Assembly: GCA_963678705.1 (NCBI GenBank)
Contig: OY783207.1
Coordinates: 558,001 to 622,000 of the forward strand
Source of the DNA: Panorpa germanica
Taxonomy: Eukaryota; Arthropoda; Insecta; Mecoptera; Panorpidae
Reading direction: 5' to 3'
Length of the DNA: 64,000 bases
Both the position numbers and the translations under genes were made by a program. This document shows, piece after piece, positions 1 through 64,000 of this stretch; position 1 is the stretch's first letter, and every line of letters starts with the position of its first letter. The notes under the pieces were generated by a model, which searched no databases, was not told the DNA's origin, and saw nothing but the letters and a program-made list of their open reading frames with translations.

Positions 1-574
1 CTCGATACAACTTTTTGCTACTGCTGTTACAGATATGTTTGCATACAGACTAATCTAATCTAAGTTGCATTAATTTACAAGTAAATTTATGATTCTCTTC
101 TTAGAAGCTTCATTCAAATAATAGAACAAAAATCATGTATATTCCATTCTATTGTATCTAGTTACATTTAGTAATAATAGGAGAGGGTAAGGGGCGGTTA
201 GTGTTCCAATTGTCCCTACCTATGGACGCCTATGTCTATAATGGCACATGGGAAACTATTTCCCATAGGGATTAATATCTACCATAAATAATACATGAGT
301 ATTGAATATAAACAATTATATAAAACATACAAGTACATAATATGCTCATGTACCTCATTATATCAACTTGAATCAACAAACTACGTGACGAGACTGATGA
401 ATAATCAAACATAATAATTTCATATAAAATGCAATTAAAGATATGTAATAATTAGATAATAATAATTCAAGTATTGTGAACGTAAGGAGTAAGATTATGC
501 TGCAACTGCTTTCGTTTCCTGTTTCGTTGCGTCCTTCTTAACACTTTATTGTTTTGCATATAAATGCAATGAAC
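1..574. other. No gene recognised
   Basis: AT-rich DNA with no convincing exon or repeat shared with the rest of the window. Confidence 0.5.
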
Positions 575-895
575 CTCGTACACTGCAAGCGACAAAGCCG
601 TCCGAATACGAGTGTTACGTAGTTCTCATAGTGGAAACGTATATCAGCTAATTTTAGTCTCTTTCATAACAGTGGTGTATCGATAAAAAAAAAGTAAAAG
701 TTTGCTCTCATGATAAATTATGTTAGTTCAAAACAACTCCAATACACCCTACAGTACACAAGTTTGACTTGGCGTACTGTCTTATCGGTACGTAGTTTGT
801 ATGTATTGTGACACAACACATGCAAAGAACACAGGAGTCAGCTTGCTTTGAGAGTTCCAGGCGACCAACCAAGCCGCCGATTTATGTCGGAATTC
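575..895. repeat. Repeat fragment related to family K
   Basis: This segment matches 46684-46945: both have a CACTGCAAGCGA-like start, AAGCCGTCCGAATACG, a TTATGTTAGT..CAAAACAACTCC block, GTTTGACTTGG and ACACAACACATG in the same order. Pieces of it also match the interior of the full K element at 45938. It is a decayed copy without coding capacity. Confidence 0.65.
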
Positions 896-2489
896 AGAAT
901 TTAAAATCGTAAAAGAATAGTTTGAAAATTCAGTATTGTTTTATCCAAGGTTGTCGACGACAAACACAAACTGCGCTGTGGACTAAATTATAATTTAAAA
1001 TATTTGCATAATTAAGTGCAATTGATTAGTGTTATACAAAATGGCTATTTATCAGCTAATTATTATTCAAATATGAATGTTCTACTAATATGAGAAACAA
1101 AAACAAGCTATTTAACTAGAAAAATATGAATTATTTTTAAATAAAATAACTAATGTCGTAATTATTAATTATTAATTAGTTTAAAAATCGAAATGAATTC
1201 TTGTGTAAGTTTTACTTTCATGAAACTTCTTAAATAAATATTTGATTTTGAAATGAGAAATGAATTATTAATTGGTAGAAAATATTTAAATTAAAAGAAA
1301 GAAATATTTTATAAAAATAATTTTAATTAGATTGTCTGGTATAGACTGTAGAAATTCTCATATAACAAAAACCAGTATTGAACATTAGCTATTAATTGGG
1401 TAGAACTATGTTTTAAGGCATGAAACAGCAAAAAGCCAGTTCAATCACACTATGATTAGATTAGAAAATATTTAATTGATTAAGTAAATAGACAGCTGTA
1501 ATAAATATATTATTTATTTAATTTTTTAATTTATAGCAAATTAAGAACTAAATGAAAATTAATTAAAACTTGATCTCAATAAATACTAAGTGAGTCAGAC
1601 GTAAGATTGATTTGGATTTATTATGTAATGTGACAGTCCTTTACATTTGCAATTAGCAACTCTTTTAGGGTGCTAACCAAAAATTTAAACTTTCTAAAGC
1701 AAAGTCCCCATTGAAGCACCAGCAACATTAACGTAAACTTCATAATAGATATTTCAACGTGTTACATGTTAGGATAACGTTTCTATTAGAACAACATTTA
1801 ACATTTGTTTTATTCAGTGTACCAAATTTGAATAACTTTCAATGCTTTAATGCTTTAATAGGGACAGTGCTGCAGGTTTATTGAACTTTGCATCCGACTG
1901 CATACCAGAGCACTTATCAATCTGCGATTCGATATTTGTTGTGAGTAAACCACAACTTGTTATGTTGTGGTTTTTAATTGCACTGCATAAAAGGAATAAC
2001 TGGAAAACTGTCATTTTAATGTGTCTCTCCCAATACATTGCACCACTACTCAGTTAAGATTATGATACAATACGTCTCCTATCGATATTAATTAATTAAA
2101 AGACTTCATTAAAACTAAAACCATTTATTGGTAACAACATATTATAACTAGTCAATTAAATAAAAATTATCTTATACTTGTTCAATCACGGACGACCTCC
2201 TACTATGGTAGCAGTTTTTATGGTATTCTGTCTCATACATATATGTCACACAACTACATAATAACTTGATGATTATTTAAATGAAATAAACATAATTTAT
2301 CGTAAATTTGTGTTGTGTAATATGAGTGGCAAAACGAGCAGGCGTATACAGTATGCTGCTGCTTTAACAGGTTTGCAAAAAATTATATATCCAGTCTAGA
2401 TTAAATAATGATTCGTTTTGGGAACTTCTCGTTAAAAGGGGCTCCAGCAAATTGCACATTTTTTTTTTATAACAAAGAAGTTGGCACGA
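896..2489. other. AT-rich, no gene seen
   Basis: No supported exon. A perfect 10-bp hairpin (AAACCACAAC / GTTGTGGTTT) lies near 1946-1974. The short open frame at 1847-2038 on the minus strand has no recognisable features. Confidence 0.5.
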
Positions 2490-3232
2490 TTAAGGAGGTA
2501 CAGGACGTGTATCTCTCGGTAATATGAAATGCAAAATACGAACTACATGAGGGACGAGCAAATATTGGGACTGTACCTTTGAAAATGAATTTTTCAATTC
2601 CCTATTAAACTGCTTTTTGCGTGTTAAAATGATTTTTTATGCATATAATAGTTTAATAAATGAAAAATTACCTATAATTAATATCAAATTTATATTAATT
2701 CAATTTAAATACAAATTAAATATTTTGAAAAAGGAATAATAAATTTTGCAACGCTGTAAATTTACGTGTGTTGACGCATGCGTGATTTGGTTCTTTGACA
2801 AATAAATTGTTATATTTTATAAAATATTTATTCCGATTTTGAATTTCCCGCTCAAATTAGGATTTGCAACGTTGCCGGCTTCTAACCTACACTTACTGTT
2901 TCTTACTGGTTTTATTTAAATATTTTCGTATATAGGTATCCTTTTTATAATTTTCTTTTTGCAATAGTTACAGAAAAGATTCTTTTATATACACTTAGTT
3001 TTTGAAAGCCGTGTCACCATTTTTAAATAGTTAAAAGTTATATTATGTGGTGAAATTGAGCTAAAAATTATGATTTGTATGGAAAATGACTATTTTTAAT
3101 CATGTATAAAAAGAAAACTAGGAACCCTAGATCTCTAAAATTTTGAGACAGCATGTATTTTTACTATTTGTATCGACCCTCCAAATTTCACAACGTTTTC
3201 ATCATTTACGTTAACGTCCTGTACCTCCTTAA
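2490..3232. mobile_element. TTAA-flanked non-autonomous element, family B copy 1
   Basis: The ends are inverted repeats, TTAAGGAGGTACAGGACGT at the left and the complement ACGTCCTGTACCTCCTTAA at the right. The whole 743 bp is present in opposite orientation at 11685-12354. TTAA at both ends fits a piggyBac-type target site, so this is probably a piggyBac-related MITE. No transposase remains. Confidence 0.8.
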
Positions 3233-3441
3233 TGACACAAACTGCGAACAAATCATTTTAGCCTTTTTAAGGGTGTTCACCCTTTACCAAGGGTAAGAGG
3301 AAGGCATTCTATTAGTTGTAGAGCATTGCGAATGACGTCTCTGTTTGAAAACTTGAATTTTTGACATTAGATTTGTTTATTATTTATTTTCACCTACAAA
3401 TGTATTAATTTATTTGTTTATTATTTTTCGGTAATTTGTGT

Positions 3442-3755
3442 TTAAGGTGAAACGATACTTGGCCATTTTTAGATTCGCAATATAGATGGTGATATTATAC
3501 AGCAGGTGAAACATTATCAAAAAAACCATGTTTTTTTTATATTTAAATCGTTAAAATTAATTTTTGCGGTTCCAACTCATTAAAAGTCAGTGGAAGAAAG
3601 CTTAAAATGTAGATACGTTATTCATCTAACTAATTGCAGCTTTAGATTTTGATTCGCGTTTATAGTAACTTACATAAATCGATTTTTAACCTACTGTATA
3701 GTATCGCCATCTATATTTCGCGAATCAAAAATGGCCAAGTATCGTTTCACCTTAA
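3442..3755. mobile_element. TTAA-flanked MITE, family A copy 1
   Basis: A 314-bp element whose left arm (TTAAGGTGAAACGATACTTG, then GGCCATTTTT and a GATTCGC/ATATAGATGG segment) is repeated as its reverse complement at the right end. TTAA at both ends suggests a piggyBac-like target site. Its interior (GTAGATACGTTATTCATC) recurs inverted at 26110-26250. Non-coding. Confidence 0.8.
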
Positions 3756-4333
3756 GTTACAATATGTTAAAGATGATAAATTAAGAAATTAGCGTATTGC
3801 CTTAAAAGATTACAAAGAGCACATTTTTTATGTTTGTGCTTCATATGCACAGGACGATCCTGATCTGTCCTAGCTACCTTCATTCTAGCTTGTATTCATC
3901 TAGTAATAATCCAAACAAGTTCTATTAAAAAGAAATCACTAAATATTTTCAAGATTTATGTATTCTTTTACTGCAAAATTTAATATCGTCTTTTTATTGC
4001 AAGCCACAGACATTTATGATGTAGGAACTTATTTGCAATGGATTCTGGTTTCTAGATATGTATTGCTTTTTTTATTATAACTGGATGCATTTTAGATTCA
4101 TGATCCGTCAACATATATCATATGTAGCTTAGAGAAAATAGCATGTTGTGATGTAGCGTGGCTTGCAGTTTATTATGCGTATCATAAGAATCAGCGGAAA
4201 TAGAGGTGAGATGACACCTGTAACACCATGACTGCCAAAGCACCTAGCGAAAACTGGACAATAAATTACCAGTGCCCGGGAGGCAAGTTTTATTATCATG
4301 ACAAAAATAATTACGTGGAATGTATCATATGTG
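3756..4333. other. No gene recognised
   Basis: AT-rich spacer between two repeats. The 73-codon open frame at 4129-4350 (minus) shows no domain or splice context. Confidence 0.45.
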
Positions 4334-4715
4334 TTAAACCTCATTCCCACTCACTGTTTTCATATTTAATTTACGTTTTTATCTAAAATTTTAATCTAGA
4401 TTTCAGGTTTTCAGAAAAGGCATTCCTAGTCACATTCGTTTTTAATTTGAGTTTAGTTAATTTAGTTGGTGCGGACAAAATTGAAGGTGAAATAATTATT
4501 AATAGAAATTGTTTTTATTTCTTTATTTTTGACAAACTGACATTAAACTTTTTTTTAAATATAAATTCTACTGCATTTTGACAGATTGTCACATTTTGGA
4601 GGTTATAATATAATAAAGTTTTTCTTAATTTAATATTTTTAATTTAAAACATAGAACCTTGTAAGGTTCTAAAAAAACTAAGAAAACTTAAAAAATAAAT
4701 TAAATTATAAATACA
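4334..4715 (+). repeat. Family C repeat copy 1
   Basis: Starts TTAAACCTCATTCCCACTCA. The reverse complement of nearly the whole segment occurs at 5700-6126 (shared landmarks: TTTAGTTAATTTAGTTGGTG, ACATTTTGGAGGTTATAATA, AGAACCTTG.AAGGTTCT). Together with C2 it forms a large inverted pair about 1.8 kb across. Non-coding. Confidence 0.7.
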
Positions 4716-5266
4716 AAGTACTATAAAGATACTTTATAGTTAAATCCAAAATATTTTTGAAACGGAATAAAATAACCTTGGAGAAACTTAGCCAATAAGA
4801 AAAATATAATTCATCAATTTCTTCTTTACATTAACATTGAACGAGTAATTATTTTCAAAAGATGTTTTACTAATATTTTTTTAAATAAATTAGATTGCGT
4901 TGGTATTTCTGAATACGACCACTTATTCCGTACAATCACTTTAAAGTTTCGCTTCAAATATATTCATCCATACGAGTGTACTAACAATAACTATAAGATG
5001 TGTAACGTTCTCGCTCTGATAATTAAAAAAATATTTTATTTACTTGTAATGTTACTTTTACGCAAAATAACAAAACAAATAAAAATAAATTTTAATGTAT
5101 TTTGTAGGTGGTATTAAAAACAGAATAGCTCTGCTTTTCCGGTGAAATTCATTTTCAGCTCGTAGTTTCGAAATTAGGTGATTAGTGTCATATTTTACAT
5201 AAGCATTAGCATTTAAAATTCCCGCATCTTGTAAAAAGTTACAAAAAATTAAATTTTGTTTTAATA
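4716..5266. other. Spacer between inverted C copies
   Basis: No supported exon. A local inverted repeat ACTATAAAGATACTTTATAGT lies near 4721-4741. Confidence 0.45.
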
Positions 5267-5340
5267 TACGAGGGCTGTTCGGAAAGTAATCGTGATGAAC
5301 GGAGATGAACTCATACAAACATATCTGCATGGCATGAAAC
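5267..5340. mobile_element. Solitary mariner-type terminal repeat
   Basis: ATACGAGGGCTGTTCGGAAA followed by GTAATCG is a typical mariner-family terminal sequence. It differs from the ITR of the mariner at 26517. No partner end or transposase was found nearby, so only a remnant remains. Confidence 0.5.
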
Positions 5341-5584
5341 GACACATTATTATAATTAGACGTGTGTTAATATATTCTGTGTCGAACGGTTCTACATCTA
5401 ATCGACAATCGACTTAATGAATGAAAGACAATGACACTTTCAAATAGCTTGACAAATCCATAATGTATCGCTCGCATCACTTCCTGGATCATCATAATGT
5501 GGATCCATGGTGTAACAGCTCAATAAGAGGCAGCCCCACTTCCCTTTCTTCTTGAAATTATGGTAGCCCCTAAAACACAATGTA

Positions 5585-6126
5585 AAGTATCCTTCCCACT
5601 CACTGCTTTAATTTAATTTTGTATTTAATTTGAATTGGTTAGCATATGGCAATACGGAATACGTATATATATACGATAATTCACAGTACTATTTTTAATT
5701 TAATTTATTTTTTAAGTTTCCTTAGTTTTTTAGAACCTTGCAAGGTCCAATGTTTTAAATTAAAAATATTAAATTAAGAAAAACTGTATTATATTATAAC
5801 CTCCAAAATGTGACAATCTGTCAAAATGCAGTAGAATTTACTTTTAAAAGAAGTTTAATGTCAGTTTTTGAAAAAAAAGAAGAGAAAACAATTTCTATTA
5901 CTTATTGTTATTAAAAATACCAATTTTAATTATTTCACATACAATTTTGTCGAACTGTCAAAATTTATATTACTAACGATGTATACGCACCAACTAAATT
6001 AACTAAACTTAAATTTAAACACAAATGTAAAAAGGAATGCTTAAACGAGATTCTGAAATCTAGATTACAATTTTAAATAAAAACAGTAAATTAAATATCA
6101 AAACTGTGAGTGAGAATAAGGCTTAA
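5585..6126 (-). repeat. Family C repeat copy 2
   Basis: The left edge contains CTTCCCACTCACTG and the right edge its inverted counterpart (CTGTGAGTGAGAATAAGG, then CTTAA), so this copy preserves both termini of about 540 bp. It is inverted relative to copy 1 and parallel to copy 3. Possibly a non-autonomous DNA element; no coding potential. Confidence 0.65.
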
Positions 6127-7007
6127 CTGCAACTGTTTTTATTTTGAATTTACTTAGTGAGCATGCGTCGTGCGTCGGTAATAATTACTTTATTTAATAT
6201 TAATTATTATCTTTATATTGAATTTCTCATGCTTGCATTAGAGCTCGATATATCTTGCTACGCTTATTGGGTTTCTATTTAGTAGAACTTTTAAGAATTT
6301 TCTTCCACATACGGCTTAGTTTTAAAATCTATTTGAAACCAGAAAGTTATTTAATAAAAGATTAACTGGAGCATAAACATTAAATCTATTTTCAATTAAA
6401 AACAAATAGCGTATGATATGTACGAGTACGATCTACTAGTAATACGTGCAAACACCCGTGCCAAGAGTTGGACACGTATGTGGGGAAAATAGTGCTGTTA
6501 CCCAGATGAGAAAGTATTTGTATCTTGATGTGAAATATAAGGAGAAAATAACAACAATAACTTGAAAAATAAAAATGTTTAAAAAGTAATTAATATTTAC
6601 CGTTGTAAATAAAATCTAGATAATTACTTGGTGGGCGGTTCTACTTGTCAAAGGTAGAAATTTGTGAAATTGATACTAAAATTAAATGTTGAATTCAGAG
6701 TTATTGTAACTAATAAACAAACGAGGAATTACTTAGTTAGACTGTTTCACTGTAAGTGGAACTTTTTAGTTTTCTCTTATGTAAAAAGACGGGGAGAAAG
6801 GTTAGGTAAGAAGATCTTTTGCTAAAGTCTGCATCTCCTATCTTCATCGCTATACAGACCGCCTGGATTTCCTCCAGAAGTTTCTTAGATGTTTAGAATA
6901 ATTTAGCGCGGTTATTTTCCTCGCGGTTTCAATTCTTTATACTAAAACTTATCTAGCACACACTGCGGATAAATTCATCTCAATTTATACGCAGTACTGC
7001 TCTTATA
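6127..7007. other. No gene recognised
   Basis: AT-rich DNA with no exon, RNA gene or shared repeat that can be supported. Confidence 0.45.
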
Positions 7008-7667
7008 CTGTTGCATTTATATTATTATTATATTATATTAATTGTTCGCCTTTCGGCTTTACAATCTACATTCTTAATACATTTCATAGAACTTCAACTT
7101 GAAATTAAACTTAAACTATTCTAGACCTTTTTATTTCCAAAAATACTTTCTGCTTCTTCTTCTCTTGACCCTCTTCCTTCATTCTCACCGTTTCTTCACC
7201 TCTTGTCTTCTTTGTCTCCTCTCGGCAAACCGTTTCCTGCTTCTCCTTCCTTATTGCCTGTATCTTCATCTATCACCTCTTGCCTTCCTTGTCTCCTCTC
7301 GACAAACCCTCTATTATATTTTCACTATCCTTCCTGCCTTCTCTCTTCGATTTCACTTCTCCACTTATGTCTATTACAGGCATAGACGCTCTATCTTTAC
7401 TATTTCCTCTTGACTCTCTTACTTTGCTATTTCTTCTTGACTCTCTACCTTTACTAGGTTATTATTGTCTCTATCTCCGTCATCTACCTCTTGTCCTTAT
7501 CTCTTTTCCGAAAATCCTCTATTTTTCTGGACTGAAGTTTAACTGTTTCCTCGCTACTTCTTTCTTTCTCCTGCTTCCCTTCACTGTCTCTTTTAGTACT
7601 TCCTCTCTCTTCATGTTCCTTATGCAACCCAGCCACAAGCTTATTTATTGTCCTGTTGCATTTATAT
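7008..7667 (-). mobile_element. 5'-truncated LINE insertion (3' end only)
   Basis: Reverse complement of the LINE 3' part at 15671-16280. It is bounded by a 15-bp direct duplication CTGTTGCATTTATAT (7008-7022 and 7653-7667), the product of target-primed reverse transcription. The 3' end reads TTGTAAAGCCGAAAGGC on the minus strand and runs into an (ATA)n tail next to the left duplication. The body covers only the purine-rich C-terminal coding and 3' region. The open frames on the plus strand here, up to 174 codons and Leu/Phe/Ser-rich, are antisense shadows. Confidence 0.85.
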
Positions 7668-9031
7668 ATTTTGTTTTGTTAATGCATGTTCAAAGAGATA
7701 CAGCGAAAGATGCATACTGTTTCCAAAAAGGTCCGTCGACATTAACATATGGCTTTACCGGAATTAATTTCGTAGTGCGTGTGTCCACAGTCTTTTCCTC
7801 CTAATATTCGTCACAATATCGATATCTGTCATATTTTAGTATTTGTTCTTATTCTCTACTGTACAATTTTACAGTATGTGTTGCCGCCGTGTTCTTAAAT
7901 TAATAAAATGTTCAACTTCACTTTGTATTAGTTAAATGACGTATGTGCCAACCATTTATCTATTTTATGAGATCATCAGTCTGTTGTTATCATACTTTTA
8001 TATGATATACATAATAATAATCATTAACATACATAAATACTTCGTTAAGTGAAACTAACCATTAAAGGGAAAGTGAATTCAAATGATCAGATGGTTTAGT
8101 TGAACAGAAATACATTTTTATGAATAAAATAACACTTAACACTGAAGGAGACACGATAAAAAAGCGCCTAAAATATATTTTATTCACTCATAAATTTGCT
8201 CTTCTCTTGTTTTCTTTCTCAAGGTAATTTTTTTAACTAATTCGAGATCAAACTATTTATCAAACTTCTGTTTTCATATAGAACTGTGTGGAAAGCTTCG
8301 TTTTAACCAGTGTCGTTATTAGGTAGTCTAATACAAAAATAATAACTATTTGTATTACAGCAACCTATTGGGAACACTTGAATTAAAACAAACAAAATAC
8401 ATTAACCAATGAACATTTTTTCAAACCGACATTGACAAAAATCTAGCACAGGCGCTCGTTACATTAGGGCCAAGATTTCCGGACTAAATAAACAAATATC
8501 TGACAATTCAAGGCTAATCTTGAGAAATTATGTATTAATTAATTGTTTTTTAGTTCGTTTTGTTTTTTATAATCTAACTAAATTATGTGAGAGTCAAGTT
8601 TACAAAAAGGTATTGCAAACTAAAGGATGTAAAATAGAATTACACGATTTGTGGAATTAATTAGGCATTTGTTATTACTTCTGAATTACATATCCGAACC
8701 ACCGGAAGTGCACGGTTAATCCAACAGGAGATTGTGTATCACTTTCTTACTTAATGAATATTTTAGTATCTTATTATACCCAGTACCTTTCCCAGTACTT
8801 TTAGTACCCAGATAATATAGCGCTGATCCAGAGATCGACCTCGACCTGTAGCGATATTGAGTATTTCTGTTCAAGTTAGTACGTCAAAGAAATTTGTCGT
8901 TCATACCTGATTAATAGAATATTACAATTTTTACGTAATATACCATACAACGTTGCATGACGTATTTTATTGTACTGCTTTTTGAAAATTAATTCTACCT
9001 TGTTGCATATTTGTATATTCCATATGGCTTT
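7668..9031. other. No gene recognised
   Basis: AT-rich with no supported exon or in-window repeat. Confidence 0.45.
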
Positions 9032-9398
9032 AGCATATGGCAATACGCATAGTCATTCACAGTACTATTTTTAATTTAATTTATTTTCTAAGTTTCCTTA
9101 GTTTTTTAGAACCTTATGCCAACCTTGGTCCAATCTTTTAAATTAAAAATATTAAATTAAGAAAACCTTTATTATATTATAACCTCCAAAATGTGACAAT
9201 CTGTCAAAATGCACTAGGATTTACTTTTAAAAGAAGTTTAATGTCAGTTTTTTAAAAATATAGAAGAAAAAACAATTTCTATTACTTATTGTTATTAAAA
9301 ATACCAATTTTAATTATTTCACATACAATTTTGTCGAAATTTATATTACTAACGATGCATACGCACCAACTAAATTAACTAAACTTAAATTTAGTAAC
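9032..9398 (-). repeat. Family C repeat copy 3
   Basis: Same orientation as copy 2 (TAGCATATGGCAATACG, ATTCACAGTACTATTTTTAA, AACCTCCAAAATGTGACAAT). Truncated before the CTCACTCA terminus found at 6107. Confidence 0.7.
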
Positions 9399-9585
9399 TA
9401 AACTTATTTTATTGTACTGCTTTGTGAAAATTAATTCTACCTTGTTGCATATTAGTATATTCATAAAACTTCTTAAAAACACATTTTAAATGATTATAAT
9501 ATCTTGGGAAGACCTATAGCGTGGGAGCTCAAAAATTGGTTGCAATGAGTCTCGGTACTAGGTATGATAAAGTGGTGCTCGCCTT

Positions 9586-9952
9586 AGGAGGTGGCAAGCA
9601 GGGTAACCGGCCGGGGCCTCGCATTCTCGAGCAACAACCCATGTAGAAAAATTCATTACTATGTATGTATTTGAATGTCGCGCCTCGCTCTTTAGAAATC
9701 CCACTAGAATCACTGCGTATATCTTTTATGACACTCATGTACTTTAGTTTATCATCATTAAAATTTGTCGTCTTTGTGTTTGTTAACTTTTATAAAACTT
9801 CCAAGATGAACTTTTATTTCATTTATCATCTAAAATACTTACTTACAATTTACATAAATTATACAAATAACAAGTGCCTCGCAAAGATCTGCCGCCCCGG
9901 GGACTCGCAAAGTTCTGCTGCCCGGGGCCTCGCAATGGCTAAGGCCGCCCCT
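9586..9952 (+). repeat. Family F repeat copy 1 (GC-tipped)
   Basis: An AT-rich body of about 330 bp with strongly GC-rich tips. The left tip contains CCGGGGCCTCGCATTCTCG and the right tip CCCGGGGCCTCGCAATGGCT. The same 12-mer CGGGGCCTCGCA is in direct, not inverted, orientation at both ends. Copies at 11070 and 28130 share the body. No terminal inverted repeat and no recognisable RNA polymerase III promoter, so the class is unresolved. Confidence 0.7.
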
Positions 9953-11069
9953 GCTCGAGAGCATTAAATATATATTTTTTAAATTATGGTACTGTACATT
10001 ACTTTATTCATATACAATACTATGCAACATCTTAATATAAGTTTTTTGTAATGTAACCTGGATCCAATTAGCATTACAACTTTCTTTATTTACACTAAAT
10101 TGTAAACTCGTAATATAGACTATAGACTGTAGCGTATATTTTAAAGCGATTAATTCAATTTAAAAAAAGTTCTACATTATTTAAAACAGGAGTTATTTCG
10201 TGTTTCAATTTTCTATCTATTAATAACGTTACGTAACAATCATTAAAATCAAAATTGAAATTAGATTTCATATAACAACAAATCATAAAATCTATTCAAA
10301 CATAGAGGGGATAATTTTTGACATAATTTTTTAATTCAAATTATAATTAACACATAAATTTATTCATAAATTTATTTGAAAGTTTCTTACTGCTGCACGC
10401 TTCATTAATTTATTTTGGCGTGGATTAATTTTTTTTTTCTTTATTCAATGTATTGAGAAATGTTGAGACAGATTTCATTTAAATTCCTACAAATACTGTG
10501 TCGTAAATTATGTTATACAACAACGCCGCCATATTTCATTTCTCTAATGGTCTATTAATTAAGTTATAGTTATTGACGTGAGTGTAGAGGTCGTTGCGTT
10601 TGTGTTTGTGTCCACTCTTTATCGCGTCCTAGGCGATAAATTAGTCGCAATGTTTAATGGCACTATGATTGATTGTAAATGATATTCCAAATTGTGTCGT
10701 AATAGCAACAATATAGGTCCAGCTAAGTGGCTCTACCTACTATCGATTTTCAATTGCATTTAGTCAATGTTGTACTTGCAGTGGGAGAATTACAATGGTG
10801 CTTGTACAAAATAATAAGCAATTTAATTCTTCCGTTGATGACAAATTTTTTAAAAAGCGCGTCATTCAATCGGTTGATGTTGTTCGGAGGCGGGACAATA
10901 AAGTTTTGTCCGGACATAGTTCAATCGCCATCATGCGTTGGGTTTGCCATTGGGGCCTGCTTTTCGAGCGGATGTTCTGTTATTGCTATTATTAATTTTA
11001 TTATTTCTCTAATTATTTGAACTAAGTTATAAAGCTCGCGACATTTGCTTGTCAACTGATGTTGGCGGC
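9953..11069. other. No gene recognised
   Basis: AT-rich. A hairpin TTTATCGC / GCGATAAA lies near 10617-10639. The overlapping short frames at 10727-11124 have no domain or supporting splice sites. Confidence 0.4.
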
Positions 11070-11396
11070 CATAGGGGGTGGCAAACAGGGAAATCGCCCG
11101 GGGCCTCGCATTCCCGCGCAACAACCAAAGTAGAAAAATTAATTACTATATATGTATTTGAATCTCGCGCCTCACTCTTTAGAAATCCCACTTGAATCAC
11201 TGCGTATATCTTTTATGAGGCTTATGATATGTGGCTTAGTTTATCATCATTAATATTTGTCGTTTTTGTGCTTGTTAACTTTTATAAAACTTCCAATATG
11301 AACTTTTATTTCTCGTCAATTATTATCAAAAATACTTAGTTACAATTTACATAAATTATACAAAGAACAAGTGCCTCACAAAGATCTGCCGCCCCT
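11070..11396 (+). repeat. Family F repeat copy 2
   Basis: Matches copy 1 from GGTGGCAAACAGGG through AAGATCTGCCGCCCC, where it stops short of the GGCCTCGCAATGGCT tip. Confidence 0.7.
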
Positions 11397-11684
11397 GAAT
11401 GTTGGCCACAGTCAGGTATTTGGAACCGCGAGCATGCTCGGTTCAGCAACTATGTTGCCATTGCACAAAACATACAAATCTTTCATTGTGTTACATATCC
11501 GAACATTTTTTTCTACAATCTCACGAGTTGGGTTTATTTATCTGAGTAGATTTATACATCAACAACGAAGTCCAATCGTGCTAACCAGAGGCAGTAAATT
11601 ATCAAAAACCGGAACATATTCGCAACACAACATTCCTGTACAGCAACTGGCATGGCCCAGGCCCACTATCTGGCGGTCACCTTA

Positions 11685-12354
11685 TTAAGGAGGTACAGGA
11701 GGTTAACGTAAATGATGAAACTTTTTATACATGATTAAAAATAGTCATTTTCCATACAAATCATAATTTTTAGCTCAATTTCACCACATAATATAACTTT
11801 TAACTGTAAAAAAATGGTGACACGGCTTTCAAAAACTAAGTGTATTATATAAATGAATCTTTTCTGTAACTATTGCAAAAAGAAAATTATCAAAAGGATA
11901 CCTATATCGAAAATATTTAAATAAAACCTTTAAGAAACAGTAAATGTAGGTTATAAGCCGGCAACGTTGCAAATGTCAATTTGAGCGGGAAATTCAAAAT
12001 CGGAATAAATGTTAATAAAATATAACAATTTATTGGTCAAAGAACCAAATCACGCATGCGTCAACACACGTAAATTTACAGCGTTGCCAAATTTTTTATT
12101 AATTTTTCAAAATATTTAATTTGAATTTAAATTGAATTAATATAAACTTGATATTAATTATAGGTTATTTTTAATTTATTAAACTATTATATGCATAAAA
12201 AAATCATTTTAAAAAGCAAAAAGCAGTTTAATAGGGAATTGAAAAATTCATTTTCAAAGGTACAGTCCTAATATTTGCTCGTCCCTCATGTACTTCGTAT
12301 TTTGCATTTCGTATTACCGAGAGATAAACTTTTTGCATTGACGGTACTCCTTAA
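11685..12354. mobile_element. TTAA-flanked non-autonomous element, family B copy 2
   Basis: Inverted relative to copy 1. Left end TTAAGGAGGTACAGGAGGTT; right end ACGGTACTCCTTAA is more diverged. 670 bp, with shared interior such as TTGAGCGGGAAATTCAAAAT and CACGCATGCGTCAACACACG. No coding capacity. Confidence 0.8.
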
Positions 12355-13280
12355 GATAATCAGCCCTGCATCCGTATCGAACAATTAACAAAATAAAAAA
12401 ATCCGTCAAAAACACCACGTAATTGAAAACCTTCAAAGATGATGCCGATTACTAAATTGCTTTTTAATTAGTTCGTTAAATACGTAAGTTAAATTTTGGA
12501 GAGAGAAAGTTAACCAAGTTAAAATTTGCATAACCGTGAGTGGACATGTGAAAGAACTAAGAAACGTTTTAAAGTAAAAACTTTAGTAATATGTCTCAAG
12601 GACAAAGTGAAATGGAAGTAAGAAAGTTGATTTTTTTTTTATACAATTCAAAATGAACTAAGAAATTCTAACCCGAGCCTCATCGACACTGAGCTCTAAC
12701 ACATACGACATTTTCTATATTAGCAGTTTTTATCGTGCCAAAGCCTTACATATTTGTGTGAATTTCTTATATCATATACTAGTATAATTGCCCTACTGGT
12801 TATTTCATCGGATTCGGATCAAAAGGCGTTCCGCACCACAAAGGTAAATCACGAATTTAATATTATCTATCACACCACATGAATATATTAATCCTTGACA
12901 TTTACCGAAAGAATAATATGACCAAATTATTTTTTGACGTTAACAACATATAACATATGTCCTTGAAAATAGAAACTATAATAAGTATCTACAAGTTCAT
13001 AGGTCACAAAATAAATATAATGGAGATGCAATGGGTCTGTGTTCACACGCAAATATTTATTTAATAGAGGACTTAATAGCTCTAGTTCAAATTACGATAT
13101 ACGAGTATATAAATAATTTCAACTATAGCTGTCATTTTTGAAATATGATTTTGAGAAAATTTACGGTACAATTTTGTCTACGAGTTTTAATTTTTTATGG
13201 AACGTATGTTAGTATGAAAACCGGGAATAAAAATGAAGGTTGTGCCAAAAAGACATATTCTTTTTGTGCTGGTTTAAGCT
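12355..13280. other. No gene recognised
   Basis: AT-rich, no supported feature. Confidence 0.45.
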
Positions 13281-13790
13281 AATAGTCCAAGATTCCAGGA
13301 CCGGCAGACATCACTTATTTTCTGATGAACAAAATGTGAGAGATTGATACCTGCTAACTTGACCAGGCGGCCATTTTCCAGGTATCAGGTAATCAAGGTT
13401 TATATCTCACTCACTCTCATGCGCGCGGATAATGCCCTCTTGCCCCTTGGATCAATCTGTCGTCTTTTAAAACGTTTTAAAACAGTTGTCTTGTTACCTT
13501 GCAGACGCTTTAAAGCTGACAAAAAAATTACTTAAACTTACTTATTTTCTGATGATTCATTTTTATATATGTTAGCGAGACAACTGTTTTAAAACGTTTT
13601 ACAAGAGGATAGACCGATCCAAGTGGCCAGGCATCCCCTAGACCCAATTTTAATTGCGCTATGAGTAGGAGCGAAAGGGCATTATCCGTGCGCCATACGA
13701 TCATTGTACATACTAACACTACCCAATGTTACACATTTTGTTCATCAGAAAATAAGTGATGTCTGCCGGCTCTGGGATCTCACTCTATAA
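13281..13790. mobile_element. Long-palindrome (foldback MITE) element, family G copy 1
   Basis: Left end AGTCCAAGATTCCAGGACCG then GCAGACATCACTTATTTTCT; the right end carries the complement, ending TCTGCCGGCTCTGGGATCT. Inside, TTTTAAAACGTTTTAAAACA recurs inverted, so much of the element could fold on itself. A fuller 668-bp copy is at 38205. Non-coding; the short frames within are not genes. Confidence 0.75.
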
Positions 13791-15279
13791 TGTCTCCATC
13801 TTGCGACAGCCCTACTTATAAAAACAACTGAATATTTTCAATAATTAGAAAGACAACATGATCAACAGGTCCATTTGATTGTCAAACGGGGTAATTATGC
13901 AATTCAAACACAAGGTATTTCCTTCCACTTTAAATACAATCTCATAGAATGTTCAAGCCCACAAGCTTGAGAATTAAAAACCTGGAGTAACTATAAATAT
14001 GAACAATTCTACAAATATAACAATAAATTATTTGCTATTATTGAACACCATCCGCATCCATTAAATTAAACTAACATACAACTTTCGAACAATTTAACGT
14101 TTTATATAGAGATTTCGAATGAGATTCAAATATCCGCCGGCTATTTTTTTAATTCCCTGATCAGTCGGTTTCTTCGCATCATTTAACAACGGATCGAATA
14201 AATAGAAAGGAGAGAAAATAGTTTGTTAAAAAATTACATACATAATGTACAAATACAAAATCTTATATTACTCCAGTAAATAATTTGTTATGATTAATAT
14301 AATTATGATAATTTAAATTTCTAAATGCTTCTTGTTAATAACTTGACTTAGAACTGAATTTATTATGTTGAACTGAGCACCTTTATCGATTTATCAGTTT
14401 AAGAATTCTTTCACTTCAATTTCACTGTTAACTACATATTCAGTATGATGATATTCGTGTAAAATCATTTGTAAATAATTTTACGAAATCATTTTTAATC
14501 AAAGCGAATTGAAATTGAATATTTTATATGTATATAATATGATGGAATACATCATAAATTTGTTGGCAAAGCACACGTTTAGCTATAAATATAACACAAA
14601 CCATAATTTGGTTAATTTAATTGCATAATTAGGCACGCATAACATTAATATAATTGGATTATAATTAGGCAATCAATAAATAATATCCAAAGTAAATAAA
14701 ACTGATAGTTTAATAGTGAGAATGGTGCAACCATTAAATTCTATTTTATTATGAGTTATGTTATTTTCAGCTACCTGTTCTGTTTGTTACACAGTATTCA
14801 TAAAAAAAAAACTTGTCACGTGTGGACTAAAAATTACGAAAACTAATAATATTGTTTGTTAGACAAAGAGAAAGCTTACGAGCGGGCCTAATAATGTTCT
14901 AGAAGGTAATTAGAGCTGTAATCGTTGAATGGCTAATTAACTATAAACATAAATTTAGACTACGGTACATTCATAAAAAATGTAATGACAAGTTTTACGA
15001 AAGTTCACGCCAGCTCAAAGTGTAAATAGTTACTTAGGTTTGTAGATACTAAAAACGTGCTGAAGGCAAAAGTATAAAGGTCAAAGTATAATGTTTAATG
15101 CAGGGCCGGCTCAAGGGTAGTGCGAGTTCTCTGCTCGTTAGAATAACTTCATGTGCAAAGGGGTCTTTCTTACTGTTTGACGTAGCTTCACTGTACCTTC
15201 ACCCCTAACCATGCAACTTAGCTTATGGTCAACCCCTAATTGGTACACCCAATTGATGGTCGAAACGTGGAAATACAAG
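13791..15279. other. No gene recognised
   Basis: AT-rich with no exon or shared repeat that can be supported. Confidence 0.4.
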
Positions 15280-16407
15280 TATAGTTTAAATTACGTGAGT
15301 TCGGCGGCGACTCGTACTTAAAACAAGTTGTGCGGTATAATCTGCCGATACAACTAAAAAGCACTGACTCACTTATTTTGCTATAATGTATACAAGATAT
15401 AAAAGGATTTGGGAAAGTAATATACCTCAGTACCTAATAGAAAAAGATATAAAACACATAAGACGGACAGCAAGGTTTAGATTGGGAAATGAGGAAAAAG
15501 GAAACTGTTACTGGGAAAGTTGTGAGGAAAAAAAGTGTAGAGTGTGCGGAACGGAGGACGAAACACTGGAGCACATTAAGTTTGAGTGTAAGGAAATATC
15601 GGCCATCTATTAAAGGGAGGCAGTGAAGGAAGGAGGTGGATGGCGGAAATAGAAAAAAAGGAAAGAAAAAACAGGACAATGAATAAGCTCGTAGCTGGGT
15701 TGCATAAGTATCATGAAGAGAGAGGAAGTACTAAAAGAGGCAGTGAAGGGAAGCAGGAGAAAGAAAGAAGTAGCGAGGAAACAGTTAAACTTAAGTCTAG
15801 TAAAATAGAGGATTTGCGGAAAGAAGATAAGGACAAGAGGTGGATGACGGAGATAGAGACAATAATAACATAGTAAAGGAAGAGAGTCAAGAAGAAATAG
15901 TATAGTAAGAGAGTCAAGAGGAAATAGTAAAGATAGAGTGTTTATGCCTGTAATAGACATAAGTGGAGAAGTTAAAACGAAGAGAGAAGGCAGGAAGGAT
16001 AGTGAAAAGATAATAGAGGGTTTGTCGAGAGGAGACAAAGAAAGCAAGAGGTAATAGATGAAGATACAGGCAATAAGGAAGGAGAAGCAAGAAACGGCGT
16101 GAATAAAGGAGGAGTAGGAGACATGAAGAGAGAGGATCAAGAAAAGAAGAAACAGAAAGTACTATTCGAAGTAGTAGTAGTCTAGAATAGTTTAAGTTTA
16201 GTTTTTAACTTTTAATTTATATGAAATGCATTAAGAAATATAATAATGTATATTGTAAAGCCGAAAGGCACACAATTAATATAATAAACGAAACGAAAAT
16301 AAATAGAAACAAATAAGATAAAATTCATTATCTCAAATTTAAATTCAAAGCTCTTATAACCTCTTTTAAGTATAAGTCGCCGCTGAACTAACGTGATTTG
16401 GATTATA
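15280..16407. mobile_element. Palindromic MITE family E copy 1, split by a LINE
   Basis: The two ends (TATAGTTTAAATTACGTGAG then TTCGGCGGCGACTCGTACTT, and CTCTTATAACCTCTTTTAAG then TATAAGTCGCCGCTGAACTA) match the intact 217-bp copy at 18143-18359 in reverse orientation. Continuity breaks at the GTATAC in its middle, where the LINE at 15386-16290 was inserted. The MITE is therefore older than the LINE insertion. Confidence 0.8.
15386..16290 (+). pseudogene. LINE 3' end: reverse-transcriptase C-terminus with CCHC knuckle
   Basis: The first frame (15386-15613) ends in CRVCGTEDETLEHIKFEC, a C-x2-C-x8-H-x4-C knuckle of the kind found at the C-terminus of insect non-LTR retrotransposon ORF2 proteins. 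A stop after SAIY and a frameshift near 15640 separate it from a second frame (15640-15873, starting MAEIEKKERK) rich in Lys/Glu/Arg. The remaining sequence is almost purine-only on this strand. The 3' end is TTGTAAAGCCGAAAGGCACA followed by an AT-rich tail. The endonuclease and catalytic RT domains are absent, so this is a dead 5'-truncated copy. The clade cannot be named from this fragment. Confidence 0.75.
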
Positions 16408-16932
16408 TCTTACATTTTACTAGAATAAAACTTCGGAACTTTTGAATTAGAAAATTAAACGATGTTGTCAACGTCACCCGACCAGATATGCCACTTACGA
16501 TGGTAAGTAAGCATGCATTACAATAATCTGAAAACATGAAATATTTTCTACAATCACCAAACCGGCACTAATGTGTGCTAAACGATTTGGCTCTATTCGT
16601 TTTTCGGTTAAAGTGATAATGAACCCAATTAAATAAATTATATGAATCTTAAAAGTACATTTTTTATCCAGAAATGAGTAATAAAATAAATGTGTTACTT
16701 GTTGTTACAGTGAATGCTTTCTGGTGATAGTTTTACGATTGCTATTACGATAACTTATAATTATCTGTTAAGAACGCTATGTGACTACATGCAATAATTA
16801 AAGACAATTACCTTATTAGTATCAAATGTTTTCACTTTTATGCGAAATTTATTTTAATGCGAAATGAAAACTGTCCAGCTCAAGGAAATCATTCTCCTAA
16901 CTTTCCTGTTGTCTATTGTCTTGTGTATCAAG
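16408..16932. other. No gene recognised
   Basis: AT-rich spacer between E1 and H1. Confidence 0.45.
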
Positions 16933-17677
16933 TTAAGGGGAGGGTAGGTTTCAACTTTTTTTTTCATTTTGTTTTTTATTTATTTATATTAATGTGCACC
17001 ATATTAAGTTTATTGTGTGAAAGTTTGAAGTCGATTGGAGTAAAACTGTCGGAGATATAGAGTTTTAAGTCACTTTCTTAGTTACTTTGAAACTTTTAAA
17101 CGCGTTTTCTCACACTTGGATTTTTCAAAGTCGGGGCCATCTCTAGTTCAAAATCTACTGCACCGATTCTTTTGAAATTTAGCACACTCTTTCTTTACAT
17201 AAATACCGAGGTAACGCTGTCGAGTTTTTTTAAATTTTTTAATTTAACGTATTTTAAAATAACAAAGATCCTAATTTTTTTCATGAAAAATCGGTATTTT
17301 GACTTTTATGTCCTGTAAAAAATTGAAAAAACTCGACTGCGTTACCTGCAGAAACTTATCAACTAATGAAATAATTTTGGGCTTTCGATTTCAAAAAATT
17401 CAGTGATGAGTTATGAGTGGCACCGCAATGTTACTTTTTTTGTGACGTCGGCGGAGATTTGCTGTCAATGGCTCATTTTTTGATATTTATTTATGAAAAT
17501 TTTACAAAATATTCTCCAAATGTTATTTTATTATGTAGTAATTATATAGAATATAATAAAAATAATTATATATTAACTGTGTCGTCAAAAACATTATCGA
17601 AAATATGCTTCTTTTTCATCGTTTTGACCAAATCACTGCTCAACGTCATCTACTTCAAATTTCCACGTTCTCCTTAA
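16933..17677. mobile_element. TTAA-flanked element, family H copy 1 (uninterrupted)
   Basis: Begins TTAAGGGGAGGGTAGGTTTC and ends CTCCTTAA; the better-kept right end of copy 2 reads TTACCCCCTCCTTAA, giving short inverted G-rich/C-rich tips around TTAA. An inner inverted repeat (GTAACGCTGTCGAGTTTTTT and AAAAAACTCGACTGCGTTAC) is visible at about 17212-17345. The stretch AATGAAATAATTTTGGG near 17366 is the empty-site equivalent of the place where copy 2 was hit by the foldback transposon. The 86-codon frame at 17417-17677 is not supported as a gene. Confidence 0.75.
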
Positions 17678-18142
17678 TAAGTTAAGCCCGAAATATATTC
17701 TCAGCAAGTTACTTAATCACCCAACTGGTAGCACCACCTGTTTTCTAAGTGCTCGGTGCTCGGTGCTCCGTGCTGGTGCCCCACTCGTTGTACAACAATT
17801 AAACAACCGCTTGACAGGATGATGGCAACAATGCATTGTTTTAACAAAATAAATACATCCATACACAACATAACGCATATATTACAAAGTTTTTAATTGT
17901 TTGTTTGTGACATTTCCTGATCCAGTTCAAACAATTAGATTACACAAAAACTACCGTTGTTTTAACATTTAACTTGGCCACTTGGCTAATCCCAGCTAAC
18001 GTTACCATAACTAACTTTCGTTTTGAACGTGTGCCAATATTGCTCGCTAAGTGCAATTTGTCACTTGCCAGTTGTCTAACTTATAGAACTTACATTTTAT
18101 AACATTGTTCAACTATGAATATTTATTTTAACAATTTAATTG
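17678..18142. other. No gene recognised
   Basis: Contains a short imperfect repeat of GTGCTCGGTGCTC type near 17748-17780. No exon seen. Confidence 0.45.
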
Positions 18143-18359
18143 TATAGTCCAAATCACGATAGTTCGGCGGCGACTTATATTTAAAAGAGGTTATAAGAGC
18201 GGTATAAATCTATAAAAGAATAATGAATTTTATCTTATTCGTTTCTGTATACATTATAGAAAAATAATTGAGTCAGTGCTTTTTACTTATATCGGCAGTT
18301 TATACCGCACAACTTGTTTAAGTATGAGTCGCCGCTGAACTCTCGTAATTTGAACTATA
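18143..18359. mobile_element. Palindromic MITE family E copy 2 (intact)
   Basis: A 217-bp element starting TATAGTCCAAATCACGATAG then TTCGGCGGCGACTTATA and ending with the near-complement (TATGAGTCGCCGCTGAACTC, then TCGTAATTTGAACTATA). Arms of roughly 40 bp flank an AT-rich centre. TA at both ends would fit a Tc1/mariner-type target site, but this is not decisive. Confidence 0.8.
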
Positions 18360-19480
18360 CCTAAAAAATTTCAAATTCTTGTATAGTTTTATTTTTAGTT
18401 TGAACTTATTTTTCTCTTCGTAATACGTTTTTTTTTTTTTTTTCAAAAATATCTGAATCTAACTTTTACGACTTAACTTTACGACTCGGAATTAATTCTT
18501 TCCAGTTGAAAAAAAATAGAATCGTGTTCAGTAAATGTAAACCCACGGTCATTTACAAATACGACAAATAAAATATTATTGCATTTATCAGATACCTGCT
18601 TTTACCTTAATACTTCAATTTCCTTAACGATTTGCATAAATATGTGTACAGTGACGGTGCGCCACTCTATACGTTACGCAATACCAGTATTATGTTCAAT
18701 CGTCCATAGTTATTCGATTTCTATCAATACTCTATTTGTTAGGAATTTTTAACTCTCAGTCTCAGAAGAATGGACCGATTTGATTGTGATGTTTTGCAAA
18801 TTACAAAAGTAGCGTCATTAAAACTGCTGTAACTCGTAAACTAATGATCGGAATGTCATGAAATTTTTACATATATCATTTAAAGGTTCGTTCTATGTAA
18901 TTGTCATATATATTTCTTGAGAAACTTATTGAGTCATGTGATAAATGTAATAATGAAGAGAATTTTTACAGCAAAATATGAAACCTTTTTGGACCCCCCT
19001 TAAAATGCATTAATATTTTGTAAAAAAATTATCATCAAGATATTTTTATTAGATGTAATTTTTAGTAAAGATTCTATTTTGCTATACCTTTACTTGCTTT
19101 AAATAAATATTTTACTCTACATAGACATGTTTCCGTCATTCCGTAGACTTCAGTGTAAGTGAAAAATTCTCGTAACACCAATCGAGCAACTTTTTTCCTA
19201 ATTGATATACAATGGATTTTATTATATGAACTTAGGAATGTGGTTTTGCTATTAATCTGTATGCAAGTCCCGTCCGGTGATCACCATGTACGTGGGAATT
19301 ACCTGACAAGCTTATTTAAGACAGTAAACTTTTCTTATCTAAGTCTAGAGTAAAATAAGTTGCGCGGAAGTCAAAATAGTCAGATAGTCAAATGTAACGA
19401 TGTAACTTTCGTTTTTAGTGCCCTATTATATGTCATAAAATTAGTACTGGGCATATATTGTTAGAAATATAGAGTAAATT
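18360..19480. other. No gene recognised
   Basis: AT-rich with a poly-T run near 18429. The 64-codon frame at 19159-19353 has no recognisable features. Confidence 0.4.
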
Positions 19481-20914
19481 AGGAAGGGGCCATCCATTAA
19501 TTACGTCATACACTGACCAGGAGGGAGAGGGTCTTCAAAGTGCGACAAGTGACAGGAGGGAGGAGGGTCATTGGATTTGTAATGTCACATCTAATCTAAA
19601 ATTAGACTTAAAAAAATAATAATATTATGACTAAGCCCTGTCTCAGTATGGGACCGTATTTAAGCGACGGCGTATTCGGACGTAAATCGGCGGATTGGAT
19701 GAGCTACAAAGCAAACCGCCTATGTGTGTCACAGATGTCTGTAGTCGTGTATTAGGGGGTGTATTGGAGTTCTTTAGCACTTATATAATTTATCATGAGA
19801 GCACACTTTAACTTTAATTTTTATCGATACACTACTGGTATTAAAGGGACTTTAGCATTTATTATATATCTGAGTTCTGGTGGGCGTGAATATAAATTTA
19901 GTTCTATCGTATCGGTATCGGTATCGGTGTCCATGATTCACTGAAATACAAACATAAACTGCATGCAGAACATACCCATGTCGCCGATAGATTTCATTTG
20001 ACCCGTATTGCAGCGTAACAACAAGCGATCTTAGGTATCCCCTCCAGTCTGAGGCGGCTGTTTGCATTTACAAAGGTTCGGATAGGATATCGTTGTAGTA
20101 GTGGTAACGCTTGGATAAAATTCGCCTTTATACGGTTCTAATGTGCGAGGTAGTGCCGCCCGTATTCGGACGGCTTTGTAGCGTGCAGTCTGAGAGCTCC
20201 AGAGAGATCTCATTACATTTACATGGTTCGGATAGGTAAAGCGTAGTAGCCCGTATACGTCCGGCAGAAATTCGCTTAAATACGGTGCCATACTGAGACA
20301 GGCCTAAGGCCCTCAGCACACGACGCGGCTGGTTGCAAACCTTAGCCCCGAATCTGCCCGAACCGAATGTCAATACAACTATATTGTTAGTAAAAGAACG
20401 AACGTGTGTACGAGTGAGATAAAACACACGGCACGAACGTAACTAAACTGATTTTAAACTGGTTTTGAGCGTATATACAGCGACTATATTTCTCGGTCGC
20501 AGGGGATTGTTGATTTCATCAACATAGATGTTTACGAATACTATTGAAAAATATTTAAATACATACATACAATCAAATATAACACAACAGAATCCTCTGT
20601 TTTGCTATTGTTAAAAAATCTATAGAGTCACGATACACGGCTCGACATGGCTCGTGCTCGTTTTCGTTGAAAATTTCGTTTCACGTTTAGTTTGCAATCA
20701 GCCGACTCGTGTGCCTTTCCCCGTGTTTTATCTCACTCGCATACAAGTTCGATCTCTCACTAACAACAGTTGCAATAGATACTAAAAAGCAATAGAATTT
20801 TTTTCACATGTGTTACATCACACAAAGGGATAAAAAGAGGGTCGGACATGAGGGAGGGGGGGAGTGAAAGATCATGAAATTTGTGTGACGTAATTTATGG
20901 ACGACTCCTTGTCA
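19481..20914. mobile_element. Element J with CCATCCATTAATTACGTCA-type ends
   Basis: The left end (GGGGCCATCCATTAATTACG, TCATAC) and right end (GTGACGTAATTTATGGACGA, CTCC) are inverted, and each is followed inward by G-rich purine tracts (GGAGGGAGGAGGGTC; GAGGGAGGGGGGGAG). The interior is occupied by the K element at 19631-20308 and an imperfect inverted repeat (CACGACGCGGCTGGTTGCAA near 20318; related complement near 20695), suggesting nested insertions. Non-coding. Confidence 0.6.
19631..20308 (-). mobile_element. Family K element copy 1
   Basis: Terminal inverted repeat CTGTCTCAGTATGGGACCGT at the left and its near-complement (GTGCCATACTGAGACAGG) at the right, with CCTTAG-like flanks. Inverted relative to copy 2 at 45938. 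A shared open frame of about 85 codons (minus, 20031-20291) is kept in both copies, but it has no known domain. Confidence 0.75.
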
Positions 20915-21545
20915 CTTATTCCAAATAAGTACAGCATAATATACTGATAATATAGTTAATGCAATATTACCTAACTACATTTAATTACATATGCATAAAA
21001 CATAAATATACACCTATGTTGTTTTGTATATAAAAAAATAAACTAAGTAAACATAATATTAAAGATTAAAACTTGTTAATGTTTCGTAAGTTAAGTAGAA
21101 CGAATTTGTCGTCATAGAGTAAATAGCTGTGTTTCATATAATTAAAAGTGAAGTTGTCAATAAACGCAGAGCGGCACTGGGAACAATTTTTTTAGTTCAT
21201 AGGTTGTGAAATAGTGCTAAGTCGGCTTAAATACAATTAACAACCTCAAGCAGTTACGAAATAACTAATACAGCTCTGTTAGAACAGCTACCTCATAAAA
21301 GAGATAATTAATTTAAAACCATTAAATTCCTTTTAATTATAAGAAAGGTAAGAGATATTTATAACTCTATAAGACACATTAAATATGTAATGCAGTTTCG
21401 TGTCATTGATAAAAAGGATCTTAAAGTTTCTTCGTGATCTCTAGCGTCATGATAACATTTTTACATCGTTATCTTAACACGATACATAGTTACGTAGTGT
21501 ACTACGCGTAACGTTCAGCGTTTCTAGACGTTAAATAATAATACC
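20915..21545. other. No gene recognised
   Basis: AT-rich spacer before the minisatellite. Confidence 0.45.
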
Positions 21546-22135
21546 TTTAAGAGTACTCTTGTTAACGTACTTTGTTTGATACATACGTTTGCTAACGTAT
21601 CTAGATACATTTGTTAGATACATTACGTAACGTATACTTTTGTTAGAAACGTTACGTAATGCATCTAGACACGTTTGTTGATGTATCTAGATACATTTGT
21701 TAGATACGTTTGTTGATGTATCTAGATACATTTCTTAGATAAGGTAGTTGATGTATAGATACGTTTGTTGATGTATCTAGATGCATTTGTTAGATACGTT
21801 ATGTAATGTATTTAGATACATTTGTTAGATATGTTTGTTAATGTATCTAGATACATTTCTTAGATACGTTAGTTGATGTATAGATACGTTTGTTGATGTA
21901 TCTAGATACATTTGTTAGATATGTTTGTTGATGTATCTAGATACATTTGTTAGATATGTTTGTTGATGTATTTAGATACATTTCTTAGATACGTTAGTTG
22001 ATGTATAGATACGTTTGTTGATGTATCTATATGCATTTGTTAGATACGTTACGTAATGTATTTAGATACGTTTGTTAATGTATCTAGATACATTTGTTAA
22101 ATACGTTAGTTAATGTATCTGGATATTTTTGTTCG
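21546..22135. repeat. Degenerate palindromic minisatellite
   Basis: Tandem copies of a unit of about 35 bp built on GATGTATCTAGATACATTTG followed by TTAGATACGTTTGT. The core GTATCTAGATAC is a perfect palindrome. The array mixes CTTAGATACGTTAG, GTTAGATACGTTAC and GTTAGATATGTTTG variants, indicating a higher-order arrangement. Confidence 0.85.
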
Positions 22136-23950
22136 ACATTTTTTTAGAAAATAAAGTCAAGTAAAGTCAACAGTAAAGCTATGCCGGGCAGCACACATTA
22201 GTGAGCTGGACCGCATTATGCTCGCGCGTCGTACGTTTCTCCCCTCTGAAATAAATTGTATACCATTTGCACATAGCATTGGCCGTTGTGTAAGCATGTC
22301 AATATTATTATATAGTCATAATTCATTTCGGAATAAAATTGTGGTTAATGACCACTGCATATAATTTACAAAACTATATCAACGGACGTGTTGCTAGTTT
22401 TACTAGCAAGCACTAAATGCAAATTAACTTTTTGTTTTCAAATCTGCACGATCTGAGTTTAAAATACAGCAAGTTATTTATATATTATTACCTGATTAAA
22501 TTACGTGTGCACCTGCTTGCTTTGATATTATCCGCCTTTAAAAAAAAATACTTCAAATTTTGTTGTCCATTTATATTGTTAGCTACATCACTAAAAACTT
22601 GTTTTTACAAACCTGCGTTAAAGTATTGTTGTTTTTAAAGAGCATTTATTTTTAAATTAATCGTACTTCAACATCAGAGCTAGAAGCATCGAAACGTCAG
22701 TCGACGGAAAGAATGCATTTTTCTACCGTTGCAAAAGAAAATAATTCAAAACGTAAATAAGACATTAAAGTTTTGTAAGAATACATTATATTTTTTAAAT
22801 ACAATACTTCTATAAATAATATTTGCCATAGTATTTAACTCTGCAAGAACTGCAATCATGGTAATTAACACGTAGATGTATAACACACATAGACCAAAAC
22901 ATATTTTAATAAGTAGTAGGGACCAGTACTGCTAGTAGAATAAAATAATCATTTATATGATAATTTGAATAAACACTCCGAAACCGTATATTTATCATAG
23001 GTATTTGTACTTATGTTGCATAACAACTATATTTGTGATATATATTCATTCTGTGCAAACTTTTCCAGTAAGAGTTTGATTAAGAAATCAATTCCAAGAA
23101 AAATACTTTGTAGGGAGATTCTTAGAGCCCTAAACATGAGAGATTTACAATCATCGAACATAATGAATGATATTAATTAACGAGAAGAATGATATGCATA
23201 ATTAATTCATATGATTTTTCAGTGTGCTGTGGCCCCATTGTGATAAATATAGTAATTGTTACATAGATTTAGGTTACTGGTTAGTTAGTCGAAAGGTTTG
23301 GTAATCATTGCGTAAAATTACTCTACTTATTTTGTTTCTCTGGGCACCACACACCGTCAGCAAGATTTGAGCAAAAACATTCATTGTTAGAACCCCGGGG
23401 CTAACACGCCTGACAGCCCGTGCTCCAGAATGGTCAGATGAAAAATATTAGATACGAAACAAGAGTACAATCCATGTCTATACAAGTACATATGAATGTA
23501 GGAGAGTTTGTATTGGAAATGCATTCCATTGGTCAATTCATGACAAGTATGCCTAGCCTAACCTGGAATAATACGGCATTTGCAACACTTATGTAAATTG
23601 GACACGATGTATCGAGATTTCTAGCCCTGATGACATTTCTCATTCGATTCTATTCAGAATTGCATAACACGTCTGCAGAATGGAAATAATGTCAAATCAC
23701 AATTGGTTTGTAATATGTTAAGGAAACAAAATCCGTCTGCCGTATTACGGACGTATACTTCAGTCTAATTCACATCTTACAGCAAAACAGAAATTTGTTC
23801 CCGAACATACTACTGTGTGAAGCTAATGGCGCTTTTAGTCTGCTTGGTTTGAACACGCAGTTTTGTTTTTTGTGAACATTTGCGCTTGTCAATTGTTGTT
23901 TATCATTTGGCTAGCAATTAGTTCCAAGAGCAGTTATAAATAAGTGCAGA
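22136..23950. other. No gene recognised
   Basis: AT-rich. A more GC-rich patch at 22180-22245 and one at 23390-23430 resemble repeat fragments, but no second copy was found in the window. Confidence 0.4.
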
Positions 23951-24019
23951 ATGCAGTGGACAAAAGATGAGACCAGCAATTTAATAGAAATGTATCGCCA
24001 ACACACAGAAAAACACTAA
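23951..24019 (+). pseudogene. Start of a MADF/Myb-like domain (relic)
   Basis: Reads MQWTKDETSNLIEMYRQHTE and then a stop. The W-x-x-(D/E)-E-x-x-x-L-I-E-x-Y pattern is how many insect MADF/Myb-SANT-like proteins begin, including those encoded by PIF/Harbinger transposons. Only the first helix survives. The downstream DNA is repetitive (GAACAGT, AAAACTG), so this is most likely a transposon relic. Confidence 0.4.
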
Positions 24020-24416
24020 AAACAAAACCATTGAACCAGTGTTCAATGTGAACAGTCTCTTTTCGAAAAACGGAACTGTTTTAAAATGAAACAAAACTGT
24101 TTTCAAAACTGTCTCTTTGGTTGAACGCTTGAACGAATTGAACTTTTACAGCGTTATATTTTTCAATAAATCTTATAGGTCACACTTGCTCCAGGTTATT
24201 TCGTTCGCTTGTTAACCCGTGTTATCAATGACTATGTGAGATACACACTCGTACGCTAAATAACAGTCATATAAGTATTGACAATGCATGATACGTTTAT
24301 CAACTTGAAGGCATCACGAAAAATCGTGTTCCTGTGTTTATGCTTATAATTTTTGCAAACACAAAATAAAAATGCAATAGGATCAATACGTTTGCTCGTA
24401 ATCAACATATTATTCT

Positions 24417-24535
24417 TAAGCTGAGTACTCACCAAACGAATTTAAATTTGGTGTAGACGGTATGTTCGCAAACATACTATGTGTTAACGTTTAGTGAACA
24501 AACTTCTTTTTGGTGAATACTCGGCTTTACGCGCA
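24417..24535. repeat. Short inverted-repeat element
   Basis: About 119 bp with ends AAGCTGAGTACTCACCAAAC and TTTTGGTGAATACTCGGCTT, imperfect complements. The interior ATGTTCGCAAACATACTATG resembles sequence near 23801 (GTTCCCGAACATACTACTGT), so both may be pieces of one family. Confidence 0.55.
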
Positions 24536-26109
24536 GACGATTCTTGATTCCGCGCGTTATCCAGTAACTGTAACCTGTTGATATCTACAAAGCACACACG
24601 CTGTCTTGTAAGAAAAATGATTGCAATCCATTCTATGTGTTCACACTGCATATGTTCATACGTGTATGTATGTCCGTTATTAGCTGGAATATTTCTAGTT
24701 ATTGCATAATAAATTGCATATCTTTAGCACGTCATATTTGCAGTTATTACTTTTATTAGACACCGATACTTATACGATTATTTATAGTGAATGGTAGCTG
24801 TGCCGTTGTGTTGACATCTGCTTCTAAATCTGGCTAATACGAGATATATGGAAAGTAAAATATCTTAATCTTCAGGTTACAAACTGTCCTATATGAAAAG
24901 TAGTAAGTGAACCTTGGAATTACCTTGTGACAGCTTAGTAAGTATGTAATTTGCAGTGCAAGACATTTTTCTACCTGTGTGTTTGCCTTTGGTCTGGGTT
25001 ACACAATTTTATTGCGATATATAATAGACAATACAAACAAAAATACAGATAACAATTTTATTTTCAATAAGGCGGTCAAATGGGCACACCTGAAAATGAA
25101 AATTTAAAATTCTACTTTCGCTTTTTTACTTAGCGAATTGCAGGAGTTCTTTTTAACAACGTGCAAGTGATTCCTTTTCTTTATATTTATGTAACTTTTG
25201 TTTTTACATTATATCATTATTTTTCTTTCATTAGAAATACATTTATGTCATAATGAATACGTAAAAAAGTAAATAAATCAACTTAAAAAACGCTTTGCTC
25301 CCATATGCGCTGTCTGCGGAATCGAGGAAGTTGAAATCTGGAGCAAGTAAGTAGGCGAGCCAGTTACCAACCATTAAGACTTTTAATACACGTAAAGTAC
25401 AGTACACACATGTGTTTTGTAAAATTTGACGTGGTACTGATTTAGAGCCCCAGGTGATCATTATATAAATATTAGATATTGCTACCCAACAAATTGATTG
25501 GCTCATTTGTGATTTTCAATTGGTATTTAGATCATGCTCCGACTTTCTTTTGTTAAACAAACCTTTTAATGATTTCGTTTTCGGTTTTACTTCAATTCAT
25601 TATTGATGGTTATATCACTTCTTTTAGCAACGCAAAATGTAGCTTATCTCTTGTGAGATTAAGGTGAAGTTCTGTGTTACGTCATTAATACGAAGTAATA
25701 GTCATTTAAAAAGTTCGTTGACAGGTGCGAGCGTCGAGCTGCATAGCTATACATAGAATGACGATGTACTTTCATTTATTTAGGAATATTTTTTACTTCT
25801 AATACCTAAGTAGTTCTGAGACTGGAAGAGAGTGTGTATTAGCACACTTTATCGTGACAGCAAACTTCTAATTTAATGTTTTCCATTACACCACTACATC
25901 AAAATTGTTTTTAGAAGATAGCACGGAAAGCATGAGGCACGGGATCTCATTATTAATTCAAAACCAAAAGTAAATTGCTATTTAATATAATTGTATAAGG
26001 CACAAGACTTATACAAAACCAACGGTCATGTAAAACAAAGAATAGGAGCTTGATAAATAAATTCTTAGTCTACAAATTTTGTTAATTATATTCTAAACTA
26101 TTACATGTC
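24536..26109. other. No gene recognised
   Basis: AT-rich. The 87-codon minus frame at 25243-25506 has no domain and no supporting splice context. Confidence 0.4.
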
Positions 26110-26516
26110 TTAAGGTGAAACGATATTTGGCCATTTTTGACTCGAGAAATATAGATGGCGATACTATAGTTAGTTGCGATATTATAGTTAGTTAGATGAA
26201 TAACGTATCTACATTTTAAGCTTTCTTCCACTGACTTTTAATGAGTTAGAACCGTAAAAATAAGTTTTCAAAATAAATATTGCTATATTTTCTAGTTAAA
26301 TTTCAATTTTTATATGACTGGGATATTATCGAATACTATATATATTTTTAAGTCTTAAGCGTAAGTTTGAGAACCATAATAAAGGGTTTAAAATTTATGA
26401 CAAACTCTTAGAAATATTACCAGTCATATAAAAATTGGAATTTAACTAGAAAATATAGCAATATTCATTCTCAAAACTTATTTTTGGGGTTCCAACTCGT
26501 TAAATAAAAAAATATA
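26110..26516. mobile_element. Family A copy 2 with a long hairpin core, cut by mariner
   Basis: Left end TTAAGGTGAAACGATATTTG as in copy 1, then the copy-1 interior in reverse (GATGAATAACGTATCTACAT). From about 26237 to 26505 lies a long inverted repeat with arms near 80 bp (AATATTGCTATATTTTCTAG and its complement) around an AT-rich loop, absent from copy 1. The mariner begins 12 bp later and the right part of the element is missing. Confidence 0.65.
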
Positions 26517-27447
26517 TACGAGGTCTGTTCAAAAAATAGGGTCATGGTAAAATTTCGCGGGCTACGTACATTCGATTATCGATTTTTTTATTTTGTTATG
26601 TTGGTACACTCGTCTCGAACATATGTTCACAGTTTTAGCTATATAGCACATTTAGTTTGTTTGTGAGAGGCATAAAAGTTACAAGTGTTTTGCGTGTTCG
26701 ACGATTTTCTGCTGTCGAAAAACAATGGATCAAAGAGTTTGCATTAAATTTTGTGTGAAAAATGGAATCAAGTGCTCCAAAACACTTGAAATGTTGAAAG
26801 TGGCATACGGTGAGTCTACTTTAAGCCAAAAAAATGTTTACAAGTGGTACAAGCTTTTCACAGAAGGTCGAGAAGATGTGAATGACGACGCTCGCCCTGG
26901 ACGCCCCAGCACATTTAACAACCGATGAAAATGTTGAGGAAGTGAAGAAAATTGTTATGGAGAATCGTCGAATCACTATTAGAGAAGTTGCTGAGGATGT
27001 CGGCATATCGGTTGGCTCATGCCATACAATTTTTCGGAAATTTTGGGCATGAAGCGTGTGGCTTTTGCATCACGATAATGCACCTGCTCACTCGTCATTG
27101 CTTGTTCGTAATTTTTTGGGCAAAAACAACACCGTAATCATGCCTCAGCCACCGTATTCACCAGATTTGGTCCCCTGCGACTTTTTCCTGTTCCCAAGAT
27201 TGAAGAGACCCATGAAAGGACGGCGTTTTGAGACGATTGAAGAGATACAAACCGAATCGCTGAGAGAGCTCATGAGCATACCAAAAAGTGCATATCAGAA
27301 CTGCTTCGAGGATTGGAAAAAACGCTGGCACAAGTGTATTATATCTGAGGGGGACTACTTTGAAGGGGACAAAATAGAAATTGATGAATAAATAAATATT
27401 TTTTGAGAAAAATGAAAATTCTCCTTATTTTTTGAACAGACTACGTA
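26517..27447 (+). mobile_element. mariner element, internally deleted
   Basis: The inverted ends TACGAGGTCTGTTCAAAAAA and (minus strand) TACGTAGTCTGTTCAAAAAA enclose about 930 bp, against roughly 1.3 kb for full mariners. The flanks are TA-rich, consistent with a TA target site. The transposase inside is broken. Confidence 0.9.
26725..27391 (+). pseudogene. mariner transposase pseudogene (DD34D)
   Basis: The N-terminus starts MDQRVCIKFCVKNGIKCSKT and carries the HTH region through SQKNVYKWYKLFTEGREDV and the ARPGRPST linker. A frameshift near 26915 moves the frame to TDENVEEVKKIVMENRRI..DVGISVGSCHTIF. After GMKRVA the sequence jumps directly to WLLHHDNAPAHSS, so the block with the first catalytic Asp is deleted. 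The second Asp (HHDN) and third Asp (VPCD) remain, with 34 residues between them, the mariner DD34D spacing. The C-terminus is intact to the stop at 27389-27391. It cannot encode an active transposase. Confidence 0.9.
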
Positions 27448-28129
27448 TATGTTTTATACGAGTATTAAAAAAGGTTTTTTATGAACATCACATTCTTATA
27501 TTGATAAAGATACCACAAAGTTTTCTTATGACTTAAATCATTTTAGAAAAGGTACTTTCTATGATTCTATGACCACATTTAGATAACATTGTTTAGAAAA
27601 TTGATGTTAAAAAAATCTTGAATAAATGTAACTGTGTCTAACTGGTAATAAACTTCAATAAACATTGAACTTGAAAGAAACAAGAAACGAGAGAGAGATG
27701 TGAGGATCTTGACCGCTCGTTTGTTGACTCTGACTCGTCTCGAACCATCATAACAATTCCGAGGTCGTCATGTTTTTGTTGTGTTGTAAACACTAGACAC
27801 TTGGAAGGTGTAACAGTGATTCACTTATGTAACGGTTAAGAAAAACACAGCCTGAAGCGTCAAACTTAACAGCATGTTGCAAAAGAAGCGTCAATAAAGA
27901 TGAGTCACATCGCATCAATGTTAGCAGCAGTTAGTAGGAGGGCCGAGGGGCAGGGGACTTGAGTGCAGTGCACTCCCTGCTCGTCAGACATTGAGATTGT
28001 TATAATCAGGTTTGTTTATTTTAAAAAACATTAGGAATATCGAATTGTTAACGTGAATGTCAACGGGTTGACATTACTGCATCGAACTGGTATCCGAATA
28101 ATGCCGTCGAATGAAGTTCTATGGTTCGA
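27448..28129. other. No gene recognised
   Basis: Nothing supported between the mariner and F3. Confidence 0.45.
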
Positions 28130-28450
28130 AGAGTAGCAAGTAGGGCCACCGCCCCGGGCCTCGAATTCTCGCGCAACAACCCAAATAGAAAAATTCATTA
28201 CTATCGCTCTTTAGAAATCCAACTAGAATCACTGCGTATATCTTTTAAGGCATTCATGTGCCTTAGTTTAGCATCATTAATATTTGTAGTCTTTGTGCTT
28301 GTTAACTTTTATAAAACTTCCAATATAAAATTTCATTTCTCGTCAATTATCATCAAAAGTACTTACTTACAATTTACTTAAATTATACAAAGAACCTCGA
28401 GCAAGATTTGCTGCCCGGGGCCTCGCAATGGCTAAGGCCGCCCCTGTCGA
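28130..28450 (+). repeat. Family F repeat copy 3
   Basis: Shares CCCGGGCCTCGAATTCTCGC, the AT-rich body and the right tip GCCCGGGGCCTCGCAATGGC then TAAGGCCGCCCCTG with copy 1. Confidence 0.7.
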
Positions 28451-29681
28451 AGAGCCATGCATATTCCTGATTTTTTCTTTTTTAACTAGTGTAATAGAAA
28501 TGCTGAATGGTTCAGGTGGTCCAGCAGTTGCAACCTACGTTCTCGTATAGTTTCGCTCTATTTCAATAATTAATTGTATAAGATGAATATACAATACTTT
28601 GCACAATGACAAATTGCACTCATATGTTTGATTAAAATATTGAAAGTGTTTTGCATAAATATTTTTTGTTAGTATTTATTTTATTACGAATATTTTGCCC
28701 TTCAAATAAATTTGCTGTCGATTTTTATTCATAAATATTTCCTTTCTATAAAATTAATCGCTACAATTAATGGAAAGAAACAATTTTGCCCCCTTTTTGT
28801 ATTTTATGCTTAGGATGGTAATTACCCAGTAAACATTTTGGAGTAAATTCTACTTAATTTCTATTACATATCATGAGTTTTTTGTCTGGAACGTGTTCGT
28901 TTTCTATTCAGTCGTTCATAGGAAAGGCCCTTTTTATGACCTACAGTCATCGCAACGACGGTTCACTGCTGAATTAAAAGCGACTCCGGTTTATGATTTA
29001 TGACCGGAGTTATAAACTTGATACTAGCAGGGACGGCAGGGGTATAAAACTTAATGAAATTCTACTTTTTAGAGTCTGAAAAAAATAAATATTTAAATGA
29101 AGATATAAATAGATGTAATCTTTAGAACGGATCGTGATTTTTTTAATGAATATTATTCATCTTCAACAATACTCGTTATATTAGTTTTTTACATTGTTTT
29201 GGTGATTCAAAAATCCACGATCGGCAGGTCTGCGTTTGACCTCTGTCTTAACAACGCTGGATACTATCTTCGTTTAAATACATTATATTCGGGGATTGAG
29301 TGAAACAGCATGTGCCTATTACCATTAAAGAAATATTTGTTGAAAAAATATAGCATATACTTTAAACATACTGTACTGAACGAAATACTATACAAGTATA
29401 CACGTGTAACGGTGAAAAATATATTTTACTTGTCTAACCGCATCTCGTTTCTCTCTCACTTTGGAATGAAAATGAACTAAAGAAAATATATCCTAGTGTG
29501 AAAGAAACAACTGCTACTTAATGAATGATGTTGGAAAAAGAAAGAATATTATTATGAAAAAATTCTAACACTAACACAAAATCTGTGACAGGTGGAGAAC
29601 TTGTAAAGCGTTAGAATTGAATTGTACGAGTGACTCGAACGTCACTAAATAGGGCACTTCACCAAATTGTTTACTGGGAAA
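28451..29681. other. No gene recognised
   Basis: AT-rich. A small hairpin ACTCCGGT / ACCGGAGT lies near 28982-29009. Confidence 0.45.
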
Positions 29682-29813
29682 AGCAGTATAAATATATTCT
29701 ATATATATTATAGAAAAATAAGTGCGTCAGTGCTTTTTAGTTATACCGACAGTTTATACCCCACAACTTGTTTTAAGTATGAGTCACCACCGAACTCTCA
29801 TAATTTAAACTGT
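29682..29813. repeat. Family E fragment (right half)
   Basis: GTCAGTGCTTTTTAGTTATA, ACAACTTGTTTTAAGTATGA and GAACTCTCATAATTTAAACT match the right half of E2 (18240-18359). The left arm is missing. Confidence 0.7.
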
Positions 29814-31930
29814 AATAAATTGTATACAATGGTATCGAAGTGTCACTTCTTCCATTGACAAAACATCTGCGTTTAGTTGATAGCTCATTTTGTTAGTTAC
29901 ACATATAAAAACAAAAAAAAGCGAAAGTTATACATTTCTATAAAAATTATTGATTATTAAATAGTCCTGAGATTTTTAAAAATATTATCGAAAGTCGGAT
30001 TAACCAATGAGACAAACGCTTATAAAATAGGTTATATCAATTTAGACACAAGATACAAATGAATCCGGAGCTACGGACATCTAGTATTCCTATTTACTAG
30101 TCTGTCCTAAGTCAAACTTTACACAACTTACTTTAAACACGTTTAGTACCTATACTCCAAGCGTGTTAATTAATTAAATTAAAAGTTATGCAATATCTAA
30201 ATGTAAGAATAATTATAACTGGACGGACAACCATTATATTTTAATAAATGTAACTATCTCTGATACATACCAGCAACAAGTCCGAAAGCAAAAGACCTTG
30301 AAAGTAATCAGTTCCCTAAAGCAAATATTAACGTAATAGTATCTCGTAAGTCGGTGATCTACTTCTGTCAAACCAAGTAAGGAATACGTTGAAAACAATG
30401 CTGGAATTAACTAACAATATTTGAAATAGTGCCATGTCATTAATCACTGGGGTCTGAGGCCTATCAGCAGGTGTACGTGAAAGCAAACGGCAAAGTGTGG
30501 GTCGACCAGGAACTATTTTAACGTACACCTCTGATTATCACATTTGGAAAAATACACATTTATGAAAATATAATTATGCATTATATGAATAATTAGTCGT
30601 GTATAGCAGCCAGTGGTGACGCTCCATCAGGTTTTGTGTTTTCTATATCGCACCAATCTGTTATGTAATTCAAACAAAATTTGGTGAATGTATTTATTGT
30701 TAGTATAACAAAAAAAGTAAAGAAAAAAATTGTATAAGGTATATTAAATAAACTCATTCTTTAACAAAAAGAATAATGCATTGATAATTAATTTTGAAAC
30801 TATTTTATTCTCGGTTTGAATGTTGCTTTACTTTCAAATTAAATTTTCTTTAAATGTACTCTAAAAAACGATTATGCAAAATGATTGCATTTGTTAAATG
30901 TAGCTAAAAATGTCTGTAGCTATAGTTTGATATATTTTGTAATTTCATATCAGTAACGTTTGGTAAGTATGTGCAACAAATATTTAAATGTGTATACAAA
31001 TTTTAATTTACTTATTTACCTCTAATTTCTTTCTTTTCTCTACGCTATACGACCTATAACGCTGTACTACAGTGCAACGTTAATAAAGTTCAAAATGATT
31101 TTTTTGAACATCATCACAAGGTCATTCCAATGTATATGTTACATGCTTGTTATATAACTAAGGTTCTCATAAATTTATCTAACGAATTTAATAATTGTAA
31201 CGTCTAGAGTCAGATCAAGCTGCCTGATAGCCATGAATGCTTTGCTTCATAAGTGCTCTTTGAGTTATAGGAATCTCCTTCTGACAATATTCTTTAAAAT
31301 CACATATTCCAATACTCTCATTGCTCACTGCTAAATCAACTTTAAATTTACCGGTTCTCCATAAAATCTTGTATGAGCTTACTCATGAAGAAGTTGAACC
31401 GGTTGTAGAGAGATTGTCCCAAATGAATTTCTTCAAGTTTCTACAATAATACAATCTTTATGAGGTCACTTTCCAACATTGGCCTTGAATCATTGGGATT
31501 GGTCAGTGACAACTTATTCCTCTTGGATGCTTGTCTAAACTCAGAAAATTATCGAAACTCATTTTCACTTTTATTGCTTCCTTTTAAAACATTTTATTTG
31601 ATCTTTTAGAAAGACGTTATGGCTTGTACAGATACGTGCGACATAAACATGCGACATAAAACATTTGTTATAATAAGTTTTACAATACATCCACACTAGT
31701 ACGACATACAATTTAATACGTCGGATCCTTTGATATTTCGAACGACTTCCTTAAACCAATTATTTAACAATAGATCCTTCTTGACGAAGCTTTCTGCTTT
31801 GTGTGTTACGCCTTCTCATTTGAAGAGCACAATTCTTTTTCAGAGGTTGAGATTTGCCCTGTACTTCTTTGTCGGTCTTTATACTTTGTTGTAGCTTGTG
31901 ATATATACTACTGAGTCATAATTCTATTTC
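29814..31930. other. Unresolved region with possible coding relics
   Basis: No complete gene. A minus frame at 30328-30528 (66 codons, containing GRPTLCRLLSRTPADRPQTP) and a minus segment near 31226-31380 reading KILWRTGKFKVDLAVSNES to a stop look more protein-like than the surroundings. Neither could be matched to a family or joined to other exons. Confidence 0.3.
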
Positions 31931-32018
31931 CAACTTTTTTAAAAAATTTAAAAATCAATAAAAAAAGAAAAACTCGACAGCGTTACCTGCAGAAACTTAT
32001 CAACTAATGAAATCATTT

Positions 32019-32695
32019 ACGTCGGTGAAGATAGCAGCGGATTCGATAGCAGTCGATTCGGACTAGTGTTGTAAATCAAAACTAATTCGGTGTTAAATCG
32101 AAATTCAAATTACATGGCTAATCGGAACATTTAAGCAAATATTTAAGTAATAATAGACTGTAGAAGTATTAAGTAACCTAAATATTATTATATAATGAAT
32201 AAATTAACCAATTAGTGTCTTATATTGCTGTTTTAATATAGGAAAATAAAACGCAAACGAACATCTAAATAATCATAACTTTTTGATATTATTTTTTTAT
32301 AAATAGGTTAACTAATATGTCTCTTAGGTAATTACAAAATTTCAGCCGTCACAAATTCTTATTTTCTACAAAAAGTGCAATTTAGTGAAACTATATACAG
32401 CTCTGTTTCATATCTGTGCGGCAAGTCATAAGAAGCTTAAAAATCTAAAAAAAATTATCATTTAATGAAATTATTTGTTTATAAATAGTTTAACTAATAT
32501 ATCTCTTAGGTAGTTACAAAATTTCAGCCGTCACAAATTCTTATTTTCTACAAAAAGTGCAATTTAGTGAAACTATATACAGCAGCTCTGTTTCATATCT
32601 GTGCGGCAAGTCATAAGAAGCTTAAAAATCTAAAAAAAATTATCATTTAATGAAATTATTTGTTTATAAATAGTTTAACTAATATGTCTCTTAGG
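32019..32695 (+). repeat. Left terminal inverted repeat arm
   Basis: The outer ~285 bp are unique within the arm. Then comes a direct repeat beginning TTAACTAATATGTCTCTTAG with starts near 32304, 32486 and 32671 (periods 182 and 185 bp, the third copy cut after about 25 bp). The cut end (TTAGGTA) abuts the first 95-bp unit. Confidence 0.85.
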
Positions 32696-34025
32696 TACGA
32701 ATAAAGAGCTTAACTGTGATAACAGTTTCACGTTTACAATGAATTAATTGGCGACCTGCTAGCTTCCTAATTTACGGCAACCAATTGATTGACGAATAAA
32801 GAGCTTAACTGTGATAACAGTTTCACGTTTACAATGAATTAATTGGCGACCTGCTAGCTTCCTAATTTACGGCAACCAATTGATTGACGAATAAAGAGCT
32901 TAACTGTGATAACAGTTTCACGTTTACAATGAATTAATTGGCGACCTGCTAGCTTCCTAATTTACGGCAACCAATTGATTGACGAATAAAGAGCGTAACC
33001 GTGATAACAGTTTCACGTTTACAATGAATTAATTGGCGACCTGCTAGCTTCCTAATTTACGGCAACCAATTGATTACCGAATAAAGAGCGTAACTGTGAT
33101 AACAGTTTCACGTTTACAATGAATTAATTGGCGACCTGCTAGCTTCCTAATTTACGGCAACCAATTGATTGACGAATAAAGAGCGTAACCGTGATAACAG
33201 TTTCACGTTTACAATGAATTAATTGGCGACCTGCTAGCTTCCTAATTTACGGCAACCAATTGATTGACGAATAAAGAGCGTAACCGTGATAACAGTTTCA
33301 CGTTTACAATGAATTAATTGGCGACCTGCTAGCTTCCTAATTTACGGCAACCAATTGATTGACGAATAAAGAGCTTAACTGTGATAACAGTTTCACGTTT
33401 ACAATGAATTAATTGGCGACCTGCTAGCTTCCTAATTTACGGCAACCAATTGATTGACGAATAAAGAGCTTAACTGTGATAACAGTTTCACGTTTACAAT
33501 GAATTAATTGGCGACCTGCTAGCTTCCTAATTTACGGCAACCAATTGATTGACGAATAAAGAGCTTAACTGTGATAACAGTTTCACGTTTACAATGAATT
33601 AATTGGCGACCTGCTAGCTTCCTAATTTACGGCAACCAATTGATTGACGAATAAAGAGCTTAACTGTGATAACAGTTTCACGTTTACAATGAATTAATTG
33701 GCGACCTGCTAGCTTCCTAATTTACGGCAACCAATTGATTGACGAATAAAGAGCGTAACCGTGATAACAGTTTCACGTTTACAATGAATTAATTGGCGAC
33801 CTGCTAGCTTCCTAATTTACGGCAACCAATTGATTACCGAATAAAGAGCGTAACTGTGATAACAGTTTCACGTTTACAATGAATTAATTGGCGACCTGCT
33901 AGCTTCCTAATTTACGGCAACCAATTGATTACCGAATAAAGAGCGTAACTGTGATAACAGTTTCACGTTTACAATGAATTAATTGGCGACCTGCTAGCTT
34001 CCTAATTTACGGCAACCAATTGATT
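32696..34025. repeat. 14 x 95-bp tandem array
   Basis: Exactly 14 head-to-tail units of 95 bp (1,330 bp). Each runs GACGAATAAAGAGCTTAACT, GTGATAACAGTTTCACGTTT, ... CCAATTGATT. Each unit has two internal dyads: AACTGT/ACAGTT, and AATTAATTGG with CCAATTGATT. Units differ only at three spots, defining types A (GACG, GCTTAACTG), B (GACG, GCGTAACCG) and C (ACCG, GCGTAACTG). The order is A A A B C B B A A A A B C C (unit 1 begins TACG). There is no spacer diversity, so it is a satellite-like array and not a CRISPR. Confidence 0.97.
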
Positions 34026-34037
34026 GACGAATGATGA

Positions 34038-34648
34038 ATAATGATCGGAATAAATGACATTATGAAAGTAAGCATAAAACATTATATTAAGTAACCTTAA
34101 ATATAGCTATATGTATAACAATATAAAATACGACCAAATTTGCTTTCAGGAAAAACACTATCAAGCATTTACTTACAATATTTCAAGTATTGCAAAGATA
34201 CTAAGCGAAACTTCATCTAGAGCTATATGGTTAACTTTGCCCACTCCGCCAATATGGGAAAATGACCCTAAAAAAATAAAAACCTTAGACAAATACAACG
34301 AAAGAATTTTATCATTGTCAAAAAGCCGTAAGTTACTTTACTAATTTCATCAAAATTTTCTTTTTATTTATTTAACCAGAATATAATTTCAGATCCTTAT
34401 ATTCATGTCCTAGATATACGGGAATTATTTTTACAAAATAATAAAGTGAATGGACACTTGTTTGAGCAGTAAGAACATGAAGTTTATACTTAAATACATA
34501 CTTATATAAATAAATAAATACACAGACTCATATATGGTATACATTCCCTATTTACAGATTCTACAAGAAAAACAATAAACCCGATCAATTACATTGGAAT
34601 ATAAATGGGATGCTTAAAGTACATAAAATAATTGCACAACATATTTAA
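34038..34648 (+). CDS. SGNH/GDSL hydrolase-like gene, C-terminal half, inside the transposon
   Basis: Exon pieces: 34038-34067, 34150-34327, 34393-34468 and 34558-34648 (stop TAA). All three introns are GT-AG (donors GTAAGC, GTAAGT, GTAAGA; acceptors TTTCAG, TTTCAG, TTACAG) and all phases agree. The product reads IMIGINDIMK, then EKHYQAFTYN..., LTLPTPPIWENDP, DKYNERI, HVLDIRELF and PDQLHWNINGMLKVHK. GIND fits SGNH block III (G-x-N-D), and D-Q-L-H fits block V, where Asp and His complete the catalytic triad. Block I with the Ser nucleophile is missing: upstream the frame meets TGA codons and the 95-bp array. It is thus either a truncated pseudogene or a short product from ATG 34041. Substrate is unknown; PC-esterase-like SGNH proteins are one possible relative. 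Confidence 0.6.
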
Positions 34649-34698
34649 ACAATGTACTAAAATCAACCACTGACTATACTAAGAATGAACTAGAATTA

Positions 34699-34704
34699 AA
34701 TAAA
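34699..34704 (+). promoter_or_regulatory. Candidate polyadenylation signal of the SGNH gene
   Basis: AATAAA about 50 nt after the SGNH stop codon. The motif is common by chance in DNA this AT-rich. Confidence 0.35.
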
Positions 34705-35384
34705 AGATAGCTGTTTAATTAGTAATCGAGCTGTCATGGTAATTAGTTTCAATAAATTATAATTTTTAAAGTAAATAAAAAAGTAAAATTGTGTTACTAT
34801 TTAACAGACATATTTATTTAATCAATTTCTTAAAGTAAAATTTAATATGTTTTCTAGCAACGACTGTATTATCGTTTTCATTTGTCAATATGAACAGGTC
34901 AATGCAAGAGACAAGAGAGTCTTATTAAATAATTAAAACTATCTTCATTCAAATACTTTCATTACATAATGAGGTTTTTACGATTTTTAAATATCTTATA
35001 GTTGCCGCACAGATATGGAACAGAGCGCTCACTGAATCGACTGCCAGATTTTAAAGACGTACTGAATTTTTGGGTTATCTTTGAATTTTACATCTTATAA
35101 GTTGCCTATACAAATATGAAACCGAGCTGTCATTGTATAGGAATTTACTAAATTGCAATATTATTGCAAATTTAATTTTATATAAATTGCAATTGCTATT
35201 TATAGAAAAATAATTTTATTACATAATGAGGTTTTTACGATTTTTAAATATCTTATATGTTGCCGCACCGATATGGAACAGAGCTGTCACTGAATCGACT
35301 GCCAGATTTTATAAACGTACTGAATTTTTAGGTTATCTTTGAATTTGACATCTTATAAGTTGCCAATACAAATATGAAACAGAG
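34705..35384. repeat. Degenerate arm-related repeats
   Basis: Diverged copies of arm motifs (TTGCCGCACAGATATGGAAC, CAGAGCTGTCACTGAATCGA, ATTACATAATGAGGTTTTTA) occur twice about 250 bp apart, bridging the gene and the homogeneous right arm. Confidence 0.6.
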
Positions 35385-36112
35385 CTGTATATAGTTTCAC
35401 TAAATTGCACTTTTTGAAGAAAATAAGAATTTGTGATGGCTGAAATTTTGTAACTACCTAAGAGACATATTAGTTAAACTATTTATAAACAAATAATTTC
35501 ATTAAATGATAATTTTTTTTAGATTTTTAAGCTTCTTATGACTTGCCGCACAGATATGAAACAGAGCTGTATATAGTTTCACTAAATTGCACTTTTTGTA
35601 GAAAATAAGAATTTGTGACGGCTGAAATTTTGTAACTACCTAAGAGACATATTAGTTAAACTATTTATAAACAAATAATTTCATTAAATGATAATTTTTT
35701 TTAGATTTTTAAGCTTCTTATGACTTGCCGCACAGATATGAAACAGAGCTGTATATAGTTTCACTAAATTGCACTTTTTGTAGAAAATAAGAATTTGTGA
35801 CGGCTGAAATTTTGTAATTACCTAAGAGACATATTAGTTAACCTATTTATAAAAAAATAATATCAAAAAGTTATGATTATTTAGATGTTCGTTTGCGTTT
35901 TATTTTCCTATATTAAAACAGCAATATAAGACACTAATTGGTTAATTTATTCATTATATAATAATATTTAGGTTACTTAATTACTTAAATATTTGCTTAA
36001 ATGTTCCGATTAGCCATGTAATTTGAATTTCGATTTAACACCGAATTAGTTTTGATTTACAACACTAGTCCGAATCGACTGCTATCGAATCCGCTGCTAT
36101 CTTCACCGACGT
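35385..36112 (-). repeat. Right terminal inverted repeat arm
   Basis: Three direct copies of the ~183-bp arm repeat (landmark ACCTAAGAGACATATTAGTT near 35456, 35640 and 35820). After the last copy comes the unique outer part, ending at CACCGACGT. It is the reverse complement of the left arm. Confidence 0.85.
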
Positions 36113-36365
36113 AAATCATTTTGGTTTTTCGATTTGTTACCGACATAATGACACCGCAATGTTACTTTTGTTGTGACGTCAGCGGAGATTCGCTGACAAT
36201 GCCTCATTTCTTGATATTTATTTATGAAAATTTCACAAAGTATTCGTCAAATATCATATTATCATGTACTAATTATAGAAATAATTATATATTAACAGTG
36301 TCGTCAAAAAACATTATCGAAAATATGCTTTGTTTTTTATCGTTTTGATCTTACCCCCTCCTTAA

Positions 36366-38204
36366 GTAAACGTTTTCAATACCTGTGAGTTTTGCCAACA
36401 TGTCGCTTGTCATTAGGAAACTAACTGCTCATTATAATTCTCGGAATGTTTTGCTTTCCTCTGCATTATTTATCAGTTACCGTGTTCCGTTGCAGCTCTG
36501 CTGATAAATTGATTAATGAGGTGAATTTGATCTACACTTATAAGTATCAAGATCTAGTTGTTGCGTGTGTTGTATGTTTCATAACTCACGCAACCAGATC
36601 GTAATTCCCATGATACAAATACAGTAATGGCCGCCGTAAAGGTGCAGACAGATGTCACACGAATTCAGTAGATGTTAAATAGTAATTAGAATAGTACGGT
36701 AATGAATGTAAATTTATGTATTCACAACGATCAAGCTCAAAATAAGTAGCGCTGGAATCAACGCCCTGGACCACAGTTTCGTCTTATCAAGTCATATCGT
36801 ATCATGCCTTGCAAATTTTTGATTTCTCATTATTGTTTAATGAGGCAAAATTTAAATTTCAATATATCCCAAGAGAAGGTAATTTAGAACAGAAAAACAA
36901 ACATATTTCTAAAAATAAATCCTAAAAATAATAGGGCTTTTTAATTTTTAATACAGCACTGAATTTGTCAACGCATTATTTATTACTTAGATACAATTTT
37001 TAATGCGTTTGTACATTCTGTTTTAATTAGCATAGAATATTTAATTATTTGTTTATTAAATGCAACACATGCTTGGTTAATTACAAGTTTATATTTATAG
37101 TTATCAGCAATTAGCAAAGAAATATGTATTTCTTATTTATGTTTGCGAATGCACTAACGCTTGCATTATTTCCAGTCGCATGTACGAGTATAAAATCAGT
37201 AACATAGATAGAATTAATTACAAACGCACATTGAATAAAGTGGAATCTAATGCTTTTCCCCAGACCAATCTATTATATAATTAATTAGTTTTTCCAGTTC
37301 ACACTTATAGTGTATTGTATGGTACATGTATCATTTTACTGTTAATTATTCTAACATTCTCTTTTATCCGTTTAGGAAATCAATTTTAAATTACTTTCAA
37401 TGCTTAATTAGATTGATATTGCGGAAAGATTGATTAAAATTTCTAACATGAAATTCGTGAATTTGTTTGATTTTATTTTTATTTTATTTTTGTTTTATTA
37501 TAGTGTTCGAGAAATAAATCTTGTTATATCCTGGATATATTTAAAGCTAGAAGAGTATGATTTTCACATGAGTATACTAATAAATCTGCAATGTTATGAG
37601 TATCCTAATAAACCTGCAAAGTATTACGTCTAGGTTTAAGTTCCCAAGGCACTTATCTACTGATAAGTCAAGTGTTCAAGTCAGTCTATTAATTTCATAT
37701 ATGAGAGCTGACTTATGTAAACATTCCCAGCTAGTTGTGTGGGCCTGTATCTTTTAAATCAACCCTTGGAACTTTAGATAACAAAAGCTAGATGTAATAA
37801 GTCAGGATATGTTTTGTCTCACACACTAAAGTTACCTATAAGAAAATCTTGTACTGAAGATCATTCACAGTCTATCCTTCAAACTATTAACACTGAATAA
37901 TCGATAGACTAATTGTTGGTTAAATTACTTATTATAACTTAATGTGAATCACTAATTCTAGTAGAACTTTTATATATCAATAAAGTTAAAGTATATTAAT
38001 AATATTTGTTTTATTATCCTGCAATAGAAAAACTAAACTAACTTACAAGCTCTAAACGACATACCAAACTTTAAGAAAATTCAATAAGTCTGTTCGGCAA
38101 AACCTAACAATCTGATCTTTTCGTAGTGATGTTAATAGCGTTGTTGCACTGCGGAAGGATGCACTACAATAATTAACTACATTTTCTTAGTTAATTTGTT
38201 ATAA
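36366..38204. other. No gene recognised
   Basis: AT-rich. The 67-codon plus frame at 37430-37633 is Ile/Leu/Phe-rich, with no domain. A solo LTR or other insertion at 37620-38000 was considered, but no termini could be defined. Confidence 0.4.
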
Positions 38205-38872
38205 GAGCAACATCCCAGAGCCGGCAGACATCACTTATTTTCTGATGAACAAAATGTGTAACATTGAGTAGTGTTAGTATGTACAATGATCCTGCTACCT
38301 GCTAGCTTGACCACGCAGCCATTTTCCAGGTATCAGGCAATCAAGGTTTATGTTTCACTCACTCTCATGCGCACAGATACCTTCTCACTCCTACTCATAG
38401 CGGAATTAAAATTGGGTCTAGGGGATGTCTGGCCCCTTGGATCGGTCTATCCTCTTGTAAAACGTTTTAAAACAGTTGTCTCGCTAACATATATAAAAAT
38501 GGATCATCAGAAAATAAGTAAGTTTAGGTAATTTTTTGTCAGCTTTAAAGCGTCTGCAAGGTAATGCAAGGTATTACAAGACAACTGTTTTAAAACGTTT
38601 TACAAGAGGACAGATTGATCCAAGTGGCTAAACATCCCCTAAACCCAATTTTAATTCCGCTATGAGTAGGAGCGGGAGGGCATTATCTGTGCGCATGAGA
38701 GTGAGAGAGACATAAACCTTGATTACCTGATAACTGTAACTTGGCTGCCTGGTCAAGTTAGCAAGTTGGCATACGATCATTGTACATCGAACACTACTCA
38801 ATGTTACACATTTTGTTCATCAGAAAATAAGTGATGTGTGCCGGCCCTGGGATCTTGGACTATTATAGTTAT
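38205..38872. mobile_element. Long-palindrome element, family G copy 2
   Basis: About 668 bp. Left end ATCCCAGAGCCGGCAGACAT; right end GTGCCGGCCCTGGGATCTTG. The outer arms (TCACTTATTTTCTGATGAAC then AAAATGTGTAACATTGAGTA) and inner segments (CCTCTTGTAAAACGTTTTAA; AATTAAAATTGGGTCTAGGG) each recur inverted, so nearly the entire element can fold into a hairpin with arms near 300 bp. No transposase. Confidence 0.8.
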
Positions 38873-40760
38873 TCCGGTTTCAATCAAAAAATTTAATTTT
38901 CAGTAGACAATTGGGCTACTATTGTCTACTTGTATATTTTTATTTTGCACTTTAAAATTTGCACTTTGTTTTCAATTTCTGTTCGTGATTATTGATTTCA
39001 ACACATTTTTTATATCAATAGTTCAATTTAAATTAATAATAATGTATAAAACAATGAAATTTATGAAACTTTTCTATTGCTTTTATTACCCGCCATAAAT
39101 TGGCAAGAATCGTGTGGTCGACATTCGATTTGCGGGCAAGCCAAAGCACTCATGGGCAACCTACTTATAGCAGTACGTACTAATGCACCTTATTTGACTA
39201 GTGGATTATTTATTTACTAAGATTATTGCTTTGAACATGTAATTTTCAATATTATAATTATTTATTCGTGATGCCGTCTAACCACTAATTGTCTACTTTA
39301 TTTACAATTTGTGCAAATTAATAAAACTGTGAAATTAAATGAACTATGGTTTTCATTTTAAAATAATATAATATTGGAAAATGGGGTCATATTTTAAAAC
39401 GTGTAGAATAACAATAACCACTGTAAACAATTTTATGAAGTGTCCCGTTTTGTGACGTTTCTATCACTATTGCACTTCAATTATAGTTCGCATCAACTTT
39501 ATCTTCATTTGTATTCCGACGCCATTTGTAGTTGATAAAATAGACATTTCATATGAACGACTGTGAGAAACTAAACTCACTCATGACAAAAATATCATAC
39601 GCATCTTCAAAATAATGGCAAAGTGACTCCAAAATATTTACCGCGCCGTAAGGCTGTATTTAAATATATGTATGTAATCAATCGCACTTACTGTTTTAAT
39701 TTTAGTATATTGTAAATGCGTACCAACAAACTGGCAAGGTCGGATTACTTTTCGACTTGTGAAAAATAACTAAAATACAATACAACCAAGACAAATTTGT
39801 GTTACAAGATCAGATCAGATTCAGATTTGTCGCTCAAATTTTGCGATGCATTATACTCATATTACTTTATTCCAAGTACAACTTTATATGAATTAGTGTT
39901 CCAATTCCCACTTACAAAACCTAATGCAAATTCAACGCTGTAGTGTATGTAATTATAGGTAGCACTCAGCGCACAAGCAAAATAGTTTAACTGTGAGAAC
40001 ATAATAGTCATTTTAAAAAGATTATTATGATTATGATTTCGTAATAATTTCGTACTGATTGTTATTTGTTAAAAGCAGTAGCGAACAAAGAAGCACAGAT
40101 TAAATATTCGCGACCCCTAAATAATTCCACTATTTCCATTGTTTTGAAAACGCTTAAGTCGTTTATTTTGGCAAACTTTGACAAACATACAACATTTAAA
40201 TTACCAAAATAACGCTTCTAAAGAAAAAGAGTTATAATTGTTAAAATGGAAACAGTTGCTAATTTACACCGTGTAGAATGGGATTTAAAATGTTGGAGTC
40301 CGGGTCCAGAAACAATGGAACCACAGGTTGGACACCTACGAGTACATACGGCACGGGCATAATTATAATGCTCGAAGGTTACAGACAATTCACAACGCTA
40401 ATTACTATTACTAACAATTGTAACATTGACTTCTGCAGGATTTAGGTTCACAACTATACAATTGTACTGACACTCGTATGATATAGTATTTGATATAGTT
40501 ATTAGCAGTAACGACTTGAGCTGTATTAACCCATGCAATTAATAATATCACGATTATATCGACGTTTATATTATTTACGAGTTGGCCTTGAGTCTATTGA
40601 ACATGTAGTGAACGATTAAGAATTGTTACCTGAACGTAAAGATTTCAAAAGATAAATGTTGCCCAAAATACAGTTCCTATACAAAACTACAATTAATAAA
40701 TACACCTATTAAGTATGATTGATGAAGAAAACATTTATATCTGTCAAAGCTGTATGTTAC
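38873..40760. other. No gene recognised
   Basis: AT-rich. A 38-codon frame from ATG 40245 (METVANLHRVEWDLKCWS...) was noted but is too short and isolated to call. Confidence 0.4.
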
Positions 40761-41778
40761 CAGTGGCGTAGCTAGGTAACCAAGGGCCCCGGTGCAAAAA
40801 GAAATCTGGGCCCTAATTAAACTGTTTAGGTTTTTCAAGTCAGATATAAATATATATAAATACTTTAAAGGTACAAAGCTATTAGTTTATCATCAGCTCT
40901 TTATCGTGCACTGCATGGCACAGCAAAACTACTTACTACATGTATGTGTATGTGTGTCTTGTGTTCCTTAGATAATTCAGGTAGAAGTAGGTGGTATATA
41001 TTAAAAAATTGAATGGAAAAGTTGGGGCCTATTATATCAGAATATTTACTTTGGAATTGGTCACACTTTTGTAATAAAGTTGTTTCATCTACATCCAGTA
41101 AAAATGTTGGTGTTAGAAAATTGAATATTTGACTAACTGCACTGATACCACTAAAACGTGCTTTTAATTGACCTATTATTGTGTCTAGTACATTATTGAA
41201 AATAGTAATTTTAAATATTTCTTCCCTGTTTCAAAATCGGTAAGTGCACCGTACTATGTTTTTACTTATGTCACTCTTTCTATCTTATCGAGATCAATTA
41301 TTATGATGTTTTAATAGTAGACCAAAGGAAATATATATATGCCTTTTCTATATATTGTTAGCGATATTGCGCTCTAAGACTCTAAGTACAATCCTGCAGC
41401 TACTTTTGTTTCAGCTTAATCTCAACATAAACAATTCTAGAATGCGTACTTCTGCCTGAGAGAATTACGTAATAGACTTAGACCCTTGTCTGATCCATGC
41501 TTCCCCCCTCCCTCATGTTCAGCGATAAATTTGTACACAAGTGAGTATGAAATACATTCTCAATAAAAAAAAATTCATTCCTATTTAGAATTTTTGTTAT
41601 TGTTTATGTTTTTGTTATAAAGTTTTGTAAGCATTGTCGGGAATAACTATTTACTAAGAGTATTACTTCACGGTGAAATCGTTAAAATATAAATATAAGT
41701 TATAAAAGTCTGAGGGCCCGCTGTGCTTGGGGGCCCCGGTGCACAGCACCGACTGGCTCATACCTAGGTACGCCGGTG
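40761..41778 (-). mobile_element. hAT-type DNA transposon remnant
   Basis: Flanked by a perfect 8-bp duplication TATGTTAC (40753-40760 and 41779-41786). The left end CAGTGGCGTAGCTAGGTAAC and the right end (minus strand CACCGGCGTACCTAGGTATG) are imperfect inverted repeats, with GGGCCCCGGTGCA just inside both ends. 1,018 bp, far shorter than an autonomous hAT. A transposase fragment lies inside on the minus strand. Confidence 0.9.
40901..41230 (-). pseudogene. hAT transposase fragment
   Basis: An uninterrupted minus-strand frame of about 109 codons includes NNVLDTIIGQLKARFSGIS, AVSQIFNFLTP and LLPELSKEH. This resembles the region after the catalytic core of hAT/ZMYM1-like transposases (a long helical stretch with D-x-x-x-x-Q-L-x-x-R-F). 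The upstream DDE segments and the downstream dimerisation domain are absent. Confidence 0.6.
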
Positions 41779-44700
41779 TATGTTACTGTCGTAAATTTGG
41801 AAGTCATGTAAAGTAATGGACTTAAAGTTACAAAACATGTCTTTCTCTACAACAGAGAAACTACCGAAACTAAATGTAAATTTTCACGATGATAAGTGAT
41901 GGGACATCATCGGCTGTACCTATGACTCATAAACAACAATTGAGCATTTTCTATGACTGATATTTTCAAGGGCCTTTTAAGGAGTACCACCATTTTCATG
42001 TTAAGGCTGGAAATTTTTCGGACTATCCTTCGCCGTTGAAGAAAGACACCCAAAGTCTAGTTCATTATCCCAGAATAATTTATAACAAATTTATTTGTTA
42101 ATTTAAGTGTTTTATATAATCAACAAATAATAATAAGGAATATAATATTTATAGAAAGTTGGTTTGTTAATAATTGTTTGTAATTAAACCGAAATATAGA
42201 AAAATTACGCACTTGTTTTATATTTTCAATAACACAGAATTAACGAAAATAAAAGATTCGCATGGTTGCACCGAAGCAACACCAACCTGTTGTGTTGAAA
42301 CATACTCGTACATTCGTACTCGTGTAAAAACTGTAATGACATAGTGGCGAATATTTCTACAATGTTGCAGCTGATTTAAAAATAATTGCACATTTAGGGT
42401 TCTGATAGATAACATTAATAATAACTGGAGCAATTAACAATCTAAATTTAAAAATACTATTTTACTTATTTTCTACCTTTTTATATGTTTGTATGGTTCA
42501 ATATATTATAGTAATTATCATATCTAATTTCAATATCAAATTTTTGAAATTTTTTATTTCGTAGAAAAAAAATATATGCGACTTAAACATGCGACATACA
42601 ACATTTATATATTTTCATTCATAAATTGACATTATTCAGACATGAGTGTACTAAATGTATTGTACTTTTAACGTACAGACTAGTGCGACACTAATAAAAC
42701 CCTTACTTATGCTATTTTTTAAAATTCTAGGTAGTATTTTTCTGAAACAAAAATGTTTCAATCCTTCGGAGGTACTTGTAAAAGGGTTGCGATTTTAACT
42801 GTGATCTCAAGCAAAAAGGGTCAGTCTCCAGTATAATCTCAGTGTGTGTTGACGTTTTTTTAAGTTGTGTTTAGTAAATAAATCTTCCGACGTATCAAGT
42901 TGCATGCCGCACTAGTGTTGTACAACTTCTTCCAACAAATGTTGGATGTCGCACGTTTGTAATGTATTTCCGGTTCAAGTAATACGTAGGTTTACTAAAA
43001 ACAATCTAAAACATTTACTCTAGTTGAAAATATTTCGTTTAAGTAATATGTGTGCCGGAAGTAGAATGTTGGATAATCTGTTTGGCGTTCCGTTATGAAT
43101 TTGTTTTACTCTCCACTCTCCAGTGTCCAGTGTCCAGTCTCCACGAGTTAAAGCGTTATTTTTGACACGAATTGTACGTTTTAAATACGGCACGGCACGG
43201 CACATAAATCGTTGGTAAAATGACTTTCACTCGTTCTTGGTGACGTAATTATTGAATGGCCATTGAAGTATTCAATGCTGTGTGAGCCAGAAACTAACTT
43301 ATTGTACCTGGTGACATTTTTTATTAGAGTTAGCAGGTGTTTATAAAATTTAGTGCATTATCTCTCTTTCAATTGTCGACAAGTTCATATAGAACATATA
43401 TTAGTAGAGGCAATAAACAATATAACTAAATTTGTAATTGTTTTGCACCTTTAGTATGTATGTATTGTCGAGAGCCAGTATCAGGTCTTTCTTTATCAAC
43501 TTAACACATTTGTTGTTTTTTTTATTAATTATTTTTAAGTTTTTACAATGACAATTTTTGTAAATTAATTTTTTGTACTAGAAATAACACTGATGAATGT
43601 TTTATTTTTATTGCTTTGGGCTAGGTAACTGTCGTTGGCGTGGCCAACTATCGGTTGCAACATGAACTAAATAACTGAAAATCGATTTAGCTTGGTTTAA
43701 ACAAGACTGGTTCCTATTTTTTGTGTCACAAAACAACTAACTCTAATCTCAATCAGGAAAGAAAGTAGTTAAGCTAAATTTAGCTTTACTCGTATTGTAG
43801 TCGATTTTTTTATTGGTTCTGTATTTGATTATTATTATACTATAAGTAATTATTGTGATCGTGGGAATCCGCAGAAATTTGGCAGGTTTATACAAACTAA
43901 CTATATTTCATTCTATCTAGTGTACATTTTGATTAGGCCTAGATTCCATAAACCAGCTGCAGTAAACCTAGAGACGTGAAGGAAAGGGATGCGTTCAAAG
44001 ATAATATATATACTCTAGATCGGAAACTAACATGTAAAGCTTTGGTCCTATGATATATTCATGGTATTTGCCAAGGACTTTTGCCTTTGTTCGACATGAA
44101 GTTCTTGCAAGACACAAAAAAAGCGGGAATGAGTAGATGTTTGAATTGTTATAAATATCAAAAATTGTATAAATAAAAAAAAAACGCAATTTTTAGGTAA
44201 CAATGTTTATTGTAATTAATGTATTTGTATATACATAAAAATTCTTCCTAAAATAACAAAAATATTAAATTATTTAATTAATGTAATTGTATATAAACCA
44301 AAATCCTTCTTGATTTTTGATGATGTAGTTGTTTAGCTAGCTAGTTAATTCATCTGCTGCCTATTGCCTCTTATATTTCTTTGGCAGCTCCCAATATATA
44401 GTGCTTTGGCCCCAATATATAGTCCTGAAAAGTATCATAAAGTCTTATAAAATAATATGTTATATATAATTAACAATGACGCCACTGTTAGAGTTAGTGT
44501 ATTTGCTATTAATATTTTACCTGCCAACTATTATTTTTCTTATCGCTATTTGTATAACATACGAGAAACTTCAATTAAATTTGCACTTTTAATTTATTAT
44601 TATTTTAAAATTTATTACTTTTAATTGAAAGTAAAACAGTAATCACTTAGAAATATAACAATACGGCAGCCATATGCATAAAACTCGGAGATGCTCGGAA

Positions 44701-45937
44701 ATATGACGTCAGAGGACTAAGATAAATTTGTATATTAGTAAGAGGCGTATTTAGAAGTTTCATTAAAGGCGTTCTTTAAAAGCAATGTTGTTTTGTTGAA
44801 ATACTGAAGGTAATCTAAAGCAAAATTCAAAAATCTATTACTATTTCTATATTACAAAATTTCCTAATTTTATTCATAAAAAAATGTAATTAATTACGTC
44901 TATACTTAATATAAAAGATCGAATTCTTCTAATGGTGACTCTAAAGTACTTATTCGAAATAATTATAACTAAAATCAACATTAAACATTAAATATAAATA
45001 TTTGGTTCTTTGATTTTCTATGTCTGTTCATTTTTATTTCCTTTTAAATAAGATAATTTAATTTTTTTAATATTCTAGGGCACTTAAATAAATCTTTCTG
45101 AAGTGGTACCTGGATTAAATGGCGTATGTCTAAAATATGTACAGTCAAGCCTATAAACTTTCTTATAAAATACAGGGCAAATCCTTGTTTGACATGAAGT
45201 TATCATAGTACTAGTTGTCCCTATATGACCCTGGATGCGTTCAATGCGAGTTGGTTCGATGCTGAAAATCAATGCTAATGGTGCCATCAGTAGACTGCGT
45301 TGACTCCTTTCCGACTGAACAGTAGACGGATATAACGGATATATAGTCCACGATCTAACTACTTCGGCATCACTGGGAACACACACATTGATTTTAATAC
45401 AATTTTTAAACTTATTAATTTCACCTATTTAATTACTATGACTTACGTTATTTCCGAATACGTTATACCCAATTAATTAGAGCTAAATTTTATTATTCTT
45501 ATTAATTTATTAAAATACTTTTAACTTATTGTTACAATTTCAATTCAAATTTGACCTTGCAAATTATTTGCCTTTATGTTTAATCTAAATAAAATTACTT
45601 GTAATTATTTTTTTAGTTTATGTTGCGATAATTATTTGTGTTACAAACCACAAGGAATGTTTCATAAAGAATACTGGCAACTGGCAACTAGCAAGGTTAA
45701 ACACTATCACGAATTTCTAACAAATTATACTGTATTGACTTATAAGTGTTAGCAACATAGCGTTGTAATACAGTTTTTAAATATGTAGCCACTGTTAGTG
45801 AAAAGATAATTAAAATATTAATTAGCGTTCTGTTTAACAAAGCATTATAACATATGCCATCAATTATAAATACGAAATATGCTGCACAGTTTGTTATATC
45901 TAAATACATTACTTTTTAGACACGTTTGTGAATGTAT
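41779..45937. other. No gene established
   Basis: Mostly AT-rich. Weak inverted similarity (GCGACATACAACATTT near 42592; AAATGTTGGATGTCGCAC near 42940) suggests a decayed element. A minus frame at 45084-45386 (100 codons, containing RIERIQGHIGTTSTMITSC) is the longest here but shows no recognised domain. Confidence 0.35.
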
Positions 45938-46683
45938 CCCTAAGGTCTGTCTCAGTATGGGACCGTATTTAAGCGAATTTCTGCCGGACGTATACGGGCT
46001 ACTACGCTTTACCTATCCGAACCATGTAAATGTAATGAGATCGCTCTGGAGCTCTCAGACTGCACGCTACAAAGCCGTCCGAATACGGGCGGCACTACCT
46101 CGCACATTAGAAGCGTATAAAGGCGAATTTTATCCAAGCGTTACTACTACTACAACGATATACTATCCGAACCTTTGTAAATACAAACATCCGCCTAGAC
46201 TGGAGGGGATACCTAACAACGCTTCTTCTTTCGCTGCAATACGGGTCTTTTCGCCTCTATCGCTACATCGCGTATGACGAGTATGTCCCTTTAATGCCAG
46301 TAGTGTATCGATAAAAATTAAAGTTAAAGTTTGCTCTCATAATAAATTATATTAGTGCTAAAGAACTCCAATACACCCCCTACAGTTCACAAGTTAGTTA
46401 TCTGACGACTACAGGAGATCACTACAGGCTAACAAAACAATAACAATTCCAAAAACCAATAACATAAAATAAGATAATATACCCTTATCTTATTATCCAA
46501 GCACATTAGATTTATGACGTAAACATCAACAGGATGCTGTATCATAAATATAGATAAATAAATTAGTATAAACATGTATTGTGACACACATAGGCGGTTT
46601 GCTTTGTAGCTACTCCAATCCGCCGATTTACGTCCGAATACGCCGACGCTTAAATACGGTCCCATACTGAGACAGGCCTAAGG
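45938..46683 (+). mobile_element. Family K element copy 2
   Basis: About 746 bp. Left end CCCTAAGGTCTGTCTCAGTA, right end ACTGAGACAGGCCTAAGG: imperfect terminal inverted repeats continuing with GGACCGTATTTAAGCG. The interior matches K1 in reverse (CTGCCGGACGTATACGGGCT, AGCCGTCCGAATACGGGCGG). No recognised coding domain. Confidence 0.75.
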
Positions 46684-46945
46684 TCTGTCGCACACTGCAA
46701 GCGAGAAAGCCGTCCGAATACGGACGTTACGTACCTCTCACATTGGAACTGAATTTCAACAACAAGCTACAACGCTAAACCTATCCCTACCTTGTAAATG
46801 CAATCAGCAGTTTCAAACTGGAAGGGAAATTATGTTAGTGCAAAACAACTCCAACACCAGTTTGACTTGGTGTACTGTCGTATGTGACACAACACATGAG
46901 TCGGCTTACTTTGAGAGTTCTAGCCAAGCCGTCAATACGATATAC
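46684..46945. repeat. Repeat fragment adjoining K2, related to 575-895
   Basis: Directly abuts the right end of K2 and repeats the CACTGCAAGCGA / AAGCCGTCCGAATACG module plus the GTTTGACTTGGTGTACTGTC block of 575-895. Confidence 0.6.
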
Positions 46946-47192
46946 TATACTTACGAAATATTATATATTGAAAGAGTTAAAGAGTTTGAAAGAGTTTTTT
47001 TTACATTGACCGGAGATAGCTATCGCAACTTGGCAATGTAGTATCTTCTCATGCTTTGCGCGTTTCCATGCGAATTGCGTTGCAGACACCAGCATAGCTA
47101 TTCTCATGAGTGAGATTGTATTTAGTCTGTATATGTATAATAATAACTATTCTAAATGTGTTTTCTCTATTCAATCGTTGTTTTGTTCACAG

Positions 47193-47350
47193 AAGAGGAT
47201 TTTATCCCCAAATGAAAAAAAGAATTTGGAACAGGTGCAACTTTTGAATAACCGAAACAAGCTACAGCTCTGGAGTCTGAAAAATGGAAAGCAAAATGCC
47301 CACCCCACTCACGGCCTGCGTATGAAGATACAAAACGTAATTACTTCAAG
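47193..47350 (+). other. Candidate exon, unknown gene
   Basis: Acceptor TTTTGTTCACAG at 47181-47192, a 158-nt segment less AT-rich than its surroundings, and a strong donor CAAG/GTAAGATT at 47351. One frame is open throughout (KRILSPNEKKNLEQVQLL...); another is open over the last third (EKWKAKCPPHSRPAYEDTKR). A possible following exon starts at 47922 after TTTAATTTCAG and ends within a few codons. No family match. Confidence 0.25.
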
Positions 47351-48230
47351 GTAAGATTCCATTTTATTTGTTTTAAAAGTATACGCGCATTAAAACAGTA
47401 AATACAGTCGAAAACAATTGCCCATTTTTGTCTTAGGGGATATAAAGCTTATATTATATGTGTTGCTTACGTGTGTTATTTTAAATAGGCTGTGTTATAA
47501 TTTAGTCAGATGTAAAATGCATATTTGAGTGGTTTATTCTAACAGTTTGTTGTGTTCTTAAGTAGGGTGAAATGAATATTATAATACACATACATTACCT
47601 ATGAATACGTGCATACATTATGTATGAATTCTATGAAAATATACTCAGGGCTTAATTTGTTATAATATTATTTTCACCCCACATAAGAGTGTAAGAAATT
47701 GAAAACAGAATATTAGACAGGCCTTTGTCGTTGAAAGATTTAAGTCATTACGAAAATTATGGACAAACAAACATAGTGGGCACGTCTCTAAACGTATAAC
47801 ACATATTCGTATTGAATACGCAGGTTGTTTAAAGACTTACAATATATTTATCCAGAAAATTTAAAGAGAGTAAAAGATATGACATGCGATTTTTCTAAGT
47901 CCATTTTTTTTTTAATTTCAGTTACTGGAAGAAGTCTTCATCAATGAAATAATAAAAAAATATATATATTTTATAAGTTTTGTATTAAAGTAATAAATAT
48001 GTAAATTAAATTAAAAAAAAAAATTAAAAAATTTTTTTTAGTAAAATTTAGCAAAAGTGTGTTTGTTTCTTTTTTTATTTTGTTCAAGCAATGGTTTTTT
48101 TTTATTTCCAAGGAGTATAAAGAAAAATAGTATGTAAGAAAATATAAAAACATATATGAAAATAGAAATACTCAAGCGACATTTACTTCTTTTATTTCTA
48201 TTGCTATTGTATTATCTTTCGTTTTACATA

Positions 48231-48490
48231 CTTATATAAGTTTTAACTTTATTTGATTAAGACACCGTGGCTCAGTGGCAAAGTGCCAGACTTGAAATCG
48301 AATCTTTAAATCAAACCAGAGTTCGAATCCAAATTAATTTATATATTTTCATTATTATTGAGTTTGTCTTATGCTTATATAAGTTGAACGTCTTGATTCT
48401 TTGAGCCACCGTGGCTCAATGGCAAAGTGTCGGTCGGGTTTTCTAACTCTGCCTTGTTTCTAAATAAGATGATCCAGCGTTCGAATCCAA
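48231..48490 (+). repeat. Tandem pair of tRNA-Ser-like (SINE-type) units
   Basis: Two units about 143 bp apart. Each has CTTATATAAG (48231; 48374), then 37-38 bp later an A-box TGGCTCAGTGG / TGGCTCAATGG (48268; 48412) and a B-box GTTCGAATCC (48321; 48479). Unit 1 has CTTGAAA in the anticodon-loop position, as in tRNA-Ser(UGA), and a long variable region. Neither unit can form a proper acceptor or T stem, so they are tRNA-derived relics or SINE heads and not tRNA genes. Confidence 0.6.
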
Positions 48491-48579
48491 AAATTATATT
48501 TTAATTAATTAAAATATTATGTCAAGTAGACTATTATTATATACTTTGTATCGAAATATTCTATTCAATAGTTCCATAG

Positions 48580-48885
48580 TAGAGTAAGATCCCAGAGCGA
48601 TCTGACATAACTTATTTTCAAAAGCATAGAACTTTCGGTTCTAAGTAGTCTCTACATGTACTTTTAATACCTGCGTATTTGTGGAGTTCGCTCGGTGACA
48701 CCTGGGCAGGTACCAGGTGAGAAAGGTAACTAAAAATCATAGTTACTTTACTTAAATTTGTATGACTGATTTTTAAATATATTTTGTAGAATGTTATTCT
48801 GAAGTAAAATTAAAAGTGTCAGACGCTTTCCATGGGCCAGAACTTTTGTCAGACGCTTTAAAGCTCCTACTACTTAAACTACTTG
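48580..48885. repeat. Family G fragment copy 3 (diverged)
   Basis: AAGATCCCAGAGCGATCTGA then CATAACTTATTTTC resembles the G terminus. GGTACCAGGTGAGAAAGGTA and GTCAGACGCTTTAAAGCTCC correspond to interior landmarks of G1 and G2. The far arm is missing. Confidence 0.5.
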
Positions 48886-50033
48886 GTCATGACGGCTTGT
48901 ATATGCACTTGTGCTGTGACCAGACTATGTAAGCGGTCGTGTATGTATACGACAGTATGCACTAAGCAGCTCTGAAGACGTCAGAGAGGCGGAGACTAGA
49001 TAGTACTAACAATACTGTCACTAATAGTCTTGCATCGTACAAAATAAAAGTTGCATATACCACGTAGCTATTCTAATAGCTATAAGAGAGCCTATAGAGA
49101 ATATAATTTGTATGAAGCAGGTTACTTTGGTGGAAGCTCTAAAGACGGTCAGACAACGAGTGGGCCGGAGTGTCATTCATACTTTGCATATACTCTGCTC
49201 TGATGAGATCTACTAGAACTTCTAGACCTTCCAGAATCTACAAAACACAAAACTGTTGTTTCATACAACAAACACCACCAAAAACCTGTTGTTTATACAA
49301 CAAAAAATACATGAAATCGCCACTGGCGTCACACTGCAGCATACCGCTAAGGTACCACCCACAATTACCAACTCCGGTGAATGCGAGTATTGTAGTTAGT
49401 GGGTGGATGGAATGGGCCTGCTGGCCCATTACATTTTTTTTTTCTCTCTCTGACCTTGAAAAAAATTATTATTAAAAAAAAAATTATTATTTATTAAAAA
49501 AATTATTATTTCTAAAACTACACTGAAATTAAAAATTTTAGTAATCGCCAATATACCTCAAAAAATCCTCAGAATAAGTAGAATATCTACTGATATTAAA
49601 AATGTAACAAATAGTATTGAAAAAGAAATAATAAACTCAAATGTATATCTACCAACAGAAATTGTAAACGTAAAAAATATTATGTTTTAATATGTGGTAT
49701 CACTGAACTGCACTGAACTTTAGCTCAGTGCACTTCAAGTCACCCTTCATTCCCTTCAAATGTTGAGTCGCCGAGCATTTTAGTTCACTATTCCAAAAAT
49801 GGCGGACTGAGGGCGCCTAAAGCGACAGTGATGAATTTTACACTAAGTGATCTATACCCTGCATCTATACCCTGTTCTAAAACTACACTGAATATTTATT
49901 TATCAAGTATCTCTTTATATAATTAAAATTTTTAGTAGTCGCCATTTTCTTTAATTATGTCCGCCACTACAAAATTGAATTTGAATAAGTAACAGCAGCA
50001 TCTATATTGAAAAAGCGGAAATAATTAGTAAAA
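48886..50033. other. No gene recognised
   Basis: Contains a poly-T tract and an (A)n-ATTATT low-complexity tract at 49431-49512. CTAAAACTACACTGAA occurs at 49514 and again near 49875, suggesting pieces of one repeat. Confidence 0.4.
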
Positions 50034-50163
50034 GGTTGTGATCTTGGATAAGCAGATATCGCCATCTACATGACAAGATCGGAACTAAATAGTAACTGGT
50101 TGTGATCTTGGATACGCATATAGCGCCATCTACATTGTAAGACCGGAACTAAATAGTAAATGG
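50034..50163. repeat. 64-bp tandem duplication
   Basis: Two units starting GGTTGTGATCTTGGATA at 50034 and 50098, each with a CGCCATCTACAT and a CGGAACTAAATAGTAA segment. Confidence 0.8.
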
Positions 50164-50970
50164 TTCTTCAGCGTCACTTAAAAATGAACTTGCAGTTCAG
50201 CAAGCCATATGTTTTACTAAAAATAATTTTATCGATCATATATTTAGATAGAACTATTTTAAATGCATGTCCGAATTTATTATGATATTCGGAACAGTCT
50301 GATTAAAAACTAGTTATCATTTACACTACCATTACCATACCAACCTTCTTCCGGTGAATTAAGTTACCTGCAACAAAAAAGTCCATTCGTTAGCTTTAAA
50401 TTCTGATATTATTTTATTTATGACTAAATATTTAAAAAAAAACATATGATAAGAGATACCTGCACAATAGATATTCACTTACAATGAATGACGATATATG
50501 AGCACTTAAAAAGTAAATGAGATTAAGTTCATAAAATTGGTTTAAAATATATTGATTCTTTAAATTCTGTATTTATGTTTCGAACAAAAAAGTAGCCGCT
50601 TTTCTAGTTTTGTGACTTAGGATAAACTAGCTTAGCTAGTAAACATTTAGTGAAATAGAATGGCTTGGTGAAGTATCTATAGATACTTTTATTATTATTT
50701 TATTTTTTAGATTTTATTCTATTATTAGATTTTTTATTATTTTAATAAATAGAATAGAATAAAACATTTCAGTATAATGATCGTTTTCTTAGATTATATT
50801 TAAATACGATGTATGTACAGTAATTTACAATTATAATAATTTTAACTATATATTAAATTTCAACAATTACATTAAAAACTATACTAAGAAAAATTGTAAA
50901 GATGAAATATATGGTGCCATAATTACTATATTACTATAAACTTTAACAATATTTTAAACTTGAATAAACA
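50164..50970. other. Intergenic, downstream of Rabex-5
   Basis: AT-rich; may hold distal 3' UTR of Rabex-5. No other feature supported. Confidence 0.4.
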
Positions 50971-50976
50971 TTTATT
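50971..50976 (-). promoter_or_regulatory. Candidate Rabex-5 polyadenylation signal
   Basis: AATAAA on the minus strand, 33 nt beyond the stop codon. Further AATAAA motifs lie downstream, so the used site is uncertain. Confidence 0.4.
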
Positions 50977-51008
50977 AAAAACAATTTCCTAATATTATAA
51001 TAATGTTG

Positions 51009-54000
51009 TTAAATTAGATTATCAAATGTATTCAAGACTTCTCCCAACACTGTTGTCAATTTGTCTTCTGTTTTACTTTTCTTAGACTTGTGACTTTCAT
51101 TAGGCTCCTCAAGTTTATTTATAAAAGAATTAGAAGAGGATTGATCTAACTGACTTGGTTTCTCACTCGCTTTAACATTCCTTACTGCTTCCGGTGTTGA
51201 AGTGGTTTTACTGTGAGATGTCAATGAGCTATAATCTCCTGTGTTACATGAAATAGTTGGGATGTTGAATCCTTGCATAGAAAATCCTTGATATTCCGCG
51301 TGTGGTTTAATCGGTGATGGCAATAAGAAATCTGTGCCCGGAGACTCATGACTGTCAATAATGCATTCGCTACTTTTAGAGGTGCCTGCCACACCTAATA
51401 TAAAATTAGGTTTTTGGCTTTCTGATTCAGAGTGGGCCACTAAAGGATCAAACGAAGTTACTTCTGGTTGTAATACATTCTGAGATATTACTTTTTGATC
51501 GTGCAGAGGACTAAAAGGATCTTTTACAGGTTGATCTTTACTTGTATTTACTTTACTGATATCTATGTCTTCAGCTACACTATTTTCATTACTGCAATCT
51601 GATAAGTCTATGTCATAATTTACATTAGTTAATCCATGCATATAATTAAAGCTGCCTAAATCATCAGGAGTTGCTAATTCATCTAATGATTGTGTATCGA
51701 AGGAACCAGAACCAAATCCGAAGAGAGGCGACGGCGAGAGAAAATCACTGGATACAGACGTCGGTAGTGTGACATTGGATAATGACAAGTCTGAAATATT
51801 TGGGTTACTGGTATCACTTATTACTAATGTATTAGTCAAAGACTGCGCCAACGTCTGCAACGATTCTTGAGTTGCTATAGGCGGTGGTAAAGGCGGCTTC
51901 TTTATAGCATCAGTGGATAATAAATTTGAACCGAAGAATGAAGTTGTAGTATCAAATTGTAACAAATTTTCACTCAATTGTTTACTTCGTAATTCATTGC
52001 TATTGTTTTCTACATTAAAGCTCATTAAATCTTCTTGATTACACTGATCTGCTGGTTTTGTATCTAAATCGACGATTTTTGTGAAATCCGTGTTACTTCT
52101 CATTTCGTTCGTAGAATCGGAGTGATCTCTGGCGTATTTTTTAATTTCTTCTATAGACCTTAAAGGTTTTATTACTATCGGTGTTCTCGCTAAAATGGCT
52201 GCTACTTTTCTGGTTATATCATCCTGCAATAGTAAAATAAAAGTATAATATTTACTTTATTAAAACCAATAAACTAATTTATTTATTTAATAATAATATA
52301 TTTATATGTCTCTTACTGTTATGTCTTACATTTATACTTACAATTAAATCATTTATTCCTTACAACAAAAACAAAAACCAAATGATAAACCCAAAACCAA
52401 AACACATCATTCCGAACACTAAATAATTAGGACAAAACATTGCATTGAAGATTCTTCTTAAATGTATTGTTTTTGGCAAACTAGACTTATGTCTAGCGAA
52501 CTACCTGAGTTAATACAGAGCAGAATTTGGCATGACAGCATTCGATTCTTTGCAACAATAACTAGGGTTGCAGAACTCAGACTAATAGATAAAAGGCACC
52601 TCAGATCCTTAATTATAGATATTTAAAAACATTACATTATTGGACAATACAATCACTGCACATCGCATCTTCACATCAGACTATCCCATCCTCCACATCA
52701 ACCATAAAATAGTAATAATATTAAAAATGTAACATACCTTAAATTTGTCGACCTCTCCTTTTAGTTGCACAACTCCAACAGACACAGTCTGTGCACGTGT
52801 CTTTAAATTATCCAGAACAGCAAGATCTTCTTTCCCTCTGTGTAAAGCCTCACACATAGTAAGAGCAGCTTCCCATTGTCCATCACCACGTCCTCCCCCA
52901 GACATAAAAGCATTAAACTCATCTTCTGGTAAACTTAACGAATCAGCAACTAGGTTCTCAATAAAAGATACTGCACAACACTGCAATAATAGCAATAAAA
53001 AAAATACAATTAAGCAATTCTATGAATAAAAATGATTGTTGATAAAAAGAAATCTCACCAAATTAGTGAAATAATAGCCAGCTTCACCAGCATTTAGGCG
53101 CGAAGCATTACTGAATCGTGTAACAAAATTAATATTACTTTTGAGTCTAGTTGGATTTGCTTTGAGTACAATAAAAATAAGAGCTGGTAAAAATTCATCC
53201 GCTGAAGCTGGGGCATCCACAGACTTTTGCAACATAAGGAAGATACTTCGACAACATCGCACGACACAGTCCAATTTATCCTGAGGTGCTTTTACTGAGT
53301 CCATCGAAATAAGTTCTGCAAGGATCTTCTTTAATTAGTAACTTCTTAAAACAAAAACATGTGAATTTGTAAAAATGATTAAATGTATAGTTACTTGCCT
53401 GTAATAGCCGTGTATACTAAATCTATAACATCAGCATTACTTTGATCAATTCGGCAATCTAGATGCCTTGATGTTACCCAAGTTAATTGCCTTATTCTAG
53501 CCTGGAGAGCCAAATCTTTTTCTTCATCATTTGTAGAAACAGGGCAGAATAAAATTCTATGTAAATCAGATTAAAAATTAATACTAATTAACAATAAAAT
53601 GAAGACACTTCACAAAAAAGCTGATGGCATTACTTATAAAGTGAAGTCATAGAATATTTCTCAACGAAATCAAGTAACTGTTCCTTAGTTTCACCATTTA
53701 ATCCAGCATATTCCGGGTTTCTGTCGAGTCTTTCGGAAAATTTCTAAAAAGGAAAATATATTCAATGAGCGTTGCTCATAAGAAAAGCTAGCGATCAAAA
53801 TCCTATTTATTCTATTGTCGGCAATATGATAATACAGTTAATTAATGTAATCTATGTAGAAATATGTGCAAGGTAACTTTGTTCCGACCGATAAATACAG
53901 CTTAGATACCATAAGTTGTCCTAGATAAGATAGCATACTATGAAATTGGAAATCAGTCGAAGGATTTAGCAAATTATAATAAAAATTAATACTAAATAGA

Positions 54001-54909
54001 AACCAGGAAAAATGAAACATAGTGGTAATGTAGAAATAGACATACTTAGTTTATTTTCCTTATTCGATTGGTAGAAAAACAATATGTAAAAGTAACTGTA
54101 TAAGGCTGATGCTTAATGGCATAAACATTAATTGCATCTAAATTTATATATCTGATTTTAAATGAACCAAAAAGTAACTGCACGAAATTGAATGTACATT
54201 GCAGGTAATTTTAAACTTCACATGGCTTACTTCCTGATAGAAAATCAATAAAGTACCTGATAATATGATTGCACTGTTTCTTCAGCATGTATAATATCTG
54301 TAGCTGTCTTAATAGCAGCAGTTAGCGAACTTAAACTTCTTCGCAGATCCTTATCACCAGCTGGCGACAGAACAGAAATAAATCTATCCCGAAACTCTAA
54401 TTTCAATTTATCCATTTCAGGACTGGAATTCTCAATAATTGTTGAAGGGCCAGGTTTAATTAAATCTATAAAATGTAAATTGATTTTAAATTCAGCAGAT
54501 AGCAATATTAATAGCCGAAATTGTTTAATACACATAGAATCAAACCTTTTGCATTAGATGATTTACGGAACATGCTATTTAGTTTCAATAATTTTGGTTT
54601 CTTGTCAGTTTGCTTTGACTTTTTTTCTTCAAATTTACTAAACCCTGATGCAATTTTGCTTCTAGCAATAGCGCTCGGACTTTTTGCTGTAATGAATAAA
54701 TTGTATAAATATTTCCACACAACAAAGAGATACCTTTTGGTGGCATTTGTTTATTTTGTACCATGCTTCTGCCGTTCTTTTTGTAGTTGATCGCGATAAC
54801 ATTTTGAGCAGTATCCTTCCCATTGTGCATTTCCATAAAACCCACAGCCACTCTTACATTTTAAATCACTTTGATCTATCCTCAATGAGGGAGATTTTGT
54901 TGCATACAT
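51009..54909 (-). CDS. Rabex-5: Rabex-5, Rab5 guanine nucleotide exchange factor (RABGEF1 orthologue)
   Basis: Activates the early-endosome GTPase Rab5. Exons: 54762-54909, 54546-54686, 54257-54465, 53634-53743, 53399-53556, 53059-53315, 52738-52980, 51009-52223; all join in phase to 826 codons plus stop. Residues 18-37 form an A20 zinc finger (C18-x3-C22-x11-C34-x2-C37). The conserved FSKFEEKK follows, then a helical bundle (about 115-200) and VPS9 domain (about 200-360) with [19 protein letters not shown] and [18 protein letters not shown]295 and Y336 fit the catalytic Asp/Tyr. Residues 423-826 are a Ser/Asn-rich, probably disordered tail with DPF and DPL motifs. The start precedes a [19 protein letters not shown] block that aligns with family N-termini. 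An acceptor (CTTTCAG) 24 nt upstream of the ATG suggests a 5' UTR exon. Oddities: intron 5 is GC-AG, and the MIU helix usual after the zinc finger is not seen. Confidence 0.95.
53316..53398 (-). other. GC-AG intron in Rabex-5
   Basis: The donor is ACAG/GCAAGT and the acceptor CTTGCAG, 83 nt. Only this choice gives ...AITELISMDS, matching the family between the two VPS9 halves. The nearest GT, four bases further on, would shift the frame. Reading through the intron meets TAA at once. Confidence 0.85.
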
Positions 54910-57900
54910 TTTGAAAATATCCAGAAAGTATTCTGAAAGGTATTGAAATCAAATTTAATTTACATTCATTTAATTATATGTATTTATTTGTAAACAAATC
55001 AAAATTTCACATTGATCTTGAACAAATTTAAAGCATTGTATTTTAAACCATATGTACAACGTAATTAAAGTACAATTTAAACATTTATAAATGAAATTGC
55101 TTAATAAGCACTATTATAAAAATAACTTTAGCAATTTATTGATAACTTACACTTTATAATTATTGTTAAATATGAGTCAGATAATTTAAGTGGCTGTCAG
55201 TAAAAATGTCAAATGTCAAACATTCAGAAGTACCAACTTTTACAGCTCGTATCTAGATACGTCACACCACCATTATAAAGAAAATTTACCCGCTAAATAC
55301 AAAAATGATTAGTTAGTTACTCATGTGATATTTTATTTAAACAAAACCTATTAATATTTAATCTAAAAGGGTTTAATTTTATAGCTATAATAAAAGTCTT
55401 ATCTTCTTAAAAAGGTTTATAGATATATTAATGGACAAAGAAAAACTAATAGGACAAAATGTCTTATTTTTAAACAGGTACCGTTGTTATGTAAGATAAA
55501 TCAATAGGCTTGTGTCCTCATTTTTTAGTGGTCGATTTTTCAATTGTTGATTGAAATTAATGTTAATAAATGTGTATTGGCGTGTCTATTTTATTAAATA
55601 TCTAAATGTTGACGGAGGTATAGCAATTAAAAGTTTGAATTGTAGTTTTAGCGCTAGAAATGGTCGGCCATATTTGTATGACGTGAATGCATTTTAACGT
55701 CAGTTATTTGTTGAGTAGGTCAGTGCTGTGGTTATGTTCTGTAGCTGTTGGTAGTCAAATAATCAAGTCAAGTCAAAGAATAATAAGTTTTTATTTTATT
55801 TAACCCTACTAAGGCAGACATGATATTAAAATTTTATTGATCCTTGAAACATATAACAGAGATTTATGAGCTGTAAGGTTGGTAACCTTACACAAGAATT
55901 GTGATGTCACATGCACTTGGAATGGGTACAACGTTGAATCCCTTTAATAATTAAAAGGACAAAATGACTTTTTTAATTGTTAATATCGCTTAACATATAA
56001 GGAGTTATTTAAAAATAATTGAACATTGGAGGTTCTAGTAACCCACTTTATCAATATATAGTACACTTTTATAGAAATTAAGACATAGGACACTAGCCCA
56101 TTGTGTAGTATCTCAAATATTTAAAAAAGGCGCATACTTACTAAGCTTCAATTTTCAGTCACTTTAAACTTCTTTGACGATGATGTGGATTGTGCAGAAG
56201 ATACATTTCTTAAGATTAAGGAACCACACATAACGGTTCAATTAATAAAACCAGCCTCTACCTGCAATAAATAATAAACGCAGGTCGTGGTATTTATGTT
56301 TTTTATTTAATTATTAATACAACAAGTACAAAGTGCAGGTAATGCTTACTTTTAATAATATCAAACTTATTTTTAACAGTTAATAAATGTTAAAAATAAA
56401 TTAGATATTTATTTATTAGAAAGTTTACCATGCACCTATTATTTCAATAACTATATTAATTTTTACGTTTATTGTTAATTAGTTATAATAATTGCTATTT
56501 GTAATTTTCTTTCTATAATTTCTGGTCATAAATTATTACAACGCAGTAAAACTTATTAGGAAGTTTGTATTTATTTTGATTTTTTTTTACATGCACTGCT
56601 CCTGCTTATAAATGGGAAACAGTATTACATGGGTGCTAGCTATTTACAAATCTGAAATTTAATTTTCATTCAACTTTTCACATTTGAAAATAACAATTTT
56701 ATTATTTAAAGTTGTTCCAGTAAAATCGAAGAGAACATTCTGATAAGCGCGAATTATGAATTCAACAAAAGATTAATGATTTTATTAGAACAATCTTAAA
56801 TAAATATTTCAATAACTAATTATTTATATCATAAATCAAACCTTACTTTTTAATTACATTACTTTTAATTCTAAATATAACAAATATTGCCATTCAATAT
56901 TACCTTATCATTTCCTAAATCTAAACGAAGTTTTTGGACATTTTAAATTTTATACATGTATAAAAAATATGACACAGTTTTCACTTAATTTAAAATCTCT
57001 CTTAAAACATACGAATTAATTTTTTTTTCTATATTTTTAATAAAACTTGTTAAATTTGTGAACTATTGTACAAAAAATAAAATATAAAATGACCAAAAAA
57101 ATTACTCATATGTTTTATTAATAATATACATTTTTATGGCAACTGAAAAACTAATATTTTTATATAATTACTGTTATTAACTAGTTATACATTTTAAAAT
57201 ATTATTTACAATTTATTGAAATAAAAAGTATATTCATGTTAAAAGAAATAAACAATTTTACAAATTACAAATATGTAATTTTTGTTTTCATATTAACTAT
57301 TGCTTTTTTATAGTTTGTACCTAGTTAGAAAACAAGTGGTTTTTAACATTCAGAAAATATCTTTGGCGTTGGAAAATATTTCAACGTCATGTAACAAACA
57401 GTTTCTTCATAGTTTTACAACAATCAATAATTCAATATCATAGAAAAGAGAAATAACAAAACGAATCAATTGTTAGCTGCATCCTCTACATAATTAAAAA
57501 CTATTTACTTTTAAAAAATGTTAAAATGCTAAGTTAGATGTTTAGATTATTTAGATGTCGACTAGGTATATTGTTTTTAATGATACCGCACGCAATGCCT
57601 ATTTACAATTTAAAAGGGACCTTACTGGCATCGCTCATGTCGAATACATTTCATCTTGTACTAGTTGTTCTAGTAATGCACCTAAGTAATTAATGTTTAA
57701 TGTTATCAAAATAGAAAAATTAGAACAGAATAAATTTTTAATAAAATAAACCCTATTTCAAATCACAAGTAAGTGGTCAATTTTACATATATTTACTTTA
57801 TTTATCACTAAATATACAAGCTGATTGTTATTTATTTAAACATTATTACTTAAAGAACATAACTTAAACAACTAACACGTACGTAACTTGCACAGTAACT

Positions 57901-57920
57901 AATTTGACAGCATTTATGAA
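54910..57920. other. Intergenic: Rabex-5 upstream region and TOX 3' UTR
   Basis: Lies between the Rabex-5 start and the TOX-family stop, both on the minus strand. Very AT-rich, with several minus-strand AATAAA motifs near 57780-57840 that could end the TOX transcript. No core promoter could be placed with confidence. Confidence 0.4.
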
Positions 57921-60900
57921 TTACTTGACAGCTGAGAAGTTTTGCGATTGATTATTATTTGTAGTCACCCAAGATCCAAATACGTCTCTGTAATATAAAT
58001 ATGATTTATAAAAAGATCAAGATATAAAATAATTATATTTCTACATTTTATATACATTTACACCACACAGAGGATAAAAAGGAAGTGGATTTAAATATAT
58101 TTAAAACGTAGTTTGAAAAGGAAGATTTTTACACGGCACCGTAATAAAAATTCATTTTCAAATTAATTGCAAACGGCTCTAGACTGTATCTAGTCACAAA
58201 TTCACTACTGCCTTCAACGTTAGACTCAAGTGTCCCATGGTAATAGATATGGCCGTCTGCAAGGGTCAAGGAGTAAAGGAAACAACGTTCTCTCAAATTG
58301 TCAGGAAAGTGTAAGGTCCTAAATATAACGCATTTACCTGCAATGACTAACGACACATTCATTACTGCAATATTCATCTTCCCATTCGGGGTTCGAAATA
58401 GCAGCATTAGGGCATCCATGGCGGATGCATGCCCCACCCTGTGATCCAGCCTGATGGCCCTGTGGGACCCCACTCGGTGGGCAAGGGGGTCCTGTGGCTA
58501 AAGGGGACGCACTTTGTTGATTTGGAGGGCTTAATTGATGATGAGAAGGGCCGGGAACTTGCTATAAATATTTCAAAATCTACTATATAAAATTGTAACA
58601 AAAAATAATTATGTCATTTATTGATATATTATAGAATTTTGTTGTTTAGTACCTGTGGATGCTGCATATAGTTTTGCTGCATGTTTTGTTGCATGTGATG
58701 TTGCTGTTGTGAATGTTGCATCATTTGTGGATGCATCATTCCATTCCCTTGCATCTGTTGTTGCCCCATGCTTTGTGGTGACATGCTTTGTTGCTGGGCA
58801 TTTATCGTCTGCTGCTGTTGTTGTTGAGCATTCAACTGTTGTTGCTGCTGCACCGTCATTTGTTGTTGTACATTCATCTGTTGCTGTTGCTGCTGTTGTT
58901 GTTGTTGTTGTGCATTAATTTGCTGTTGTACATTCATGGGTGGCATCATTGTCATATTGTTAACATTTTTGTTAGCACCGCCAATTGGACTCACTTGTTG
59001 TGGTTGAGGTACTGTTTGCGTTTGAGAAATTTGGGTCATCTGTGTCCCCTGTTGTATCGGTGGTGATGGTAACGTAGCCTGTTGTTGCTGGGGTTGCTGA
59101 TAGTTACCATAAGGTGCATTTGTATATGTTGGAGTAGTTGGTGCAGTGAACCCTTGATACAAACCGTCAGATTCACCCGCTCCCTAAATTATACAAAAAT
59201 ATTTTCATGTCCTGTTATGGTAAAAACTATATACATTGAATGCTGTTCGTTTTGATATATGTTTTAACGAACAAATTATAAGTAGAACCATTCCATCCCT
59301 TAATATGTCTTATTTAAATAAGAATAGCTTCATTTTAAACAATTACCTTTGAAACCAAGCTAGCTCTATATGCTGCAAGCGCCTTTAAGTATTCCTTTTT
59401 TGCTGCTTCTGTCTTCTTTTTGTATACCTGTAATAAATAAAATATTTGTTAGTGAACATGTTTTATATCAAATTTACTTAAGACTAATAATAAATCGCTA
59501 ATTATATAACCAATTATGTTTATTTTGAAATTATATATGCAGATAATAATTAAATATTTAATTAGTAATTCAAAAATGCTTTTGTCTACTTTGTTATTAT
59601 TTTTTACTTCAGTTTCAACGTGATTTTAACCCTTTGTAGTCTCTATTTGCTTGTTAACTTTTTGCCTATTTAAATAAATAACACTGTAATTATTCTTTTA
59701 ATTAACTATGCTCTTAATAATGAAACAAAAAACGTTCTTTTCATAAAATTAAACAAAAAGACCAAGCTTGTTTACATGTATATCTATTATTTTTAGGTTA
59801 GGAACTACTTATTTTAAATCACTGCAACCAAAAAGAATATCTACCTTTTATAAATAACATAAAAACAGAAACTAATAAAATTCGCGGCATATATCATTTA
59901 TACTTTCACATTTTTGTTACTTTTTCATTAACTATTTCAAGCTATTGTAAGCTATTATAAACTGACAGCCACCATTTGCAATTCGCAAAAGCAAACACAA
60001 ACAAATACGGTGGTGGTTGCAGGTGGCTGAATATTTCTCTGGGCTGCAATTTGTTACGTATTTGAATTTAAAACATTCATGTATTTTTTATATATTAATA
60101 TATATTATACTTATTAACGCTTAATTAATTTTATATTTGAATGTATATAAGACAGAAGATTAAGTGACCCATCAAAATCTCAAACAACTCCGAAATTCTC
60201 ATTGCGAGAAACGCATTTTATCGGCATTGGAATGGGTTTCTAGAATTGGGAGCATTGGCTTGTGACTCACAAAGAACATATAACATAATTTTCATACCAC
60301 TCTCTTATTTTATGATATAATGTTTCTATATAGTTATAGAAATACATAAATAAATCAAATATACATAATGCTGACTCTACTTGACTGTATTATACTTGTT
60401 AAGATTTATGTTTCCGTCATTTATGTTGTTGACCTGGTTATAATTAAATATTTATATTTAATGATGAAATTGTAAAACAAGGCCAATTAACCTATTTTAA
60501 AGCCATGTGCACCTGCCGAATGGCATACCAGTAACGTAACATAGAAATGGGGCACCTATACGACTCCATTAACATTTATAAAGATGTGTAAGATTCAAAT
60601 AACGGACTTTGAATGCGGTTCTTATATCTAGACTAGTTATACACTACCGCCAACGACGAAGGAATTCATCACATTAGAATCTTTAGTTAAGACATTACAG
60701 AATTGGAACGGTCTCTTTTCAAACATTAATAGTTACAGCACATGATTTCGCAGTTTGAGTGAGCCACTGCTTAAAGCGATTTTTATAGAGTTGATAAGCT
60801 ATCTGCATGCTATCTGCTACAAATTTCCTTCCGTTATTAATTGGACTATAATTATCATGGGTAGGTGAGTTTTTAATCAGTCGAATAAGCACCTGGATTC

Positions 60901-63136
60901 AAATAATTTAATTATCTAACATTTACGAGGTGCCCGTGAAACAGGTTTGGTTCCAGGCGAAATGAAAATAATTAGTATGGAAAGATAATATAAAAACTTG
61001 TTTTAGAACAGACTGATATTAAGTTTTAAGTGATATCTTTCTTATCAGCTGTTCAGTTTCCTAAATAATGTGTCTCGAAATTGAAACAAAAACAAAACGC
61101 GTGGTTCTTAAATTTATAGACAAGTTCTAAACCTTATGTAAAGTAAAGCTTCAAACTATATTTTCAGAAAGGTTGATTACTTGTCTAATGGTGATTAAAT
61201 ATATAAAGTATGTTTTATTAAATGTACTTACATTCTTATGTTCAGTGTCCAAAGCGTCCCACATTGAGGCAACAATTTTCGACACTTCTCCAAAACTTGC
61301 GTTGGGATTTTGACCCTTAATGGCTGCCTGAGTGTCCCTGAAGAATAGAGCATACGCCGACACCGGTCTGCAACAAAAACCACGAATACGTCACGTATTA
61401 TATTGTCTGAATTTTAATCAAATTTATAATCAGTTTCTTAAGACCTTGTAATATAATATTTATGATCAAATTATTAACTGAAGCGATTGGTACATTATTT
61501 TGTAACTTCTTCTTGGCCAAAAACGGTTGTTATACAATATATCCTTTCCAGTGGATTATGATAAAAGTAGTTATTACCAATCTTGCAGAGGACTACATTT
61601 GCTACACTTTGTTTTTACATCATTTTTTTGTATAACTGATAGATACTGAGTAGCATCGCTGTAAAGTAAAGTAACGCGAGTAAATACTATAGATTGTCCA
61701 CTGGAATATTGCATTGGATATAAAAGAAAGCGAGATGTTGCAGAAAAGTCAATACTTAATTAAACAAAATATATAGTAGTATGCTTATAGCCAATTAAAG
61801 TTTAATAATTTCCTCTTGTTATTAAAAAGATTCCATTAGAAGCATGAACACAATATTTCTAGCGGCGAGAGCGATAGCTAGGAATTCATATTCATTTTAA
61901 ATTCATGTAATAATAAAACTAATTTAAAACTTTTAAATGATTATTCCAGTAGTTAAAAATTTAATTAAAATAATAATTATTCTTAAGTATGTAACAATCT
62001 TTTAAAGATTATACCCAGAAGTTTATTAAAAATAAAATAAATTAAATTTTAATATAAAAACTACAAACTCGAAAGAATTAAAAACTTCTGAATTGAATTG
62101 TTTAAAAGTTTAAATTGAAATTAATAATAGAAAATTATTCAATTAAAATAATTGGATATTAATTAGAGAGAACTGCAAATAATTTCATTTATTAAAATGA
62201 AAACAAACGTTTTATTGAAATGTTTCAATTACTTTTTAGCCTTTTAATAATTGGGTTGTAGGGATATTAAATTTTTAATGAAACATATGGATGCTGCTTT
62301 AACTTTTACACAAAAAATTGATGAAGATAACAGAGTTGCATATATTTGAGGACATAAAAAAGTTTACCTTTTACATAACATTATATACTAAAAATTGGAG
62401 AAACAATTGAATCTGATTTTAGAAGTAATTTGATTTGTTATTTTAATTTCATCATTACAGATGGTAGCACAATTTTGACAGCTCTAAAAGTTATTTATTT
62501 TTAAATCCATTTTCATTATGTCTATTCCATTATGTATTATCTTTAACAGGCTGTTGTTTAACAGGGATGGCAATCGTTGTAGAGAATGATCAACTTCTGT
62601 GATATTGTGAATTGAATAAAAATAATTGAACATTTGAGATCCTTTGAGATCATTTGAGTTTATATACAAGATAATGTGCCAGGACTATTGAAGCAACAGA
62701 AACAACTACTAAACCCTGTGCAGTGGCCAGTACAAAACTACCATAAATTAAATGTCTAAATGTAGAATTGTAGAAAATAATGGCAGCAGTTGTAATGTGC
62801 AGCCCCTCTAACTGTTATAAATAGTTCCAGTTCCAACGATATAAAAAGCTTATATTAAAATGATGTATAGGGCCATTACGTCGACTATTATATTCTGCGT
62901 TATATATTACTTTATACTTTACCAAAAATTAGTACGATATTTTCAAAGATATATATTTATTATTTGGTTCATAAAAGAGAAGAGAAATGCACAGAAAATA
63001 TGATAAAAAGATTATTGACTTACTTTTGTGGCTCATTTGGATCTCGCTTCTTCTTCTTCTTTTGCACCTTCGGTTTCTTTTGTGCTTTCGTCAATACAGG
63101 ATCTGCAGGTTCAGGTGAAGGCCGTTTTAGAGGTGG
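57921..63136 (-). CDS. TOX: TOX-family HMG-box protein (5' end outside window)
   Basis: Nuclear HMG-box protein of the TOX family, expected to bind or bend DNA and regulate transcription. Exons seen: 63024-63136, 61232-61367, 59347-59427, 58653-59183, 58338-58561, 57921-57987; all GT-AG and in phase, giving 383 residues to the stop. Order: basic NLS ([18 protein letters not shown], residues 21-38); HMG box (about 36-104: [52 protein letters not shown]); a Gln-rich region (about 111-287) with a poly-Gln run; and a C-terminal module with C332, C337, C352, C356, H360 and C361 ([27 protein letters not shown]). TOX members share this C-terminal block. The N-terminal domain lies beyond 64000. Introns of 1.6-1.8 kb flank the HMG exons. 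Confidence 0.93.
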
Positions 63137-63307
63137 CTAAAAGAAAATAAATACAGAGTTATTATTTTAAACTAATAAAACAATGATTTTATTTTATTTT
63201 TCTACTACTTTTAAATTAGCGCGCACTAAGTCATCTCACTTCCGGAATTCAAGCACTTTATTTATAGTAATTGTTTTGATTTTCGAATATTTCTGTATTG
63301 TTTTTAC

Positions 63308-63379
63308 CTGTTTGGCAATGGTCCGTCGACTCGCCGAGCAATAATGAATTGGCAAAAAGCTCTCAGCGTCTCCCGCGCC
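63308..63379 (-). CDS. Candidate 72-nt TOX exon (possibly alternative)
   Basis: 24 codons starting GAGDAESFLPIHYCSASRRT, bounded by a pyrimidine-rich acceptor (TTTCTCGGAAG) and donor CAG/GTAAAA. Phase 0 at both ends, so it joins the NLS exon at 63136 without frame change. It is distinctly GC-richer than the flanking intron. The residues are not ones I recognise as conserved in TOX, so it may be a cassette exon or chance. Confidence 0.35.
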
Positions 63380-64000
63380 CTTCCGAGAAAAATAAATAAA
63401 AAAATAAACTTTAATTTGATAGTAAAATGAAAATCTTTTAACCAATGTACAAAGTACTTAATGTTAATATCAATAATTAGTGTATAAACACCAACAAAAA
63501 AAACATTAGTAACTTAAAATGTTATTATTTTACTCGGGACGAGTCGACTTAAGAACCGACACCATACAGAACAAATTTCAGTGCGTATTTTATTTCTTAA
63601 TATTCTTGGAAGTGATGACATCTATAAAACGCGAGCGATTTTCAAATTTAAAATTAAATAAATACTAATTTAAAATGTAAAAAAATATGTCAAAAACAAC
63701 TTATAATATCCTACCGTAAAATGGAGGTATTTTACAGTTTTCGAACCGAAAATACATTCTTCCATAAATGTGTTGGTTCTTAAGTAAAAATAAAAACATA
63801 ATTTCTGGCTTCATTAATTACATATTGTTTTAGTAATATTGTTAGAACAAAATAAAATACATTCAAACTTGGTTGGTAAAATTTGTGTGTAATTACTCTT
63901 TGGGTGCACCTATGATTGCAGAACATAACTAGCTTGATGAGGTCGCGCTATTCCTGAGTCTTGCAAACTATGATTGTGATCGAACAGATATGATTTATAT
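63380..64000. other. No exon recognised (probable TOX intron)
   Basis: AT-rich; expected to be intronic because the N-terminal TOX exons must lie beyond the window edge. Confidence 0.4.

Follow-up and report, generated by a model that had tools for sequence, protein, structure and literature searches.

The window analysed here, a stretch of 64,000 nucleotides from Panorpa germanica, contains a foldback element of 4,094 bp that is bounded by perfect 9-bp duplications (Table 1). The duplicated sequence, AAATCATTT, lies immediately outside the inverted ends, which read ACGTCGGTGAAG.../...CTTCACCGACGT. One stretch of the arms, of 416 nt, is 100% complementary and another, of 142 nt, is 99% complementary, which is beyond what chance gives. 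The arms hold direct repeats of 182-185 bp (2.3 copies in the left arm, 2.7 in the right). Between the arms lie an array of a 95-bp unit (14.1 copies, 98% matches) and part of a spliced SGNH hydrolase gene. An earlier note on this DNA had described the duplication, the near-identical arms with their direct repeats and a 14-fold array of 95 bp, and all three were confirmed. An Rfam search of the window gave no match.

Table 1. Parts of the foldback element, in positions of the window.
Feature	Positions	Strand	Remark
Left target-site duplication AAATCATTT	32010..32018	.	exact copy at right end
Left arm, 679 bp: terminal inverted repeat and 185-bp subrepeats	32019..32697	+	
Family-specific minisatellite, 14.1 x 95 bp	32697..34032	+	
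SGNH exon 3 remnant (block III, IMIGINDIMK), then splice donor	34038..34067	+	
SGNH exon 4	34150..34327	+	
SGNH exon 5	34393..34468	+	
SGNH exon 6: block V (DQLHWN) and stop codon	34558..34648	+	
Right arm, inner part, diverged subrepeats; in both arms of fuller copies	34701..35195	+	
Right arm: 182-bp subrepeats and terminal inverted repeat	35196..36112	-	
Right target-site duplication AAATCATTT	36113..36121	.	exact copy at left end

The SGNH sequence of the window is the 3' part of a gene: exon 3 is represented by its final 30 nt, exons 4-6 follow, and the splice sites are GT-AG. Of the SGNH blocks it has III (IGIND) and V (DQLHWN). It lacks blocks I (GDSF) and II as well as the N-terminal zinc finger, so this copy is a gene fragment. 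The spliced SGNH gene of the earlier note thus holds for the two blocks and the splice sites, but not as a whole gene.

Many copies of the window element's family (family A) are present in the source genome. Tabulation of duplication lengths, as the earlier note had proposed, covered 15 family members with both ends read, the window copy included, and all 15 carry perfect duplications, of 9 bp in 11 and of 8 bp in 4. An element of family B has a near-identical end motif and a 10-bp duplication. Palindromes and arrays are difficult for assembly, and the arms and the array could in principle have been collapsed or misjoined; given clean duplications at every copy tested and recurring variants of one design, we consider such an artefact exceedingly improbable. 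The arms reach about 1.9-2.1 kb in copy L015, and the SGNH half is present as a palindrome in copy L014 and in family B at C6. In the long arms, the SGNH-bearing end is repeated in inverted orientation. Four family elements, with the same junction, and two degraded units were the only places in which the 95-bp unit was found. A genomic satellite was rejected, as just one further degraded unit, on C21, was found outside the family; the array is a minisatellite of this family, for which the earlier label "satellite" was misleading.

Fuller copies carry an open six-exon gene in which a BED-type zinc finger is joined to the SGNH hydrolase, and this gene stands head-to-head with a DDE transposase gene. 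Six open BED-SGNH genes were found in five other copies of family A, with the SGNH blocks GDSF, SG, GIND and DQLH in copy L013. The search for full copies suggested by the earlier note has thus yielded complete SGNH genes as well as transposase-bearing relatives. With the GDSL_2 profile, families C and E scored above the cut-off, family A just below it and family B below it, and the BED-type finger reached 17.2 bits with zf-BED (cut-off 20.6) and 21.3 bits with zf-met2 (cut-off 27). For family E, the sole NCBIfam match was weak and of TesA type, and the family-A SGNH alone had no match in the PDB up to an E value of 10. Searches of mobile and viral DNA returned two phage records with one weak match each, one weak locus (25%) among viral contigs and no match among plasmids.

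The transposase open frames of relatives span 1,111-1,170 residues, and the fullest end in a C-terminal Ulp1/SENP-like (C48) protease domain, for which NCBIfam gave only a weak Ulp1-type match in L040. Among the copies read, no intact family-A transposase was found: a 399-aa frame (L013, L015) ends at the start of the right arm, in SGNH exon 4 sequence, and a 31-kb copy (C1:6127827-6158943) holds a broken, longer transposase with the second D, C-x2-H, E and C48. The motifs DATGS, TTDFS, NCCNH and VESWF were read by eye as a possible D-D-E triad with C-x2-H. Pfam matches of the transposase frames scanned (L037, the 399-aa frame, L038, L040 and two L035 pieces, several of them incomplete) included no Mutator/MULE model and no PHD, FLYWCH or SWIM finger. 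Membership in the MULEs therefore rests on the motifs seen by eye and on duplication length, which at 8-10 bp falls within the 8-11 bp of MULEs. The earlier designation as foldback/MULE-like fits the arms, the duplications and the motifs read by eye in relatives, while a Mutator profile match is missing; "non-autonomous" was correct for the window copy.

SGNH genes of other families are 35-66% identical in exon 3 and share the same exon boundaries where read, and several lie near transposase places. In total, 22 of 73 SGNH places are situated <=20 kb from one of 51 transposase places, zones that make up about 0.44% of the genome; SGNH family E has no match nearby in the transposase search. Between families, SGNH dN/dS was 0.18, 0.29 and 0.16 (510, 411 and 282 nt; point values). 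Based on the open genes in fuller copies, the pairing in other families and the low dN/dS, we conclude that the SGNH gene is part of the transposon lineage and that the window copy did not capture it. Recent capture by this copy was rejected, as the spliced gene also occurs in other families. Of the two origins that the earlier note had offered, descent from an SGNH-encoding element is borne out by the open genes and the other families, and capture by the window copy is largely refuted. A variant of the Pack-MULE type, in which one family element recently took a host SGNH gene and its copies spread it, would agree with L012 and L014, which retain SGNH and gave no match in the transposase search, and with the gene capture known for Mutator-like elements, as far as the available text describes it (PMC6446971). 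We regard it as very unlikely in view of the other SGNH-bearing families with their common exon boundaries and nearby transposase places. In addition, no host donor was seen; the GDSL_2 search, which is weak because it missed the split transposon exons too, gave one ordinary SGNH gene, of PAF-AH type and with a different intron.

Oskar, the organiser of insect germ plasm, establishes the germ line in flies, and the origin of its gene is a standard example of a new gene with a bacterial contribution. The genome's own oskar and the transposon SGNH have two introns in common, with identical phase: a phase-0 intron three residues past the D of GxND, and a phase-2 intron that splits the codon following (F/Y)E, ahead of block V. 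The first falls in one column in 15 of 15 alignments and both do so in 13, the second being 2 to 8 columns off in the other two. Two of three introns match OSK, for which the chance under random placement is 7e-5 for exact matches and 8e-4 within a codon, in a comparison that covers this one genome. The OSK profile (cut-off 27), scanned against all families except D, scored 38.5 for family A and 31.7 for family E, 25.9 and thus below the cut-off for family C, and gave no match for family B. We rejected this score as proof of kinship after a bacterial control, in which the best bacterial SGNH reached 45.4 bits and thus exceeded family A. A profile of transposon SGNHs only had Drosophila Oskar as its top match in the PDB, an argument weakened by bacterial proteins with higher scores, three of them ahead of Drosophila Oskar and six ahead of OSK from P. 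germanica.

In two unrooted trees, a single attachment point outside the sampled bacteria is common to OSK and the transposon SGNHs (98/99 and 98/95). The bacteria sampled were Bacteroidota by search group or title; the main phylum of the published tree is Firmicutes. The first tree includes PAF-AH, which there lies with the bacteria on the other side. The second tree also has a branch with OSK and bacteria on one side and the transposon SGNHs on the other (90/92), and in AU tests OSK with bacteria stayed short of rejection (p 0.10 and 0.15). What the trees show is a common attachment point, short of a proven clade.

Our best reading is that OSK and the transposon SGNH probably share an intron-bearing ancestor; by this reading, a mobile element and part of Oskar may have a common origin. 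Separate bacterial transfers with coincidental intron matches appear unlikely to us: the profile scores are comparable to those of Bacteroidota SGNHs, the AU tests leave this grouping open and, in the available text, OSK is nested in bacterial GDSL lipases in the published tree (PMC7250577), but two of three introns agree in position and phase and both unrooted trees have the single attachment point. We likewise find it improbable that the transposon took its SGNH long ago from an early oskar with a still-catalytic OSK domain. The common introns and the position of the OSK sequences outside the transposon clade would fit; however, S, N, D and H are retained in the SGNHs of families A and E, whereas OSK of P. 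germanica and Drosophila has GDD and SVD and lacks the block-V H. Moreover, the split would have to be older than that between flies and P. germanica, as their two OSKs group together (99/95 and 100/97 in the two trees). Tentatively, and at somewhat less than even odds, we posit that a foldback DDE transposon of this lineage was the source of the OSK domain, its intron-bearing SGNH gene having been domesticated with two introns kept and catalysis lost. In the available text of the work on oskar origin, which makes no use of the word "intron", a BLASTp search with OSK as query returned no similar sequence from eukaryotes and a profile search found, besides Oskar, only fungal sequences (PMC7250577). 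An intron-sharing transposon relative would offer a eukaryotic source for oskar, now credited to bacterial transfer, and brings the question within reach of a test on insect genomes that are already available.

As a whole, the locus is best explained, with a probability of roughly 0.8, as a non-autonomous element that derives from a palindrome and belongs to a family of foldback DDE transposons, the shared SGNH/OSK ancestor included. The fuller form of the family would consist of two divergent genes between inverted ends, one for the transposase with its C48 domain and one for the six-exon BED-SGNH protein. The long arms probably arose when an inverted copy of the SGNH-bearing end overwrote the transposase end, a concrete route by which a DDE lineage may turn its gene-bearing end into a foldback structure. 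The window copy would then be what remained after loss of the transposase and of the 5' SGNH half; its minisatellite has 14 copies. Such copies may move by transposase supplied in trans, and the BED finger might recruit the predicted SGNH esterase to the element's DNA, where it would act as an accessory factor; paired with an Ulp1-like transposase, the BED-SGNH protein would be a new accessory protein for study. The origin of the arms, the Ulp1-like domain and the link to Oskar had all escaped the earlier note.

Drosophila FB elements are foldback elements with long repeat-built arms, duplications of about 9 bp and many deleted or rearranged copies. Subrepeated inverted arms and 8- or 9-bp duplications in all 15 copies likewise characterise the window family. 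As far as their available descriptions go, Tm1 of root-knot nematodes (PMC3169594) and Tetris (PMC4079207) resemble it in their long composite arms with internal repeats, duplications of about 9 bp and many deleted or rearranged copies, and Tm1 has a Mutator-type transposase. In contrast to these, the arms of the window family hold exons of a second gene, BED-SGNH, and its transposase bears an Ulp1-like domain; the accessible parts of the Tm1 and Tetris descriptions mention no SGNH. Rehavkus of arthropods and annelids (PMC6446971) shares 9-bp duplications, terminal repeats, an internal minisatellite and an arthropod host, but is listed there (Table 1 of that source) with one ORF, a PHD finger and 26-400-bp repeats, whereas the window family has two genes, no PHD match in the frames scanned, longer arms (L015) and an array seen in just four copies. 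The minisatellite of Rehavkus stands before one terminal repeat. Phantom and other arthropod MULEs are similar in their 8-10-bp duplications, variable inverted repeats and, in some, minisatellites (available text of PMC6446971 and PMC13359780); unlike Phantom, the window family has no FLYWCH, SWIM or MULE Pfam match in the frames scanned. The accessible text on a survey of 4,268 arthropod genomes mentions transposase ORFs only (PMC13359780, PMC6446971).

SGNH hydrolases are also mobile-element accessories in the esterase domain of CR1, RTEX and Penelope (PMC3905857) and in the GDSL ORFs of rotifer LTR elements (PMC5408684), for which independent capture has been inferred; these are retroelements, and no BED finger is mentioned in the available parts of either source. 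Fish texim, as partly described in PMC4021074, is likewise an intron-bearing SGNH gene moved with a DNA transposon, but that transposon is a Helitron, and texim is reported to be related to PAF-AH, CR1 and bacterial hydrolases. OSK (PMC7250577, PMC8662646, PMC13389597; PDB 5a4a/5cd9) belongs to the same SGNH fold family, and the two have a full-length profile match. According to the available text of these papers, OSK binds RNA, is joined to LOTUS and no longer has the catalytic residues, whereas the family-A SGNH keeps them and has a BED-type finger in place of LOTUS.

The flanking duplication described in the earlier note was found as perfect copies on both sides of the window element, whose near-identical inverted arms consist of subrepeats of 182-185 bp and enclose 14.1 copies of the 95-bp unit (98% matches), as likewise described. 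Of the spliced SGNH gene, the element carries only a part, from the end of exon 3 through exon 6. In the 464-Mb genome, the 301 bp from position 32010 match at least 41 places, with 40 of 560 candidates scored, and 20 regions were retrieved. Duplication lengths, which the earlier note had proposed to tabulate, are 9 bp in 11 and 8 bp in 4 elements, all 15 of the elements with both ends readable (the window element included) being flanked by perfect duplications; L026 and L027, with a single visible end, and L028, with none, were left out of this count.

Coordinates of elements, repeats and the oskar locus in the window and in the P. germanica genome (G000)
Feature	Coordinates	Remarks
Window element, family A	32019-36112	4,094 bp, flanked on each side by a perfect copy of AAATCATTT
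Inverted pair in window	7196-7657, 15670-16131	462 nt, 91%
Tandem repeats in both arms of that pair	7385-7456, 15855-15932	27 bp
Further shorter inverted pairs near that pair	2507-3113 with 11721-12329	
Dense array in window	21666-22133	TAGATACGTTTGTTGATGTA-type units
31-kb family member (L024, L025, L035)	G000:C1:6127827-6158943	perfect 9-bp duplication; perhaps nested insertions inside
Family-B element	C6:12299673-12304460	10-bp duplication
oskar gene (L060)	G000:C12, about 278-281 kb	

The 95-bp unit is present in four elements (in the window and on C1, C2 and C8), and degraded units occur on C16, within family member L017, and on C21. The junction of array and exon 3 in the window is common to the three other array-bearing elements. 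The array is a minisatellite of the family with variable copy number.

Complete SGNH genes, which the earlier note had suggested looking for in other copies, were found six times, in L009, L012, L013, L014 (two) and L015. In each, all six exons are present, the splice sites are GT-AG and the frame is open; block V is altered in L015. The 6.8-kb element L013 encodes 275 residues without a stop, in which an N-terminal BED-type finger (C-x2-C...H-x4-H; below the Pfam threshold with 17.2 bits for zf-BED and 21.3 for zf-met2) is followed by an SGNH hydrolase with GDSF, SG, GIND and DQLH. SGNH exons are missing or damaged in L010, L011 and L016, and the sequence covered for L024 stops short of the last one.

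Divergent from the BED-SGNH gene lies a transposase gene. Its frame in L013 and L015 comprises 399 aa and stops at the start of the right arm, in SGNH exon 4 sequence. The transposases L036-L038 and L040 are longer and include a second D, the motif NCCNH and either VESWF or something close to it; L037 and L040 extend as far as a Ulp1-like (C48) domain at the C-terminus, which recalls the plant MULEs with such a domain. L036-L040, all divergent and of DDE type, have open frames between 754 and 1,170 residues long. The 31-kb C1 copy keeps the second D, NCCNH, VESWF-type and C48 parts in three broken frames, and no intact family-A transposase was seen among the family copies read; the elements may move in trans.

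In L015 the right arm repeats, in inverted orientation, the left end, 'mid' and SGNH exons 6 and 5 with part of exon 4. L014, which had no match in the transposase search, is a palindrome of the entire SGNH half with two complete genes, and the family-B element on C6 is also palindromic, contains the SGNH twice and has the end motif ACGTCGCTGAAG, compared with ACGTCGGTGAAG in family A. The simplest reading is that the SGNH-bearing end has repeatedly been duplicated, in inverted orientation, over the end with the transposase and has in this way formed the arms, possibly, for example, through template switching during gap repair.

Searched with 73 aa of an SGNH exon, the genome yielded 76 matches, and with the 399-aa transposase at least 97 (104 of 131 candidates scored). 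With 51 transposase places kept, 22 of 73 SGNH places lie within 20 kb of one, and 20-kb zones around transposase places cover about 0.44% of the genome. All exon boundaries were read in families A and E, and most of them in C; those of B and D rest on separate protein matches. Values of dN/dS, from partial sequences and without a significance test, are 0.18 between A and B, 0.29 between two E copies and 0.16 between C and D. Some copies show decay: in L053 a stop follows HWN, in block I the serine is gone from L056 and L054 has GSS, and family B (L049, L051) carries SE instead of SG in block II. For family E, genome searches with transposase and SGNH queries gave no transposase match nearby; it may be a mobile element or a host gene family. 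Its copies L058 and L059 are 86-88% alike from exon 3 onward, with no match between them upstream of it.

In Pfam, family A matches the OSK domain of Oskar (38.5 bits, positions 13-198). An OSK profile search of the genome gave one locus, L060 (OSK 1.8e-49; 86.9 bits against Drosophila Oskar), where an exon further upstream matches LOTUS below the threshold (16.7 bits). L060 is a genuine oskar gene, a gene reported lost in most Lepidoptera (PMC8662646). Its OSK exons carry GDDF, GSVD and LWN versus GDSF, GIND and HWN in the transposon proteins.

OSK is taken as bacterial in origin in PMC7250577, PMC8662646 and PMC13389597, and this is raised as a possibility in PMC3084197. Over the cut-off of the OSK profile were 2 of 4 bacterial genomes in a smaller search and at least 11 of 395 in a larger one (best 45.4 bits; matches mostly within about positions 50-170), a lower bound since G001, a bacterial genome among the 395, passed in the smaller search and had no match in the larger; none of 14 control genomes passed. 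A transposon-only profile ranked Drosophila Oskar first among 177,635 PDB sequences (1.3e-5; next 3.5e-4). Among 95 proteins (92 bacterial), it gave the bacterial proteins L148, L137 and L147 higher scores than Drosophila Oskar, and the OSK of L060 was outscored by six bacterial proteins. In two trees, both unrooted and with long branches, OSK and the transposon SGNHs share an attachment point separate from the bacterial proteins, 16 in one and 22 in the other (98/99, 98/95); for one tree, a grouping of OSK with bacteria was not rejected by the AU test (p 0.101 and 0.153). The case for a link between OSK and the transposon SGNHs therefore rests mainly on the introns.

Two of the three introns within the OSK domain of L060 share their phase, and mostly their alignment column, with introns of families A and E. 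The first (phase 0) lies three residues past the D of GxND, and the second is a phase-2 intron within the codon that follows (F/Y)E, ahead of block V. Over two series of 6 and 9 alignments, the columns coincide in 15 of 15 for the first and 13 of 15 for the second; the two failing alignments are of a five-row set without Drosophila OSK, where gap placement separates even families A and E. Under random placement, the chance of at least two exact matches among three introns is 7e-5, or 8e-4 within one codon. The third intron is not common to OSK and the transposon SGNH, and introns just upstream of the domain differ in position. In an ordinary PAF-AH-type SGNH gene of the genome, our single control, the intron lies elsewhere. 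In the openly licensed literature, to which Repbase reports do not belong, searches on SGNH with Mutator, foldback or DNA transposons gave no report of this combination, and neither did the matches listed for oskar with transposons, GDSL or introns.

Elsewhere in the window, the 462-nt inverted pair is possibly another large inverted repeat, and in the dense array periods between 13 and 125 bp are nested within one another.
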